NCBI GenBank assembly: GCA_026390795.1
Contig: JAPLFG010000003.1
Coordinates: 744,001 to 808,000, forward strand
From: Ignavibacteriales bacterium
GTDB lineage: Bacteria > Bacteroidota > Ignavibacteria > Ignavibacteriales > Melioribacteraceae
Length of the DNA: 64,000 nt
Reading direction: 5' to 3'
Every line of letters starts with the position of its first letter. Within the stretch, counting starts at the first letter, position 1. The notes under the pieces were generated by a model that saw only the letters and a list, made by a program, of their open reading frames with translations, made no database searches and was not told where the DNA came from. Below are positions 1 to 64,000 of this stretch, one piece after another. A program made the position numbers and the translations under genes.

Positions 1-993
1 TATGGCGATGTTTCTGCAATGGATTCTCTTTTCTGGGGTGAAGGTTGGATGTGGGATGATGATCCGGAAGCTTTTGCCGCTTATTTAACACCGCTTACAA
101 TCAACAAAAATAGTATTCGTGTGGTTGCCAAGCCAAATGATTTCGGCAAACCGGTAATCACAGAATTAATTCCAGATACAGATGCTTTTACGATCGAGAA
201 TTCTTCTTCAACAATTGATACCGGCAAAACTACTTTAAAAATCACTCGTGATTGGTTAAACCGGAATAATAAAATTCTTATCAGCGGAAATCTTTTAAAA
301 TCTGCAGAACCGGATACTGTTCTGCTTAATGTTTTCAATCCTACATTTTACTTCCTTAATTTGATGAAAGAAAGTTTTGAGAGAAACGGAATTTCATTCA
401 GCGGAAAAATTGATACCTCCAGATTGAACAAAGATGCAGTCATTCTTTCTTCGTATGAACGCAGCATTGAGCCGGTCATTATAAACACAAACAAAGCCAG
501 CGACAACTTGAGCGCAGAATTACTGCTTAGAACAATTTCGTTAAATATTTACGGCAAACACGCGTCGGCAAAAAAAGGAATTCAACTGGTTGATAGTTTG
601 ATAACACTCTCTGGGTCAAATCCAAAAGATTTCATGATTGTTGACGGGTCCGGATTATCATTTTATAATTTACTCTCAGCTGAATTACTTACCAATGTGA
701 TGAAATATTTTTATTACAAACAACCAATAATATTTAAAAAACTTTTTAATTCTTTCCCTATCTCCGGTTATGATGGTACCCTAAAAAACCGCATGAAAGG
801 ATCTTCCATAGAAGGGCGTGTATTTGCCAAAACCGGTTCCCTGCGAGGTGTAAATAGTTTATCTGGTTATTTGATGAGCAGAAATGATCACTTGATAGCC
901 TTTTCAATTTTGCTTCAAAATTACAAAGGGAACTCAAATCAAGCACGCGCAATTCAAGATGATGTATGTAAAATTATTTTTGAAACCAATTAG
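1..993 (+). CDS. dacB: D-alanyl-D-alanine carboxypeptidase/endopeptidase, PBP4 (S13) family, 5' truncated by window
   Basis: Penicillin-binding protein 4 family enzyme that trims or cleaves D-Ala cross-links in periplasmic peptidoglycan. The reading frame is open from base 1, so the N-terminus lies outside the window; an in-frame ATG at 19 is internal. Two of the three active-site motifs are visible: SDN (within ASDNLSAELLL) and KTG (within FAKTGSLRGV). The SxxK nucleophile motif would be upstream. The order SDN, then a GSGLS-like segment, then KTG fits the S13 family. The visible opening, with DSLFWGEGWMWDD, matches the conserved region after the first catalytic block. It is followed 14 bp later by prmA. 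Confidence 0.88.
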   Translation, partial: YGDVSAMDSLFWGEGWMWDDDPEAFAAYLTPLTINKNSIRVVAKPNDFGKPVITELIPDTDAFTIENSSSTIDTGKTTLKITRDWLNRNNKILISGNLLKSAEPDTVLLNVFNPTFYFLNLMKESFERNGISFSGKIDTSRLNKDAVILSSYERSIEPVIINTNKASDNLSAELLLRTISLNIYGKHASAKKGIQLVDSLITLSGSNPKDFMIVDGSGLSFYNLLSAELLTNVMKYFYYKQPIIFKKLFNSFPISGYDGTLKNRMKGSSIEGRVFAKTGSLRGVNSLSGYLMSRNDHLIAFSILLQNYKGNSNQARAIQDDVCKIIFETN

Positions 994-1007
994 TAAAATG
1001 GTATTTC

Positions 1008-1856
1008 ATGAAAACTTATAAACAATACAGAATTCAAACTGATCCTGTTGACGTTGAACTCGTTAGCGGATTGCTTTGGCAGCTTGATCTTGACGGCATC
1101 AATGAAACTGATAACGGTTTGATTGTATTTGCAGGCTCGGCAAAAAATATTTCTCAAAACGATATAAAAAACATTTTGGACCGGATTGTTGGTGAAGGGC
1201 AGATTCAGTCCTTCACAATATTAGAAGAAACGCTTGAAGATAAAAACTGGAACGAGGAATATGAAAAAAATGTCCGCGTAATTGAAGTAACTGACAGAAT
1301 AGTCATCAAGCCGTCATTCAAAGATTATGCAATCAAACCTGATCAAATTATAATTACGATTGATCCTAAAATGTCTTTTGGCACCGGAGAACATGCAACA
1401 ACTAAACTTGTTCTTCAATTGATTGATAAATATGTTCTTGGAGGTGAAAAAGTTCTGGACGTTGGTTCTGGAACCGGCGTGCTTGGCATTAGCGCGGTTA
1501 TGATCGGCGCTCAATCCGCAATTTGTATCGACAACGATGAATGGTGTTCCTTAAACGGTGATGAGAATGTGAAAGCTAACCATCTTGAAAACAAAGTTGA
1601 AATTCGTCTGGCTGAGATTCAGCAGATAGAAGAAAATAATTTTGATTTGGTAGTTGCCAATATTAATAAGCATATTTTACTTGATATTGCTGAAGAGATC
1701 AAACGAAAAATAAAAAAGACCGGAACATTAATATTGTCCGGTCTCTTAATTATTGACGAGAAAGATATAATAGAAAAATATTCCTCAATAGGATTTAGAT
1801 TGCTACAAAAGAACGAGATGGATGAATGGTGCGCGCTCGTTCTTCAATTGGACTAA
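1008..1856 (+). CDS. prmA: Ribosomal protein L11 methyltransferase PrmA
   Basis: SAM-dependent methyltransferase predicted to trimethylate ribosomal protein L11 in the cytoplasm. The 282-residue length fits the family. The SAM-binding motif I is DVGSGTGVLG near residue 151, followed by an acidic CIDND motif II. The post-motif VVANINKHILLDI corresponds to the NxxxxxL substrate segment of PrmA. An N-terminal alpha/beta domain of about 100 residues precedes the Rossmann fold. The gene lies 14 bp after the PBP4 gene and converges on the MarR gene with only 4 bp between the stops. Confidence 0.92.
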   Translation: MKTYKQYRIQTDPVDVELVSGLLWQLDLDGINETDNGLIVFAGSAKNISQNDIKNILDRIVGEGQIQSFTILEETLEDKNWNEEYEKNVRVIEVTDRIVIKPSFKDYAIKPDQIIITIDPKMSFGTGEHATTKLVLQLIDKYVLGGEKVLDVGSGTGVLGISAVMIGAQSAICIDNDEWCSLNGDENVKANHLENKVEIRLAEIQQIEENNFDLVVANINKHILLDIAEEIKRKIKKTGTLILSGLLIIDEKDIIEKYSSIGFRLLQKNEMDEWCALVLQLD

Positions 1857-1860
1857 AAAA

Positions 1861-2286
1861 TTAAGCTTCGAATTTGCTTAATAATTTTGCCAATTCCTTT
1901 TGCTCATGGTCGCTCAAGACAGATGTAAGAGATGCAATATTATCCGAATACTTCGGCATAATGGATCCGATCTTCGCTTTTCCACTAGCAGTTAAATCCG
2001 CAAGAATAACTCTTCTGTCTTCCTTTGAAAAAATTCTTTTAACAAATCCTTCTTTTTCCAAATTATCCATCACACAAGTAATGTTTGCGCCGGTAACCAT
2101 CATTTCTTCGCTGAGTCTCTTTAATGGTACAGGACCGGTCTTATAAAGAATTTCAAGAACTCCAAATTGAGGAGAAGTCAAGTTTTCGGAAAACATCTGT
2201 TTAGCTTGAACTTTGTGATACTTGTCGTATGCTTTGGATAATTTTTCAAATAAGTCTAATGCCAATTGTTTCTTTTCACTGGCCAT
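1861..2286 (-). CDS. MarR family transcriptional regulator
   Basis: A 141-residue winged-helix regulator. The core reads FGVLEILYKTGPVPLKRLSE, then a recognition helix with MVTGANITCVMDNLEKEGFV and the beta-wing SKEDRRVILADLT, the usual MarR order. The ATG at 2286 is preceded by an AAGGAAT ribosome-binding site. It is divergent from the menaquinone operon across 281 bp, which contains an AATTAATAGTTAATT palindrome close to this gene. Autoregulation is likely. Control of the men genes is possible from position alone and is not shown. The ligand is unknown. Confidence 0.88.
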   Translation of the reverse strand: MASEKKQLALDLFEKLSKAYDKYHKVQAKQMFSENLTSPQFGVLEILYKTGPVPLKRLSEEMMVTGANITCVMDNLEKEGFVKRIFSKEDRRVILADLTASGKAKIGSIMPKYSDNIASLTSVLSDHEQKELAKLLSKFEA

Positions 2287-2344
2287 ATTTTCATTCCTTT
2301 CTTTATTTAAAAATTAATATGTAAAACAGAAAATCTAGTATATC

Positions 2345-2359
2345 AATTAATAGTTAATT
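2345..2359. promoter_or_regulatory. Candidate MarR operator palindrome
   Basis: The sequence AATTAATAGTTAATT is a perfect 6+3+6 inverted repeat, flanked by ATC on the left and GAT (one base further out) on the right. It sits 58 bp upstream of the marR-type start codon in the divergent region. Size and symmetry suit a MarR dimer. In such AT-rich DNA a chance palindrome is possible. Confidence 0.4.
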
Positions 2360-2504
2360 AGATCTGGCATTTTTAATTATTTAATATAGCTCCAGTTAAA
2401 ATAAATTTTTATAACTAGAAAAAAAAGGGATTTCAATGTTTTTCCACTTTTTTGAACTATTAATGTTTTTCTTCTAACTATTTCCTTATAAAATTTAAAC
2501 GTAG

Positions 2505-2535
2505 TTTGAAACTAAGTAAGGATAAATTATATTAT
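2505..2535 (+). promoter_or_regulatory. Candidate Bacteroidota-type promoter for the men operon
   Basis: TTTG at 2505-2508, a 19-nt spacer, then TATATTAT at 2528-2535. This resembles the -33 TTTG / -7 TAnnTTTG consensus, with the last bases of the -7 box imperfect. It ends 32 bp before the proposed TTG start of menF. Confidence 0.4.
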
Positions 2536-2567
2536 CCAGATAAATAACAACTTTTCTAATCGCGAAA

Positions 2568-3974
2568 TTGATAATAAATAAACAAATATTTTTAGATAAA
2601 GGTTCTGACACTTACTACAATCAATTTGAAGCGTCACACTTATTTTCGTTTTCTCAAAAGATTGATGAGCAAGAATATCAAGAACTCAAAAAAAAATTAC
2701 TGAGCAATAATAATTTCTTGTTCTATTGGTGCAGTCCATCTGAAGATTTCTCTTTCATAGCTTATGGAGATATCTATTCGATAAGCAGAAAAGAGTTCAA
2801 GAATTTATCTGAGTTCGACGATCTATTAAAACACTTACCGTTTAAAATTGTTCCCGGCACGAAAGATATTAGTGAAACTTCATATCCATTGTTTGTTGGA
2901 GGTATAAAATTCCCTTCAGAAAAGACCGGAACACTTTGGGAAGATTTTGAATTTGCCAAATGGAGCATACCACATATCCTTGCGCTCCGACAAGGTGAAA
3001 ATTATAAAATCGTTATAAATATTTTCGGCAATGAATTAAACAATGAATCCACTTGGGATTATATTGAGAATATTCTTTCGCATAAAAGTGAGCCAGAGAA
3101 AGAAGTTATAGAAGATGAGGGGAATCAAATTAGAATTCTTTCCCAAAAACCAAACGTTGATATTGCGCAATGGTCGGTTCAGGTTAATTCTGCACTCAAA
3201 AAGTTATCTCCGGATGAATTAAAAAAAGTCGTTCTTGCCCGCTCAAATGAGATTAAATTCAACACAGTTCCAAACATATTTAAACAACTGAAACAATTAG
3301 AATTAAATTATGGCAATTGTATTACTTTTGCTTATAGATCCGGAGCATCCATTTTCTTCGGGGCAACGCCGGAAAGTCTTTTTAAATTGAATGACGGCTT
3401 TGTAGAAACAGATGCACTTGCCGGTTCCATAGAGCGGGGAATTAACGACGAGCAAGACCGTGCTCTTGAGTTACAGCTTCTTGAAGACAGCAAAAATTTA
3501 GCGGAACATGAAAGCGTTGTTGACTTTATTATCGACAGACTAAGTCCATTTACGGAAAAAATACTTTTTGATTCACAACCAAAGGTTAAGAAATACTCTA
3601 ACATTCAGCATCTTTATTCGCAGATCCGGGGAAAATTGAAAGACGAAGTAGCAATATTTTCCCTTCTGGAAAAATTATACCCAACACCCGCAGTTTGCGG
3701 TTCTCCAAGCAATGAAGCACTTAAAATCATTAATGAACTGGAAACTTTTGACCGCGGACTTTTTGCCGGCACCATCGGCTGGTTTAATTTAAATGGCAGA
3801 GCGGAATTTGCAGTTGGAATTCGTTCCGCACTTTTATCCGGAAAAATTTTAAATGCATTTGCAGGATGCGGTATTGTAAACGGCTCCGACCCGCTTTCTG
3901 AATTCAATGAATCAGAATTAAAACTAAAACCAATACTAAATCTCTTTGCCAATGAAACTATCTATAAATCGTAA
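2568..3974 (+). CDS. menF: Isochorismate synthase MenF
   Basis: Converts chorismate to isochorismate, the first committed step of menaquinone synthesis. The 468-residue protein has the chorismate-binding domain in its C-terminal half: LKKVVLARS near residue 220 (the Lys position of MenF/EntC), GATPESLFKL, DALAGSIERG, the SQIRG motif, PTPAVCGSP and FAGCGIVNGSDP. The start chosen is TTG, because no in-frame ATG lies near the N-terminus. It heads an operon with menD, menH, menB, menA, menC and menE. Its last codons overlap the start of menD. Confidence 0.92.
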   Translation: MIINKQIFLDKGSDTYYNQFEASHLFSFSQKIDEQEYQELKKKLLSNNNFLFYWCSPSEDFSFIAYGDIYSISRKEFKNLSEFDDLLKHLPFKIVPGTKDISETSYPLFVGGIKFPSEKTGTLWEDFEFAKWSIPHILALRQGENYKIVINIFGNELNNESTWDYIENILSHKSEPEKEVIEDEGNQIRILSQKPNVDIAQWSVQVNSALKKLSPDELKKVVLARSNEIKFNTVPNIFKQLKQLELNYGNCITFAYRSGASIFFGATPESLFKLNDGFVETDALAGSIERGINDEQDRALELQLLEDSKNLAEHESVVDFIIDRLSPFTEKILFDSQPKVKKYSNIQHLYSQIRGKLKDEVAIFSLLEKLYPTPAVCGSPSNEALKIINELETFDRGLFAGTIGWFNLNGRAEFAVGIRSALLSGKILNAFAGCGIVNGSDPLSEFNESELKLKPILNLFANETIYKS

Positions 3975-5718
3975 TATTGTCTGGAGCGATATTTTTATTA
4001 ACCGTCTAGTACAGTTAGGCGTTAAGTACGCTTGTATTTCACCAGGTTCCAGAAGTACTCCGCTAACTTTAGCTTTTGCATCTAATAAAAATATTGAAGT
4101 CATTCCGATTGTTGATGAACGATCTTCTGGATTTTTTGCACTTGGACTAGCTAAGAAAACAAATACACCGGTTGCCATTGTGACTACTTCCGGAACTGCG
4201 GTTGCTGAGTTGTATCCCGCAATTATTGAAGCGTATTATCAAAGAGTTCCGTTGATAATTTGTACAGCCGACCGTCCTCCTTTTTTACGAAACCGGGGCG
4301 CAAATCAAACTATCAATCAAGAAAATATTTATGAAAATCATATCAGATTATTTATTGATGCCGGATTGCCTGATATTAAAAAGCTATCTGTAATCAAACA
4401 AGTTGCAGAAAAAGCAGTACTCTCCTCATCTATAGATAACTTAGGTCCGGTCCATATAAACTTTCCATTTGAAAAACCTTTTGAGCCGCATAGTTTCACC
4501 GACAAAATTAAAGTTGATGCGATTGAGAAAGTGTTTTTTAATACATTTCTTGAAATAACACCTGTGACTGAGAGTAAAGTAAATTTTAATGCACTTTCCA
4601 AAAAATTTTATTCCAAAGAACGCGGCATAATATTGATCGGGTTCGGACATTATCAGAATGATTTTGCAAAACAAGTAATCCGTTTATCTGAAAAATTTGG
4701 TTACCCGATTTACGTGGACGGTGCTTCATCACTTAGATTCGGCAGTCATTCAAAAGAAAATTTAGTTGATAACCTAACAGCCATAATCCGCGCAAAAGAT
4801 TTTCAGAAGTACTTCGATCCCGAAATAATCATTCAATTCGGCGGAACTCCGACTTCAAATGTTCTACAGCATTATTTTAAGAACTCGAAAGCTGAAAAAA
4901 TTTTAGTGAATGAGTTTGGAGATAAAAATGATCCTTCTCTAACCGCAAAAACTGTTATACTTGCCAATCCTTCCGAATTTTGTGATTCGTTACTTCAAAA
5001 GGCTGCTAATAAAGAAAATCGTGATAGCTGCTGGTTGATTGATTTTCAAGCAATGAATAATTTTTCTGAAGAGATAAAAAATGAGTATTTCAAAAATATT
5101 AAATTTCCATTTGAAGGCAGAGCAGCAATTGAGCTGTTAAACGCAATACCGAATAGATCAAGCATTATGATATCGAACTCATCACCGATTCGCGATATTG
5201 ATTTTTTTGCCTCCTCAAATCTAAAACAGATAAATATTTTTACAAACCGCGGTGCAAGCGGAATTGATGGAATCAATTCAACGGCACTTGGAATTGCCAA
5301 AACATCCAAAAAGAATAATTATCTTCTCATCGGCGACCTAGCATTCTACCATGATCTTAACGGATTGCACAACGCAATCAAATATAACATTGCAATGACG
5401 ATAGTTCTGATTAACAATAATGGCGGCGGAATATTTGAATCCCTTCCAATTTCTGAATACAAAGAGTTTTTTACAGAGAACTTTTCAACACCATTGAAAA
5501 TAGATTTTAAAAAGATTGTTGAAGCTTACGGTGCAACTTATTATAGAATAAAAAACTGGAAAGATTTGAAAGAAAAAGTGATATTGTCTTCGAGGAATAA
5601 AAAACTTACCGTTCTGGAGATTCAAACCGACGCAAAAGAGTCAAAATTTCAGCGCCAGGAATATTGGAACGCAGTATCTAATCGAATTGTAAAATTTATC
5701 CATGATATTAAAAGTTGA
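3952..5718 (+). CDS. menD: 2-succinyl-5-enolpyruvyl-6-hydroxy-3-cyclohexene-1-carboxylate synthase MenD
   Basis: Thiamine-diphosphate enzyme that adds the succinyl semialdehyde unit from 2-oxoglutarate to isochorismate. The N-terminal domain carries SPGSRSTPLTLAF and TTSGTAVAELYPA, followed by ADRPPFLRNRGANQ. The C-terminal ThDP/Mg motif begins at GDLAFYHDLNG near residue 461 and ends at NNNGGGIFE. I prefer the ATG at 3952 (588 residues, MKLSINR) over an upstream TTG at 3946. It overlaps the 3' end of menF and the 5' end of menH, implying translational coupling. Confidence 0.95.
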   Translation: MKLSINRNIVWSDIFINRLVQLGVKYACISPGSRSTPLTLAFASNKNIEVIPIVDERSSGFFALGLAKKTNTPVAIVTTSGTAVAELYPAIIEAYYQRVPLIICTADRPPFLRNRGANQTINQENIYENHIRLFIDAGLPDIKKLSVIKQVAEKAVLSSSIDNLGPVHINFPFEKPFEPHSFTDKIKVDAIEKVFFNTFLEITPVTESKVNFNALSKKFYSKERGIILIGFGHYQNDFAKQVIRLSEKFGYPIYVDGASSLRFGSHSKENLVDNLTAIIRAKDFQKYFDPEIIIQFGGTPTSNVLQHYFKNSKAEKILVNEFGDKNDPSLTAKTVILANPSEFCDSLLQKAANKENRDSCWLIDFQAMNNFSEEIKNEYFKNIKFPFEGRAAIELLNAIPNRSSIMISNSSPIRDIDFFASSNLKQINIFTNRGASGIDGINSTALGIAKTSKKNNYLLIGDLAFYHDLNGLHNAIKYNIAMTIVLINNNGGGIFESLPISEYKEFFTENFSTPLKIDFKKIVEAYGATYYRIKNWKDLKEKVILSSRNKKLTVLEIQTDAKESKFQRQEYWNAVSNRIVKFIHDIKS

Positions 5719-6532
5719 CGATATTGAGTTTAACCTTCTCTTAAACGAATCCGATTTAAATAGAGACAAAACGCCAATTGTTTTTCTCCACGGTTTTACC
5801 GGTGATTCAAGCGATTGGCAATTTCTTTTCAGTAAGCTTCCGGATAATTTATTACCCGTTGCAATTGACCTTGTAGGGCATGGCAAATCGGGTTCTCCAT
5901 TTGATTCAAAGTTTTATACTTGTACGGCAATTGTACATCAACTCAATTCGATTTTTTCACAACTAAATTTTCAGAATATAATTCTTACCGGGTATTCAAT
6001 GGGCGGACGTGTCGCTCTTTCGTATTGCTTAAAACATACTCAACAAATTAAAGCCGCTATTTTTGAAAGCGCCAACCCGGGCATTGAAGATATTTGCTTG
6101 AAAAAAGAACGGGTTGAATTTGATTTTCTCTTAGCGGAAAAAATAAAAAATGAAGGTGTTGAATCGTTTATTAGTTTCTGGTTTGAAACTCCGCTGTTTC
6201 AATCATTAAAGAAATTGCCGAATTTCGAAAAAATTAAGAAAAAAAGATTGGAGAATAATTCAACCGGTTTAGCTAACTCTCTTTTAAATTTCAGTACCGG
6301 ATTGATGATGAGTTATTGGGACAGACTCAATTCACTTAATTTTCCGGTTTTACTTATCAGCGGCGAGTTGGATAAAAAATACACAAAAATTAACAAAGCG
6401 ATGAAATCTAAATTTCCGGCTGCCGAACACAAAGCAATTTTGGATTGCGGTCATAATGTGCACATAGAAAAGCCGGAGGTTTTTACTAAATTAGTTCTGG
6501 ATTTTTTAGATACTATTGAAAGGAAGAAATGA
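5702..6532 (+). CDS. menH: 2-succinyl-6-hydroxy-2,4-cyclohexadiene-1-carboxylate synthase MenH (alpha/beta hydrolase)
   Basis: Alpha/beta-hydrolase expected to eliminate pyruvate from the MenD product. It has 276 residues. The oxyanion-hole segment is [12 protein letters not shown]. The nucleophile elbow GYSMGG puts Ser near residue 99. The acid lies in SGELDKKY near 220 and the catalytic His in [10 protein letters not shown] near 250. The start overlaps menD by 17 bp and the stop overlaps the menB start by 4 bp. The fold alone does not define the substrate; the assignment rests on operon position and the MenH-like pattern. Confidence 0.88.
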
Positions 6533-7362
6533 AATTAGATTGGATAAAAGCTAAAGATTATTCAGACATCATTTATGAAAAGGTGGATGGAATTGCAAAA
6601 ATTACAATTAACCGTCCAGAAAAGAGAAATGCATTCCGTCCTGAAACTACACTCGAACTTTTTGATGCATTTGCCGATGCACGCGAGGATTCAAATATCG
6701 GAGTAATATTATTAACCGGCAAAGGTCCAGCTAAAGACGGGAAATATGCATTCTGTTCCGGCGGCGATCAATCGACCCGAGGTGATAAAGGTTATGTAGG
6801 TAAAGATGGTGTCCCTCGTTTGAATATACTCGATGTACAAAAACAAATCCGGAGTATCCCCAAACCTGTAATTGCATTAGTTGCCGGCTATGCAATCGGA
6901 GGCGGGCACGTGCTTCACGTTGTATGTGATTTAACAATTGCAGCAGAGAATGCCATCTTCGGTCAAACAGGTCCAAAGGTTGGCAGTTTTGATGGTGGAT
7001 TTGGTTCAAGTTATTTAGCAAGAATTGTTGGTCAAAAGAAAGCTAGAGAAATTTGGTTTCTCTGCCGTCAATATAATGCGGAAGAAGCGCTGACAATGGG
7101 ATTGGTAAATAAAGTAGTTCCTCTTAATCAGCTTGAAGCTGAGGGCATTCAGTGGGCAAAAGAAATTTTAGAAATGAGCCCTCTTTCAATACGCTTAATA
7201 AAATCTGCTTTCAACGCAGAGCTTGACGGACAAGCCGGAATTCAGGAACTTGCCGGCAATGCAACACTTCTTTATTATATGAGTGAAGAAGCACAAGAAG
7301 GTAAAAACGCATATAACGAAAAACGCAAACCGGATTTCAAAAAATTTCCAAGGGTTCCATAA
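6529..7362 (+). CDS. menB: 1,4-dihydroxy-2-naphthoyl-CoA synthase MenB
   Basis: Crotonase-fold enzyme that cyclises o-succinylbenzoyl-CoA to DHNA-CoA. Of 277 residues, diagnostic stretches are [11 protein letters not shown] (CoA and oxyanion site), [13 protein letters not shown] near residue 120 and [16 protein letters not shown], all typical of MenB rather than general enoyl-CoA hydratases. It overlaps menH by an ATGA. The 101-bp gap to menA contains a weak TTCCGA/TCGGAA stem-loop at 7376-7395, but no T-run that would indicate termination. Confidence 0.96.
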
Positions 7363-7463
7363 AACTGCATTACAGTTCCGATCTTAATTTCGGAAAGGAA
7401 AACTTACGGGATAAACTTGCAAAGATTTTTCACTGAGAGTTTTAATAATGATATCGTATTTTA

Positions 7464-8363
7464 ATGATTAATTCAGAAACAAAAACTATTTCCAAATTAG
7501 ATGCATGGATTCTTGCGAGCCGTCCAAGAACTTTAGCTGCTGCCGTTGTACCTGTAATCATCGGTTCTTCAATAGCTGTACGTGACGGCGTGTTTAATCC
7601 TTTTGCTGCCTTGCTTGCTCTAATCTGCTCTTTATTAATTCAAGTTGGGACAAATTTTGTTAATGATCTTTTCGATTTTCTTCACGGAACTGATAAAAAA
7701 GATCGCATCGGTCCTCTTAGAGTAATTGCATCCGGATTAATTTCCAAACAAGAAATGAAAATGGGAATTTATTTAACATTTGGAATTAGCTTTTTACTTG
7801 GTTTATATCTCGTTTATTTAGGCGGAATGTTCATTCTCTTCATCGGAATATTTTCCATACTTGCCGGTATTGCATATACTGCCGGTCCGTATCCATTAGC
7901 TTACAATGGTCTAGGCGACATTGCAGTTTTTATATTTTTTGGATTTGTAGGAACTATAGGAACGTATTACGTTCAAGCTAATCAAATTACACCGATGGTT
8001 TTCTGGTCGTCAGTTCCGGTAGGCGCGCTAATAACAAATATTCTAGTTGTAAATAATTATCGTGACCGGGAAGAAGATCGTTCAAACGGGAAGAGAACTC
8101 TCATTGTTATTTTTGGAGAACGGTTTGGACGGATCCAATATTTATTCTTTATGTTAGTATCATATGCAATACTATTTATCGTCTACTTTACCTTCAAGAA
8201 AGAAATTTTTGTTTTTCTGCCGCTTTTAAGTTTCCCTCTTGCAATTAAACTCATAAGGATGATTTATACATTGCGAGGACGGGAATTGAACAAGACACTT
8301 GAACTAACGGCAAAACTTTCAGCACTCTACGGTTTGCTCTTTGCAGCCGGAATTCTTTTATGA
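7464..8363 (+). CDS. menA: 1,4-dihydroxy-2-naphthoate polyprenyltransferase MenA (UbiA family)
   Basis: Membrane prenyltransferase that attaches the isoprenoid tail to DHNA. It has 299 residues and about eight to nine hydrophobic segments. The first Asp-rich motif is NDLFDFLHGTDKKDR near residue 67, followed by GPLRVIASGLIS. The second is NNYRDREEDRSNGKRTL near 193. Its N-terminal WILASRPRTL is typical of MenA. It overlaps menC by ATGA, so both are on one transcript. The methyltransferase that would complete menaquinone is not in the window. Confidence 0.94.
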   Translation: MINSETKTISKLDAWILASRPRTLAAAVVPVIIGSSIAVRDGVFNPFAALLALICSLLIQVGTNFVNDLFDFLHGTDKKDRIGPLRVIASGLISKQEMKMGIYLTFGISFLLGLYLVYLGGMFILFIGIFSILAGIAYTAGPYPLAYNGLGDIAVFIFFGFVGTIGTYYVQANQITPMVFWSSVPVGALITNILVVNNYRDREEDRSNGKRTLIVIFGERFGRIQYLFFMLVSYAILFIVYFTFKKEIFVFLPLLSFPLAIKLIRMIYTLRGRELNKTLELTAKLSALYGLLFAAGILL

Positions 8364-9427
8364 CTATTAAAGAATTTAAATACTTTCCATTCTCCCTCAA
8401 TTTCAAAACTCCATTTCTGACATCCAATAAAGTAATTAACGAACGTAATGGATTTATAATTTCGATATATGACGAACTTGGTAATTCGGCATTTGGTGAA
8501 GCTTCTCCTCTTCCCGGATTCAGTATTGAAAATATTGGTGATGTCGAAAGAATTTTAAAAGGGCTTCGACATCAAATTATTGGTTTTAGTGTCGAAGAGA
8601 ATCTTACTTCAATCTCAAATCTGCTCTCAGAATTTAAACTTGTTCCCTCTATTGTCTTTGCACTCGAACAAGCAATTGTAGGTCTTTGCGTTAAACGTAA
8701 TAAAAGTTTTATTTCAGGAGCATTTGGAAATATAAATTCTGTTATAGAAGTGAATGCAATTCTCGGATTAGATGATGCGAATAATATTTTAACAAAAATT
8801 GAAGGGGAAATTCAAAACGGATACGGTACGATCAAGTTAAAAGTAGGTAGAAATAATTTCGAAGATGATTTTAATCTTCTAAAAAACGTGAGAGAAAAAT
8901 TTGGCGAATTACTTAAGATTAGAATAGATGCTAACGGAAAGTGGCCGAGAGAAATGGTAAATGAATATCTCAATCAAATTTCGCAGTTTAACATTCAATA
9001 CATCGAAGAACCTTGCGCGAATTTGGAAATATTAAATCAACTATCGGACACTTCGCCTATTCAAATAGCCATTGATGAATCGATCCTTTCGATAAATGAT
9101 GCTAAAAAGATAATTAATGATAGCAATATTGAATTCATAGTTTTAAAACCAATGATACTGGGCGGAATAATTTCTTCATTCTTGCTCATCAAAGAAGCCG
9201 GAAGAAAAAATAAAAATATTATTATCTCATCCTCGTTCGAAAGTGCGGTTGGAAAAAGCGCCTTAGTTCTTCTTGCGGCTATAACTGATCATTCATTTGC
9301 TCACGGACTTGATACTTCAAAAAATTTTGAAAAAGATATTTGTAAAGATCCATACGAAGTGAAAAACGGAAAAATTAATTTTAATATAGAGAAGTATCCG
9401 CCACAATTTGATTTATCACGCTTATGA
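8360..9427 (+). CDS. menC: o-Succinylbenzoate synthase MenC (enolase superfamily)
   Basis: Dehydrates the MenH product to o-succinylbenzoate. The 355-residue enolase-superfamily protein shows the catalytic Lys in IKLKVG near residue 160, metal ligands in RIDANG (190), YIEEP (215) and AIDES (238), and the second Lys in VLKPMILGG (262). Sequence drift is normal for MenC, so the operon context strengthens the call. It overlaps menA and menE by 4 bp each. Confidence 0.92.
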   Translation: MTIKEFKYFPFSLNFKTPFLTSNKVINERNGFIISIYDELGNSAFGEASPLPGFSIENIGDVERILKGLRHQIIGFSVEENLTSISNLLSEFKLVPSIVFALEQAIVGLCVKRNKSFISGAFGNINSVIEVNAILGLDDANNILTKIEGEIQNGYGTIKLKVGRNNFEDDFNLLKNVREKFGELLKIRIDANGKWPREMVNEYLNQISQFNIQYIEEPCANLEILNQLSDTSPIQIAIDESILSINDAKKIINDSNIEFIVLKPMILGGIISSFLLIKEAGRKNKNIIISSSFESAVGKSALVLLAAITDHSFAHGLDTSKNFEKDICKDPYEVKNGKINFNIEKYPPQFDLSRL

Positions 9428-10899
9428 TTTCGGTTAACAATGAACAGCATTGGCTTATTGAGAAGTCCGTCAAACAACCTAACAAGAAAACCGTAATTAC
9501 ATCAGATAGAATAATCACTTATCAAGATTTAGTCGATGAGTGTTTAAATGATGCAGACTTTTTTATAAGCAAAGGGATTCAAAAAAATGATCATGTCGGG
9601 ATTTTATTTGATCACCGTTACAAATTTTATGTAGTCATAAATGCTCTTTGGTTTATCGGCGCCGTTCCGATTCCGCTTAATACACGTCTATTACCGGAAG
9701 AGCTGGAAATACAGATAGAACAAGCCAACATTAAATGGCTTTTGATTGATGAAAATTTGTCAAAACAATTTTCGCAAATAAATTTTCAGAACAAAATTCA
9801 CTTCTCGAAAATTCCAAGAAATGAAACACGCAATAATCGTAGTGAAATTCTCAATTATAAATTCTCAATTATAAATTCCGCTTTAATAATGTTCACTTCC
9901 GGAAGCACAGGAAAGCCGAAAGCCGTCGTTCATACATTCGAATCTTTATTTGAAAGTGTTAGGGCAATTGATTCCTATGCTCATTTAACCGGCAACGATA
10001 TTTGGCTCGCTTCCCTTCCACTTTATCATATCGGCGGATTCATGATTCTCGTCCGCGCCCTCATTACCGGTTCTTCAATTGCATTCCCGGTTTCACTTGA
10101 TTATAAAAACATCATCCGAATAATTCAAGAATCTCTGCCGACTCATATTTCAATTGTTCCAACAACATTGGCTCGATTATTAGATGAAAATATTCGTCCA
10201 AGCACTAATTTGAAATTTGTTTTTTTGGGCGGCGGGCCATCAGAAAAAGAATTTATATTAAAAGCTTATGATAAGGGCTGGCCAATTATCAAAGTTTACG
10301 GTTCAACGGAAACTTGCTCAATGGTTACAACTTTACCAACGAATGTTTTAAAAGAGAAACCGGATTCAGCAGGCAAAGTTTTGGAAAATAATAAAATTAA
10401 AATCAAAAGTTTGAGTTCGGATGATCCGGCTGGTATTGGAGAAGTCGGGGAAATTATTGTTTCAGCCGGTTCATTATTTAAGGAATATCATAACGATTAT
10501 GAACTGACAAAAGAAAGAATTCGGGACGGCTGGTTTTATACCGGTGATTTCGGATGGATGGATGAAAAAGGATTTCTCTTTGTAGAAACGAGGCGGGAAG
10601 ATTTAATAATCACCGGGGGAGAAAATGTCAGTGCATATGAAGTCGAGACCGTAATTAAAACCTATCCGACAGTTAAAGACGCGTTTGTCTTTGGACTTCA
10701 AGACAAGAACTGGGGACAAATAGTTTGCGCGGTAATAGTATCTGACAATTACGCTGAAGATGAGATAAAAGAATATCTGAAAACGAAAATTGCCGGATTT
10801 AAAATTCCGAAACGTTTTTTTTTAATAGATAAAATTCCACGACACGAAATGGGAAAAGTAATACGCTCAGTTATTCTAAAACAGCTTAACTTAGATTAG
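9424..10899 (+). CDS. menE: o-Succinylbenzoate-CoA ligase MenE
   Basis: Acyl-adenylate-forming ligase that makes o-succinylbenzoyl-CoA with ATP and CoA. Of 491 residues, the P-loop-like motif is FTSGSTGKPKAVVHT near residue 157. The adenine-binding motif is KVYGSTETC near 290, the hinge is YTGDFGWMDEKGFL near 373, and the C-terminal catalytic Lys is in EMGKVIR near 476. It is the last men gene. Its 3' end overlaps a convergent thioesterase gene by 14 bp, with no room for a separate terminator. Confidence 0.94.
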   Translation: MISVNNEQHWLIEKSVKQPNKKTVITSDRIITYQDLVDECLNDADFFISKGIQKNDHVGILFDHRYKFYVVINALWFIGAVPIPLNTRLLPEELEIQIEQANIKWLLIDENLSKQFSQINFQNKIHFSKIPRNETRNNRSEILNYKFSIINSALIMFTSGSTGKPKAVVHTFESLFESVRAIDSYAHLTGNDIWLASLPLYHIGGFMILVRALITGSSIAFPVSLDYKNIIRIIQESLPTHISIVPTTLARLLDENIRPSTNLKFVFLGGGPSEKEFILKAYDKGWPIIKVYGSTETCSMVTTLPTNVLKEKPDSAGKVLENNKIKIKSLSSDDPAGIGEVGEIIVSAGSLFKEYHNDYELTKERIRDGWFYTGDFGWMDEKGFLFVETRREDLIITGGENVSAYEVETVIKTYPTVKDAFVFGLQDKNWGQIVCAVIVSDNYAEDEIKEYLKTKIAGFKIPKRFFLIDKIPRHEMGKVIRSVILKQLNLD

Positions 10900-11287
10900 T
10901 CTTCATTTTTTCATAAAATTCTTTAGGCAATTCTATTTTCTTAAATGCTTCTTTAAGAACGCATACATGCACGGTTTTGGCTATGGCCGTAAACTGTCCA
11001 TCTGTTTTATAAAATTTGTAACTCAATTCAAAAGATGAATTTTTCAATAGACTGACAACTACATCAACTCGAAGTTCATCGCCGACCTTAATAGGCCTAA
11101 CATAATCAGCCTCAGCATGGATGATCGGCAGAATGAAATCTTTATCAAAGAAATAATCTCTTTCAGTATGTAAGCTTCTTAAAAAATCTTCGTACGCGGC
11201 GTGAACAAATTTGAATAAACTTGCATAGAAAATAATACCGGCAGGGTCGGCATCGTAGAAATAAACTTTCACTTTAGTAGTAAACAT
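10886..11287 (-). CDS. Hotdog-fold acyl-CoA thioesterase (4HBT/YbgC type), candidate DHNA-CoA thioesterase
   Basis: A small cytoplasmic thioesterase of the 4-hydroxybenzoyl-CoA family. The active-site loop is FYDADPAGIIFYASLF, with the conserved Asp in the DxDxxG context. The ATG at 11287 is preferred over an in-frame TTG 18 bp upstream, because an AAGGAGAGGG ribosome-binding site directly precedes the ATG. The length is then 133 residues. Convergence on menE suggests it may hydrolyse DHNA-CoA, the step between MenB and MenA. Function in general acyl-CoA turnover is equally possible from sequence alone. Confidence 0.8.
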   Translation of the reverse strand: MFTTKVKVYFYDADPAGIIFYASLFKFVHAAYEDFLRSLHTERDYFFDKDFILPIIHAEADYVRPIKVGDELRVDVVVSLLKNSSFELSYKFYKTDGQFTAIAKTVHVCVLKEAFKKIELPKEFYEKMKTNLS

Positions 11288-11387
11288 AATCCCTCTCCTT
11301 TTCAATGAACAAATTTAATCAACTCTTCTCCATTTCACATTAACTATTTTGTGTTTAATTTCGCTTAAAGTAAAAAGAGAATAACTG

Positions 11388-12668
11388 TTGACCAAAAAAC
11401 ATCATTACACCTTCTTCATTGTTTTGTTCCTTGTGTCCTTAAATAATATATCGGGACAACAATCGGAAATTAGAAAAGAATATTATGCCGATAAAAAGCT
11501 GAAATCGGAAGGTACATACGTTAACGGATTGCGCAACGGAGTGTACAAAGAATATTACGAAACCGGTAAACTTTGGAAAGAATGGAATTTTGAAAACGGA
11601 GTAGAAGAAGGAATATCTACTTGGTACTTTGAAGATGGAACAAAGAGTATGGAATGGAATTACCGGAACGGGAACCTTGAAGGAAAATCGAAATGGTATT
11701 ATGAAAGCGGCGAACTTTGGGCGGAACCGGTTTATGTGAATAATATTCAAGAAGGACCAAGTCAGACTTATTACAAAAGCGGTAAACTAGAAGCAATTTG
11801 GAATTACAGCAGCGGCAAACTAAACGGAATTTCAAAAATATTTTTTGAGAATGGTAAAATTGAGGTTGAACGAAATTATATAAACGATAAGCTTGAGGGG
11901 ATTAGTAAAGTCTATACAGATTTTGGAACGCTTGCACTCGAAGCAAAATATAAGAATGATCAGCTGGATGGAACATCATATTTCTACTATCCCGATGGTA
12001 AAATTAAAGTCATTGATACATACGAGAACGGGCAAATCATTAAACGCGAACGATATGATTACGGAGCTAAAGTAGGAAAAGTTGAAGAGAATTTTGATGA
12101 GTACTATGATGAAGGAACAATGAGACGACATGTAAATTTCCGCGACGGAAAATTAGACGGTTTAATAAAAGAATATTATGTCAGCGGTTTTTTGAAAGCA
12201 GAGTTAGATTATAAGAGTGGACTGATTGAGGGTGAGAATAAATTTTATCATGACGGCGGCACACTTTCCGAACTTGCAAATTTCAATACAGGAAAGAGAA
12301 ATGGACTATCAACTAAGTTCAATAAAGATGGAGTTAAAATAGCTGAACAGAATTATGCTGATGATATTCTTGATGGAAGCGCGAAAACATTTTTCCCAAC
12401 CGGGGAAGTTGAATCAGAGCAGATTTACCGGAATAATAAACTGAACGGCACCATAAAATTCTTTTTAAAAAACGGCAAGCTTTCTGCCGAGACTGATTAC
12501 CGGGATGGTTTGAAAGATGGAATTTCCAAATATTATTATCCCGACGGAAGCGTCTCTGATTTTTCCGTTTACAAAAATAATTTACTGAACGGAAAATGTT
12601 ATTCATACGATTTGAGCGGTAAGGTTATTCGGGAAGTTGAATATAAAGATGGCGCATTAGTAAAGTAG
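11388..12668 (+). CDS. Secreted YwqK/MORN-like repeat protein
   Basis: A 426-residue protein made almost entirely of about 15 tandem repeats of roughly 24 residues, each like GISKYYYPDGSV followed by a variable part and YxNGxLxG. This is the toxin-antitoxin YwqK-type (MORN variant) repeat of Bacteroidota. A hydrophobic N-terminus ending near NISGQ looks like a signal peptide, so the protein is probably exported. The start is TTG at 11388; no nearby ATG gives the signal peptide. One repeat near residue 225 is irregular, with an insertion. The function is unknown. The repeats suggest a structural or binding role. Confidence 0.75.
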   Translation: MTKKHHYTFFIVLFLVSLNNISGQQSEIRKEYYADKKLKSEGTYVNGLRNGVYKEYYETGKLWKEWNFENGVEEGISTWYFEDGTKSMEWNYRNGNLEGKSKWYYESGELWAEPVYVNNIQEGPSQTYYKSGKLEAIWNYSSGKLNGISKIFFENGKIEVERNYINDKLEGISKVYTDFGTLALEAKYKNDQLDGTSYFYYPDGKIKVIDTYENGQIIKRERYDYGAKVGKVEENFDEYYDEGTMRRHVNFRDGKLDGLIKEYYVSGFLKAELDYKSGLIEGENKFYHDGGTLSELANFNTGKRNGLSTKFNKDGVKIAEQNYADDILDGSAKTFFPTGEVESEQIYRNNKLNGTIKFFLKNGKLSAETDYRDGLKDGISKYYYPDGSVSDFSVYKNNLLNGKCYSYDLSGKVIREVEYKDGALVK

Positions 12669-12719
12669 TTAATGAGATTAAAAAGGATCTTAATTGTTTA
12701 GAAGGGTTCAAATCCTCAT

Positions 12720-13778
12720 TTATACAATCTTTTGAATAACAAACAAATCCATGAACTTACTTCCGAACGCAAGAGATGGAGTGTAAGACCCGGATTGAAT
12801 TTCATTTTTCAAAATTCGTATAGCGCACTCTGCCGCTCCTTTTGCAGTTAAATTATAACCTTCCAATACTTGATAAACTTCTTCGATCATCTCCCCTTTT
12901 GCATTTTCGACTCGTCCCCATACGAATGTTTCTGCAGAATCACGTTCGGCTTTATTCGGTCCGGTTAAATTTTTCTTGATGTAAACACTAACTAATTTTT
13001 TCACGGATTTATTTTTCAAAATCTTCAGGAGAAATAAAAATAACTTTCTGAACTCTATAGTAAAACCAGACATTGCAAGATAAACTTCCACATTCGGAAT
13101 TTTTGTTGAATGGTAAGATGAGTAGACATCTCCCCATGGAATTGAGATACCGGCAAATGAAAAATTTTCCAATTTGAGATTTACATAAAACTCGCCAATT
13201 TCAGATTCAATTAATTTACCATCGCGTCTAATTCTTCCGGATCTGCCAAGAAACCCGAGTGAAGTAAGTAATGTTCCGCGTGAAATTTTTCCGCCTTTAT
13301 TTTTGAATCCGAGTTTAAGATGAGTTGCATCGGGCATTCTTTCACTCAATCGTTTGGCAAGACAATCGGTTGGAATAATATCGAAACCTACACTTGGTAA
13401 AATAACAATTCCATTTTTTTTAGCTTTGTCATCAAGCGCAAATGCGAGATGCATAACCGGCATTTCGCCGGTGATATCAAGATAATTTGTTTTCGTACGC
13501 AAGCATGCTTCCATTAAATCTTTGGCTGTTTGTATAAATGGACCGGCACAATTTATTACTGTATGAATTTCTCTGAGCCCGGCATCAACCATATCTTCGT
13601 TATTAAGATCAAACACTTTGTATTCGCAATTATATTTCTGGGCAAGGTGTTTCAATGCAATTTCATTCCTTCCGGCAATTACCGGCTGGATTTTCCGCGA
13701 AAGGAGTTCTTCAATTATGAGTTTGGCGGAATATCCGTTTGCACCATAAACCATCAATGAAGGGTTTGATTTGTTCAT
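12720..13778 (-). CDS. Saccharopine dehydrogenase-like NAD(P)-binding oxidoreductase
   Basis: A 352-residue protein with an N-terminal Rossmann nucleotide-binding motif, VYGANGYSAKLI. AGRNEIALKHLAQ and VINCAGPFIQTAKDLMEACL follow, and then ITGEMPVM. This pattern belongs to the saccharopine-dehydrogenase-like / trans-acting enoyl reductase group, whose members act on diverse substrates. Lysine metabolism cannot be concluded. It is divergent from the sugar-acid cluster, and its 3' end lies 51 bp from the end of the repeat protein. Confidence 0.75.
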   Translation of the reverse strand: MNKSNPSLMVYGANGYSAKLIIEELLSRKIQPVIAGRNEIALKHLAQKYNCEYKVFDLNNEDMVDAGLREIHTVINCAGPFIQTAKDLMEACLRTKTNYLDITGEMPVMHLAFALDDKAKKNGIVILPSVGFDIIPTDCLAKRLSERMPDATHLKLGFKNKGGKISRGTLLTSLGFLGRSGRIRRDGKLIESEIGEFYVNLKLENFSFAGISIPWGDVYSSYHSTKIPNVEVYLAMSGFTIEFRKLFLFLLKILKNKSVKKLVSVYIKKNLTGPNKAERDSAETFVWGRVENAKGEMIEEVYQVLEGYNLTAKGAAECAIRILKNEIQSGSYTPSLAFGSKFMDLFVIQKIV

Positions 13779-13875
13779 TTAATCTCTCGAATAATTTATT
13801 AAACATGATAATGGTTACTAGAGTTCATTCTTCAAAACTGTTCAAAGGTTTCATTAATTTTAGAAAAGAAATACC

Positions 13876-13883
13876 TAAATTTG
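13876..13883 (+). promoter_or_regulatory. Candidate -7 promoter element for the sugar-acid cluster
   Basis: TAAATTTG matches TAnnTTTG exactly, 23 bp before the ATG at 13907. The -33 region has only a weak TTTC-like element, so the assignment is tentative. Confidence 0.35.
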
Positions 13884-13906
13884 AAATAGAATAAATATTT
13901 CATTTT

Positions 13907-14917
13907 ATGGCCAAGAAAAAAATTCTTTTTATTTGCGGTTCAATTAACCAGACTTCCATGATGCATCAGATTTCTAAACATCTGGAAGATTATGATTGTT
14001 TTTTTACACCCTATTACGGTGACGGATATATTAAGTTTCTTGTGAACAAAGGTTATTTAAAATTTTCCATTCTAAATGGTACTTTTAGATGGAACACTGA
14101 AAAGTATTTAAATCAAAATAATCTCCTGATAGATTACCGCGGTGCGAGAAATAATTACGATTTAGTGTATACTTGCGCTGATCTGATAATCCCAAAGAAT
14201 ATCCGCAAAAAGAAAGTGATTCTTGTTCAAGAGGGAATGACCGATCCGGAAACATTGTTGTTTTATTTGGTCAAGTATCTTAAACTTACCCGCTGGCTCG
14301 CAAGCACTTCAGTTATGGGAATATCAAATAAATATACCCTTTTCTGCGTGGCTTCTAGTGGTTACAAAGATTTCTTCATCCGCAAAGGAGTCAAAGCAGA
14401 AAAAATTATTGTTACAGGAATTCCAAATTTTGATAACTTACAACAATATGCCAAAAGCGATTTCCCGCACAAAGATTTTGTTCTAGTGGCAACATCCGAT
14501 GCGCGCGAAACTTACAAAATTGAAAACAGGAAAAAAATAATTAAAAATTGTGTTAAGATTGCCAACGGCAGACAACTTATTTTCAAATTGCACCCTAACG
14601 AGAATATTGAACGCGCAACAAACGAAATAAATAGGTATGCACCCGGAGCACTGATATATTCAAACGGAAATATTAACTATATGATTGCCAACTGTGCAGC
14701 ATTGATTACACAATTTTCCTCTACGGTATATGTTGGAATTTTCTTTTGCAAAGAAGTCTATTCTTATTATGATATTGATGGACTGAGAAAACTTTTGCCG
14801 CTTCAGAACAACGGAACCTCAGCTCAAAAAATAGCGTTAATAGGAAAATATTTAGTCAATTTTCCAAATGCTGGTTTGGAAGAAATTCATCTGAAATTTG
14901 ATAGTTTGGCAACTTAA
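13907..14917 (+). CDS. Putative GT-B-fold glycosyltransferase
   Basis: A 336-residue protein that opens with a beta-strand/Gly motif, KKILFICGSINQTSMM. It later shows FKLHPNENIE near residue 227, a HP motif shared by CDP-glycerol transferases, polysialyltransferase-like enzymes and 2-epimerase-fold GT-B proteins. The segment CAALITQFSSTVY resembles the GT-B nucleotide-sugar site, where a Ser-Ser pair follows a variable loop. It opens the cluster that makes and activates a predicted CMP-sugar acid, so it may transfer that sugar. It has no signal peptide, and specificity is unknown. Confidence 0.55.
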   Translation: MAKKKILFICGSINQTSMMHQISKHLEDYDCFFTPYYGDGYIKFLVNKGYLKFSILNGTFRWNTEKYLNQNNLLIDYRGARNNYDLVYTCADLIIPKNIRKKKVILVQEGMTDPETLLFYLVKYLKLTRWLASTSVMGISNKYTLFCVASSGYKDFFIRKGVKAEKIIVTGIPNFDNLQQYAKSDFPHKDFVLVATSDARETYKIENRKKIIKNCVKIANGRQLIFKLHPNENIERATNEINRYAPGALIYSNGNINYMIANCAALITQFSSTVYVGIFFCKEVYSYYDIDGLRKLLPLQNNGTSAQKIALIGKYLVNFPNAGLEEIHLKFDSLAT

Positions 14918-14935
14918 TTTTTAAAAACAAAATAG

Positions 14936-15166
14936 ATGGACAACGATTCGTTAAACCTACTTGCCGCAGCACTTGTATTAGCGGCAGTAATTTATTTATT
15001 CATTCGAGTGGCTCAAAGAATCAGAAAACACGGCGGAAGTTTAACATCCTCAATGTTCGCTTCGACTTACGAGTTTTATAATAAAGAAAAGAAAGCTGCT
15101 ATTGAACAGATGGTTGAACAAAAAGTTAGGAAAATGGAAGAGCAAGAAAATGATAAACCAAAATAG
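14936..15166 (+). CDS. Small single-pass membrane protein with charged tail
   Basis: A 76-residue protein with one hydrophobic segment, LLAAALVLAAVIYLFI, at residues 7-22. A basic stretch and a highly charged helical C-terminus rich in Lys and Glu follow. I recognise no family. It sits 18 bp after the glycosyltransferase and 21 bp before the cytidylyltransferase, in the same orientation, so it is probably co-transcribed. A scaffold or membrane-anchor role is only a guess. Confidence 0.55.
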   Translation: MDNDSLNLLAAALVLAAVIYLFIRVAQRIRKHGGSLTSSMFASTYEFYNKEKKAAIEQMVEQKVRKMEEQENDKPK

Positions 15167-15187
15167 AAATCAAAGCAATTTTAAAAA

Positions 15188-15991
15188 ATGAAAATCGTAA
15201 CTATAATACAAGCGCGAATGTCTTCAACCAGATTACCCGGCAAGGTATTGTTGCCAATTCTCGGTAAACCGCTTTTGGTAAGAATGATTGAACGAGTAGC
15301 CGCTTCAGAATTTGCTGGAGAAATTGTTGTTGCTACATCAATTAATAAAGATGACGATGAAATTGAAAAATTGTGCGGTCAAGAAAAAATCAAATGTTTC
15401 CGGGGACATTTAACCGATTTGCTCGATCGGCATTATCAAGCCGGCAAAAAATTCGGCGCCGATGCCGTAGTGAAAATTCCTTCTGATTGCCCTTTGATTG
15501 ATCCGAAAGTGATTGACAAAGTTTTGCAGTTTTATATCAACAATTCAGACAAATATAATTTCGTCAGTAATCTTCATCCGGCAACCTACCCCGACGGCAA
15601 TGATGTAGAAGTAATTTCATTCGAAACTCTTGAAAAAACTTGGAAAGAAGCGGATAAAAATTTCGAGCGCGAACACACAACTCCATATATCTGGGAGAAT
15701 CCGGATAAATTCCGCATAGCAAACATTGAATGGGAAACCGGTTTGGATTATTCTACTTCTCAACGATGGACAATTGATTTCGAGGAAGATTATCACCTGA
15801 TAAAAAAAATTTATGAAGAACTTTATCCAAACAACCCTACTTTTAGTCTTAACGAAATATTAGATTTGCTTAAGCGAAAACCGGAGATTGCCTCTATCAA
15901 CCAAAAATACATTGGCAAATACTGGTATGAAAATTATCTGGATGAACTTAAACACATAGACGAATTCAAAAACAAAAGCTCACAAAAATGA
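15188..15991 (+). CDS. SpsF-like cytidylyltransferase (CMP-sugar-acid synthetase family)
   Basis: A 267-residue nucleotidyltransferase. The N-terminus IIQARMSSTRLPGKVL is the nucleotide-binding motif of SpsF/NeuA/KdsB-type enzymes. VKIPSDCPLIDP near residue 100 carries the metal-binding Asp. SpsF members commonly sit with NeuB-family synthases. By analogy it would activate the sugar acid made here with CTP. It overlaps the first transketolase gene by ATGA. The actual sugar is unknown. Confidence 0.8.
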   Translation: MKIVTIIQARMSSTRLPGKVLLPILGKPLLVRMIERVAASEFAGEIVVATSINKDDDEIEKLCGQEKIKCFRGHLTDLLDRHYQAGKKFGADAVVKIPSDCPLIDPKVIDKVLQFYINNSDKYNFVSNLHPATYPDGNDVEVISFETLEKTWKEADKNFEREHTTPYIWENPDKFRIANIEWETGLDYSTSQRWTIDFEEDYHLIKKIYEELYPNNPTFSLNEILDLLKRKPEIASINQKYIGKYWYENYLDELKHIDEFKNKSSQK

Positions 15992-16845
15992 AAAAACAAA
16001 AATTACTGGAACTGAAACAAACTTCACTTAAAGTTCGTGAACATATTATCCGTTTGAGCGGAAACGGGGGATGTTTTATAGGCGCTTCTCTTTCCTGCGC
16101 GGATTTGATCGTCTACCTCTACAAGGAATTTCTGAATATTTCTAAAGAGAACTTGAAAGACCCAAACCGAGATTATTTTTTCTTATCAAAAGGACATGAT
16201 GTGCCAGCGCTTTATGGTACTTACGTTGAACTTGGCTGGCTGAGTGAAGAACGGTTGAAGAATCATTTGAAGACAAACGATTTTATCTACTGGCACCCTA
16301 ATAGAAATATTCCCGGTATCGAATTTCACTCGGGTTCACTTGGACATAATCTTTCTGTCGCGATGGGTGTTGCGCTAGATTGCAAACTTCGCAAACAGAA
16401 AAATAAAGTTGTAGTGGTTGTCGGTGATGGCGAGCTTAATGAAGGTTCTATGTGGGAAGCGCTGCTAGTCGCCTCAGCTTATAAATTGGATAATTTGATG
16501 ATCGTTGTTGATCGAAATCAATTTCAGGCTAACATACAAACGGAAGATTTGATTCCTTTAAAACCGCTCGCAAAGAAATTTGAAGCATTCGGATGCAAAG
16601 CCAAAAAAGTTAATGGGCATAATTTTGAAAAGATAGATGAGATATTTAAAGAATTTCCGTTTGAAAAAGGAAAAGTCTCGGTAGTAATAGCCGAAACTAT
16701 ACGGGGGAAAGGATTACCAAGCATCGAAAAACGCGCCGACCGCTGGTTTGTAAATTTCAAAGAAGAAGAAATTGAACAACTTCTTAAAGAACTGCACGGT
16801 GCTAAAAAAACTAAATTAACTTCAGAAACAATTGTGGCGAGATGA
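15988..16845 (+). CDS. Transketolase, N-terminal (ThDP-binding) subunit
   Basis: A 285-residue N-terminal half of a split transketolase. It contains LSKGHDVPALYG, then HSGSLGHNLSVAMG, and the ThDP/Mg motif GDGELNEGSMWEALLVAS, closing with DRNQFQ. Two-subunit transketolases are normal in many bacteria and archaea. Placement inside a sugar-acid cluster, with ATGA overlaps on both sides, suggests a dedicated C2-transfer step rather than housekeeping pentose phosphate metabolism. The latter cannot be excluded without the rest of the genome. Confidence 0.88.
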   Translation: MKKQKLLELKQTSLKVREHIIRLSGNGGCFIGASLSCADLIVYLYKEFLNISKENLKDPNRDYFFLSKGHDVPALYGTYVELGWLSEERLKNHLKTNDFIYWHPNRNIPGIEFHSGSLGHNLSVAMGVALDCKLRKQKNKVVVVVGDGELNEGSMWEALLVASAYKLDNLMIVVDRNQFQANIQTEDLIPLKPLAKKFEAFGCKAKKVNGHNFEKIDEIFKEFPFEKGKVSVVIAETIRGKGLPSIEKRADRWFVNFKEEEIEQLLKELHGAKKTKLTSETIVAR

Positions 16846-17753
16846 AAATGACATATGCAGATATTGTACTCGATCTAATAAATAAAGATGACCGTTACAT
16901 GATTATGACATCAGAAAACAGGGCGGCATTCAGAAATCTTCCGCCTTTGATCAAAAATAATTTTATCGATACCGGTATAACTGAACAAACGATGATCGGA
17001 ATGTCTGCGGGGTTGGCATTACGCGGAAGAATACCGATTGTGCATGCGCTTGCTACATTTTTAACAATGCGTGCCTTTGAATTTATCCGCACTGATATTG
17101 GTATTGGTAATCTTCCTGTAAAAATTGTCGGCGCCGTACCGGGATTTTTATCCGATGGGAATGGCCCTACTCATCAGGCATTGGAAGATGTTTCGATCAT
17201 GCGCGGAATTCCTCCGATGAATGTCTTTTGTCCGGCCGATGAAGAAGATATGCTGAAAGGTTTGAAAAGTGTTTTCACTCATTCCGCACCATTTTATATC
17301 AGGTACAATCCCACAAAAGCTCTTGTAGAACACAGCAAATTTGAATTAGGTAAAGCCGAAGTTTTCGGCGAAGGAACTGATGTGGCAATTCTTGTTTATG
17401 GATTTTTATTCGGTGAAGCATTTAAAGCCAAAGAAATTTTGGAATCAAAAGGTGTTTCTGTACGTTTAATAAATATTCGCACTCCAAAACCTATTGATGA
17501 AGAAACAGTTTTAAAAGCTGTTGCTGAATGTAAGTTGATAGTAACCTTGGAGGATCATTTTATAACCGGCGGACTATATACAATTCTTGCGGAAGTTCTA
17601 TTACGGAATAAAAAAACTGCTAACGTTCTTCCCTTTGCTTTGATGAACAAATGGTTTAAACCTGCATTGCTGAATGACGTTCTTGAGTTTGAAGGATTTA
17701 CTGCTCAACAGATTGCAAATAAAATTTTTAATAAACTTAAAATAGAACACTGA
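16842..17753 (+). CDS. Transketolase, C-terminal subunit
   Basis: A 303-residue partner of the preceding gene, covering the pyrimidine-binding and C-terminal domains. TGITEQTMIGMSAGLALRG carries the catalytic Glu that activates ThDP. HALATFLTMRAFEFIR and the C-terminal LEDHFITGGLYTILAE follow. It overlaps the N-terminal subunit by ATGA, so the two are translated in a coupled way and surely form one enzyme. An 85-bp gap rich in atgat/atcat motifs separates it from the aminotransferase. Confidence 0.88.
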   Translation: MKMTYADIVLDLINKDDRYMIMTSENRAAFRNLPPLIKNNFIDTGITEQTMIGMSAGLALRGRIPIVHALATFLTMRAFEFIRTDIGIGNLPVKIVGAVPGFLSDGNGPTHQALEDVSIMRGIPPMNVFCPADEEDMLKGLKSVFTHSAPFYIRYNPTKALVEHSKFELGKAEVFGEGTDVAILVYGFLFGEAFKAKEILESKGVSVRLINIRTPKPIDEETVLKAVAECKLIVTLEDHFITGGLYTILAEVLLRNKKTANVLPFALMNKWFKPALLNDVLEFEGFTAQQIANKIFNKLKIEH

Positions 17754-17838
17754 TTTTTATGATCATTATGATATGCTATGATAAATCATAAAACATCATA
17801 AACGATCTTAGTAGTCTGCGTTCCATAAAGAGGAAATA

Positions 17839-19173
17839 ATGCCTAACAAAATTTCATTGAACAATAATTTTCCGAACATCTCAAAATCCGATGAACTTTA
17901 CAATCGTGCGCTTGGATTAATTCCATCTGTTACACAAACCTTGGCAAAAGGACCGGGACAATGGGTAAAGGGAATAGCGCCGAAATATTTAGTTAAAGGT
18001 AAAGGTTCGCATGTGTGGGATGTTGACGGCAACGAATATATCGATTACATGATGGGTGTCGGTCCACTTTCGCTTGGTTATGCTTATCAAAAAGTTGATG
18101 ACGCAATTAAAAAACAATTAGAGGACGGAATTACTTTTTCGATGATGCACCCGCTTGAAGTAGAAGTTGCGGAAATGATTAGAGAGATTGTACCGAATGC
18201 GGAAGCTGTTCGGTACAGTAAAACCGGAGCCGATGCAACGAGCGCGGCTGTTCGGATTGCTCGTGCTTATACGGGTAAAAATAAAATTTTATGCTGCGGT
18301 TATCATGGCTGGCACGATTGGTATATTGCGGTCACTGCTCGTAATCATGGAATTCCCGAAGCAGTTCAGGCAACTTCTTATACATTCAATTATAACGATA
18401 TTGATTCTGTAAAAAATTCTATTGACGACGATGTTGCCGCGGTAATACTTGAGCCTGTTGTTTTTACAGAACCGAAAGATAATTTTCTTAACAAGCTTGC
18501 AGATCTCTGTAAAGAAAAGAATGTGGTCTTAATTTTTGATGAGATGTGGACTGGATTCCGAATGGCGCTTGGCGGTGCTCAGGAATATTTTGGAATCACT
18601 CCGGATCTGGCAACATACTCGAAAGCAGTTGCAAACGGAATGCCGATTTCAATTCTTACGGGTAAAAGAAAAATAATGGATCTTGCCGATGAAGATATTT
18701 TCTTTTATACAACATTCGGCGGCGAAGCACTTTCCCTTGCGGCGACAAAAGCAACCATTGAAGAATTGCGCGACAAAAATGTTCCGAAATTTTTGAACAC
18801 ACAAGGACAAAAATTAAAAGACGGTTACAATGAAATCGTTCAAAGATTTGGAATGGATTACACAAAAGCGATTGGGTACAATTGGCGTTCGATGGCGACT
18901 TTTGATGAGAAAGCAGGTAATCCGCTAGTTCAAAAATCTTTGATGCAGCAGGAGATGATTAAACGAGGCATTCTATGGCAAGGATTTCATAATATGTCAT
19001 TTTCTCATAGCGACGCCGATGTCGAATACACACTTCAAGCACTAGAAGAATCACTTACTGTTTTGAAAAATGCAGTACAAAAAAATAATTTAAGAGAGAT
19101 GTTACGAGGCGAACCGGTTCAACCAGTGTTCAGAAAAGTTGATAACTTCAATATGAAGCCGGTGAAAAAATAA
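17839..19173 (+). CDS. Class-III PLP aminotransferase (glutamate-1-semialdehyde aminomutase-like)
   Basis: A 444-residue fold-type I aminotransferase close to the HemL subgroup. Motifs are DVDGNEYIDYMMGVGPLSLG, SKTGADATSAAVRIARAYTG, LIFDEMWTGFR (Asp contacting the PLP pyridine) and YSKAVANGMPISIL with the Schiff-base Lys near residue 265. True HemL usually has a Gly-rich GGGLPVGA after that Lys; here it is ANGMPISI. Its place between transketolase and SDR genes suggests it aminates a sugar intermediate rather than serving haem synthesis. An AGAGGAA ribosome-binding site precedes the ATG. Confidence 0.82.
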   Translation: MPNKISLNNNFPNISKSDELYNRALGLIPSVTQTLAKGPGQWVKGIAPKYLVKGKGSHVWDVDGNEYIDYMMGVGPLSLGYAYQKVDDAIKKQLEDGITFSMMHPLEVEVAEMIREIVPNAEAVRYSKTGADATSAAVRIARAYTGKNKILCCGYHGWHDWYIAVTARNHGIPEAVQATSYTFNYNDIDSVKNSIDDDVAAVILEPVVFTEPKDNFLNKLADLCKEKNVVLIFDEMWTGFRMALGGAQEYFGITPDLATYSKAVANGMPISILTGKRKIMDLADEDIFFYTTFGGEALSLAATKATIEELRDKNVPKFLNTQGQKLKDGYNEIVQRFGMDYTKAIGYNWRSMATFDEKAGNPLVQKSLMQQEMIKRGILWQGFHNMSFSHSDADVEYTLQALEESLTVLKNAVQKNNLREMLRGEPVQPVFRKVDNFNMKPVKK

Positions 19174-19267
19174 TTTCACAATTTTTAATTGGATATTTTA
19201 TTTGTAGGGGAATATTTTCAATTGACTGAACCTGATGATTTAGATTCATTTAATCCGGAGGGCAATA

Positions 19268-19852
19268 GTGTACATGAGAATCTTAATTTTTACTGTAAGC
19301 TTTTTATGTGTTTCTCAGATTTTTTTCGCGCAAGAAAAAACAACAGAGAAAAGAATTACAACTGACTCTAAAGGGAAAAAAGATACTACCGAAGCAGTAA
19401 TTGTTGCTAAGAGTGAAGATATAACCCCACGTTCAAATATGCTTATTATCAATCCGTTAAAGTTTTTCCTCTTTTACAACTTGAGTTACTTTCATAAAAT
19501 TGATAATTCAATTGTTATAGGTGGTGGATTTCAGTTACCAACCCTAAAAGATATTAACGGATTTGGAATTAATGCCGAGCTGAGAATACATCCTTCAAAG
19601 AAAGCGTTAAAAGGATTTTACGTTGCACCAAATATATCCTTCAATACTTTATCCACATCCGGCTCTAGTTCAAACGCGCAAGCATTTTCTATAGGAGTAT
19701 TGATTGGATGGCAATGGTTTCCCGGCGACGAATTTGCGATGGGATTAGGAATTGGAATTGATCATTACTTTCTTTCCAATTCGAAAGACTCATTTAATTC
19801 GTATGATGGAAATGTGCCGGCCGTAAGATTCGACAAAGGATATGCTTGGTAG
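19268..19852 (+). CDS. Exported, probably outer-membrane beta-barrel protein
   Basis: A 194-residue protein with a signal peptide ending around FFAQ and later alternating aromatic/Gly strands such as FLFYNLSYFHKI and FYVAPNISFNT, consistent with a small outer-membrane barrel. The GTG at 19268 is well placed 6 nt after GGAGG; an ATG at 19274 is the alternative start. It interrupts an otherwise enzymatic gene cluster, and its link to the sugar pathway is unclear. I recognise no specific family. Confidence 0.6.
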   Translation: MYMRILIFTVSFLCVSQIFFAQEKTTEKRITTDSKGKKDTTEAVIVAKSEDITPRSNMLIINPLKFFLFYNLSYFHKIDNSIVIGGGFQLPTLKDINGFGINAELRIHPSKKALKGFYVAPNISFNTLSTSGSSSNAQAFSIGVLIGWQWFPGDEFAMGLGIGIDHYFLSNSKDSFNSYDGNVPAVRFDKGYAW

Positions 19853-19912
19853 AAATGAGATTTAAGATTTGTTTACTGCCATAAAATTAGTAACTGAATT
19901 TTGGATAATTAA

Positions 19913-20716
19913 ATGGAAATGTTTTCATTAAAAAATAAAATTGCAATTGTTACAGGTGCGCTGGGCTTGATCGGTAAGGAACATTGCAAAGCATTAAGCG
20001 AAGCAGGTGCTAATGTTGTAGTAGCGGATATTGATGAAGTAATGAGTTCTGAATTTGCTCAAACTCTTTCAACGGAATCGATCGGTGTTTCACTTGATGT
20101 TACCAAACCGGAATCAATAAAAAATCTGCGTGATAAAATTTTGGAAAAGTTCGGGCACATAGACATACTGGTAAACAATGCGGCAATTAATGATATGTTC
20201 GAAAATCCAAAAGCTGCAAGCGAACAATCTAAGTTTGAGAATTATCCTTTAGAACTGTGGCAAAAATCAATCGATGTGAACTTGACCGGTGTATTTTTAT
20301 GTTCTCAAATATTAGGAAGTGAGATGGCGAAGCAGAAATCGGGAAGCATAATTAATATCGCTTCAACATACGGTATTACTGCGCCGGACCAATCTCTTTA
20401 CATTAAAGAAGACGGAACTCAGTCATTCTTTAAACCGCCGGCTTATTCCGCAACAAAAGGTGCAGTGATTATGTTTACTAAATATCTTGCTGCTTATTGG
20501 GGAAAAGAAGGAGTACGTGTTAATACTTTGACTCCAGGCGGTGTGGAAAATAATCAGGATCAGTTTTTTATTGAAAAATATTCAGTTAAGACTCCTTTGG
20601 GGAGAATGGCTGATCCATCAGATTATAAAGGTGCGTTAATCTTTCTTGCAAGCGATGCATCAAGTTACATGACCGGCGCCAATCTTATTGTGGATGGCGG
20701 ATGGACGTGTTGGTGA
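19913..20716 (+). CDS. Short-chain dehydrogenase/reductase
   Basis: A 267-residue classical SDR. The cofactor motif is TGALGLIGKEHC near residue 15, with the acidic VVADID after beta-2 suggesting NAD(H) preference. NNAAIND follows, catalytic Ser in INIASTYG, and YSATKGAVIMFTKY with the Tyr-Lys pair. An extra segment between Ser and Tyr (PDQSLYIKEDGTQ) lengthens the active-site lid relative to minimal SDRs. It belongs to the sugar-acid cluster, where it would oxidise or reduce a sugar carbon; the substrate is unknown. Confidence 0.82.
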   Translation: MEMFSLKNKIAIVTGALGLIGKEHCKALSEAGANVVVADIDEVMSSEFAQTLSTESIGVSLDVTKPESIKNLRDKILEKFGHIDILVNNAAINDMFENPKAASEQSKFENYPLELWQKSIDVNLTGVFLCSQILGSEMAKQKSGSIINIASTYGITAPDQSLYIKEDGTQSFFKPPAYSATKGAVIMFTKYLAAYWGKEGVRVNTLTPGGVENNQDQFFIEKYSVKTPLGRMADPSDYKGALIFLASDASSYMTGANLIVDGGWTCW

Positions 20717-20735
20717 AGTTATGAAATAAAGGAAT

Positions 20736-20783
20736 AAAGAAAAGAAGGAAAGAAGAAAAAAGGAAAGAAGAAAAAAGGAAAGA
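20736..20783. repeat. 48-nt purine-only tract with 15-bp tandem repeat
   Basis: Only A and G occur on the plus strand over 48 bases. From 20747 the 15-nt unit GGAAAGAAGAAAAAA occurs twice in full and once in part. It lies between the SDR stop and the KdsC-like start. Confidence 0.85.
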
Positions 20784-20809
20784 TTATAAAAACTATTGAA
20801 TGGCCTTTC

Positions 20810-21340
20810 ATGAAAAAAAAATTATCAAAGAACCAGCTACTGAAACGCGCTTCTAAAATAAAATTGCTTTTGACCGATGTTGACGGCGTTCTTACCGACA
20901 CTGGAGTCTATTATTCGACACAGGGTGAATTAATGAAACGATATTCTATACGTGATGGGATGGGAGTTGAGCGCTTGAAAAAACTTGTTAATGTTGAAAC
21001 CGGAATAATAACCCGTGAAGACACATTAATAGTTAAGACCAGAGCGGAGAAATTAAAGATTGATGAACTGCACATGGGCGTTTATGAAAAAGAGAAAACT
21101 CTGGAAAATATTCTATCAAGAAAAAATCTAAAGCCGGAAGAAATTGCTTTTATAGGAGATGATACAAACGATATCGCAATTTTGAAAAGAGTTGGTTTAT
21201 CCGCTTGTCCTAAAGATGCAACAAAGTTTGCTAAAGATGTTGTAGATCTGATAGTAGAAAGCAAAGGTGGTTATGGTGCTTTTCGCGATATCGCCGAATT
21301 AATCATCGAGGCAAAAACAAAAAAGAAAGGGAGCGAATGA
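20810..21340 (+). CDS. KdsC-like HAD phosphatase
   Basis: A 176-residue HAD hydrolase. The catalytic motif is LLLTDVDGVLTDTGVYY, with the nucleophile Asp in DxDGVxTD exactly as in KdsC (Kdo-8-phosphate phosphatase). The late motif is FIGDDTNDIAILK. C-terminal VDLIVESKGGYGAFRDI is also KdsC-like. It overlaps the NeuB-family gene by ATGA, so it probably dephosphorylates the product of that synthase, as KdsC does after KdsA. Confidence 0.87.
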   Translation: MKKKLSKNQLLKRASKIKLLLTDVDGVLTDTGVYYSTQGELMKRYSIRDGMGVERLKKLVNVETGIITREDTLIVKTRAEKLKIDELHMGVYEKEKTLENILSRKNLKPEEIAFIGDDTNDIAILKRVGLSACPKDATKFAKDVVDLIVESKGGYGAFRDIAELIIEAKTKKKGSE

Positions 21341-22230
21341 AGCTTAACAAAATTAAAGTCGGCAATAAGATTATAGGTGAGGGAGAACCGGTTTACATCA
21401 TCGCGGAAATCGGGATCAATCATAACGGATCAATCGAATTGGCAAAAAAATTAATTGATGGCGCTCTATTTGCCGGTTGTGATGCAGTTAAATTTCAGAA
21501 ACGGACACCAGAACTCTGCGTTCCTAAAAATCAATGGGATATGGAACGAGACACTCCATGGGGAAGAATAACTTACATCGAATACCGCCGTAAAGTCGAG
21601 TTCGGCTTTGAAGAATATTTAGAAATAGACGACTACTGCAAACAGAAGGGAATTAATTGGTTTGCCTCACCATGGGATGAAGAGGCATTAAGCTTTCTGG
21701 AAAAATTCAAACCAGTGATGCACAAAGTTGCATCGGCATGTTTAACAGACCATAGACTATTGAACAAAATTAAAGCTGCTGGAAGACCGGTTATTCTTTC
21801 AACGGGTATGTCAACAATGGGAGAGATTGAAGACGCTATACAAATTTTAGGAACAGATAATTTGCTTATAGCTCAAGCCACATCTAATTATCCGTGTAAT
21901 CCGGAAGAGCTGAACCTTAATATGATTAAAACATATAAAGAAAAATTTCCGGAGGCACCGATTGGTTATTCAGGACATGAAACCGGTTTAGCTCCAACTT
22001 TAGCTGCCGTAGCACTCGGCGCATCATTCATCGAAAGACACATTACACTTGACCGGGCAATGTGGGGAACCGATCAAGCCGCCTCGGTTGAAATTAATGG
22101 AATGCTGAAGATGGTTCAGGATATACGCGATGTTGAAAAAGCACTCGGTAACGGTATAAAACAAGTTTACGAGAGTGAGTACCACAGTATTGAAAAACTT
22201 AGAAGAGTAAAACCCAACATTACCGCTTAG
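21337..22230 (+). CDS. NeuB-family sugar-acid (nonulosonate-type) synthase lacking SAF domain
   Basis: PEP-dependent aldol condensing enzyme family that builds sialic-acid-like sugar acids. TIM-barrel motifs are IAEIGINHNG, DAVKFQKRTPE, WFASPWDEEAL, VILSTGMSTMGE, SNYPCNPEELN, IGYSGHETGL and FIERHITLDR, so the catalytic core looks intact. At 297 residues it ends just after GIKQVYESEYHSIEKLRR. Ordinary NeuB proteins continue there into a C-terminal SAF (antifreeze-like) domain, about 40-50 residues longer. The sugar substrate cannot be read from sequence. Confidence 0.87.
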   Translation: MKLNKIKVGNKIIGEGEPVYIIAEIGINHNGSIELAKKLIDGALFAGCDAVKFQKRTPELCVPKNQWDMERDTPWGRITYIEYRRKVEFGFEEYLEIDDYCKQKGINWFASPWDEEALSFLEKFKPVMHKVASACLTDHRLLNKIKAAGRPVILSTGMSTMGEIEDAIQILGTDNLLIAQATSNYPCNPEELNLNMIKTYKEKFPEAPIGYSGHETGLAPTLAAVALGASFIERHITLDRAMWGTDQAASVEINGMLKMVQDIRDVEKALGNGIKQVYESEYHSIEKLRRVKPNITA

Positions 22231-22233
22231 ATT

Positions 22234-23028
22234 ATGATTCGCAATTTATTAGCAAGCTTTCAACCGTTTGAAATTATTTCATACTCGGTGATTATCTCCG
22301 CAGCTCTTTTGTTTATAATTCTTGAACGGATTTTCCCTTACAACAAGGGGCAGAAAATATTACGAGAAGGTTTTTTTAACGATCTGGCTCTTTATACTAT
22401 TGCACAGAGTTACATTCTCGGAATAATAATATTCACATTCATAATTAGAACGATAGACGGTACAGCCGGTTTCTCGCGTCTTCAGATTTTTAGTCATGTA
22501 CCGGTTTGGCTACAATTAATATTTTTCACTATCACCCATGATTTTTATATCTACTGGATGCACAGGTGGCAGCACAGTAACAAATATTTATGGCGATTGC
22601 ACGAAGCGCATCATTCAACAAAAAAAGTTGATTGGCTTTCAGGTTCCCGTTCTCATGCATTCGAAATTTTGATCAATCAAACAATTGAATTTCTTCCCAT
22701 AGTACTGCTTGGTTCACCGCCGGAAGTAATCGCCTACAAGGGCGTAATAAGTGCAGTGTGGGGAATGTATATTCATTCTAATTTGAGCGTGAGAACCGGC
22801 TGGCTGCAAAAAATTATTAATGGTCCGGAGATGCATAGGATTCATCACACAACCGGCAAAGGACGCAACCGAAACTTTGCGACAAAATTTGCATTTTGGG
22901 ATTGGCTTTTTGAAACCAGTTTTTTCCCGGAAGAACGAGCTTCAGAATATGGTTTGAAAACATATTTCCCGGATAATTTTTTCAAACAATTTATTTTTGC
23001 GTTTAGAAGTTTTAAGAAAAGCAGTTAA
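22234..23028 (+). CDS. Fatty acid hydroxylase/sterol desaturase-family membrane di-iron enzyme
   Basis: A 264-residue integral membrane protein with about four to five hydrophobic helices. The histidine clusters of the family are present: HDFYIYWMHRWQH, LHEAHHST, and RIHHTT. These ligate a di-iron centre used for C-H hydroxylation. It starts 3 bp after the neuB-like gene, so it is probably co-transcribed and may modify a lipid carrying or accepting the sugar. It could instead act on membrane lipids generally. Confidence 0.85.
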   Translation: MIRNLLASFQPFEIISYSVIISAALLFIILERIFPYNKGQKILREGFFNDLALYTIAQSYILGIIIFTFIIRTIDGTAGFSRLQIFSHVPVWLQLIFFTITHDFYIYWMHRWQHSNKYLWRLHEAHHSTKKVDWLSGSRSHAFEILINQTIEFLPIVLLGSPPEVIAYKGVISAVWGMYIHSNLSVRTGWLQKIINGPEMHRIHHTTGKGRNRNFATKFAFWDWLFETSFFPEERASEYGLKTYFPDNFFKQFIFAFRSFKKSS

Positions 23029-23033
23029 GCTAT

Positions 23034-23086
23034 TCTGAATGAAGTGAAGAATCTTGCTTTCAATGAGACTCTTCACTTCGTTCAGA
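23034..23086. repeat. Intergenic inverted repeat (hairpin) element
   Basis: Two 20-nt arms (23034-23053 and 23067-23086) pair at all but one position (one GT wobble) around a 13-nt loop. Read on the minus strand, the outer part starts TGTCACTCTGAACGAAG. This resembles the element at 34111, suggesting a dispersed repeat family. It lies between convergent genes and may also act as a transcript end. Confidence 0.75.
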
Positions 23087-23098
23087 GTGACAGAAATT

Positions 23099-24706
23099 TT
23101 ACAATCCTTGTATATTCTTATCCCTTGGAAATTTTACAGAGTAGACTAATTTCTTCGCAACAGATTTTCCACCGTCAACATCAATCATCCATTCCAATTT
23201 ACCTGATTCTGAATCATAGATAGCACCCGATGAATCTAATAGATTTACTACTATATCTTCATGCTTCGAGATTGGGATTTGATCTTCAACTAAAATTTTT
23301 GCGGTCCCCGTCTTATTATTTCTAACTTTGATTTCGAAAGCAAATGTTCTTTCAACATTACTGCTTAAGAATTTATCTTCTGAATAATCTTTTAATACTT
23401 CGCGGGAAACGGAAATATTTTGATCGCGTCCGAGAGAAATTGTAAGCGTATCATTTGTAGTTGTTGGATTGATGTGCGATTGTCCTACGTATGAATTCTC
23501 AAAATATACATTTGCCAAACCGGATAATAAATTATAGTTACTCCAATCAGTTAACCTCGCAACAAGAAATGCATTATTATCAAGTTTGGGAGCCGCGTAA
23601 TATTCATACTTTGCCGGAACTGTAAATTCTTGAAGTGTAACTGAATGCGGTTTGCTGTCCGATGGAATTGAATACTTAATCGTTGGTGTAAATTCTACGG
23701 AAAGTTGAGTCTCTACAACATCAATATAATTTGCCATTGTTTCGGACGGTGCTTCTATTTTTAAATCTTGAGAGAGCTGAGCATTGCCTGTGCTTAAAGG
23801 TCTTGCCGCACCGGCTTTCATCATTTCTCTATAGACCACCGGACGTTCAAAATCAATGAACCAAGGATTTAATTCCGGTTTATTATTATTCACATTCGGA
23901 TTTCTTGTAGAAAGAATAACATCAACATCTTTCCAATCAATACCACAGTTCTGCCAAACATTTGCTTTGTAACTCAGCTGCGCCGGAGAATCTATTTTAT
24001 CAAGACGCACATCATAAACTGGTTGCCAACCAGCATCATAGATTAGATATGAAAGATTCAACTCAATCATTCCGGCAGTCTTGCCAGAAACAGATACAAC
24101 AATTTCATTTACCGGCTTGTTCAACTGATTATTCAATTCGTTTAACTGATTTTGTATTCTCTCAATATTTTTTTGATTTTTTTTGATACTCAAAGAGACT
24201 TCATACATTTTATTTTTTATTTCTGTTAACCGTTTATGGTAATATTCACCCATCTTTTGTAATTCCGCAATTGAAACGCCAATTTTTTCATTCCCAATAT
24301 TTTTATTGGCAAGGATCAGTTCAATTTCAGATTTAAGAACATCATTTTCAATTTGATTAGTTGAGAGTAATTTATTCTGCACTTCGAGAGAATCCTCAAG
24401 CTTTTTTATCTGCGGTGTTTTTTCAGCTTGTCCCAGATAATCAAACCGTTGAACGACCGACATGATAATAGCGTCTCCTCTTGCCGAAACATTGATACTA
24501 TTTTGATCAATGTTCGAAGCCAATCCGGTTAGGACAATATCATTCATACCCTTCTCAATTTTTGCTTTTACCGAATAACTCAACTGTGCTCCTCTCAAAA
24601 AGACTTTTACATTAGAAAGGGATGGTTTTACAACAATTTCTTCCGATGCAAATGAAATGGAAGAAAATAAAATCGTCGTTAAAATGGCAAAAATAATTTT
24701 TTTCAT
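23099..24706 (-). CDS. MuiA-like DUF4139 domain protein, exported
   Basis: About 535 residues from the ATG at 24706, which begins MKKIIFAILTTILFSS, a clear signal peptide; an in-frame TTG 24 bp upstream is less likely. The N-terminal domain (VKVFLRGAQLSYSVK) is the DUF4140-type beta domain. A long charged coiled coil (about residues 100-190) follows, and then the DUF4139 domain with SYLIYDAGWQPVYDVRL. Such proteins are named for mucoidy inhibitor A, but their biochemical role is not established. It is convergent with the hydroxylase gene. Confidence 0.82.
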   Translation of the reverse strand: MKKIIFAILTTILFSSISFASEEIVVKPSLSNVKVFLRGAQLSYSVKAKIEKGMNDIVLTGLASNIDQNSINVSARGDAIIMSVVQRFDYLGQAEKTPQIKKLEDSLEVQNKLLSTNQIENDVLKSEIELILANKNIGNEKIGVSIAELQKMGEYYHKRLTEIKNKMYEVSLSIKKNQKNIERIQNQLNELNNQLNKPVNEIVVSVSGKTAGMIELNLSYLIYDAGWQPVYDVRLDKIDSPAQLSYKANVWQNCGIDWKDVDVILSTRNPNVNNNKPELNPWFIDFERPVVYREMMKAGAARPLSTGNAQLSQDLKIEAPSETMANYIDVVETQLSVEFTPTIKYSIPSDSKPHSVTLQEFTVPAKYEYYAAPKLDNNAFLVARLTDWSNYNLLSGLANVYFENSYVGQSHINPTTTNDTLTISLGRDQNISVSREVLKDYSEDKFLSSNVERTFAFEIKVRNNKTGTAKILVEDQIPISKHEDIVVNLLDSSGAIYDSESGKLEWMIDVDGGKSVAKKLVYSVKFPRDKNIQGL

Positions 24707-24892
24707 ATCTGTCTCTCTCTGTTTGTTCAAAGATAATGAAACTGTTTCTTATACATAAACGGAAAATTACCGGTTCCACAATGTGGACAAAGCCGGAGTA
24801 AAAACTTAATCATCTTTCATTCTAAACTTGCTTTCTTTATTTTTCGAAGCGTTTAATTAAAAAAATATTTCCTTTCATTATTAAATACATTG

Positions 24893-26392
24893 ATGAAAAA
24901 ATTATTACTTGAGCTTTTAAGAAAACATTTTGATACAATAGCAGAGAACTGGAAGATAAAACTTTTACCACTTTGCAGCGGTAAACTTTCTGAACAGCAA
25001 CTTCATACATTCGCAGAAAGCAGTATCACTACATTTATAGAAGTTATTGAGACCGGCGATTATAAATCCGCCGATCAATTTCTTGTAGATACATATACAT
25101 TGTTTTCGGAAGCGAATCTAAATTTGCTTGAAGTAAGCCAGCTTTTTAGCCAAGGAAGGTTTGCAGTTTTTAATTTTGTTGAAAATGACGCAATGGGGAA
25201 TACCGATCCGGTAATTCTTCTTGGATTTTTTGACGAGTTGATAGAACAAATATACGCCCGGTATTCAATTCTTTATCAAGAAACAAAACTGAAAGAATTG
25301 GAATTGAGCAGAGACCGGCTTGCTTCAAGACTTGAATTAAATCAACAGTACTTAAAAAATATTCTCCATTCTTCCGATCAAGCAATTATGATGGTTGATC
25401 AAAACGAGAAATTTATTACATGGAACAAAGGTGCGGAAAAAATATTCGGATACACGGAAGATGAAGTTCTCGGTAAGCCTTCTTCCCTTCTCTTTCCGGA
25501 CGGGGAAAAATATATTAAAGAGTTAACCAGAATTAAGGAAGATGCAAAAAAAATCGGTTATACCAGCATTATTGAATCTGAGCGAAAGAAAAAAAACGGT
25601 GAGATAATAACCGTCAGGCTAAGTGTTTCTCAATTACACAGCAGTAACGGAGAATATAAAGGCAGGTCGATTATATTTAAGGATTATACTGAGTTTAAGC
25701 GTCTGCAGGCGCAGATCGATCAATCAGAAAAACTTGCCGTAATAGGTCAACTTGCTGCCGGCGTAGCTCATGAAATAGGCAATCCTCTTACTTCTATTTC
25801 TTCTCTTGTTCAAATTTTACAACGCAGAAGTCAAGACCAATTTATAAGTGAGCAGCTTGTTAACATAAAAGAAAATATAGACCGTATTACGAAGATTGTT
25901 AGGGAGCTTGTGGATTTCTCCCGTCCTCCAAGTTATGAGACTGCTGTTCAAGACATAACAGATGTTTTGAAGACAGCGCTTGGAATTGTCAAGTATGATA
26001 AACGAATCCGCAAAGTAAATTTCGAAACGGATTTAAAAAATGCTCTGCCTGCAGTGCGCGTAGCGGCAGATCAACTTCTTCAGGTATTCATCAACATACT
26101 CATCAATGCTCTGGATGCGATTGAAGGCAACGGAACAATTATGTTAAAATCTGATTTTGATAATAAAAATGTTTATATAGAAATAAATGATGACGGCTGC
26201 GGAATGGAGGAAACAACATTAGCCCAGATTTTTGATCCATTCTTTACCACAAAGGAAGTCGGAAAAGGAACTGGTCTCGGTCTCTCCGTTAGCTATGGAA
26301 TAATCAGGCGATTCAACGGCGAGATTAAAGCTAAAAGCAAATTAAAAGAAGGAAGTATGTTCATAATTACACTTCCAATAGATAATAATTGA
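24893..26392 (+). CDS. PAS-domain sensor histidine kinase (NtrB-like, soluble)
   Basis: About 499 residues; the ATG at 24893 is preferred over the TTG just before it. An N-terminal helical domain of about 150 residues resembles the RsbR-type sensor input. A PAS domain follows (about 160-270; [24 protein letters not shown]). HisKA has the phospho-acceptor in [12 protein letters not shown]. HATPase has [39 protein letters not shown]. There is no transmembrane segment, so the signal is cytoplasmic. It sits 10 bp upstream of a sigma-54 response regulator, its evident partner. Confidence 0.9.
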
Positions 26393-26402
26393 CGGAGAAA
26401 TA

Positions 26403-27776
26403 ATGCCAGCAAAAATTTTGATTGTTGATGATGAGAAATCAATCCGGGATTCACTTAAAATGGTTTTAGCCGAAGAAGGGTTTGCTACCGATTCCGCAGG
26501 CGACGGCGAAGAAGCACTTCTAAAAATTAAAGAAAATGATTACGACGTTGTCATCTCTGATATAAAGATGCCGAAGCTGGACGGTATGCAGCTTTTGGAA
26601 TCTGCGTCCAAAATTTCACCGGAGACATTCTTTATTATAATGACTGCTTATGCATCGGTTAAAACAGCAATTGACGCACTTCGAAACGGCGCATTTGATT
26701 ATTTAATCAAGCCGGTTGAGTTTGAAGACGTAATCATCAGAGTAAAAAGATTAATAGAGTATAAAAAACTTGCGGCAGAAAATAAATCATTGCGCCAAAG
26801 AATTTCTTCCGATTCAGGCTTTACTAATCTGATCGGCAAAAGTGAACCGATGAAAAAAATTTTTGATGTCATTTCCCAGGTTGCACCGACAAACAGTAAT
26901 GTTTTGATTTTTGGAAAAAGCGGAACCGGTAAAGAACTTGTAGCCAAAGCAATTCACTACAATAGTCTACGCAAAGACAAGATTTTTCTTCCAATTAACT
27001 GCGGTGCAATTTCGGAAAATCTAATCGAAAGCGAATTGTTTGGACACAAAAAAGGATCTTTCACCGGTGCGTCGGATGATAAAGTCGGACTATTTAAAGT
27101 TGCCGATGGCGGAACACTCTTTCTTGATGAAATTGGAGAACTGCCTATAAATCTTCAAGTAAAACTTTTACGTGCAATTGAAGACCGGGAGTTTATTCCG
27201 GTGGGCGGTGTGAAAGCAGTTAGTACTGATGTGAGAATAATAGCTGCATCCAATCAAGATCTTTACGAAAAAACAAAGACAAACGAATTTCGTGAAGATC
27301 TTTATTATAGACTGAATGTAATTGAGATAAAGCTGCCGACATTGAATGAGCGTTCTGAAGACATTCCTCTACTAATTAACTTCTTTATAGATAAATTCTC
27401 GAAAGAGATGGGGAAAAAAATAATCGGCGTTGATAACGAAACCATGAAAATACTTTTAGCCCATGATTGGCGCGGTGGTGTTAGAGAGTTGGAAAATGTT
27501 ATTGAACGCGCAATGATTTTTGCTTCGAAGGATTATATAACTATTGACGATCTTGCCGAACATTTCCGAGGGAAAGAAGTTCAAGATAATTTTCCCGATC
27601 TGTTGAAAGACGCCATTAAAGATTTTGAAAAAGAACATATATTAAAGACAATCAAAAAATATAATTACAACAAAGAAGAAGCGGCAAAGGCTTTAGATAT
27701 TGGTCTTTCTTCTCTCTATAGGAAAATGGATGAACTTGGAATACCAACAAGAACAATCAAGGAAGATGAGAATTAA
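26403..27776 (+). CDS. Sigma-54-dependent response regulator (NtrC family)
   Basis: A 457-residue activator. The receiver domain (1-120) has DDE and phospho-Asp in VVISDIKMPKLDG near residue 53. The AAA+ domain has Walker A GKSGTGKE near 172, the sigma-54 contact loop GSFTGA (Ser for the usual Ala) near 218, and Walker B FLDEIGE. A Fis-type HTH ends the protein (KEEAAKALDIGLSSLYRKMDEL). A GGAG ribosome-binding site precedes it. It pairs with the upstream kinase. Its stop overlaps the convergent TonB receptor stop by 4 bp. Confidence 0.94.
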   Translation: MPAKILIVDDEKSIRDSLKMVLAEEGFATDSAGDGEEALLKIKENDYDVVISDIKMPKLDGMQLLESASKISPETFFIIMTAYASVKTAIDALRNGAFDYLIKPVEFEDVIIRVKRLIEYKKLAAENKSLRQRISSDSGFTNLIGKSEPMKKIFDVISQVAPTNSNVLIFGKSGTGKELVAKAIHYNSLRKDKIFLPINCGAISENLIESELFGHKKGSFTGASDDKVGLFKVADGGTLFLDEIGELPINLQVKLLRAIEDREFIPVGGVKAVSTDVRIIAASNQDLYEKTKTNEFREDLYYRLNVIEIKLPTLNERSEDIPLLINFFIDKFSKEMGKKIIGVDNETMKILLAHDWRGGVRELENVIERAMIFASKDYITIDDLAEHFRGKEVQDNFPDLLKDAIKDFEKEHILKTIKKYNYNKEEAAKALDIGLSSLYRKMDELGIPTRTIKEDEN

Positions 27777-30052
27777 AATTCCATGCTCACACCGATTGAC
27801 GGCAATAGACCGATTGATGATTGATCATCAATTTTTCCATTACGGTAATCCCATCGAATAGTATTTGTGTTCTTATTGTTGTAGATATTCTGAATATCCA
27901 AATATGTTATCAATGCCCAGTCGTCAAAATCCCAACGCCGGTCAACCCGCAAATCTAAAGAGTGAACAGGTTTGAATCGGGAACTATTGTAGTTTGCCAC
28001 GCTCTGAGTTCCATCATCATTGAATGGTGTATAAGGATTACCTGTTGCAAATCTAAACTTGAAAGACGCTTCCCAATTTTTATTAAAAATATAACCGCCG
28101 GTTAAATTCACAATCCAATTCTGGCTATAACTGCCGGCTCGTTTTACTCCGTCAAGCCCGGTAAAATTAGATTCACTCCACGTAACGCTCAATATTCCAT
28201 AATTAGGAGTATCGGAAGATTTTTTTTGAAGAGAAAATTCGATTCCGTGAACATCTCCAATTCCAGCGCTCACGAGCGGTTCAAGACCAAAGGATGCAAA
28301 GTTTTCATCGCCGCCGCCATAACCCGCGCCGGTATTGGCTAATACAAGGTATGGGCGTAAAACACTCGCCGGGTAATTTTCATAATTTTTATAAAAACTT
28401 TCCACCTTCATCCGGAGATCATCTCTCAATCTTCTTTCATATCCCAGCACAAACTGATTAACACGCACAGCTTTTAAGTTTCTGTTCGATTCATCTGCTA
28501 TTAGCCAGATGTATGAAGGACTCTGATGATAAATTCCCGCACTGAAATTTATGGAAGATATTTCATTTAGCATGAATGCAGTTGATAATCTGGGACTGAA
28601 ATAAAAGGTTACATTAATTCCGCTGAAGTAATCCCCTCTTCCACCAAAACTTATTCGTAACCTATCAAACATTGTATTCGAATACTGTGAGTAGATTCCA
28701 AACTTTGTAAAGTTTTTTGCGGAATTGAGGGAAGTTATATTAAGTTTCTCACCGAATGTTGTTATGAAATTTGGAAGTTTAATATCGGCGGAAAATTTAA
28801 TTAGCTTGGCGGAAAGTCCGAAATTCAATTCAGAATTTGTAGAAAGTTTGTAAATGATATCTCCTTTCAATTCATTCTCACCTTCCCGCGATTTATTAAG
28901 AAAAATTGGATTAAGGAGAGTATCGCGTTGAGAAGAATCGAAGTCAGTAAAATTTCTGCTTAGACTAATGTTGAAAAATCCTTTTTCGAACAGATGACGA
29001 TATGATAATCCCGTTATATATGAGTTTTGATTTGATGCGAGAATTCTGGAATTCTCATACAAGTCTTCCGAATCTTTGTTGTTAAATTTTACTTTATCAA
29101 ACGCACCGATGAACAAATACGAGAAACGGTTTTTGGCATCAAGGTCATAACTGAACTTAGTTAAAGCATCATAATACTCCGGTACAAAATTGAATCCGGC
29201 AGCGTTAAAAATAAAATCGAGATAACTTCGCCTCGCAGAAAAAATAAAATTTCCTTTTTTACCAAGCGGTCCTTCCAGATTCAGTCCAAACTGAGACGCA
29301 GATATAGTCCCTTTGCCTCCTAGACGGTCTTTTCTTCCCTCTCTCAAATCAATTGTTAAAACTGATGAGAGCTTATCACCGTAAAGAGAAGAAAATCCTC
29401 CGCTCGAGAAACTTGTCTCACGCACAAAATCCAAATTGATAAAACTAAGTGGTCCTCCGGTGGCTCCCTGGCTTCCAAAGTGATTTATATTCGGCACAAT
29501 GAATCCATCAACAAGATAAAGATTTTCCGACGGTGCCCCACCGCGTACAATTAGATCATTCCTTCCCGCGCTAGTCTGAGCAACACCCGGCAAAACTGAG
29601 AGCGCGCGAACGACATCTTCAAATCCTCCCGGCGCCCTTCGTATCTCTTCATAACTCAAATTAGCAACACTTCCAATTTCACTTGGATCCATTTCAAAAT
29701 AACCGGAACTGACTGTAACTCCTTCCAATTCAATCAAAGTGCTTACCATTTTAAGCAAAAGACTTGTTGGTTTAGCGTTATTCACAATTACATCGGATTT
29801 AATTATCGTACTATAACCGAGAGCTGAAACACGGACTTGATAGATTCCGGCATCCAAATTAGAAATTATAAATTCTCCATTTAGATCAGCCGCCGCTCCT
29901 TTTTCAGAACCAACTATCACAATATTAACTCCGGGAATAGGTTCGTTTGTGACTTCATCTACAACTTTTCCAGAGATGGTTCCTTTCAGATTTTGAGCAG
30001 ATAAAGTTATTCCAAGTAACATCATAAAAATTAAGAGGTGTAGGTATTTCAT
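27773..30052 (-). CDS. TonB-dependent outer-membrane receptor with carboxypeptidase-like N-domain
   Basis: About 759 residues from the ATG at 30052 (MKYLHLL; GGAAG just upstream), with a signal peptide ending at LSAQ. A carboxypeptidase-regulatory-like beta-sandwich follows (KGTISGKVVDEVTNEPIPGV), then a plug domain (EDVVRALSVLPGVAQTS, NDLIVRGGAPSENLYLVDG) and a barrel ending SIGVSMEF with a C-terminal Phe. This architecture is typical of Bacteroidota importers. No SusD partner is adjacent. The ligand is unknown. Confidence 0.92.
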   Translation of the reverse strand: MKYLHLLIFMMLLGITLSAQNLKGTISGKVVDEVTNEPIPGVNIVIVGSEKGAAADLNGEFIISNLDAGIYQVRVSALGYSTIIKSDVIVNNAKPTSLLLKMVSTLIELEGVTVSSGYFEMDPSEIGSVANLSYEEIRRAPGGFEDVVRALSVLPGVAQTSAGRNDLIVRGGAPSENLYLVDGFIVPNINHFGSQGATGGPLSFINLDFVRETSFSSGGFSSLYGDKLSSVLTIDLREGRKDRLGGKGTISASQFGLNLEGPLGKKGNFIFSARRSYLDFIFNAAGFNFVPEYYDALTKFSYDLDAKNRFSYLFIGAFDKVKFNNKDSEDLYENSRILASNQNSYITGLSYRHLFEKGFFNISLSRNFTDFDSSQRDTLLNPIFLNKSREGENELKGDIIYKLSTNSELNFGLSAKLIKFSADIKLPNFITTFGEKLNITSLNSAKNFTKFGIYSQYSNTMFDRLRISFGGRGDYFSGINVTFYFSPRLSTAFMLNEISSINFSAGIYHQSPSYIWLIADESNRNLKAVRVNQFVLGYERRLRDDLRMKVESFYKNYENYPASVLRPYLVLANTGAGYGGGDENFASFGLEPLVSAGIGDVHGIEFSLQKKSSDTPNYGILSVTWSESNFTGLDGVKRAGSYSQNWIVNLTGGYIFNKNWEASFKFRFATGNPYTPFNDDGTQSVANYNSSRFKPVHSLDLRVDRRWDFDDWALITYLDIQNIYNNKNTNTIRWDYRNGKIDDQSSIGLLPSIGVSMEF

Positions 30053-30194
30053 ATCTTCCATTTATTTTTTTTCAATGTCCGCTAAACACTGTAATAATTA
30101 AATTAGTTTCTCATTCACACTTAAATAGTCTCATATGCTGTATTAAAAATTATTTTATTATATTTGATCCACTTTTCATTGAATATCGAAGGGT

Positions 30195-31685
30195 ATGGAG
30201 AAAGATAAAATTAATTTTGATGCCTTGAAAGAATTCAACAGCAGATTTAGTAATATTTTTTTTTCGATAAAATATCTTAACGGTTCTGCGGAAAGTTTTG
30301 TATCAGATTCCGTTGAAAAAATTACCGGTTACACACCCGCCGAAATAAATAGTCTACCGGAAAACCACTACTCGATTATTTATGAAGAAGATTTAAGTGA
30401 CGTTAAAAAGAATCTGCTTGAATTCGAGAACGATACCGTAAAAGATTCACTTGAGTTCACATACAGAATTAATTCCAAATCCGGTAAACAAGTTTGGGTA
30501 AAGGAATTTTTGACCGTAGTTCGCGCTGAAACCGGAACAGATATAATTCAGAAAAAAAGCACAGTCCTAGATATTTCCGATATTAAGCTTAATGAAGCTG
30601 AACTTCAGAAATCTTGCGATTCTCTTAAAGAGCTGAATGTATCGAAAGATAAATTTATTTCTATTGTGTCGCATGATCTTCGCGCTCCATTTACTACGCT
30701 TCTTGGCTTTTCAGAAATTCTTTTGAACGAACAGGATGTTTCTGAAGATGAGCGGAACGAATATATCCGGTATATTTATGATGCATCAAAATCCCAGCTT
30801 AACCTGATTAATTGTCTTCTAGATTGGTCGCGTCTACAAACCGGCAGAATAAAAGTTGACCCGGTTCGCCTAAATGTTAAAGCTGTTGTTTCGACCGCGG
30901 TTACACCGCTTACAGGTGACGCAGTCAGAAAAAATATTGATGTTAAGATAGACATTCCTTCGGATCTTCATATAAACGCAGACGAACGATTGATAAGCCA
31001 AGCCATTGTAAATTTAGCGACAAATGCAATCAAGTTTACTCCGGAAGGGAAAGAAGTTCATCTCTCGGCAAGCAGATTTAAAGAAGGCATGATTGAAATT
31101 GTCGTCCGCGATGAAGGACTCGGAATTTCGGAAGAGAATCAGACGAAACTTTTCAAGATAGATCAAAAGTTTTCTCTCGTTGGAACGAACGGAGAAAAAG
31201 GGAGCGGGCTTGGATTAACATTAGTCAAAGAAATAATTGAAAAACACGGTGGACAGGTTTGGTTTTATTCTCAAGTTGGAGAAGGAAGCGAGTTCCATTG
31301 CACGGTTCCCGAAGCTAAAAACCTTGTTTTGTTAGTTGAAGACGACAAGAGTATTAGAACGCTTTACAAAAAAATTATTGAACAGGCTCTTCCAAATTTC
31401 GATGTAAAATTTGCAGATAACGGTTACGAGGCAATTGGAATGTACAGGGATCTGCTTCCTACAATAATTATTACCGATCATGACATGCCGCTGATGAACG
31501 GAATTCAATTGGTTGAGGCGATCCAGAAAAAAGAAGCGAATAGAACGGTTCCAATTATTGTTGTCTCCGCTAAACTTAACGATGAGATTTCCAAAAAATA
31601 TTTACGTCTTGGTGTTGATAGAATAATATCTAAACCGGTAGAACATGATTTGTTGGTGAGCCAGATCAGAGAATGTCTTTTCTAA
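30195..31685 (+). CDS. Hybrid PAS histidine kinase with C-terminal receiver
   Basis: A 496-residue soluble protein. A PAS domain lies at about 20-130 (SVEKITGYTPAEINSLP). HisKA has the phospho-acceptor in SIVSHDLRAPF. HATPase has NLATNAIKFTPEGKEV, DEGLGIS and GSGLGLTLVKEI. A receiver domain at about 375-495 has LLVEDDKS and phospho-Asp in IITDHDMPLMNG. The internal receiver implies phosphorelay. No transmembrane helix is present. No output gene is adjacent; the downstream gene is a NusG paralogue. Confidence 0.9.
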   Translation: MEKDKINFDALKEFNSRFSNIFFSIKYLNGSAESFVSDSVEKITGYTPAEINSLPENHYSIIYEEDLSDVKKNLLEFENDTVKDSLEFTYRINSKSGKQVWVKEFLTVVRAETGTDIIQKKSTVLDISDIKLNEAELQKSCDSLKELNVSKDKFISIVSHDLRAPFTTLLGFSEILLNEQDVSEDERNEYIRYIYDASKSQLNLINCLLDWSRLQTGRIKVDPVRLNVKAVVSTAVTPLTGDAVRKNIDVKIDIPSDLHINADERLISQAIVNLATNAIKFTPEGKEVHLSASRFKEGMIEIVVRDEGLGISEENQTKLFKIDQKFSLVGTNGEKGSGLGLTLVKEIIEKHGGQVWFYSQVGEGSEFHCTVPEAKNLVLLVEDDKSIRTLYKKIIEQALPNFDVKFADNGYEAIGMYRDLLPTIIITDHDMPLMNGIQLVEAIQKKEANRTVPIIVVSAKLNDEISKKYLRLGVDRIISKPVEHDLLVSQIRECLF

Positions 31686-31725
31686 CAAAAATCACAATCA
31701 TCACTTTCTGATTAGACAGGTTAAA

Positions 31726-32241
31726 ATGGCTTCAGTGAACGACATTACTGTAAAACATTGGCTCGCACTTTATACAAAACCACGTCAGGAATTCAAAGCT
31801 GCAATTCAGCTGGAAAGCGTTTCAATTGAGTATTATCTTCCTACAATTACGGTAATGAAAAAATGGAGTGATCGGAAGAAAAAAATTACGGAACCGCTCT
31901 TCCGTGGCTACATTTTTATTCACGTTTCTGAAAGAAATAGGATGCTGGCAGTTTCTCAAAAGGCAATTGTGAAAACTGTTTTTTTTGATGGTAAACCTTC
32001 AATAATTCCGGAATGGGAAATTGCAAATATCAAAAGAATATTATTTGATTCTCCCGAAGTGTTTGTAAGCAATAAGATTGAAGTCGGCACAAAAGTAAAA
32101 ATAATTGATGGTCCGTTCAAAGATGTAATTGGAGTTGTAACTAGTACACAGGAAGATAAATGGCTTGCAGTCTCAGTTGAGCTGCTGCGATGTTCTGTTA
32201 TGGTCCGGCTACCAAACGAAAGTGTGCTAAAATTTCTTTAA
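31726..32241 (+). CDS. NusG-family antiterminator, UpxY-like paralogue
   Basis: A 171-residue NusG paralogue. The NGN domain is evident from HWLALYTKPRQEFKAA and LFRGYIFIHV. The KOW motif reads VGTKVKIIDGPFKDVIGVV. UpxY-type proteins in Bacteroidota bind RNA polymerase and stop premature termination in long polysaccharide operons. This copy is monocistronic and not at the head of a polysaccharide operon, so its target is not indicated by position. The housekeeping nusG is not in the window. Confidence 0.85.
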   Translation: MASVNDITVKHWLALYTKPRQEFKAAIQLESVSIEYYLPTITVMKKWSDRKKKITEPLFRGYIFIHVSERNRMLAVSQKAIVKTVFFDGKPSIIPEWEIANIKRILFDSPEVFVSNKIEVGTKVKIIDGPFKDVIGVVTSTQEDKWLAVSVELLRCSVMVRLPNESVLKFL

Positions 32242-32305
32242 AGTAATTTTCTCCTTCCCCGTATTTTTTAGTAAATTGAAATAGAACAAAGGACATACCT
32301 TCAAT

Positions 32306-33277
32306 ATGTTAGATCAAAAAGCGCTTAATGAATTTTCTATCGGTGACGAACTTCTAATTTTTCTTATAGTCAGTAAATGTGAAGTTAAAACATCTAAAAA
32401 CGGAAAGTTATTTCTCAATTTGGAATTGCGGGACAAATCTGCCGCACTTCCATCTAAAGTATGGGACAACGCCGAAGAATATTCCAAAAAATTAAAAGAG
32501 GGTACTGTTGTAAAAGTTGCCGGATTGATAGAAGATTTTAACGGCGCTCCTCAAATTAAAATCGAAAAAATTCGTCCGGCACAGGAAAGTGATAATGTAC
32601 TACCGGAAGATTTTTTGCCAAGATCTCGCCGCCCGCTTGATGAAATGATGGATGAACTGAATCAAGTAATCGATTCCGTTAAAAACCAATATTTGAATAA
32701 ACTTTTAAGAACAATTCTCTCCGGAGAAAATCTTGATAAATATTGCCGCACACCTGCCGGTAAAGGATGGCATCATGCTTATATTCACGGATTGCTGGAA
32801 CATACGTTAGAGATTGTCCGCATTTGCAAACTGATGTGTTCAATTCATTCCGATCTTAACCATGATCTATTAATCTCCGGCGCACTGCTTCATGATTTCG
32901 GTAAGACGGAAGAACTTACTTACGATTCTGTTTTCGATTATTCGGATAAGGGTAAGTTGATCGGACATATTATGATCGGCGCACTTACAGTTGAAAAAAC
33001 CGCTTCATCAATACCAGACTTTCCGGAAGAATTAAAAACTCATTTGATACATTTAGTTTTAAGTCATCAAGGAAAGTTGGAATTTGCATCTCCTGTTGAA
33101 CCGAAAACTTTAGAAGCAATCGCTCTTTATCAGGCAGATGAACTCAGCGCAAAGACTAATGCTTATAAGTATGCAATCGAAGCAGATAAGAATAAAGGAG
33201 GCAGGTGGACAAGATTTCTTCCTCTTGCAGAAACTTCTTTATTCATTCCGGATAATAACTCAGATAAAGCAGAATAA
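32306..33277 (+). CDS. YhaM-like 3'-5' exoribonuclease (OB-fold plus HD domain)
   Basis: A 323-residue protein with an N-terminal OB-fold (about 10-90; LELRDKSAALPSKVWDN) and a C-terminal HD metal-phosphohydrolase domain. The HD motifs are HHAYIHGLLEHTLEI, SGALLHDFGKTEEL and VLSHQG. This arrangement is that of the YhaM/CBF1 exoribonuclease family, which degrades RNA or single-stranded DNA from the 3' end. It is in the same direction as the NusG paralogue 64 bp upstream. Confidence 0.87.
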   Translation: MLDQKALNEFSIGDELLIFLIVSKCEVKTSKNGKLFLNLELRDKSAALPSKVWDNAEEYSKKLKEGTVVKVAGLIEDFNGAPQIKIEKIRPAQESDNVLPEDFLPRSRRPLDEMMDELNQVIDSVKNQYLNKLLRTILSGENLDKYCRTPAGKGWHHAYIHGLLEHTLEIVRICKLMCSIHSDLNHDLLISGALLHDFGKTEELTYDSVFDYSDKGKLIGHIMIGALTVEKTASSIPDFPEELKTHLIHLVLSHQGKLEFASPVEPKTLEAIALYQADELSAKTNAYKYAIEADKNKGGRWTRFLPLAETSLFIPDNNSDKAE

Positions 33278-33313
33278 AAGTAAATCAATCATCCACTAAT
33301 TGAGGAATGCATT

Positions 33314-34099
33314 ATGGAAAGAACAAACAAATCTTTCATTTTACTAATCGTCTTTATTTTAACATCTTTTGGGAGAGTATATTCACAATCACTCGATGCT
33401 CTGATGGATGAAGGGGAGAAATATTATAAAGAATTTAATAACGAAAAAGCTCTCGATGCTTTTAAGAAAGCCGAAAAAATAGAACCAAATAATTATGAAG
33501 TTCTCTGGCACTTATCACGTACTTATGTAGATATAGCCGATAAAATGCCCGCAAGTACAAGCGAGCAAGAAGACGCACAACTTGCAGTCTTTCAAAAAGC
33601 TCTTGACTATGCCGATAAATCCGTCAAACTACAGCCTGATCAGGCTGGAGGATTATTGCGCCGTGCAATTGCGAATGGAAAAATTGCTTTATTTAAAGGT
33701 GTATTTTCCGTTGCGGGTGTTGTAAATAGTGTAAGAGCTGATGTTGAAAAATCAATTCAGCTTGGTAACGGCGGTAATTTTATTCAAGGGGTTGCCCATT
33801 ATGTATTGGCAAGAACACATGCAAAGACAAGCGAAAAATGGAAACCTGCACGCTCTATTCTCGGATTAGGCTGGGCAGATAATGAAATAGCTTTAAAAGA
33901 ATACAAAAAAGCAATTGAAATTTATCCCGGCTATATGATGTTCTATGTTGATTATGCACTCTCACTTATCCGTGAGGATGATTATAAAACGGCTCGCGAA
34001 ATGTTGAACAAAGCTCTTACCTGTAAATTTCAGCATCAAGATGATGAGAAAAGATTAGCAGAAGCGAAAAAACTTTTGAACGACATAAAAGACGAATAA
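33314..34099 (+). CDS. Exported tetratricopeptide-repeat protein
   Basis: A 261-residue protein. A signal peptide (FILLIVFILTSF) ends around VYSQ, and TPR-like helices follow: DEGEKYYKEFNNEKALDAFKK, then KPARSILGLGWADNEIALKEY and YPGYMMFYVDYALSLIREDDY. TPR modules mediate protein contacts, so a periplasmic scaffold role is likely. No enzymatic motif is visible. A GAGGAA ribosome-binding site precedes the ATG. A repeat element follows its stop. Confidence 0.8.
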   Translation: MERTNKSFILLIVFILTSFGRVYSQSLDALMDEGEKYYKEFNNEKALDAFKKAEKIEPNNYEVLWHLSRTYVDIADKMPASTSEQEDAQLAVFQKALDYADKSVKLQPDQAGGLLRRAIANGKIALFKGVFSVAGVVNSVRADVEKSIQLGNGGNFIQGVAHYVLARTHAKTSEKWKPARSILGLGWADNEIALKEYKKAIEIYPGYMMFYVDYALSLIREDDYKTAREMLNKALTCKFQHQDDEKRLAEAKKLLNDIKDE

Positions 34100-34110
34100 T
34101 TTTTTTTCTA

Positions 34111-34160
34111 TGTCATTCTGAGTCCTCCGCCTAACGCGGAGGGCGAAGAATCTCATTCTA
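34111..34160. repeat. Intergenic repeat element with nested GC-rich hairpin
   Basis: It begins TGTCATTCTGAG and ends GCGAAGAATCTCATT, echoing the element at 23034 read on the opposite strand. Between the halves lies a 7-bp perfect stem, CCTCCGC/GCGGAGG (34124-34130 and 34136-34142), with a 5-nt loop. This is unusually GC-rich for the region. Further short palindromes follow to about 34190. Confidence 0.7.
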
Positions 34161-34205
34161 AAATCTTCACAACTATTCTTAAGATTCAGAATAAATAATA
34201 CTCTT

Positions 34206-34946
34206 ATGGAATTCAAACCGGAATTCATTGCTAAGCTAAGCTCGGCAAAAAGGATCGTCTTTTTTACAGGTGCCGGAATCTCCGCGGAAAGCGGAATTCC
34301 AATATTCCGCGGTAAAGATGGAATCTGGAATAAGATGAAACCCGAAGAGCTTGCAAACTTCGATGCTTTTATGCGTAACCCGGATTTAGTCTGGGAATGG
34401 TATCAGCACAGAAGAGATATCGTTAACAAAGCTCAACCGAATGCCGGACATATTGCCATCGCAGAATTTGAGAATTATTTTGATGTCTCGGTCGTAACAC
34501 AAAACATTGATAACCTTCACCGCCGTGCCGGTTCCAAAAATATTTTTGAGCTTCACGGCAATATCGAAAGAAATTTCTGTATCAATTGTCACACATTTTA
34601 TAATTCTCTTGAAATTGAATTACCCGGCACAGCACCAAAATGTTCTAAGTGCGGCGGACTGGTTCGTCCAGACGTAGTTTGGTTCGGAGAAATGCTTCCT
34701 CAGGATGAATTCAGCGAAGGCGAAAAAGCCGCTGAGTGGAGCGATATCTGTTTTGTTGTTGGCACATCAGCAGTAGTTTATCCTGCAGCATATATTCCAA
34801 TAACGGCAAAGCAGGCCGGCTCCTACATTGTCGAAATAAATTTAGAGCCAACGGAAATGTCACGCTTTGCTGATTATTCAATCTATGGGAAATCGGGAGA
34901 GATTCTACCGAGTATTTTGAACGAAGTGAAAAAGTTTAAGAATTAA
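34206..34946 (+). CDS. cobB: SIR2-family NAD-dependent protein deacylase
   Basis: A 246-residue sirtuin that removes acyl groups from lysines using NAD+. The NAD motif is FTGAGISAESGIPIFRG near residue 20, followed by TQNIDNLHRRAGS and the catalytic His in ELHGN. A zinc-binding set is formed by CINCHTF and CSKCGG, and then VRPDVVWFGE. The spacing suits the bacterial CobB class. Its 3' end overlaps the convergent small gene by 11 bp. Confidence 0.93.
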   Translation: MEFKPEFIAKLSSAKRIVFFTGAGISAESGIPIFRGKDGIWNKMKPEELANFDAFMRNPDLVWEWYQHRRDIVNKAQPNAGHIAIAEFENYFDVSVVTQNIDNLHRRAGSKNIFELHGNIERNFCINCHTFYNSLEIELPGTAPKCSKCGGLVRPDVVWFGEMLPQDEFSEGEKAAEWSDICFVVGTSAVVYPAAYIPITAKQAGSYIVEINLEPTEMSRFADYSIYGKSGEILPSILNEVKKFKN

Positions 34947-35139
34947 TTTTAGATTTTTTTCTTTTTGGCGGATAAATACGAATTAGCGCGCGAAGCGCAT
35001 TATTAACTTCTTCCGATGACGAAAATACTTTTGCTACGTCATCATCAATTTGAACAATAACTTGTTTTTCTGTTTTTGCAAATCGATTTGGTTTTGATTT
35101 GCTGTAATCGAAGTTATATTCTTGTTTCCTCTTCCGCAT
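34936..35139 (-). CDS. Small hypothetical protein, possible antitoxin-like DNA binder
   Basis: About 67 residues from the ATG at 35139; a TTG 18 bp upstream would extend it. It is basic at both ends, with a middle reading KQVIVQIDDDVAKVFSSSEEVNNALRALI. The strand-then-helices layout is like ribbon-helix-helix antitoxins that carry a DFSK-type N-terminus. No toxin gene is adjacent. It overlaps the 3' end of queD by 26 bp, so it is probably on the queE-queD transcript. The functional call is weak. Confidence 0.5.
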   Translation of the reverse strand: MRKRKQEYNFDYSKSKPNRFAKTEKQVIVQIDDDVAKVFSSSEEVNNALRALIRIYPPKRKKSKINS

Positions 35140-35527
35140 AAGTATTCTCAGTTTCAAAAACGCGTACTTTTATTGAATGAATATTCTTGGGGAGATTAGA
35201 TGATTTAATTTTATCCAGAAGATAGAGACAAATATTTTCTGCGGTAGTTTCAAAATGAACAACAACCATTTGAGAGTTCAATTTCTGGAGAGCTTCAATT
35301 ACTTCTTTATCATTCTTAGAAACCATAAATGAATGATCAAGTTCTTCAATTATAGGACCGATAATTTTCTTTACGTCAAAATAATCAATAACCATTCCGT
35401 TAGAATCCGGATCTCCGGTTAGTTCAACCATACATTTATAAGAATGCCCGTGCAGGTTTTTACATTTACCTAAATGAAAAGGAAGACGGTGCCCCATTTC
35501 CCAATGAAATTCTTTTGCAATTTTCAT
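35114..35527 (-). CDS. queD: 6-carboxytetrahydropterin synthase QueD
   Basis: About 137 residues from the ATG at 35527. It makes 6-carboxytetrahydropterin from dihydroneopterin triphosphate in the 7-deazaguanine (queuosine) pathway. Zinc ligands and the catalytic Cys are visible: FHWEMGHRL, KCKNLHGHSY, and LDHSFM. GMVIDYFDVKK is the conserved pterin-site region. The start overlaps the queE stop by one base (TGATG), so the two are translationally coupled. Confidence 0.93.
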   Translation of the reverse strand: MKIAKEFHWEMGHRLPFHLGKCKNLHGHSYKCMVELTGDPDSNGMVIDYFDVKKIIGPIIEELDHSFMVSKNDKEVIEALQKLNSQMVVVHFETTAENICLYLLDKIKSSNLPKNIHSIKVRVFETENTYAEEETRI

Positions 35528-36186
35528 CAAACGCCTTTAGTTGTTGGTTCCCAAATATATTTATGTATCTGCAATTGATATCTAATTTTTCCCGGAGGAA
35601 CTAAAGACCATGCTTCATCCTGCAGAATCCATTCAACAAGTTTTACAGGTTCAAGCCGCCCGAAAACCACAGAGAACAAGATTGTACATTTTTCAAGCAA
35701 TTGGTATTTACATATAATTTCTTTGGACCAATCATAATCTTCACGACTTCCGACCACAAATTTAATTTCATCTGTTGGTTTAATAAAATCCACATTCTCG
35801 TAGAGATTTTTTTTCATCATATTACTCGACGGGCATTTTAAATCCATAATTATCATTACCCGTTTATCAATCTCTTTTATTGGAAGGCTTCCGCCTGTTT
35901 CGAGCATTACTTCAAATCCGGCCTCGCATAATTGTTTCATCAAATCAAGAGCTTCATTCTGAAATAACGGTTCTCCGCCTGTAATTTCGACTAAATTGCA
36001 GTTATATTTTTTTACTTCATCTATGATAGAACTAATCGTCATCTCTGTACCGTCGTGGAATGCGTATTCCGAGTCGCAATACGAGCAGCGAAGGTTGCAA
36101 TAAGTTAACCTTACAAAGACCGTAGGAAGCCCCGATTTGGAGCTTTCGCCTTGAATTGAGTAATATATTTCGTTTATCTTAATCAT
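35527..36186 (-). CDS. queE: 7-carboxy-7-deazaguanine synthase QueE (radical SAM)
   Basis: A 219-residue radical-SAM enzyme acting after QueD. The iron-sulfur motif is CNLRCSYC, the CxxxCxxC form, within a Q-G-E-rich start (YYSIQGESSKSG) typical of QueE. EITGGEPLFQ is the SAM-binding GGE. QueC and QueF, needed for preQ1, are not in this window. The divergent rpsT promoter lies upstream within a 142-bp intergenic region. Confidence 0.93.
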   Translation of the reverse strand: MIKINEIYYSIQGESSKSGLPTVFVRLTYCNLRCSYCDSEYAFHDGTEMTISSIIDEVKKYNCNLVEITGGEPLFQNEALDLMKQLCEAGFEVMLETGGSLPIKEIDKRVMIIMDLKCPSSNMMKKNLYENVDFIKPTDEIKFVVGSREDYDWSKEIICKYQLLEKCTILFSVVFGRLEPVKLVEWILQDEAWSLVPPGKIRYQLQIHKYIWEPTTKGV

Positions 36187-36264
36187 AAATAGATATAATG
36201 CCTTTCAAAGAGGCGCAAAGATAATAACAACCGGTTTGAGAATAAAGTTAATATCGCACTTCAG

Positions 36265-36296
36265 TTTGATTTGTAAGCCATCGTATACTATATTTA
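36265..36296 (+). promoter_or_regulatory. Bacteroidota-type promoter of rpsT
   Basis: TTTG at 36265-36268, a 20-nt spacer and TATATTTA at 36289-36296, 32 bp before the rpsT ATG. The -7 box differs from TAnnTTTG only in its last base. The tRNA-Lys promoter has the identical -7 box and spacer length. Confidence 0.65.
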
Positions 36297-36328
36297 CGCA
36301 CGTTTTTTAACAAAATAAGGTTTTATTA

Positions 36329-36592
36329 ATGGCGCAGCACAAATCAGCAAAAAAAAGAGTACGATCGACCAAAAAAAGAGCTGAAAGAAATAAAACAGCT
36401 CTATCTAAAGTAAAAACACTTACCAAAAAAGTAGTGGATGAAAAAGATCCGGTTAAAGCTCAAACATTATTAACGGAAACAGTTGCATTTCTTGATAAGA
36501 CAGTTTCTAAAGGAAGAATGCATAAAAATACTGTTGCCAGAAGAAAATCCGCTCTTACTAAACACGTAAATAAATTAACTGCCGTTAAATAA
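36329..36592 (+). CDS. rpsT: 30S ribosomal protein S20
   Basis: An 87-residue, very basic helical protein that binds 16S rRNA in the small subunit. The N-terminus MAQHKSAKKRVRS, then AERNKTALSKVKT, and the C-terminal GRMHKNTVARRKSALTKHV are characteristic of S20. It is monocistronic, with its own promoter and an intrinsic terminator. Confidence 0.96.
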   Translation: MAQHKSAKKRVRSTKKRAERNKTALSKVKTLTKKVVDEKDPVKAQTLLTETVAFLDKTVSKGRMHKNTVARRKSALTKHVNKLTAVK

Positions 36593-36620
36593 TTTTTTGT
36601 GATTTGAATTTGAGTTAGCG

Positions 36621-36656
36621 GGCAATTCAATTTACCGGATTGCCTTTTTCTTTTTA
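36621..36656 (+). terminator. Intrinsic terminator of rpsT
   Basis: An 8-bp stem, GGCAATTC paired with GGATTGCC (one GT wobble) across an 8-nt loop, is followed by TTTTTCTTTTT. It sits between convergent rpsT and the GlmU-like gene. There is no T-run on the other strand, so it serves rpsT. Confidence 0.8.
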
Positions 36657-38159
36657 TAAATCTTTCACGGCGTCGGTGCCTTCTGCTTCCGGTAAATAAA
36701 ATCTTACGTGATAGATATCTGCTTTTACTCCTGCCGGTTTTACAATATCTTTTTTCATTAAGACCGAATGTTCGATAAATATATTCTCGTTAATTCGAGA
36801 TCCGAAGATGTAAGTTATTCCTTTAATTATAACGTGTGAACCAATTATGCATGGAAGCTGATCGCTCCCTGTTATTCTAACACCACTTTCTATTCTTGAT
36901 TCGGCTCCAATATTAACATTCCCTTTTATAATGCTGCCGCCAAATATTTCTACATTATCACCGACATTAATTCTTTGACCATAGAAACATGAAATATGTG
37001 AGTTATCTCCTATAGTATTTTTTTTACCAAACTGAATGTCCCCTTCTATAAAAGTATTTTTACCGAAAGACAGATTATAATTTAGCTTAACACCCTTGCC
37101 GATAAATACACCTTTACCAATCCGGATTTCAAGCGGTAATCCATGTTTATCCATTTCCATAATTTCTTCCACAACATTTTCTTCAATGAAGAAATCATCC
37201 GGATCATCAATCATTACAATATCTTTCACTTTTTCATATACCAGCTTTCGCGCAATTGCATCCATTTCTTTAAGCACAGATTTATTATTGAAGCCCATCA
37301 GAACATACTGATTTTTTGGACTGACCGCTTCAACTGTATATCCGTTTTTGTTGAAGAGCCCAATAAGGTCTGTTAGATAAATTTCATTCTGAACATTATT
37401 GCTTCCGATTTTTTGAATTAGTTCGGCTAACGGCTTAAATTTGAATGCATATACACCTGAATTAAACTCGCAGTTTTCCAATAAAGTTTTTCGTGAGAAT
37501 TTAAAATTTCTGTTATGGTATTCAGCACTGTATTTTTCCTTCTCGTCAAGATTGAGTATTTCTTTATATTCAAGAATTTCAATTACCTTGCCGCTCTCTT
37601 TCTTGGAACGACTTTTCAAATCATTCTCCGGAACTCTCAAAATTCTTCCATAATAATTATCTTCAACGGGACCATCATAAATTCCGGTTAAAACCATCAT
37701 ATCAGCATTGGATTTCTCGAACTTCTCTTTGAAAAAATGAATTGTCTCTTCATCAATCAAACCCATATCTCCAGGAAAAATGTAGACAGTTCCATCGTAA
37801 GTTTTGTCAGTAATATTTTCCAGAGCGACTTGAACTGCATGGCCTGTACCTTTCTGATCTTCTTGAAGAGCGAACGAAACTGATTTTTTCTTACCGACTG
37901 TTTTGACAACTTCTTCGGCTTTAATACCAACAACGATTATGATATTCGAATCCGCTAAAGCTTTTTGGCAAGAGTTACAAACTCTTTCTACGGTTGGAAT
38001 TTCCCAAATTTTATGAAGCATTTTAGAAGTTTGAGACTTTATCCGTTTGCCGTGACCTGCAGATAAGATTATTGCCGTCTTTTTTTTGGCATAAACAAAG
38101 GAATCAGAATTCTCTTGAAGTAAGGTATTAATTGCTGAATTGTTCGATGCTTCTTTCAT
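36654..38159 (-). CDS. GlmU-like sugar nucleotidyltransferase with left-handed beta-helix
   Basis: A 501-residue protein. The N-terminal nucleotidyltransferase has ILSAGHGKRIKSQTSKMLHK, LQEDQKGTGHAVQ, FPGDMGLID and NNVQNEIYLTDLI, very like the uridylyltransferase half of GlmU. The C-terminus is a hexapeptide-repeat helix from about residue 345 (GKGVFIGKGVKL, KGNVNIGAESRI). It lacks the GlmU acetyltransferase signature with catalytic His. It may therefore make UDP-GlcNAc or a related nucleotide sugar without acetylating. The N-terminus has about 25 extra residues before the P-loop. Confidence 0.78.
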   Translation of the reverse strand: MKEASNNSAINTLLQENSDSFVYAKKKTAIILSAGHGKRIKSQTSKMLHKIWEIPTVERVCNSCQKALADSNIIIVVGIKAEEVVKTVGKKKSVSFALQEDQKGTGHAVQVALENITDKTYDGTVYIFPGDMGLIDEETIHFFKEKFEKSNADMMVLTGIYDGPVEDNYYGRILRVPENDLKSRSKKESGKVIEILEYKEILNLDEKEKYSAEYHNRNFKFSRKTLLENCEFNSGVYAFKFKPLAELIQKIGSNNVQNEIYLTDLIGLFNKNGYTVEAVSPKNQYVLMGFNNKSVLKEMDAIARKLVYEKVKDIVMIDDPDDFFIEENVVEEIMEMDKHGLPLEIRIGKGVFIGKGVKLNYNLSFGKNTFIEGDIQFGKKNTIGDNSHISCFYGQRINVGDNVEIFGGSIIKGNVNIGAESRIESGVRITGSDQLPCIIGSHVIIKGITYIFGSRINENIFIEHSVLMKKDIVKPAGVKADIYHVRFYLPEAEGTDAVKDL

Positions 38160-38307
38160 CTAAGCCTCTTTTGAATGATCTCTAAATCAAATTTAATAAT
38201 ATTCGATAATAATATTAGAAGAAACTGTTTATAATCGATCGCCATTTTGACTTTAATTTTTAATCTGATTTGCGTATTTAGCTTAGTAAAAAAATCAGAG
38301 GTATTAA

Positions 38308-38775
38308 GTGAAAGCCGGTAAGTTCTTACTTGCAGTCTTGTTGATTGTTTCTTTAACATCAATAAATAATTTTTCACAAGCAAGGAAATTTGGATTGGGA
38401 GTTATGCTTGGTGAACCAACAGGATTTAGCGGAAAATATTGGGTGAGCGACGAGCATGCATTTGATTTTGGTTTAGCGTACTCTTTTGTTCATCCTAATA
38501 AAACTTTTTCGCTACACGGAGATTATCTTTTTCATATTTACGATAAAATAAAATCACCGTACCGCTTCCCGATTTATTATGGATTCGGCGCAAGAATTCA
38601 TTTTGGAAATAAGGACGGCAACACTCTGGGCGCACGAGGTGTAATTGGTTTACTCTGGTTACCGGAATCATTGCCGATTGATACATTTATAGAAATAGCA
38701 CCGGTATTTAATTTATTCCCGGAAACATCATTGCATCTGGATATCGCCATAGGCGGGAGATATTACTTTGAATAA
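38308..38775 (+). CDS. Small exported outer-membrane beta-barrel protein (DUF3996-like)
   Basis: A 155-residue protein with a signal peptide ending near NFSQ and a Gly/aromatic-rich barrel: LGVMLGEPTGFSGKYW, FDFGLAYSF, FPIYYGFGARIHFG and a C-terminal IGGRYYF ending in an aromatic-containing strand. It resembles small BAPKO_0422-type barrels. The start is GTG at 38308, with AGAGG 6 nt upstream. Its last codons overlap the following kinase gene by 8 bp. Confidence 0.7.
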   Translation: MKAGKFLLAVLLIVSLTSINNFSQARKFGLGVMLGEPTGFSGKYWVSDEHAFDFGLAYSFVHPNKTFSLHGDYLFHIYDKIKSPYRFPIYYGFGARIHFGNKDGNTLGARGVIGLLWLPESLPIDTFIEIAPVFNLFPETSLHLDIAIGGRYYFE

Positions 38776-39937
38776 TGAATCTAATTCCGATTCACTACAT
38801 AAAACATTTTTTGATTCTCCGGAAAGAAGTACACAGGAAGAAATTCAAAAAGAGATTAGTCTATTTGAGAATAATCCGATTGTAAAACAGTTACTTGATG
38901 GTTTTCCAGAAATTGCTTTTATAATAAATAAGAACCGGCAGATTATTACATTGAATTCAAAAGCATTAAAAGGATTTAATTCGCAAAATTATCAAAGCAT
39001 TTTTGGTAAAAGATTTGGCGAAGCAATTAACTGCATACATATTCATGATAATCTTCCCGGTTGCGGGACAACAAAATTCTGTTCGGAATGCGGTGTGGCA
39101 AAAGGAATAAAAATTTCGAACAATTCTCAACAAACAACAGAAGAGGAATGCAGATTAACTGTTGATTCAAACGGTTCAAATATTTCCTATGATCTTTTAG
39201 TTCGTACTCAACAGATAGAGATTTTCAATTCGCATTACTCGATGGTTGCGATTAGGGATATTTCAAACGAAAAACGGCGTGAAGCACTCGAAAGAATTTT
39301 TTTCCACGATATATTAAATACTGCCGGAGCGGTAAACGGACTTGCAGAGTTGCTGCATGATGTCGATAATGAAGAAGACAAGACCGAGTTTACGTCGGTA
39401 TTGAAGGATACCTCAAGACAATTAATTAATGAAATAATATTTCAAAGAGAATTGAGAAGCGCAGAGGATGGGGTTCTAATACCGGCATTTAGGAAAACAA
39501 CTATAAATGAAACTCTGAATGACGTTTATGATCTCTACAAAAATCATGAACTGTCAAAGGGCAAAATTTTATCGATTGAAGAACAAGAGGAAGATGTAAA
39601 CTTTTTTACAGATTCAACATTGCTGATTCGATCGCTTGGCAACCTTTTCAAAAATTCACTGGAGGCATCGGAGAAAAATGATCTTATTAGAATTTCAGCG
39701 TCTTTAGATTCCCCAGATATTCTGTTCAATATTTACAATGAAAAAGTGATCCCAAACAGGATTCAACTACAGCTTTTCCAGAGATCATTCAGTACAAAAC
39801 AAAGCAAAGGAAGAGGTATTGGACTTTACAGTGTTAAACTGATTGTTGAACAATATCTTAAAGGGAAAGTCAGCTTTGTCTCCAACGATTCAATGAAAAC
39901 AATTTTTACAATACGCTTGCCCCAATACCCAAAATAA
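38768..39937 (+). CDS. PAS histidine kinase with cysteine-rich input domain
   Basis: A 389-residue soluble kinase starting at TTG 38768, overlapping the upstream barrel gene. A PAS-like domain at about 45-175 contains NCIHIHDNLPGCG and KFCSECGVA, a Cys/His cluster suited to metal or redox sensing. A HisKA with FFHDILNTAGAVNGL and a HATPase with LGNLFKNSLEAS and SKGRGIGLYSVKLI follow. No receiver is adjacent, so its partner is elsewhere. Confidence 0.83.
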   Translation: MNNESNSDSLHKTFFDSPERSTQEEIQKEISLFENNPIVKQLLDGFPEIAFIINKNRQIITLNSKALKGFNSQNYQSIFGKRFGEAINCIHIHDNLPGCGTTKFCSECGVAKGIKISNNSQQTTEEECRLTVDSNGSNISYDLLVRTQQIEIFNSHYSMVAIRDISNEKRREALERIFFHDILNTAGAVNGLAELLHDVDNEEDKTEFTSVLKDTSRQLINEIIFQRELRSAEDGVLIPAFRKTTINETLNDVYDLYKNHELSKGKILSIEEQEEDVNFFTDSTLLIRSLGNLFKNSLEASEKNDLIRISASLDSPDILFNIYNEKVIPNRIQLQLFQRSFSTKQSKGRGIGLYSVKLIVEQYLKGKVSFVSNDSMKTIFTIRLPQYPK

Positions 39938-40069
39938 AGAGCAAAATTTTTTTTGAATTATTGAATGTGGAAAGAATTCAGTTCTTCAAAAGAACAGAAT
40001 ACCGCTTTCTTTAATTTCGTTATTCTTCAACATAATATTATTTTTGAACCAACCTATCTAGGAGAATTT

Positions 40070-42259
40070 ATGCTACGAAGTAGTTGGCTATCCAAATTTT
40101 TAAAACTATTTACAATTACTTTTTCACTTACATTTATTTTGGGGATGATCCCGGCCTCTCCTGAAGAAGGAATGTATCCCTTGAGCGAAATTGATAAAAT
40201 TGATTTACAAAAGGCCGGTTTAAAAATTGAAACGAAAGAAGTTTATAATCCAGACGGAGTTAGCCTTGTTGATGCGCTCGTGCAGCTAAGCGGATGTACC
40301 GGATCATTTATTTCTGAAAATGGATTGATCATTACAAATCATCATTGTGCATTCGGCGCAATCACACGCGCAAGTACGGTAGAAAAAAATTATCTTGAAA
40401 ACGGTTTCTACGCTAAAACTCCATCCGAAGAGATCCCTTCGCAAGGCTATATTTGCAAGATCACCGAATCATATCTAGATGTTTCCGACGCAATTCTTGG
40501 TGCTATCAAAAATATTTCCGATCCCGTAGAACGGACTAAAATGATAGCGCAAAAGAGCAAAGAACTTTCAGATGCAGCTACAGATGAAAAGGAATCTATC
40601 ATAGCAGATGTGTCGGAAATGTTTGCCGGAAAAACTTATGTGTTATTTAAGTACCGCATAATTCGTGATGTACGGCTTGTGTTTGCCCCGCCTCAATCAA
40701 TTGGTAATTTTGGCGGTGAAACAGATAATTGGATTTGGCCGCGCCACACCGGCGATTTTTCAATCATGCGTGCCTATGTTGCACCAGATGGCAAAGCAGC
40801 AACATACTCTAAAGAGAATGTTCCGTTCAAACCAAGAAAGTTTTTAAAGATCAACCCAAATGGAGTTGAAGCGGGAGATTTTGTTTTTCAGCTCGGTTAT
40901 CCGGGAAGAACTTTCCGCCACCGCCCATCGCAGTATATGAAATATCAGCTTGATTATTTACTGCCTTACATTTCAGACCTATACCAGTATGCAATTGAAA
41001 CAATGCAGGAAATCAGTGCGGACAACAAAGAACTAACACTTGCTTTTGCAAGTCGAATTAAAGGTTTAGCCAACACAATGAAAAATTATCAAGGAAAGAT
41101 TAAAGGACTGAAAAAGATAAATCTCATTGCACAGAAACAGGAAGAAGAAAAACAGCTTCAGCAATTCATCAATTCCGATTCGAAACTAAAAACAAAATAC
41201 GGCAATTTGATGGAAGAAATTCATAATGTATTTGAATTAGTAAATCAAAACGCAAAAGCGGATTTGTGGCTGCGGCAAATCAATTCTTTTTCAACAACGC
41301 TTTCCTTGGCAAACTTTGTTCTTACTTATTCGGAAGAAATACGGAAACCGGATATGGAAAGAAATCCAGCATATCAAGAAAATAATATTAATCAGACTTT
41401 AAGCAGAATAGAATATTTAAAACAGAATTACAATACCGACTTTGAAGAAGCAATGCTTAATAGAATGTTAATGGATGCAAACAACTTCAAGGAATCATCA
41501 CGTATAGCGGCTGTTGATGAATTATTGGAAGGGAATGGAATTCATCCGGAAGAAACTTTTCAAGATTTTATTTCCAATTACATAACAAATTCAAAGATCC
41601 GTGAGAATGAATTTTTTGATTCACTTTTAAAAAAATCACCGGCAGAAATTGCGGCAATGCAGGACCCGCTCTTTATTTTTGCAAAGAAAATAAAAATGCA
41701 GTCTCAAGCCAGCGACAAAGAGAGTCAAAAAAACGAGGGAAAACTTAACAAACTTTACGGCGATCTAGTTGATGTAAAAATGGAATGGAAAAAAACCAAC
41801 TTTATTCCAGATGCAAATAGTACACTACGGCTTACGTACGGATACATTAAAGGGTACAATCCGGCTGATGCAATTTATATGGAACCGTTCACTTCAATTG
41901 AGGGTGTAATTGAAAAAAATGCGTCGGGTGATCAAGAGTTTGTAATTCCAGATAAACTCCGCGCTGCATATGCTAAAAAAGATTTCGGAAAATATGTCAG
42001 CAAGAAAACGGGTAAACTTCCGGTGGGAATGCTTTACAATATGGATACCACAGGCGGCAATTCCGGCAGCCCGGTCCTTGATGCTTATGGGAATTTAATA
42101 GGCGTTAACTTTGACCGTGCTTTTGAAGCCACAATAAATGACTTTGCCTGGAATGAATCTTACAGCCGTTCGATTGGCGTTGATATACGTTACGTTTTAT
42201 GGGTGATGGATAAAATCGGCGGTGCAGATAATTTATTGAAAGAGATTGGAGTAAATTAA
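40070..42259 (+). CDS. S46-family dipeptidyl-peptidase (DPP7/DPP11 type)
   Basis: About 729 residues from the ATG at 40070, which has a TAGGAGAA ribosome-binding site and starts a signal peptide; a longer upstream frame is unlikely. It removes dipeptides from peptide N-termini in the periplasm. The triad is visible: His in ITNHHCAFGA (about residue 90), Asp in GETDNWIWPRHTGDF (about 217) and Ser in TTGGNSGSPVLDA (about 665). NFDRAFEA near 682 carries Arg where DPP11 has its P1-acidic specificity residue, suggesting Asp/Glu preference. Found mainly in Bacteroidota. Confidence 0.92.
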   Translation: MLRSSWLSKFLKLFTITFSLTFILGMIPASPEEGMYPLSEIDKIDLQKAGLKIETKEVYNPDGVSLVDALVQLSGCTGSFISENGLIITNHHCAFGAITRASTVEKNYLENGFYAKTPSEEIPSQGYICKITESYLDVSDAILGAIKNISDPVERTKMIAQKSKELSDAATDEKESIIADVSEMFAGKTYVLFKYRIIRDVRLVFAPPQSIGNFGGETDNWIWPRHTGDFSIMRAYVAPDGKAATYSKENVPFKPRKFLKINPNGVEAGDFVFQLGYPGRTFRHRPSQYMKYQLDYLLPYISDLYQYAIETMQEISADNKELTLAFASRIKGLANTMKNYQGKIKGLKKINLIAQKQEEEKQLQQFINSDSKLKTKYGNLMEEIHNVFELVNQNAKADLWLRQINSFSTTLSLANFVLTYSEEIRKPDMERNPAYQENNINQTLSRIEYLKQNYNTDFEEAMLNRMLMDANNFKESSRIAAVDELLEGNGIHPEETFQDFISNYITNSKIRENEFFDSLLKKSPAEIAAMQDPLFIFAKKIKMQSQASDKESQKNEGKLNKLYGDLVDVKMEWKKTNFIPDANSTLRLTYGYIKGYNPADAIYMEPFTSIEGVIEKNASGDQEFVIPDKLRAAYAKKDFGKYVSKKTGKLPVGMLYNMDTTGGNSGSPVLDAYGNLIGVNFDRAFEATINDFAWNESYSRSIGVDIRYVLWVMDKIGGADNLLKEIGVN

Positions 42260-42280
42260 ATTTTGTTTTTCTGTACAAAA

Positions 42281-42315
42281 TGAGGAGTCTAGAATCATTG
42301 ATTTCGGATTCCTCA
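42281..42315 (+). terminator. Weak stem-loop downstream of S46 peptidase gene
   Basis: TGAGGAGTC pairs with GATTCCTCA (9 bp, one GT wobble) across a 17-nt loop between convergent genes. Only a short CTTTG tail follows, so termination efficiency is doubtful. Confidence 0.4.
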
Positions 42316-42350
42316 CTTTGCATAGAATGTTGGCTAAATAAAAGTAGTCT

Positions 42351-43004
42351 TTAGTATTCCACAAAAAATGCAAGCACACCAACAAGCACGAGTACGATTC
42401 CGCTTATTAGTTTATCGTGATGTTCCAGAAAATGCCAGTCGAGCTTACGGACTCCTTTTGATGCAAAGTGAACAAGAAACATCATTCCAAGAACAGTAAC
42501 AAAAAAATAGACCACCGAAACAATTCCAATACCCAGCCAACCTAAACGGCTCGCCGTGAAATAGTATACTTCTATTTCCAAACACGGTGAAAAGAACATT
42601 GCGATACTCAATGTAAGAACAATTGACTTTTTGCTTTTCCGTTTTTCAATTATTTCATCTACATGAATGTGATGATGTTGATGAGCGGTTCTTATTAAAC
42701 TGTGACGGTATTCCAAATACAAATAGATGAGACCAAGAATAATCAAAATTGTCGGCGCGACAATATGGGTTATATAGTGATACGATTCTGAAAGCTTGTA
42801 ACCAACCAATCCAACAATAATTCCTATAATTACCGTACTGATTGTATGCGATGCGCCGGTAATAGCTGTTACGGTTACCGTCTCTTTGTCGGTCCACTTC
42901 TCAGCCTTGCCGATTGCAATTAAAGGAAGCCAATGGCTTGGAATCGAAGCGTGAACTAAACTTAGTAGAAGACTTCCTAAAAATATTTGAAAAACTGAAT
43001 CCAT
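42351..43004 (-). CDS. Polytopic membrane protein, HupE/NicO-like, with His-rich loop
   Basis: A 217-residue protein with about six hydrophobic helices. The first carries SLVHASIPSHWLPLIAIG and the second GASHTISTVIIGIIVG, a His-containing pair reminiscent of NicO/UreH-type metal transporters. A cytoplasmic loop contains TAHQHHHIHVDE, a likely metal-binding stretch. The residues FFSPCLEIEVYYF in a later helix are distinctive. Transport of Ni, Co or another metal is plausible but not proven. No partner gene is adjacent. Confidence 0.6.
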   Translation of the reverse strand: MDSVFQIFLGSLLLSLVHASIPSHWLPLIAIGKAEKWTDKETVTVTAITGASHTISTVIIGIIVGLVGYKLSESYHYITHIVAPTILIILGLIYLYLEYRHSLIRTAHQHHHIHVDEIIEKRKSKKSIVLTLSIAMFFSPCLEIEVYYFTASRLGWLGIGIVSVVYFFVTVLGMMFLVHFASKGVRKLDWHFLEHHDKLISGIVLVLVGVLAFFVEY

Positions 43005-43159
43005 GCTTTTTAGTATTTATTTTATTTTGTGTGAAAAGTTAATGAAGCATAATTGCTTTAGCAAATTTTGTAAAGTTGGGAAAATTTCTTCTCTCTAATG
43101 ATTTTTTCTTATTTATAAATCTTATTTTATTTTGCTGAAAGCTTTTAACGGAAAATTAA

Positions 43160-43579
43160 ATGGAAAACAAAATTTTTACGTACAAATTGAAACAACCAAC
43201 CGAAGACGAACTCAAATCTGTTCTAGGTGCCAGTTACAAATTATGGATTGATCTAATAAAGTATGTTGAGACAAAATTTGGTTCTGCGGTGACCGAGTGG
43301 AAATATTACGGAGCTAAGAGCGGCTGGCTGCAAAAATTGTTTCTAAAAAAAAGAAATTTATTGTTCTTTATCCCTCATTCAAAATATTTTAGAATAGGGT
43401 TAGTATTTGGTGATAACGCCGTTAGTGAAATTCTACAGAGCAATCTCCCAAAAGAAATAATTGAGGAGATTAAGAACACAAAGAAATATGCCGAAGGCAC
43501 AGGCTTAAGAATTGATGTAAAGAATAAGAAAAATTTGGACACTGTTAAGAAGTTGCTTCAAATAAAAGTGAAGAACTAA
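43160..43579 (+). CDS. DUF3788 family protein
   Basis: A 139-residue cytoplasmic protein. TEWKYYGAKSGWLQKLFLKKR, then LLFFIPHSKYFRIGLVFG and the ending GTGLRIDVKN follow the DUF3788 layout. This family is of unknown function and is distantly like the YdhG/SRPBCC-type small domains. It is monocistronic. A strong stem-loop follows its stop. Confidence 0.72.
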   Translation: MENKIFTYKLKQPTEDELKSVLGASYKLWIDLIKYVETKFGSAVTEWKYYGAKSGWLQKLFLKKRNLLFFIPHSKYFRIGLVFGDNAVSEILQSNLPKEIIEEIKNTKKYAEGTGLRIDVKNKKNLDTVKKLLQIKVKN

Positions 43580-43594
43580 ATTGTTTATTGAAAG

Positions 43595-43623
43595 AGAAGA
43601 GACGGGAACTGCCCGCCTCTTCT
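43595..43623. terminator. Strong stem-loop between convergent genes
   Basis: AGAAGAG and CGGG on the left pair with CCCG and CTCTTCT on the right (11 bp around one A-C mismatch, 5-nt loop). It lies between the stops at 43579 and 43634. T-runs are weak on both sides, so it may terminate in either direction or mainly protect transcript ends. Confidence 0.6.
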
Positions 43624-43633
43624 AAAATTAAAA

Positions 43634-44980
43634 TCATCCTGTTGCAACTTTAGCATAATTTGTTTCATTAGTATAATTCTCCAGTTGATTTTCTAAATAC
43701 ATCTCATACGAACCTAAATCTAAAAATCCATTACCTGAAAGATTAAACAGAATTGTTTTCATCTCACCTGTTTCATTGCACCGCAGCGCTTGAACGATTG
43801 CCTCTTTGATTGCATGAGAACTTTCCGGAGCAGGAACAATCCCTTCAGCTTGGGCAAATAATTGTGCCGCTTGAAAAACTTCCATTTGGTCGTAGGCTCT
43901 TGCATTGATCACGCCAATATTATAAAGTAAAGAAACAGAGGGTGCCGCACCATGATACCGCAATCCTCCGGCATGAATTTTTGGTGGTATAAAATTATGA
44001 CCTAGAGTGTACATTTTCATTAATGGCGTCATTCCGGCTTCATCTCCAAAATCATATTCATATTTGCCTTCTGTTAGTGATGGACATGATGAAGGTTCAA
44101 CGGAAATTACTTGCAGATTTTTTTTTGCGCCGGAAAGTTTATCACGTAAGAATGGAAATGCAATGCCCGCAAAATTACTTCCACCCCCAAGGCAGCCAAT
44201 TACAATATCGGGATAAACATCAGCCATCTCCATTTGGATGCGCGCCTCTTCTCCAATAATGGTCTGATGCAGTAAAACATGATTCAACACGCTTCCTAAA
44301 CTATAATTTGTATCTTCACGTTGTACGGCAACTTCAATCGCCTCGCTTATTGCTATCCCAAGCGATCCAGGAGAGTCAGGGTCGCTGTTAAGGACATTTC
44401 TTCCCGCATTAGTTAGATTTGAAGGACTTGCATGCACTTCAGCACCAAACAACTTCATAAAAGTCTTGCGGTACGGCTTCTGATCGAAGCTTACCTTCAC
44501 CATAAATACTTCACACTCCATATCGAAATGTTTACAAGCCATTGCTAGTGCACTTCCCCACTGACCCGCCCCGGTTTCTGTTACAAGTTTTTTTATTCCA
44601 GCTTGTTTGTTGTAGTACGCCTGTGCATATGAAGTATTAGTTTTATGACTTCCTGTTGGGTTTGCGCCCTCATACTTAAAATAAATTTTAGCAGGAGTAT
44701 CCAAAACTTTTTCAAGATTGCTTGCACGGATTAAAGGTGTTGGTCTACTTAATTTATAAAGATCTCTTACTTCATCCGGAATTTCTATAAAGCGTTCTTG
44801 AGAAACTTCCTGCTTGATCAATTCCATTGGAAATATTGCTGATAAATCTTGCGGACCTATCGGTTGCTTTGTACCGGGATGAAGCGGCGGGTCCATCGGA
44901 ATAGGAAAATCAGCTAAGATATTATAGTAGTGAGTGGGCATTTGAGACTGATCGAGAAAAATAATTTTGTTGCTTGACAT
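43634..44980 (-). CDS. trpB: Tryptophan synthase beta chain, TrpB2 type
   Basis: A 448-residue PLP enzyme that joins indole and serine to make tryptophan. The Schiff-base Lys is in [14 protein letters not shown] near residue 113, with [18 protein letters not shown] and [10 protein letters not shown] (phosphate-binding). The long N-terminus and [11 protein letters not shown] segment mark the TrpB2 subgroup, which often lacks an adjacent trpA; none is here. AGGAGG sits 5 nt before the ATG. Upstream is a Trp-codon leader and attenuator, strong support for tryptophan synthesis as its real role. Confidence 0.93.
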
Positions 44981-45005
44981 GTGAACCTCCTGTTATATAT
45001 AAAAT

Positions 45006-45035
45006 AAAAAAGCCGCTGAATGGAAGTTCACGGCT
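45006..45035 (-). terminator. Attenuator terminator T2
   Basis: On the minus strand AGCCG/CGGCT and TGAA/TTCA form a 9-bp stem with one bulged G and a 6-nt loop, followed by TTTTTT. It lies 25 nt upstream of the trpB ATG. Confidence 0.85.
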
Positions 45036-45041
45036 GGATAC

Positions 45042-45075
45042 AAAAAAGCCGTGAACGGTCTACCATCCACGGCTT
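45042..45075 (-). terminator. Attenuator terminator T1
   Basis: On the minus strand a 13-bp stem forms between arms at 45075-45063 and 45058-45046, closing on the tetraloop TAGA, with two GT wobbles. It is followed by the rest of a six-T run. It is the stronger of two tandem terminators. Confidence 0.85.
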
Positions 45076-45098
45076 GTTGTTAAAGTTTATTTAAAGCA

Positions 45099-45167
45099 TT
45101 AGGATAGCAGAGAAATATTTCTCCACCACCACCAATTTAAAGTTGTTATGTTTTTTTCGTTAGTCAT
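45099..45167 (-). CDS. trpL: trp operon leader peptide
   Basis: A 22-codon ORF: MTNEKNITTLN, then four consecutive TGG Trp codons (residues 12-15; bases 45134-45123), then RNISLLS and TAA. The stop directly abuts attenuator segment A. The run of Trp codons ahead of tandem terminators and trpB is the hallmark of ribosome-mediated attenuation. It starts only 8 nt after the promoter -7 box, so the mRNA has almost no 5' leader and no ribosome-binding site. Confidence 0.9.
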   Translation of the reverse strand: MTNEKNITTLNWWWWRNISLLS

Positions 45168-45175
45168 CTTGGCTG

Positions 45176-45207
45176 CAAATGTATAACAGAAATCCGGCTT
45201 TGTCAAT
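45176..45207 (-). promoter_or_regulatory. Promoter for trpL-trpB
   Basis: On the minus strand ATTG (45207-45204, within TTGACA), a 20-nt spacer, and TACATTTG (45183-45176), an exact match to TAnnTTTG. Transcription should start within a few bases of the leader ATG. Confidence 0.7.
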
Positions 45208-45355
45208 AAGAGTATTATTTTTTATATGATTTTGGAGTAATCTCAAGATTTTAACTGAAAAGTAGATCTATTTTGATCTCCAAATATTGAAAATGAATTT
45301 GTAAATTTGTCCACCGAAAAATAGAAAAATTTATTTAACCAAAACTGAGTAGAAA

Positions 45356-46066
45356 ATGGGAAGAATTTTTGAAACAAGAAAGCATGTGATGTTTGCACGT
45401 TACGCAAGAATGTCTAAGGCTTTTAATAGAGTTAGAAAAGAGATTGAGATTGCTGTAAAAGCAGGCGGACCTGATCAAAAATCAAATTCTAAATTAAGAA
45501 TAGCCATGCAGAACGCGAAAAGCGTTAACATGCCTAAAGATAAAGTAGAAGCCGCAATTAAAAGAGCTTCTTCGAAAGATACCTCCGGTTATGTAGAAAT
45601 TATTTATGAAGGATACGGTCCTAACGGAATTGGTGTCGTGGTCGAATGCGCAACCGATAACCCGACAAGAACGGTCGCGAACGTCCGCCATATCTTCAAA
45701 AAATATGAAGGCTCTTTAGGCACTACAGGTTCAATTGCTTTCATGTTCGAAAGAAAAGGATTATTCAAAGCTACAAAAACTGCAGAAATGGACTTAGATA
45801 ATTTAGAATTAGATTTGATCGACTCTGGACTTGATGAATTTTCAAATGACGATGAGTTCATTTATATTTATGCGCCGTTTCAAGAATATGGATCAATGCA
45901 AAAAGCACTTGAAGAAAGAAATATTGAGATCAAGGCCACAGAACTTCAGTATCTGCCGGTCAATTACAAAGAGTTAAACGAAGAGCAAAAAAAGGAAGTT
46001 CAAGAATTGATTGAAGCTCTTGAAGAAGATGATGACGTTCAATCGGTCTATCACAACATGCAGTAA
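45356..46066 (+). CDS. YebC/PmpR-family protein, Bacteroidota type
   Basis: A 236-residue protein of the YebC family. Members help ribosomes through difficult proline stretches or act as transcriptional regulators. The opening MGRIFETRKHVMFARYARMS is the Bacteroidota-type variant. The core is KLRIAMQNAKSVNMPKDKVE, followed by GYGPNGIGVVVECATDN and GSLGTTGSIAFMFERKG. A TAAATTTG element lies at 45302-45309. A bidirectional terminator follows. Confidence 0.93.
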   Translation: MGRIFETRKHVMFARYARMSKAFNRVRKEIEIAVKAGGPDQKSNSKLRIAMQNAKSVNMPKDKVEAAIKRASSKDTSGYVEIIYEGYGPNGIGVVVECATDNPTRTVANVRHIFKKYEGSLGTTGSIAFMFERKGLFKATKTAEMDLDNLELDLIDSGLDEFSNDDEFIYIYAPFQEYGSMQKALEERNIEIKATELQYLPVNYKELNEEQKKEVQELIEALEEDDDVQSVYHNMQ

Positions 46067-46099
46067 AAACCTTATCTAATTTAGTTTTCTTTAAAAATA

Positions 46100-46130
46100 A
46101 AAAACCCAATATTATTCATATTGGGTTTTT
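46100..46130. terminator. Bidirectional intrinsic terminator
   Basis: CCCAATAT pairs with ATATTGGG (5-nt loop), flanked by five A on the left and five or more T on the right, so either strand gives a stem plus U-run. It serves yebC on the plus strand and tRNA-Lys on the minus strand. Confidence 0.85.
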
Positions 46131-46132
46131 TG

Positions 46133-46204
46133 TGAGCACGGGTGGGCTCGAACCACCGACCTTCACCTTAAAAGGGTGTTGCTCTACCACTGAGCTACGC
46201 GCCC
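46133..46204 (-). tRNA. tRNA-Lys (UUU)
   Basis: The cloverleaf folds by eye. The acceptor GGGCGCG pairs with CGTGCTC (two GT wobbles). The D-arm is GCTC/GAGC. The anticodon stem is CACC/GGTG with loop CTTTTAA (anticodon TTT). The T-arm GGTGG/CCACC has loop TTCGAAC. The discriminator is A; CCA is not encoded. Confidence 0.93.
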
Positions 46205-46226
46205 CCATCAATAAAATTTGCGGGCG

Positions 46227-46258
46227 TAAATATAATCCTCTCACGACTAATTTCCAAA
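46227..46258 (-). promoter_or_regulatory. Promoter of tRNA-Lys
   Basis: On the minus strand TTTG (46258-46255), 20 nt, then TATATTTA (46234-46227). The -7 box and spacing equal those of rpsT. Transcription would begin some 15-20 nt before the tRNA 5' end. Confidence 0.6.
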
Positions 46259-46335
46259 GCATGTTATAAATGATTTCAATAATTATTTTTCTCGCTCTTT
46301 TTTTATATATTATTGGCACGTAAAATCACTTGTAA

Positions 46336-47679
46336 ATGAAAGATTCGAGAATACTTATAGCAGATGACGATGAAACCCTCTGTTACCTTCTTAAAGAAGA
46401 ACTGGTAAACGAGGGGTATTCCGTTGATGTCGTTTATGACGGTAAAGATGCTATCGAAAATCTGAAAAAACGGTACTATGATGTTCTTCTTCTCGATCTT
46501 GAGATGAGAGAAATTCACGGTGAAAAAGTTTTAGCACATGTAAAAGATAATTATCCGTCTTTACAAGTAATTGTCCTTACTGCAAAATCCGATATCCGCA
46601 CGGCGATCGACTGCATCAAACAAGGTGCGTATGATTTTATTACCAAGCCGTATGAATTCGGTCAACTTTGCGTTACAATTGAACGCGCACTCGGATACAA
46701 AGACCTTCTTATAAAAAATAAAATTCTAACTTCTAAGATTAGTCAAACACCGCCCAATACAATTATTGGTGAAAGCGAAAAGATTAAAACCATATTGAAA
46801 TTAGCGGAGCGTGCAGCTAAATCGGAATCAAATATTTTACTTGAAGGCGAGACCGGAACCGGGAAAGAATTATTCGCGGAATTTGTTCATAAAAATTCTA
46901 ACCGTGCCGATAAACCATTTGTTGCAATCAACTGCGCCTCGCTTCCCGATCAATTGATTGAGAGTGAACTTTTCGGATATGAAAAGGGCGCATTTACTGA
47001 TGCAAAAAGTTCGAAGCAAGGTCTTGTTGAAATCGCAAACGGCGGTTCTTTATTTCTTGATGAGATTGGAGAGTTGAGTTTGGCTCTTCAACCTAAACTT
47101 TTACGATTTCTTGAAAACGGAGAATTCAGAAGAGTTGGTGGCGTTACAAATCTTTCTTCATCGGTTCGGGTTATAGGTGCGACAAATAAAAACTTGATGG
47201 AAGAAGCCGAGAGAAAAAATTTCCGCCGTGATCTATTATTCAGATTGAATGTTATTACGTTAACAATTCCCCCGCTACGCGACCGTAACGGCGACGTACT
47301 GCTTCTATCAGAATATTTTTTGCAGAAAAAATCTCCGGTTAGAGCAGTAAAAAAACTCTCGCAAGAGGCAAAAGTTGAATTACAACGCTACAACTTTCCG
47401 GGTAATGTAAGAGAACTTGAACATATGATTGAAAGAGCAATAATATTTTCGGAGTCCGAAACTATTCTGCCGAAAGATTTAAATATGCCGACAGCCGATT
47501 TCGACTTTTCCAACTTCACAAAAGACGACGGCACAATAAAGTCTATGGAAGAAGTTGAGCGAATTCACATTAAATTGGCACTAGATCAAAATGATTGGAA
47601 CCGTGAAAATACAGCACGGGCGCTTGATATAAGCCAAAAGACCCTCTATTCGAAAATTCTAAAGTATAATTTAAAATAG
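46336..47679 (+). CDS. Sigma-54-family response regulator with GAFTDA loop
   Basis: A 447-residue NtrC-type protein. The receiver has DDDE and phospho-Asp in LLLDLEM near residue 53. AAA+ has Walker A GETGTGKE near 171 and Walker B FLDEIGE. The sigma-54 contact loop reads GAFTDA rather than GAFTGA. A Fis-type HTH closes the protein ([16 protein letters not shown]). It is 1 bp from the downstream kinase/receiver gene, so the pair is co-transcribed. The loop variant exists in other members, so loss of sigma-54 activation is not certain. Confidence 0.9.
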
Positions 47680-47680
47680 A

Positions 47681-48712
47681 ATGAGCGCCGATTTATCCAC
47701 AAAACATCTTGCACACGATTTGAATAATATTTTTACACGCATTCTCAACAGCATTGATCTACTTAAAAGGAAAGTTTCAAGCTCATCGGATCTTCTTCCC
47801 ATCCTAAACAGTATTGAAGCCGGAACTTATCTTGCTTCCGAGATGATTGGAGATAACTTTGACAATAAATCGAAAAAGAACAATCAGAGAAGAATTAATA
47901 TTAACTCGATAGTAAGCGACATAGTACGTTCAGTTATAATTCAGCAAAAGGGGAAAATTGATTTTAAACTTTTTCTCGAACCAAATCTGAAACTTGTGCT
48001 TGGAAAATATTCAGATTATTACCGGGTTATTTTAAATTTGCTTACAAATTCAATTGAATCTATCGAATCTACCGGAGTTATTTTATTTACCACATCGAAT
48101 ATAGATGATGGTGCAAGAGTCGAACTGCGAATTAAAGACAGCGGGAAAGGAATTGAAAAAGAAATTCTTCCATTAGTTTTTGATGAAGATTTTTCAACCA
48201 AGAGCAAGAAGACAGCATCAGGTATAGGTTTATCAATTGTAAAAAAAATAATTGAAAATTACGGCGGAACCATCTCTGTTTTGAGTGAACCGGGAAATGG
48301 AACTGAGTTTATAATTACGTTGGAAGCGGCGCATACAGCCACACCGCTTATAAACGACAGCGGCAAAACAATATTGATTGCTGAAGATGAAGATATATTG
48401 CGGGAGCTTCTTGCGGAACTTCTTCAATCATATAATTACACGGTACTTACTTCATCTAACGGAAAAGAAGTTCTTGAAACATTAAAAGCTAGAATGCCGG
48501 ATTTATTGATCATTGATAGAAAAATGCCGGAGATGGATGGAATAGAATGTCTGCAAGAAATTGCTGCTGCGAACTATAATTTACCGGTTATTCTCGCTTC
48601 CGGTTCTCCGGTGGATAATGTCAAGATTGAAATCGAAAATGTTAACAAAGTCATTAACAAACCTTATAACTTCGAAGAATTACTTTCGCTAGTCCGCGAA
48701 TTAATTGGGTAA
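47681..48712 (+). CDS. Histidine kinase with C-terminal receiver, HDLNN type
   Basis: A 343-residue soluble protein with no sensory domain. The phospho-acceptor motif HDLNNIFTRIL is right at the N-terminus. HATPase has LLTNSIESIES, KDSGKGIEKE and GIGLSIVKKIIENYGG. A receiver starts near residue 225 (LIAEDEDILRELLAELL) with phospho-Asp in LIIDRKMPEMDG. It follows the sigma-54 regulator by 1 bp and may phosphorylate it. Its stop overlaps the convergent gene by 12 bp. Confidence 0.88.
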   Translation: MSADLSTKHLAHDLNNIFTRILNSIDLLKRKVSSSSDLLPILNSIEAGTYLASEMIGDNFDNKSKKNNQRRININSIVSDIVRSVIIQQKGKIDFKLFLEPNLKLVLGKYSDYYRVILNLLTNSIESIESTGVILFTTSNIDDGARVELRIKDSGKGIEKEILPLVFDEDFSTKSKKTASGIGLSIVKKIIENYGGTISVLSEPGNGTEFIITLEAAHTATPLINDSGKTILIAEDEDILRELLAELLQSYNYTVLTSSNGKEVLETLKARMPDLLIIDRKMPEMDGIECLQEIAAANYNLPVILASGSPVDNVKIEIENVNKVINKPYNFEELLSLVRELIG

Positions 48713-49381
48713 CTTTCCTTCATCTGCTTTCAAATCTATAATATTGAGATCATTAACATAAGGAGTAATTACAGGTTTCTTTATTGAGCCAAGTTTATCC
48801 AATACATTGATAATATCTTTGGCAGCATTTTCAATAAATTCAATTCTCTTCAAAATTACTTCACTGGAAAAATCGGGTTTAGATATTTCCCGCCGGATTG
48901 CCGCAGTAGATAAATTGATTAACGTGAGAGGTTGTTTTATTTCGTGATTGGCTGTAACGACTGTTGCGGCGTAAGTTTTTATTTTCTCCACTTCAAGAAG
49001 AATTTTATTTGTTTCACTGAAACGAAGCGCAGAATTTATTCTGGCAATTAGCTCTGTTCTGTTAAAAGGTTTTTTAATATAATCGAATGCGCCGGCAAGC
49101 AGACCCTGTTTAAGACTATCTGCCTCGGTTAAAGCGGTAAGAAGAATTATCGGTATTAATTTTGTTTCTTGATTTGTGGTCAATATTTTACAAACATCAA
49201 AGCCTGATATATCCGGCATCATAATATCCAAAAGAATTAAATCCGGTTTTTCTTCCACTGCTTTCTGAATTCCCGTTTCACCATGATATGCTTTTATAAC
49301 TTCAAATCCTTCTTTCTCTAGTCTATCTTGAAGAAGAAATACATTATCCGGGTAATCGTCTATTATTAATATTTTTTTCAT
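48701..49381 (-). CDS. Receiver domain fused to histidine dimerisation domain, no ATPase
   Basis: A 226-residue protein: the receiver (1-120) has LIIDDYPDNVF and phospho-Asp in LILLDIMMPDISG. A HisKA-like helix pair follows, with NHEIKQPLTLINLS carrying the His. The protein then ends about 45 residues later with no catalytic ATP-binding domain. It lies 3 bp after the giant hybrid kinase gene and is probably co-transcribed. It may receive phosphate from that kinase and act as phosphotransfer element, or be a pseudo-kinase. Confidence 0.82.
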   Translation of the reverse strand: MKKILIIDDYPDNVFLLQDRLEKEGFEVIKAYHGETGIQKAVEEKPDLILLDIMMPDISGFDVCKILTTNQETKLIPIILLTALTEADSLKQGLLAGAFDYIKKPFNRTELIARINSALRFSETNKILLEVEKIKTYAATVVTANHEIKQPLTLINLSTAAIRREISKPDFSSEVILKRIEFIENAAKDIINVLDKLGSIKKPVITPYVNDLNIIDLKADEGKLPN

Positions 49382-49384
49382 CTA

Positions 49385-52300
49385 TTATCTGTCAATTTTA
49401 GAAAGGAGAAATTTATTCATCTTTGCTGAAAGTATTTTCGAATTTATTGGTTTTGTCACCAGATCATTAAAACCATTTTTTTCAATTATATTTTTATTAT
49501 CAAGCATTGCATATGCTGTTAAGGCAATAACTGGAATTTGAGCGAATCTCTCTTCGGCGCGAATACGCTTGATGGTTTCAAAGCCATCCATTTGCGGCAT
49601 CATTATATCTAGAAATATTAGGTCTGGTTGAATATGATTAAGAGTTAACAAACATTCCATTCCATTGTGAGCAAAGATAGTATCGCAGTTTAGTTCTTTT
49701 ACAAATTCTCCAATAGTAAAAAGCGCATCATTATCGTCATCCACAATCAGAACAGTCGGTTTGTTTTTTTCATTCTGCTCAATACTCTTAACAGATTGAG
49801 ACGGGGTGTTCTTCTGAAGTGGCTCTTCTATTAAGTTAATTTTTTTGTTCGTTATATTATCATCAATTTTTAATCTGTCGCGCAATACTTTTAAAACATC
49901 CAGCGGATGAGCCTTTATTTTCAACGTTATTTCTCTCAATTTCGTATTGAGCGATTTGCTAAGTTCGTCGTTAAATTCATGTGGAAGTTTGAAAACAATC
50001 GGTATATTTTTTGTAACCCTTTGTCGGGAAAGTTCATAACTTATCTGCAGTGCTTCGGTATTAAACGATTCCATATCAATTAAGATTAACTGTGGACTAT
50101 TTTCTTTAACTTTTTGTTTAACCGCATCCGCAGAATTCAGCAATATAAATTCATACTTATCGCTAAAAGTATTAACAAGTTTTTTATAGGAAATATCATT
50201 TTTCTCAAGAATAACAATTTTCTGGATTGGTTGATCAAAATGTGATTCAACTTCTCTAATTATATTCTCAAATTCATTGCGTTCCGTTTCGAAAGAAATA
50301 AAATCAAATATTTCCGGTTCCCATCCGACTTTGGCTTCTTCTATAATCATTGTAAGAATGATTGGAATATTGCTTGTTGATAGATTGGTTTTTAGTTCCG
50401 ATATAATATTCCAAATATTCTGATCGTGGATTAGAGGATCTAAAACTATTGCAATTGGACTTTTTTCCATTGCAAGACGGATGCCGTCCTTGCTGTTTGA
50501 TGTAGTGATAATTCTATAATTGTAAGAGGCAAGATAATCACCAATTAGTTTTAATGAATCTGTATTGGCGTTAATAATTAATATCGATTCTGCTTCAGCA
50601 TTATCAATTATGTCTTCAGCAAGAGTCAAAAATTTATGATCTGTTGCATCAAAAACGTCCAAAACAGAATCCGATAATGTAAACGAGAATCTCGATCCTT
50701 TCCCAATTTCACTTTTTAATTTTAGAGCACTTCCGAATAATTCAATATATTTTTTACAAATAGCCAGTCCTAAACCCGCACCTCCATATTTCCTTGCCGT
50801 GCTACTATCAACTTGCTTGAACTCGCCGAATATTAGTTCTTGCTGTTCTTCGGTAATTCCAATTCCGGTATCTGTAACTATAAATTCAATATCCTTTAGA
50901 TCGTTAATATTTACTGATAATTTGACGAACCCTGTTTCGGTAAACTTAACTGCATTGACGAGTAAATTGAGAAGTATTTGTTCCAGCTTACCTTTGTCAG
51001 AACTAATCAATGCATTTGTATTATTCTGAATCTCCAGAATAAATTGGAGATTTTTCTCCGACGTGAGATGTTGAATATTGGGATTGATTTCTTTTAGAAG
51101 GTCACTTAGTAAGAAACTTTCTTTCTTAATTTCAATTTTACCCGATTCAAATTTTGAGAATTCCAGAATATTATTGATTAGACCGAGAAGTTTTTCACCA
51201 TTGCGGTGAACAATATTTAAACGGTCTTTAGTCCTTGCAGCAACAAGTGTGTCCTTAATTAATAATTCAGTTAAACCTAGAATTGAGATTAGCGGTGTAC
51301 GCAGTTCATGCGACATGCTTGCTAGAAAATCCGACTTCACTCTTGTCAACTCAACAGCTTTAGCTCTTTGTTTCTCTAATTCACCGGCTTTCTCTTTAAG
51401 TTCGCTGTGAAGGGCTTTAAGCTGGCTGTTTTGCTCAATTATATGCTCGTTCTGTTTCTGATATTCCTCATTCAATTTTTTTAATTCATTTACAAAATTT
51501 TCGAGCTGTTCAAAAGATTTAGCGTTTGTAAGTCCTATCGCAAGCTGTTCATGAATGATAGAGATGTAATTCATTACTTCTTCATGCGGTGCCGATTCCG
51601 AAGCAAGTTCCAACACCGCGATTGTTTCTTTATTGTACACAATAGGGTAAATCGTTAGATATTTTATTTTAATTGTAGCAATGCCGGTTTTTATTTCCGG
51701 GAAGTTATCATTAAAATGAAATTCGACCTTCTCTTTTTTATCTATTGCATTGCTGTAAAGATCAGCATTTTGTGTCAACTCAATAATATTTTTGCTTACA
51801 CCGAATGAAGAAATTATTCGAAGTAATTTATTTTCGACAATGTATAAAACCCCAAAAGTCAATCCGGTTGATTTAATAATTTTGGAAAGTGCGGCATCCG
51901 AGATTTCTTTCATTGTTGGATTTTGATTAATGAGGGCAATGAATTCGGAATATTCCTTTTCATTTTTTTTATTCCGCACAAGTTCATCGAGCATTTTATT
52001 AAATGTTTCGCCAAGTCTGCCGACTTCATCGTGTGTAATTATTTTAACCCGGTGATCCAGATTTCCTTTTCCTGTTATCTCAGTAGCCTCACTCAGCAGA
52101 GAAATTTGTTTTCTCAATCTAATAGTAAAGCCCAAGACTATGAGAAATGTAATTGCACTTCCGGCAATTACAATTATAACCATAACAATCCGTAATGTAT
52201 TTCGAAATTCTACTCCTTCTTTAAATACATTGAAAACAACAAAATTTATTTTGGCGCCAGGTGTGAGAAAATATTTTGGCAAGTATAAAACGGAGTAAAA

Positions 52301-52927
52301 ATCAGCATTTTCATATTCATTAAAATAAAGATCAAAACTGTTTTTAAATTTTAACTCCCGGACAGCATTTATAACCGAAAGAAGATTAACCTGATTTTTA
52401 TCTGGGTTGGAAATTTCAATTGGAGAATCATTTATAACAAGTGCAACCTCAGCCCGAATTTTTTGCGAGATTCGGTTAAGGAAATCTGTTGATATTTGAT
52501 TACCGTAATAAATAGTCCGGCCGTTTGGAAATTGGGCATATCTTAAAACAACATTCGGATTATCCGAAAAGAATTGACGGAAAGATGATGATCTGATATT
52601 AAGATATGACTTTGTTTTAATTTTGAATTCGTGTGCATTAATAATCGAATCGTTTACAAGTGTGAAGCAGAAGTCAATTGCTGTAGAATCCAGATTGATT
52701 TGATCAAAGTTGTTTATCCTCGGTGCAATTTTTTTAAAATCCTCTTCTACATTACTAATCTCATTTTGGAAAACAAACGCAAAATCATTAGCTGAGTTAA
52801 GAATATTCTTGGATTGCTGCTGCATTAAGAGACGACCGGCTAACGAATAGAATATAAAAGTTGAAATAACCGAAATAAATAAAACAATCAGAAGAGTAAT
52901 CAATATTAAACGGTAATTAAGTTTCAT
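49385..52927 (-). CDS. Large hybrid histidine kinase with HAMP, GAF and three receiver-like domains
   Basis: An 1180-residue membrane sensor. TM1 is near 7-27 and a periplasmic sensor region runs to about 240. TM2 is at about 245-270, then HAMP (EVGRLGETFNKML) and a GAF-like domain (about 340-480) with a coiled coil (about 485-535). HisKA has MSHELRTPLISIL, and HATPase has NLLVNAVKF and GLGLAICKKYIELFG. Two degenerate receivers follow (IINANTDSLKL; VILEKNDISYK). A canonical one (LIVDDDNDA, FLDIMMPQMDG) ends the chain. A GGAGG lies 14 bases before the ATG. The signal is unknown. Confidence 0.9.
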   Translation of the reverse strand: MKLNYRLILITLLIVLFISVISTFIFYSLAGRLLMQQQSKNILNSANDFAFVFQNEISNVEEDFKKIAPRINNFDQINLDSTAIDFCFTLVNDSIINAHEFKIKTKSYLNIRSSSFRQFFSDNPNVVLRYAQFPNGRTIYYGNQISTDFLNRISQKIRAEVALVINDSPIEISNPDKNQVNLLSVINAVRELKFKNSFDLYFNEYENADFYSVLYLPKYFLTPGAKINFVVFNVFKEGVEFRNTLRIVMVIIVIAGSAITFLIVLGFTIRLRKQISLLSEATEITGKGNLDHRVKIITHDEVGRLGETFNKMLDELVRNKKNEKEYSEFIALINQNPTMKEISDAALSKIIKSTGLTFGVLYIVENKLLRIISSFGVSKNIIELTQNADLYSNAIDKKEKVEFHFNDNFPEIKTGIATIKIKYLTIYPIVYNKETIAVLELASESAPHEEVMNYISIIHEQLAIGLTNAKSFEQLENFVNELKKLNEEYQKQNEHIIEQNSQLKALHSELKEKAGELEKQRAKAVELTRVKSDFLASMSHELRTPLISILGLTELLIKDTLVAARTKDRLNIVHRNGEKLLGLINNILEFSKFESGKIEIKKESFLLSDLLKEINPNIQHLTSEKNLQFILEIQNNTNALISSDKGKLEQILLNLLVNAVKFTETGFVKLSVNINDLKDIEFIVTDTGIGITEEQQELIFGEFKQVDSSTARKYGGAGLGLAICKKYIELFGSALKLKSEIGKGSRFSFTLSDSVLDVFDATDHKFLTLAEDIIDNAEAESILIINANTDSLKLIGDYLASYNYRIITTSNSKDGIRLAMEKSPIAIVLDPLIHDQNIWNIISELKTNLSTSNIPIILTMIIEEAKVGWEPEIFDFISFETERNEFENIIREVESHFDQPIQKIVILEKNDISYKKLVNTFSDKYEFILLNSADAVKQKVKENSPQLILIDMESFNTEALQISYELSRQRVTKNIPIVFKLPHEFNDELSKSLNTKLREITLKIKAHPLDVLKVLRDRLKIDDNITNKKINLIEEPLQKNTPSQSVKSIEQNEKNKPTVLIVDDDNDALFTIGEFVKELNCDTIFAHNGMECLLTLNHIQPDLIFLDIMMPQMDGFETIKRIRAEERFAQIPVIALTAYAMLDNKNIIEKNGFNDLVTKPINSKILSAKMNKFLLSKIDR

Positions 52928-53081
52928 TAACCGAAGGACCTCCAGTATTACTAAATAAGAAAGCGGAAGGAAAACTAATTTTTAATGATACTTTGAAAAT
53001 TCAATATCATCCGAAGATGGAATGCATTTATTAAGTCGGTCTAATACTGCGTGTATATTTTTCTATCGGCTCTCTCAAAAA

Positions 53082-54338
53082 TTATTTTTGTTCTTCTTTT
53101 TTCTCTAACAGTTTTTTGTATTTGTCCATCTTATCAAAATTCTCCTGCCTTATATCACGCAATGCAGAATCGTCTTTAAGTTTTTGAATTCTATCTTTAA
53201 GAGAAGGAAGCAATTCCGCCTTTATCAGCATAATTACTTCTTTTCTAATAGTTTCTTTGGAGTCGTATCCGGCTAAGTAACGTATACCCAAAACCCACCA
53301 AGGAAGATCTTTCAAAAATGGAATCCCTCTACGGACTGAAATTTCTTGATTTTCGAACAAGCCGCCGATGGCAGTTTCTTCTTTATCTAAAAGGAGAACA
53401 TCTGTTGTAACTACATTTTTACTTACGTTTGTACTAAGAGCATCTCTTGAAACCACACTGCTGCGTTCAATATTTAATTTGAGAAGAACGTATGTTATCC
53501 CTTCTTCGTTAAAAATATGAGGCGTAACTTTAATTATGGTTCCGGTCGGATAAAATTTATCGAGAAGATTTCCGGCAAAATCTCTTTCTTTAATTGAGAA
53601 GTCATTTCCAATTTGAGTTGTTCCTTCAACACCGTCTCTTGCTGTAATTATTGGGCGGGCAATAATTTGGCCTAAGTTCTCAGTTTCAAAAAATCTGAAC
53701 AACCCTGTAGCGGTTCCATCCCATTTACCAGCAGTAAAATTTGTGCTGTTATTAATTTCATACGTTGGAGGTTTTTGAATTACCTGCGTTTGACCGGTGT
53801 TAGCTGCTGTTTGCTGTTGCTGCTGTTCTTGAAGCGTAATTATTTTAGTCCCGATTGAAAGACCGGATTGTGAAAGAAGAAATTCCCAGTTAATTCCTCT
53901 TTCACGCAGATCATCAATATTAGCTTCAAAAAGTACGGCGGAAATTTTAACTTCCCTTTCATCTATAGGTGCGTAAGCATCTTTTGCCAATGTAGCTTTT
54001 GATTCGTCTTTCTTTTTAACAATCAATGTAGATTCCGTTTCTTCGACAATTAGATTGTTATATTGGACAATTACAAAGAGCGCTCTTTTATAAGGCCATT
54101 TATCAATTTCAATTCCAATGGGAGTTGTTAGAGTAACAGTAGTAACGATTCTCTTGCCCGTTAATTTTTCACTTACCTTGCTGAGAACCTGGATAGCCTG
54201 ATCGAATGTAATTGTTTCGGAAAGAGAAACAAGTTCCTCCGGGTTTACCGCACCTTTTAATTTTTCTTTCAGATCAACCTGCGCATTGACACTAAATGTT
54301 AACCCGGATAAAAACAAAATTATAAATAGCTTTTTCAT
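53082..54338 (-). CDS. Short type IV pilus secretin (PilQ/MshL-like)
   Basis: A 418-residue exported protein with signal peptide (ending VNAQ), an STN/N0-like domain (ITFDQAIQVLSKVSEK) and N1-like VKISAVLFEANIDDL. The secretin C-domain has TTDVLLLDKEETAIGGLF and RRGIPFLKDLPWWVLG, the usual pre-barrel signature. A charged helical tail of about 45 residues follows. It is much shorter than a full PilQ, so this secretin has few periplasmic domains. It ends the pil operon, 1 bp after the PilO-PilP-like gene. Confidence 0.85.
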   Translation of the reverse strand: MKKLFIILFLSGLTFSVNAQVDLKEKLKGAVNPEELVSLSETITFDQAIQVLSKVSEKLTGKRIVTTVTLTTPIGIEIDKWPYKRALFVIVQYNNLIVEETESTLIVKKKDESKATLAKDAYAPIDEREVKISAVLFEANIDDLRERGINWEFLLSQSGLSIGTKIITLQEQQQQQTAANTGQTQVIQKPPTYEINNSTNFTAGKWDGTATGLFRFFETENLGQIIARPIITARDGVEGTTQIGNDFSIKERDFAGNLLDKFYPTGTIIKVTPHIFNEEGITYVLLKLNIERSSVVSRDALSTNVSKNVVTTDVLLLDKEETAIGGLFENQEISVRRGIPFLKDLPWWVLGIRYLAGYDSKETIRKEVIMLIKAELLPSLKDRIQKLKDDSALRDIRQENFDKMDKYKKLLEKKEEQK

Positions 54339-54339
54339 T

Positions 54340-55227
54340 TTATTTACTCAGTTTTTTTTCTTTTTCAAGTTTCAAAGTAACATTCTCGATGATGCCGCCC
54401 TTATTCAGGACGAAATTCACTTCGGTGTTCTGATAATTTATGTTAGTAAGATATCCCAAATAAACTTTATCTCCTTCCCATAGCAGGTAAGTATTTCCGC
54501 TAGCATCAACCAGAAAAGCTCCGTCAGGAATTAACGCTAAAAGCTGCGCAGATTGAACATCCAACAGGTTGTCTTGGTTAGCAGGTATTTCGTTCCGGAT
54601 TAACGGATAGAAAAAATCGTAAGCTGGGTTGGGTACAATAGAATTTTCTTTAAGATCCTTCACAAAAAATCTATTGTCCGATGAGAAATAAGTTTTGGCT
54701 TTAAATTCATACTTAACCAAATAATGCGGAGTTCCGTCCGCATCTACTTTGACGTTGTTAGATAATGAAACGGCTTCAATTTTCTTTAACTGCTTACTCT
54801 CTTCAATAGCATAAATTAATCTTATAAGATCGTTAAATTCAGCAACTCCATTCAAAGTGTAATGATAAATATTGTAATTAGTAGCTGTCTCTGTTTCATT
54901 GAACTCAATATTTACATATGAATTGCTTGAGAAACCATAGCTGACTTGATTTACAAAATCGAAGAAAGAAGCCTGAGATACATTAAACGGAATATTGTAT
55001 TTTCTATTAGCCAAGATAGAATCGAGTTCTGCAACACGTTTAGTTAGCAATGCAAGCTGAAGATTTAAGGATTCCGTATCAAGTTGATAAAGTTTTAGGT
55101 CTTTAATTTTTTTCTGCTTCTCGCTTATTTTAGCTTTTTGATAAACAAAGTTAAAAGCAACACTGCTCAAACCAATGATAATGAAAATTATCAGAATGAT
55201 GATTGTATTTTTAACTTTGCTGCTCAT
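54340..55227 (-). CDS. PilO-like inner-membrane protein with PilP-like C-terminus
   Basis: A 295-residue protein. One N-terminal TM helix (IIILIIFIIIGLSSVAF), a coiled coil (to about residue 75), and a ferredoxin-like PilO domain are followed by a second C-terminal domain with a PilP-like beta core (NTYLLWEGDKVYLGYLT, NKGGIIENVTLKL). This looks like PilO and PilP fused in one chain, which would join the inner-membrane assembly and the secretin. It overlaps the PilM-PilN gene by ATGA and is followed by the secretin gene 1 bp on. Confidence 0.65.
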   Translation of the reverse strand: MSSKVKNTIIILIIFIIIGLSSVAFNFVYQKAKISEKQKKIKDLKLYQLDTESLNLQLALLTKRVAELDSILANRKYNIPFNVSQASFFDFVNQVSYGFSSNSYVNIEFNETETATNYNIYHYTLNGVAEFNDLIRLIYAIEESKQLKKIEAVSLSNNVKVDADGTPHYLVKYEFKAKTYFSSDNRFFVKDLKENSIVPNPAYDFFYPLIRNEIPANQDNLLDVQSAQLLALIPDGAFLVDASGNTYLLWEGDKVYLGYLTNINYQNTEVNFVLNKGGIIENVTLKLEKEKKLSK

Positions 55228-56780
55228 TGAGTCTTCGTTGAATCGTTTTGTAATCTTAAGTTAATTGTGTATGAGAAAGCGCTCTTTTCTCTTAACGGTT
55301 CGAAATTAATGTTTTTGAGAAGTGACGATTTGTTAATACCAGCAAATTCGGTAAGCACACTTCTGGATAATGAATAACCTGTAAGTTTAATTTCGTCTCT
55401 AGAAACCGGTTCTATTTTACTAACCCAAAAATTTCTTCTTGTTTCGGCAAAATCTGAAATTTTTCCAAGCGATGAGTTCCACAGGCCGGCTCCTTCACTA
55501 GCGTCGTCGATAATTTTTTGTGTGGCATCAAAACTATTTATTCGGGTTTCGAGTGGAGTGATTTCTTGTACAAGAGCCTGATTCTGTATTTGTCTCTGAT
55601 TAAGACGGTTAATTTCAAAATCCAATTCCTTTATATCTCTAAAATTGGATAGAGTTTTGAAAGTAAAGAAAAACGCGGCGCCGAATAAGAAAGGCATTAA
55701 TGCGTAGCTATGCCATCCGAATTGTAAAAACTTTTGATTCTCTTGAATATATTTTGGTAGAAAATTTACACCTACGTGCGTCTTATCCAATTCATCGAAA
55801 TATTCAATCCCGGCTGAAATTGGAATTGCAAACAAAGCGAGATTTTTCTGGTCTTCTTCGTTGAGTTCTGTTGAATCGAAGTTTTCAAATTTTAGTTCCG
55901 ATACATTTGCTTCCGGAAACGTACCGTAAAAGGAAAGGATTAAATTTTCAGATCTGTCTTCTCCGCATAAAATAATGTTATCGAGTTTAGAAATACCGCC
56001 GTTTTCCATTTCAAGAAGAATTTTTGAAAAATAAACATCATACGTATGAAGATTTTTTGTACCGATGTCTAGCGGTGAACCGATATGTTTTAATTTTTGT
56101 CCTTCTAGAAAAATAAGTTTACTATATTCTTTTCCAATGTAAACAATGAGCGAATTATCTTCCGGGAAAAATTTTGTTGATTTTGAAACATAATACGTAA
56201 GAGAAAGTTCAGCTGTTTTTATTGTAGGAATTTTCAGATAACGTCGCTTATTAAAATTTGCAAGCTGACCAATCAAATCAACACAAGGCATATCCCCTTC
56301 AAGAAAAACCCCGAGCATTGATTTTTCATTCATTTCAGTAATATCAACTAAATCTTCTGTAACCGTAATTCCTTTTGTTACTTGAAGATCACTAATAACC
56401 GATTGTATTAATTTCTTCTTGTTTTGATTGCGCGGTCCATCGTATGAATGATAGTTTACTATCGGTTCGGTTACAATCGGAATGAAAAGCATATTACGTA
56501 ATTTCAAATCGTGCAGCGCGGCATCAAGCATTTCAACGTCTGAACTTTCGTGAGATTGTGAATCTACAGTACTCACTGAATCGAGGTTGTCGAAGGATAA
56601 ATCGGTATCCATTACCTTATTTTCCAATTCAACCATTACTTCCTTCTTTGAAGAAGAAAGAATTGATCGGGAAACGGTTAAGGATGATACGCGATGAACC
56701 TTGACACCGTTATTATCTTTGGATAAAACAGCAAGTTTTGCATCGGTTCCTTCGCAATATAGACAAACAACCTGTTTCAA
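55224..56780 (-). CDS. PilM-PilN fusion protein
   Basis: A 518-residue protein. The N-terminal 340 residues form an actin-like PilM-type domain (VCLYCEGTDAKLAVL at the start, LIVYIGKEYSKLIFL in the middle). A TM helix near residue 350 (LMPFLFGAAFFFTF) follows, then a PilN-like coiled coil (RDIKELDFEINRLNQ) and a C-terminal ferredoxin-like domain. PilM normally binds the PilN N-terminal tail; here they are covalently joined. It lies 1 bp after the PilT-like gene and overlaps the PilO-like gene. Confidence 0.72.
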   Translation of the reverse strand: MKQVVCLYCEGTDAKLAVLSKDNNGVKVHRVSSLTVSRSILSSSKKEVMVELENKVMDTDLSFDNLDSVSTVDSQSHESSDVEMLDAALHDLKLRNMLFIPIVTEPIVNYHSYDGPRNQNKKKLIQSVISDLQVTKGITVTEDLVDITEMNEKSMLGVFLEGDMPCVDLIGQLANFNKRRYLKIPTIKTAELSLTYYVSKSTKFFPEDNSLIVYIGKEYSKLIFLEGQKLKHIGSPLDIGTKNLHTYDVYFSKILLEMENGGISKLDNIILCGEDRSENLILSFYGTFPEANVSELKFENFDSTELNEEDQKNLALFAIPISAGIEYFDELDKTHVGVNFLPKYIQENQKFLQFGWHSYALMPFLFGAAFFFTFKTLSNFRDIKELDFEINRLNQRQIQNQALVQEITPLETRINSFDATQKIIDDASEGAGLWNSSLGKISDFAETRRNFWVSKIEPVSRDEIKLTGYSLSRSVLTEFAGINKSSLLKNINFEPLREKSAFSYTINLRLQNDSTKTQ

Positions 56781-56781
56781 A

Positions 56782-58005
56782 TTATCCTTTCATCAATTGC
56801 AAGATTCTGGTCTTATTATTAGCGTAAGACACGGCATTTTCCTTAGAAATCTTTCTTTCTGCATACAAACGTAGCAAATCTTGTTCCATCGTAATCATGC
56901 CTTGAGGGGCGCCTTGATTGATCATCATGTAAATTTCACTCGTATTATTGTTCTTTATTGCCGCTTTAACAGAAGGAGTAACTATTAGAACCTCTTTTGC
57001 AAGCACACGTTTGCCATCTAAACTCGGCACCAATTTTTGAGAAACGACCGATATTAAGACATCCGCTAGTCTATTTCTCACTCTTTCCTGCTCATTTGGA
57101 TGTATTTCTGCAACTATTCTATCAATTGATTCAGTCGCCGAAGAGGTATGAAGTGTTGAAAAAACTTTATGACCAGTGTCTGTAACCTCCAGAGCTGATA
57201 AAATTGTCTCCGGATCACGCATTTCTCCAATTACAATTATGTCCGGGTCTTGTCGCAATGATTGTATTACTCCCTCTTTGAATGATATTACATCTCTTCC
57301 AACTTCGCGATGTTTAATAATTGAGACTCGGGATTTATGGACAAACTCAACCGGAGAAGCAATAACAACTATATGACATGGGTCAGAATCGTTATGATAA
57401 TCTATAATCGCATCAAGTGTTGCCGATTTACCGGAACCCGTAATTCCGGTTATTAATGATAGCCCAAATTTTATATAATTGTGGCTCATCATTTTAATTG
57501 CGAACGGGTGAAAATCGAGAGATTCGATAGGACGAATTCTGGCTTGAATATAACGCATATTTAAAGCCACACTATCAAGATCAAAATAAGCATCGGCACG
57601 AAAACGAACTACTGCTTGCACTTTATCATACTTGAAAGAATAGCTAAAATCCAAATTTCTTTCAGACAGAAGCATTTCGCATTGGGTTTTGTTCAATAGC
57701 GCAATGATTAGTGTCGAAGCTTCATCTTCTGAAAACTGGGGAAGATCGCTAGCACGTTCTTTTTTGCCAAAGATCCTCATCCATACAAAATTTTGTGCTC
57801 CGTATCCGCCGATTTCGATATCGGATGCTTGACGGTCAATCATTGTTCCCAGTATATTATTAATCAAGTTAAGCAACTGCATTTTATGTTCAACTTGAAG
57901 TTCGTTTATATGCTCAATAATATATCGAACACGTTCCGGACCTAGGACAGTTGTAGGAATTTTTGTGGTAAATGCTGTGAGGATTTGTTTTGCGTCTGCA
58001 ATCAT
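56782..58005 (-). CDS. PilT/PilU-like type IV pilus retraction ATPase
   Basis: About 407 residues from the ATG at 58005; a TTG just upstream is the alternative. Walker A is ITGSGKSATLDAI near residue 185, followed by the Asp-box region (VIASPVEFVHKS), Walker B DPDIIVIGEMRDPETILSA and the His box FSTLHTSSATESIDR. The C-terminus with TMEQDLLRLYAERKI follows PilT. It powers pilus retraction. It is 73 bp after pilB, in the same operon. Confidence 0.9.
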   Translation of the reverse strand: MIADAKQILTAFTTKIPTTVLGPERVRYIIEHINELQVEHKMQLLNLINNILGTMIDRQASDIEIGGYGAQNFVWMRIFGKKERASDLPQFSEDEASTLIIALLNKTQCEMLLSERNLDFSYSFKYDKVQAVVRFRADAYFDLDSVALNMRYIQARIRPIESLDFHPFAIKMMSHNYIKFGLSLITGITGSGKSATLDAIIDYHNDSDPCHIVVIASPVEFVHKSRVSIIKHREVGRDVISFKEGVIQSLRQDPDIIVIGEMRDPETILSALEVTDTGHKVFSTLHTSSATESIDRIVAEIHPNEQERVRNRLADVLISVVSQKLVPSLDGKRVLAKEVLIVTPSVKAAIKNNNTSEIYMMINQGAPQGMITMEQDLLRLYAERKISKENAVSYANNKTRILQLMKG

Positions 58006-58078
58006 CAAGAATAACCGTCTTAATTGGTGAAAAGCATAGTATAAAATACTTTATTTAAATATAATAAGCATTGTAAAA

Positions 58079-59866
58079 TTAGTCTTCCATTGTCGCGCCG
58101 ATCACTTCCTGAATTGAAGTTAAGCCAAGTTTAACTTTTTCAAAGCCGGAATCTCTCAAACTCATTGTTCCATCTAGTCTGGCTTGATTTCTAATAGCTT
58201 CTTCATCAACATCTTCTCCAGAACTAACAATCGCCTTTCTAATTTCTTTTGTGAAATAGAGCGCTTCATGAATTGCCATTCTACCTTTATATCCCGTGTG
58301 ATTACATCTCTCGCAACTACCCGCTTCGAAAATTTCGTAACCGGTCCATTCTTTAATATCTAGACCGGAAGGAAGAATGTGTTCTTCTAGGTTTGCAACT
58401 TTCTTCTTACAGTTTTCACATAGTTTTCTTATGAGACGTTGTGCCACAATAATATTAATCGCGTAAGCAATTAAAAACGGTTCTACTCCCATTTTAAATA
58501 AACGTGCAACTGCGCTTGGCGCATCGTTAGTGTGCAATGTTGAAAATGTTAAATGTCCGGTGTTTGCAAGCTTTATAGCTGTCTCAGCTGTTTCTTTATC
58601 GCGCATTTCACCAACCAGAACAATGTCTGGATCGTGACGAAGAATTGATCTGATTGCTTGTTCAAAATTCATTTTATAACCGATCTTTAACTGTCTGGCG
58701 CCTTCAATAACATATTCAACCGGATCTTCAACCGTAAGAATATTTTTTTCAGGTGTAATAACTTGATATAACGCGGCAACAAGAGTGGTTGATTTTCCGC
58801 TTCCAGTTGGGCCGGTCAAAATAATCATTCCTTGAGGTAGATTGATTGCTTTAGCAAAAGCAGTGTGCGCATAACCGGTAAGACCAAGTTTGCCTAAATC
58901 ACGTATTACTTTTCGATCGTCAAGAATTCTTATTACAATGCTCTCAAATTTGTTTTTTAATTCTGTTCCGACCATTGGTAATACAGAAACTCTGTAACGA
59001 ATTATATGTCCATCTATTTCGCGCTGAATAAAACCGTCTTGAGCTCGTTCCCGTTCAAATCGGTCAAGACCTTTGGACCGATCTTTTACAACAGCCATAA
59101 CAGCTTCCGGCAAGGTTCCTTCTTGAGTATGCCAAAGCATTAATTTTCCATCAAGACGAAAATGAATTTCAGTTTTATTGCCTGATTTGGGAATTAAATG
59201 AATATCGCTGACTCCTTTACGGGTTCCCTCAACCAATGCTGCTTCAACAAGGTTAACAAGTGCGCTTTTATTAATTTCAGCATCAAGTTCTTCTTCATTA
59301 ACCGAGGCTTCATCCTGAACCACTTGAATCTCTTCCCCCGCTTCCTGAATCATTCTTAAATATTCATTTTCGGTTGGGGCCAGAATTGAAACAAGTTTAT
59401 CGTAATCTCGTTTTCGAAGATAATTTATTTCATATTTTTTTACGTTTAGTGTATAGGCAACTTTAGCAAGATTTCTGTCTGTGGGGTCCACGGCTGCTAG
59501 AATTAACTTATCTTTAATTTTATCGTCATATTTGAATGGAATTACCCTGTGTGTAAGAAGCATTTTTTTTACATCATCACCCTGACGCGTCATCAAGTTT
59601 TTTATTTCTGCTATACGTTCATCCGAAAGTTCTTCCGGACGAACATTAAGTTCTTTAAAAGCATATAGTACCGCTACTTCTCTAAAAATAATATCGTGAT
59701 CAAATTTGAATTCATCAACCAGGATCTGAGCAAGGTTTCTCTTCAGCTTTGTTTGATCCGCGTCTTTAATTTTGAGTGATTGTTCTAATATGGAGTGATC
59801 AATTATTCCTTTCTTTAAGAGAAGGTAACCAATCTTATCAGTCATCTCAAGCTGAGCATCTATCAT
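58079..59866 (-). CDS. pilB: Type IV pilus extension ATPase PilB (GspE family)
   Basis: A 595-residue secretion ATPase. An N-terminal T2SSE_N domain spans about 1-170. Walker A is TGPTGSGKSTTLVAA near residue 350, with Walker B DPDIVLVGEMRDKETAE and TGHLTFSTLHTNDAP. A four-Cys zinc site follows (CENCKKKV and CERCNHTGYKGR). This is the extension motor. An AAGGAAG ribosome-binding site precedes the ATG. It sits 22 bp after pilC. Confidence 0.94.
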   Translation of the reverse strand: MIDAQLEMTDKIGYLLLKKGIIDHSILEQSLKIKDADQTKLKRNLAQILVDEFKFDHDIIFREVAVLYAFKELNVRPEELSDERIAEIKNLMTRQGDDVKKMLLTHRVIPFKYDDKIKDKLILAAVDPTDRNLAKVAYTLNVKKYEINYLRKRDYDKLVSILAPTENEYLRMIQEAGEEIQVVQDEASVNEEELDAEINKSALVNLVEAALVEGTRKGVSDIHLIPKSGNKTEIHFRLDGKLMLWHTQEGTLPEAVMAVVKDRSKGLDRFERERAQDGFIQREIDGHIIRYRVSVLPMVGTELKNKFESIVIRILDDRKVIRDLGKLGLTGYAHTAFAKAINLPQGMIILTGPTGSGKSTTLVAALYQVITPEKNILTVEDPVEYVIEGARQLKIGYKMNFEQAIRSILRHDPDIVLVGEMRDKETAETAIKLANTGHLTFSTLHTNDAPSAVARLFKMGVEPFLIAYAINIIVAQRLIRKLCENCKKKVANLEEHILPSGLDIKEWTGYEIFEAGSCERCNHTGYKGRMAIHEALYFTKEIRKAIVSSGEDVDEEAIRNQARLDGTMSLRDSGFEKVKLGLTSIQEVIGATMED

Positions 59867-59888
59867 TGTTGATTCTTCCTTAATATTT

Positions 59889-61232
59889 TTATTTCATTGA
59901 TGGTGATTTTGGATTAATAGTTGCTGTTTCGGCCGATACAAGAGTAAGTCCAATCATCACTATCATAATAACCATCGCAATTCCAACTTGTATAAGTTCT
60001 ATAACATTTTTTAATCTAAATACTGTTTCGCTTTCATAATAATTTGCAAGCTGGAAAGCGGTATTTTTTATTGTACCGGTTTCTTCACCCGAGTGAAATC
60101 TTGATAATGCCGTTTCTGTAAACACGCCGCAAGCTTCGAATGATTCTGTAATTCCAACTCCTTTTTTAATCATAAGAGGAATTGCAACATTTTTAATTTG
60201 TTGTTCAAAGTAAACGTTTCCGGTAGCTTCGGCGGCAATTCGAATCGGCTCTATACTTTCAGCTGAGCCGCTATAGAGAGTATAAAATACTCGACAGAAA
60301 ACTTCAATACATGTTTTATGAATTAACGAGCCCATTACCGGAAGTTTGAGCATATAGCGGTCAAAAAATAATCTACCTTTTTTTGTCTTACCAAATTGCC
60401 AAAGTATAATCGGCGGAGCTATACAAACAATGGCGACTAAAAGACCATTTCCCATAAGAAAGTTACTTATCTTCAATGTAGCCGCTGTCATTGGCGGAAG
60501 CGGTATATCAAACTTTACAAACAATTTTGCTGTTGCCGGAAAAATATACCCGACATAAAAAAGTACAGCTAGAAAAAGCACAAACAGAGTTACCATAGGA
60601 GTGATTAGAGCGCTTCGCAAGTTTTTTTTAAATTCTTGTTGTCTTTCTAAAAATTTTGCGGTTGCTTTATAAATTTCCGACATGTTACCACTCTTTGATG
60701 CAAGTCCAAGCATATATGCTGTAAATTTTCCAAACACCGATTGATAACGTAAAAAAGTAGTCTCGCTATCCGCACCTTTTTTAAGTTCATTGTTGATTTG
60801 TTTTAATGCTTCTTTAAGAGATTTGTTTGAAGTATCATTTATAAGTAAAGTTAGAATTTCACTATAAGGGAGTTTTTGCTCTAACAATTCGGCACTTATT
60901 TTTACAAATGAAACAATATCCTGCTGAGGTGGTTTGAAATTAAATTCCAAATATTTTCTATTGACTGAAATTACTTCATAACCAAGTTTACGTAATGCGT
61001 TTACAACCTCATCTTTATTGTAGGCTCTCTGTTCCCCGGTTATCGGTTTTTCCTTACCGCGTTTAATTTTATAAACGTAACCTACTCTTTTTTCAATTTT
61101 TTGAATTTTAAGCTGATTTTTTTCGGCAAGTTTTTGAATCTTTTTTTTCGCCTCACCAAATGACGGCTCGCTAAAGCTTCCGCTTATTATTTGACCGTTA
61201 GGTTTTTGCGCAGTAAATCTAGTTTCGATCAT
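59889..61232 (-). CDS. pilC: Type IV pilus inner-membrane platform protein PilC (GspF family)
   Basis: A 447-residue membrane protein. Two T2SF domains are visible: the first has ELLEQKLPYSEILTLLI and GLASKSGNMSEIYKA, the second LIHKTCIEVFCRVFYTLY and FHSGEETGTIKNTA. Three hydrophobic helices follow the usual pattern. The first 90 residues are basic and unusual (YVYKIKRGKEKPITGEQR). It turns with PilB/PilT to move pilin. Its gene starts 22 bp after a perfect 13-bp hairpin that follows the pilin-like gene. Confidence 0.9.
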   Translation of the reverse strand: MIETRFTAQKPNGQIISGSFSEPSFGEAKKKIQKLAEKNQLKIQKIEKRVGYVYKIKRGKEKPITGEQRAYNKDEVVNALRKLGYEVISVNRKYLEFNFKPPQQDIVSFVKISAELLEQKLPYSEILTLLINDTSNKSLKEALKQINNELKKGADSETTFLRYQSVFGKFTAYMLGLASKSGNMSEIYKATAKFLERQQEFKKNLRSALITPMVTLFVLFLAVLFYVGYIFPATAKLFVKFDIPLPPMTAATLKISNFLMGNGLLVAIVCIAPPIILWQFGKTKKGRLFFDRYMLKLPVMGSLIHKTCIEVFCRVFYTLYSGSAESIEPIRIAAEATGNVYFEQQIKNVAIPLMIKKGVGITESFEACGVFTETALSRFHSGEETGTIKNTAFQLANYYESETVFRLKNVIELIQVGIAMVIMIVMIGLTLVSAETATINPKSPSMK

Positions 61233-61254
61233 TGCATAATTCTTAATTAAATGA

Positions 61255-61287
61255 GAAAGCCGATAGATTTATGTTCTATCGGCTTTC
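61255..61287 (-). terminator. Perfect 13-bp hairpin between pilin-like gene and pilC
   Basis: GAAAGCCGATAGA at 61255-61267 pairs with the arm at 61275-61287, with a 7-nt loop. The tail on the minus strand is only TCATTTAA, so it is probably an attenuating or transcript-stabilising hairpin rather than a full stop. Confidence 0.6.
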
Positions 61288-61312
61288 AATTTAAGAAAAT
61301 TCCAGTTAAAAA

Positions 61313-61702
61313 TTAATTATTAACGACTGTCGTCATATTAGTAGGTGTCACAGTCATTGTAGCCTTAACCTTGGCTGCACCATCATTACCGGTTTCTGTT
61401 CCAGTACCGACTAGAGTTACTTGTTGAGCTGCAACGGTTGCGGCAACAGCGGCACTCATGTTTGAAGTAGTTTGTAATTGTTGCGGTACAACCCAATTGG
61501 TGAATGTATTATTTCCACCACCTAGAGCTGTTGGTTTTCTGTAATAACCTTGTGCCATTGATCCGATTGTAGTTAAATCGGCAATAACTGCATCTCGGTT
61601 GGATGAAGCAGCACTCGCGGTGAACACATTGATACCAACTACAACAGCGATACCTACAATGATAACGCCAAGAACGATGAGTAATAATTGTTGTTGACCC
61701 AT
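61313..61702 (-). CDS. Pilin-like protein 1, non-canonical N-terminus
   Basis: A 129-residue protein with N-terminus MGQQQLLLIVLGVIIVGIA, one long hydrophobic helix, then a Thr/Ala/Asn-rich globular part ending TTVVNN. It sits immediately upstream of pilC and in line with pilB, pilT and the alignment genes, so it is probably the major pilin or an associated pilin. It lacks the usual prepilin pattern of a charged leader, Gly, Phe and Glu at +5. A GAGGAG ribosome-binding site precedes the ATG. Its paralogue lies 183 bp upstream. Confidence 0.7.
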   Translation of the reverse strand: MGQQQLLLIVLGVIIVGIAVVVGINVFTASAASSNRDAVIADLTTIGSMAQGYYRKPTALGGGNNTFTNWVVPQQLQTTSNMSAAVAATVAAQQVTLVGTGTETGNDGAAKVKATMTVTPTNMTTVVNN

Positions 61703-61817
61703 TTTTGAACTCCTCTTTTTTGTTGTTAATTAGTTAAAAGAAAATAGACACATAATTAATTTGTTTTTGTACCTTCCTTATTTTGAGCAACTGCAACAAT
61801 AATTTTTTTTCTATATA

Positions 61818-61832
61818 CCATTTACTGTGCCA
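61818..61832 (-). promoter_or_regulatory. Candidate sigma-54 site upstream of pilin-like gene 1
   Basis: On the minus strand TGGCACAGTAAATGG has the -24 TGGCAC block and a -12 ATGG, versus the TTGC consensus, with the correct 10-bp spacing between the conserved GG and the -12 G. It is about 115 nt before the pilin ATG. One -12 base is off-consensus. Confidence 0.3.
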
Positions 61833-61885
61833 CAATTTTTATAAAATGTATTGTTTCTATTTTATCTTTTAGCAAAACTTAAACA

Positions 61886-62278
61886 TTAATTATTAACTGT
61901 CGTTGAAATAATTGCATTCGGTCCAACAACCATTGTCACTCCGACAACAGTTGAACCATCTTTACCTATCTCCGTACCTAATCCAACTAGACTAACCGAC
62001 TGTGCTGCAATTGTAACATTTACTGGTGTACCCATATTTAATGTTTGCACTAGAGCTGGTGGAACAGTCCAACCAGTAAATGAATTTGAGCCGCCAGTTA
62101 ATATTGCTGCTTTTCTATAGTATTGTTGCGCCGTTAAAGCAATGTTCGTTAGATCTATTATTACCGCTTCTCTGTTTGACTCCATAGCACTTGCAGTAAA
62201 TACACTAATAGCAACTACGACTGCTATACCAATTACAATAACACCGAGTACAAGTAGTAATAATTGTTGTTGACCCAC
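61886..62278 (-). CDS. Pilin-like protein 2, paralogue of pilin-like protein 1
   Basis: A 130-residue paralogue. The N-terminus MGQQQLLLLVLGVIVIGIA, central REAVIIDLTNIALTAQQYYRK and C-terminal STTVNN align along the full length with the neighbour. The start is GTG at 62278, with GGAG 10 bases upstream; no in-frame ATG is near. The first 14 residues are nearly identical to those of copy 1 and the rest has diverged, so the helix is conserved and the exposed face varies. It lies between aspS and copy 1. Confidence 0.7.
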   Translation of the reverse strand: MGQQQLLLLVLGVIVIGIAVVVAISVFTASAMESNREAVIIDLTNIALTAQQYYRKAAILTGGSNSFTGWTVPPALVQTLNMGTPVNVTIAAQSVSLVGLGTEIGKDGSTVVGVTMVVGPNAIISTTVNN

Positions 62279-62528
62279 AAAACATCTCCAAGAAAACTGT
62301 GAACTGGTAATTTTTTCCGATTATCTCAAGTCTAAGCTTATTATTTCAATACTATACACTCAATATTCAGACCAAATTTAGTCTACCAGATATTTCATAT
62401 TTTCTTTGAAAATAATATAAAAAACAAAACTATTAATGCAAAGGAAAATCTTTGACAAATTGGATGGTCTTGTCCCTTGGGTAGAACTTACCTGTAAAAT
62501 AGGGGAAGTACAATCCCAGAATGTGAGA

Positions 62529-64000
62529 CTATTTAATGCGGATATGTAACTCGGTTAATTGTGAATCATCGACTTTTGAAGGTGATTCGTCCATAAGAGA
62601 GATACCGCTGGAAGTTTTTGGGAAAGCAATTACATCTCTTATTGAGGAGCGTCCGGCAAATAACATAGCTAACCGATCAAAACCGAAGGCAATGCCCCCG
62701 TGCGGTGGAGCGCCATATTTAAAAGCACCCATTAAAAATCCAAATTTTTCCTGGGCTTCTTCTTCGGTAATCCCCAAAGCATTAAACATCTTCGACTGTA
62801 AACTTGAATCATGAATTCTAATACTGCCGCCGGCGATTTCATTCCCATTCATAACTAAATCATAAGCTCTTGCTTTAACAAGTGACGGATTAGTATCCAT
62901 CAGAGGAATATCTTCAATTCTTGGCGAAGTAAAAGGATGGTGCATTGCGTATAAACGTTTTGTTTCTTCATCCCACTCGAACAATGGAAAATCTGTAACC
63001 CAGAGAAGCGACGGCTTTGCATCAGTTAATATTAAATTCATTCGCTTTGCCATTTCTAATCGTAAAGCACCCATTAATGCGAGCGTCTTGAGTTTAGGAC
63101 CCGCTAGAATAAATAAAAGATCTCCAGACTGCGCATTCATTTTTTTTATAATATTTTGTTTCTCTTCATCCGATAAAAATTTTGAGATTGGTGCATCAAG
63201 ATCATTTTCTTTTACACGCATCCAGATTAAACCACCTGCACCAAGTTTTTTTACAAAGTCAGTAAGGACATCCAACTGATTTCTAGTATAGTCTCCGCAT
63301 CCTTTGGCAAGTAGAGCAGTGATAATACCGCCATTTGCAACTGCATCTTTGAAAACTCTGAAATCAGATTTTGCAAAAACATCATTAAGTGTAACCATTT
63401 CGAGTGCAAAACGAAGGTCCGGTTTATCGCTGCCATATTTTTCCATTGCTTCATCAAAACTAAGACGCGGAATTGGAGAAACAAATTCTTGATTCAAGAC
63501 TTCTTTAAAAAAGTCTCTCATCAATCCTTCGACTATTTCAAATATATCTTCCACATCAACAAATGACATTTCCACATCAATCTGTGTAAATTCGTATTGG
63601 CGGTCGGCTCTTAAATCTTCATCACGAAAACATTTTACAATTTGGAAGTATCTGTCCAATCCTGCAACCATTAAAATTTGCTTATACGTCTGCGGAGATT
63701 GAGGAAGAGCATAAAATTTTCCTTTATGCATTCGGCTCGGGACTAAAAAATCTCGTGCGCCCTCTGGTGTACTCTTCATTAAAATTGGAGTTTCAACTTC
63801 AACAAACCCATTCGCATCAAAGTATTTTCTGGTGATTTGATACATCTGATGCCGAAGCAATAAATTCTTTTGCATTTCATTTCTTCGGAGGTCTAAATAC
63901 CGGTACTTTAATCGTAAATCTTCATGAGCATCAATCCCGTCTTCTATTGGAAATGGCGGGGTTTCAGCCTGGTTAAGAATTATCAGTTTATCAACCATAA
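62529..64000 (-). CDS. aspS: Aspartyl-tRNA synthetase, 5' end beyond window
   Basis: About 490 visible residues of a class-II synthetase that charges tRNA-Asp. The anticodon-binding OB domain and true start are outside the window. Motif 2 is RYFQIVKCFRDEDLRADRQ, following FVEVETPILMKSTPEGARDF. The bacterial insertion domain covers about residues 210-360. Motif 3 is GIAFGFDRLAMLFAG near the C-terminus. It is followed after 250 bp by the pilin-like genes in the same direction. I saw no clear terminator between them. Confidence 0.95.
   Translation of the reverse strand, partial: MVDKLIILNQAETPPFPIEDGIDAHEDLRLKYRYLDLRRNEMQKNLLLRHQMYQITRKYFDANGFVEVETPILMKSTPEGARDFLVPSRMHKGKFYALPQSPQTYKQILMVAGLDRYFQIVKCFRDEDLRADRQYEFTQIDVEMSFVDVEDIFEIVEGLMRDFFKEVLNQEFVSPIPRLSFDEAMEKYGSDKPDLRFALEMVTLNDVFAKSDFRVFKDAVANGGIITALLAKGCGDYTRNQLDVLTDFVKKLGAGGLIWMRVKENDLDAPISKFLSDEEKQNIIKKMNAQSGDLLFILAGPKLKTLALMGALRLEMAKRMNLILTDAKPSLLWVTDFPLFEWDEETKRLYAMHHPFTSPRIEDIPLMDTNPSLVKARAYDLVMNGNEIAGGSIRIHDSSLQSKMFNALGITEEEAQEKFGFLMGAFKYGAPPHGGIAFGFDRLAMLFAGRSSIRDVIAFPKTSSGISLMDESPSKVDDSQLTELHIRIK

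Follow-up and report, generated by a model that had tools for sequence, protein, structure and literature searches.

The window analysed here, 64,000 nucleotides of contig JAPLFG010000003.1 from an Ignavibacteriales bacterium (assembly GCA_026390795.1), carries on its minus strand an apparently monocistronic trpB2 gene (43634..44980) encoding 448 amino acids, which stands alone between the divergent yebC on its upstream side and, downstream, a convergent gene of the DUF3788 family. The encoded protein was assigned to TrpB2 on the basis of profile matches to TIGR01415, the TrpB-like PLP enzyme family (670.7 bits against a cut-off of 518.85), and to NF009057 (731.6 bits); among its relatives K113, E135 and the TGAGQ motif are invariant, and the GSHKTN and TETGAGQ motifs are invariant or nearly so. 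The yebC/pmpR gene (TACO1 family), divergent from the attenuated trpB2, occupies 45356-46066, and a minus-strand tRNA-Lys (TTT) gene at 46132-46204 lies between it and a gene for an NtrC-type regulator. The window also contains a Peptidase S46 gene (Dpp7-type dipeptidyl-peptidase) at 39965-42259, and a peptide scavenger of this kind would fit an amino-acid auxotrophy.

The minus-strand region from 45206 to 44981 comprises a promoter, a leader peptide, two tandem terminators and the Shine-Dalgarno (SD) sequence of trpB2. The promoter (45176..45206, TTGACA-17-TACATTTG) is of the Bacteroidota -33/-7 type, as had been proposed, and the start position of this promoter class would leave a leader 5′ UTR of only a few nucleotides. 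Since the final G of the promoter is 8 nt 5′ of the leader ATG, the leader transcript is probably nearly leaderless. The leader ORF (45099..45167) specifies the 22-codon peptide MTNEKNITTLNWWWWRNISLLS and includes four UGG Trp codons (TGGTGGTGGTGG, 45123..45134), designated segment 1. Segment A (segment 2; CTGCTATCC, 45102..45110) abuts the leader stop and forms a 9-bp pairing with segment B (segment 3; GGATGGTAG, 45060..45068), which is located inside the left arm of the first terminator, T1 (45046..45075; 13 bp, loop of 4, U tract to 45042). The T1 right arm contains T1R (GTTCACGGCT, 45056-45047), a 10-bp perfect complement of T2L (AGCCGTGAAC, 45026..45035), the left arm of the second terminator hairpin, T2 (45011..45035), which is followed by Us at 45010-45006. 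The original prediction had named the four-Trp leader, both intrinsic terminators, the A:B pairing and a second perfect 10-bp pairing (there between segments "2" and "3", here T1R:T2L), and all of these were recovered at the positions given.

We compared trpB2 upstream regions from 26 genomes that belong to the same genus, family or order and include the window species; their TrpB2 proteins are 67-100% identical. In 26/26 of these genomes trpB2 is preceded by a Trp-run leader ORF and then by T1, a count that allows a GTG start and a Q within the run. The run reads WWWW, WWW, WRWWW, WVWWW, WAWWW, WWQW or WRQW, and is the sole conserved part of a peptide that is otherwise variable. In an automatic test, an ATG-led ORF with at least three Trp residues in five codons was found in 23/26 real regions compared to 10/52000 Markov resamples, and across all leaders there were no stops in the leader frame over 605 codons, while the other two frames held 66 and 46. 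The Trp leader upstream of trpB2 is not due to chance. The promoter is likewise a recurrent part of the arrangement: a TTG-17-TAnnTTT(G) motif 4-8 nt 5′ of the leader ATG was found in 17/26 genomes using a strict pattern, and most of the others have weaker look-alikes, judged by eye. At four trpB2 genes of the same order or family with at most 64% identity (L028-L031), this arrangement was missing. In one relative (L133, genome G219), an in-frame TAA separates the promoter-proximal GTG from the WWW run; its T1 and anti-SD pairings are kept.

The A:B pairing showed the pattern expected of a conserved helix, and the comparison of related genomes proposed originally found it retained, with compensatory changes, alongside the Trp codons in the 26 genomes. 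At least seven A:B positions show several Watson-Crick types, and the mean duplex energy was -16.2 kcal/mol for a segment with its own partner compared to -11.6 kcal/mol for partners swapped between genomes. In a permutation test 0/20000 permutations reached the observed total, with p-values that ignore shared ancestry; because shared ancestry is outside the permutation model, we regard this result as strong support and not as an exact probability. The consensus fold of the alignment additionally paired the Trp codons with A, forming a protector helix (columns 8-18/25-35), and recovered T1 with compensatory changes. Since A:B, the pairing of the Trp codons with A, and T1 are all supported, the three mutually exclusive helices of the classic attenuator (1:2, 2:3 and 3:4) are all present. 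In the window species GCTT:AAGC pairs prolong A:B into the T1 base. T1R:T2L was kept in every genome that has a T2 left arm, although T2 itself is not universal: it is absent from L009 and L011-L013, and its right arm is missing in L010, L135 and L136. The protector helix, the extension of A:B, the restricted distribution of T2 and the pairing of T2L with the SD described below were not part of the original prediction. Finally, A begins 5-13 nt past the last Trp codon in the 26 genomes and ends at the leader stop, or at most 6 nt before it, in 24 of them (in L026 and L027 it lies just past the stop). In these 24 genomes, this spacing fits exposure of A by a stalled ribosome and its cover by a terminating one.

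When the nascent RNA was folded as far as B and the ribosome was placed on the first Trp codon, A:B formed in 26/26 genomes, and with the ribosome at the leader stop T1 formed in most of the 26 folds. In this nascent setting the originally proposed contrast between A free and A covered was borne out, whereas equilibrium folds of the full-length RNA showed no switch: T1 or T1R:T2L beat A:B in most of the stalled cases, and in the replete state T1R:T2L out-competed T1 in a few relatives. We consequently do not take equilibrium folds as a demonstration of switching, as A:B appeared only in truncated folds. Because the full transcript favours T1 or T1R:T2L at equilibrium even with A free, the modelled decision must be co-transcriptional and kinetic, as in the classic system. 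For nascent RNA free of ribosomes, the folds sequestered A in the window species and the majority of its close relatives, but left it unsequestered in most of the more distant group.

The element shows every computable feature of a classic ribosome-mediated trp attenuator, namely a Trp leader ORF, an intrinsic terminator, a covarying antiterminator, a protector helix and appropriate ribosome spacing. Ribosome-mediated Trp attenuation at trpB2 is thus very probable on sequence grounds, and we hold with high confidence that a transcription attenuator of this class controls the putatively indole-salvaging TrpB2. With ample Trp-tRNA, the ribosome would reach the leader stop and cover A, leaving B to pair with T1R, so that T1, backed by T2, would end transcription. 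A shortage of Trp-tRNA would instead stall the ribosome on UGGUGGUGGUGG and leave A free to pair with the emerging B, and T1 would not form. The free T1R could then pair with T2L, which would block T2 and at the same time take T2L off the trpB2 SD. The TrpB2 so produced would convert scavenged indole and serine (or phosphoserine) to Trp. We infer the ribosome stalling, the termination, the response to tryptophan and the source of indole from comparative observations: the sequence parts, their conservation and covariation, and the lack of detectable trpA, trpB1, trpC and trpD.

The contact between T2L and the SD raises the possibility that a second, translational lock operates at this locus. 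The segment GTGAACTTCC (45022..45031), which overlaps T2L and lies within the T2 left arm and loop, and the trpB2 SD/spacer GGAGGTTCAC (44981..44990) form a 10-bp duplex with one G.U pair and an energy of -15.9 kcal/mol (0/300 shuffles). When A:B is held in the window species, T1R:T2L takes over and the T2L:SD pairing falls from about 8 to fewer than 1 expected pairs. That T2L can pair with T1, its own terminator arm or the SD suggests such a lock. According to this reading, T2L would switch between T1R (on), the terminator to which it belongs (transcription off) and the SD (translation off), stalling would govern an indole-salvage enzyme at both the transcriptional and the translational level in bacteria that no longer have de novo Trp synthesis, and in genus g35 the lock would have replaced T2; we put forward this full scheme tentatively, at somewhat below even odds. 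The competing explanation, to which we give about an even chance, is that T2L serves T2 alone and matches the SD simply because GTTCAC words are repeated, without any role in translation. It concerns the second lock only and is compatible with attenuation. The predicted energetics favour it: for the window species the gain in SD opening is just 0.8 kcal/mol, and L003, L004 and L007 have values near zero or negative, while it reaches up to 3.5 kcal/mol in L010 and L015. The comparative data argue against it: the SD complement is present in 12/12 close relatives that have T2L (p<=0.02 each), whereas the four genomes without T2L (L009 and L011-L013) have no SD duplex and carry GGTTAAA or GGTTATT in place of GGTTCAC. 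Furthermore, genus g35 (L010, L135 and L136) has lost the right arm of T2, yet T2L and the SD complement remain there, and L133 has a different 10-bp anti-SD pairing (ATAACCTCGT/ATGAGGTTAT). Since the predicted gain in SD opening is small in the window species, where the lock is energetically weak, we consider the translational lock plausible rather than established.

With regard to the attenuator itself, the element could in principle be a ligand-binding riboswitch or a T-box that senses free tryptophan or uncharged tRNA, the short ORF being incidental. Its two hairpins and antiterminator do recall the Rfam "trpB motif" RF04312, considered a riboswitch candidate by its authors (PMC11109978). 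However, the match of 29.1 bits is far under the gathering threshold of 59, which none of the 391 genomes of the class exceeds, and there was no T-box match. The Trp run is in frame in all 26 genomes while the remaining peptide and the loops diverge, and the consensus fold contains no conserved unpaired aptamer core, so that a sensor of this type is very improbable. Also very improbable is a constitutive insulator, in which T1 and T2 would just keep transcription from running into trpB2, with the G-rich run retained solely for its pairing with A: the UGG codons do form a helix with A, indicating an RNA-level constraint, and equilibrium folds do favour T1, but the promoter 4-8 nt 5′ of the leader ATG in most genomes means that the terminators interrupt trpB2's own transcript, the frame and stop are maintained even in the WRWWW, WVWWW and WWQW variants, and A:B covaries although it would be of no use to a plain terminator.

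No Rfam family matched the element at threshold, and RF00513 (Trp_leader) gave no match at E<=10. RF04312, which resembles it in having a hairpin, an antiterminator and a terminator and in occurring occasionally before trpB, was ruled out as its identity by score, phylum and gene context, since that motif comes from Firmicutes and Fusobacteria and mostly precedes an ABC transporter; its authors leave open that it is a classic attenuator (PMC11109978). A close parallel in design is the attenuator of the E. coli trp operon (trpL; RF00513), which likewise has a short leader with tandem Trp codons, the exclusive helices 1:2, 2:3 and 3:4, and an intrinsic terminator ahead of the gene. The two share no sequence relation, however, and the element described here controls a lone trpB2 rather than trpEDCBA, is nearly leaderless, and has a second tandem terminator with an arm that complements the SD. 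In B. subtilis, TRAP regulates the trp operon by transcription attenuation and by SD sequestration in the read-through RNA; this resembles a double lock, but its sensor is a Trp-binding protein and not a translating ribosome. A leaderless trpL is known in the alphaproteobacterium Sinorhizobium meliloti (trpL/rnTrpL), where the transcript starts at or near the trpL ATG and ribosomes stall at Trp codons; unlike the window element it controls trpE(G), and a trans-acting sRNA as well as a function of the peptide have been reported (PMC7298713). Among the predicted classic attenuators of Actinobacteria, outside the Proteobacteria, one lies 5′ of the trpB2A operon of C. diphtheriae (PMC1262725), and attenuation of a second trpB thus has a precedent. 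In that biosynthetic operon trpA follows trpB2, whereas in the window trpB2 is alone and trpA was not found in the genome.

A covariance model of the region from the leader to T1 gave matches at E<1e-8 in 26/391 genomes of the class; 25 of the 26 matches are directly 5′ of trpB2, and the remaining one (L126) is at a contig edge and has a Trp leader. The element is specific to trpB2. We did not accept weaker matches (E 5e-5 to 1e-2) as members, as the four that were inspected (L138-L141) were ordinary terminators at unrelated genes, and a phylum-wide Trp attenuation of trpB2 was also rejected, as no attenuator was present at the trpB2 genes that we inspected in the phylum beyond this class. Elsewhere in the class, Trp-run leaders followed by terminators occur with unrelated or weakly related sequence (L165, L166, L168, L174 and L178). 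Trp-run leaders and then terminators also lie 5′ of trpB2 in a Caldithrix sp. MAG of the Calditrichota (L064, NWRWWWC) and a Saprospiraceae MAG (L052, SWRWWLF); their leader sequences are unrelated to the window element and are possibly of independent origin.

The relatives with de novo Trp synthesis revealed a further attenuator. In 12/12 of those whose trpE region was read (11 of the 16 attenuator-bearing de novo genomes, and G002, which has no trpB2), trpE is preceded by its own unrelated Trp leader and a terminator. The upstream regions of these trpEGDC operons (L151-L162) have a terminator of the type CCCTTCTTAGT..CACTGAGAAGGGTTTTTT and a covarying antiterminator, for which own compared to swapped A:B partners gave 0/20000 permutations. 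Since the trpE leader and terminator are distinct from those of trpB2, the two genes appear to be separately attenuated, with the trpB2 attenuator persisting where the main operon is gone. No second Trp attenuator was detected in the window genome, where the other TGGTGGTGG sites have no ATG-led leader or are within long open frames.

That trpB2 is an orphan had been proposed from the window alone, and the genome makes the case stronger. In this assembly (5 contigs, estimated 100% complete), no trpB1 was detected, and profile searches gave no match over the cut-off for TrpA, TrpC or TrpD, for which the control genomes all score. The same state was found in 7/23 attenuator-bearing genomes checked (G000, G004, G022, G037, G039, G054 and G088), and trpA, trpC and trpD are present in the other 16. 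The loss of the trp genes is judged from these profile searches, and the window genome still encodes two PRAI (TrpF-like) paralogs (G000:C3:1421323-1421946 and C3:969124-969747), with similar ones in the other auxotrophs. A genome of the same genus in which trpA, trpC, trpD and trpB1 were also not detected contains only a C-terminal TrpB2 fragment corresponding to residues 393-448 (L163, G007:C7:688244-688414), apparently a gene remnant. Because trpA, trpC, trpD and trpB1 are not detectable, what the attenuator controls is probably indole salvage by a Trp auxotroph. TrpB2 can act in indole salvage (Hiyama et al. 2014, as cited in PMC12727527), and for this reason the simplest role for the enzyme would be to make Trp from scavenged indole when charged Trp-tRNA is low.

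Before Firmicutes were added, leader-peptide systems were placed only in Proteobacteria and Actinobacteria, according to a 2010 survey (PMC2965389). Our literature search found no papers on attenuation in Ignavibacteria. The older computational surveys of Lyubetsky (2007) and Lopatovskaya (2010) may already contain such predictions for lineages beyond Proteobacteria and Actinobacteria, and the lineage novelty of classic Trp attenuation is therefore not certain. With that proviso, what is new here is the lineage, the attenuation of a solitary salvage gene in auxotrophs, a tandem pair of terminators in which the T2 arm has three possible partners, and coexistence with a separate trpE attenuator. 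The locus adds a well-conserved example of classic Trp attenuation in Bacteroidota, and genomes that carry both this trpB2 leader and an unrelated one at trpE offer a natural comparison for studying the origin and loss of attenuators. Finally, the finding of trpB2 under apparent Trp-starvation control in genomes without detectable trpA, trpB1, trpC and trpD makes indole salvage its likely physiological role, a proposal that is directly testable.
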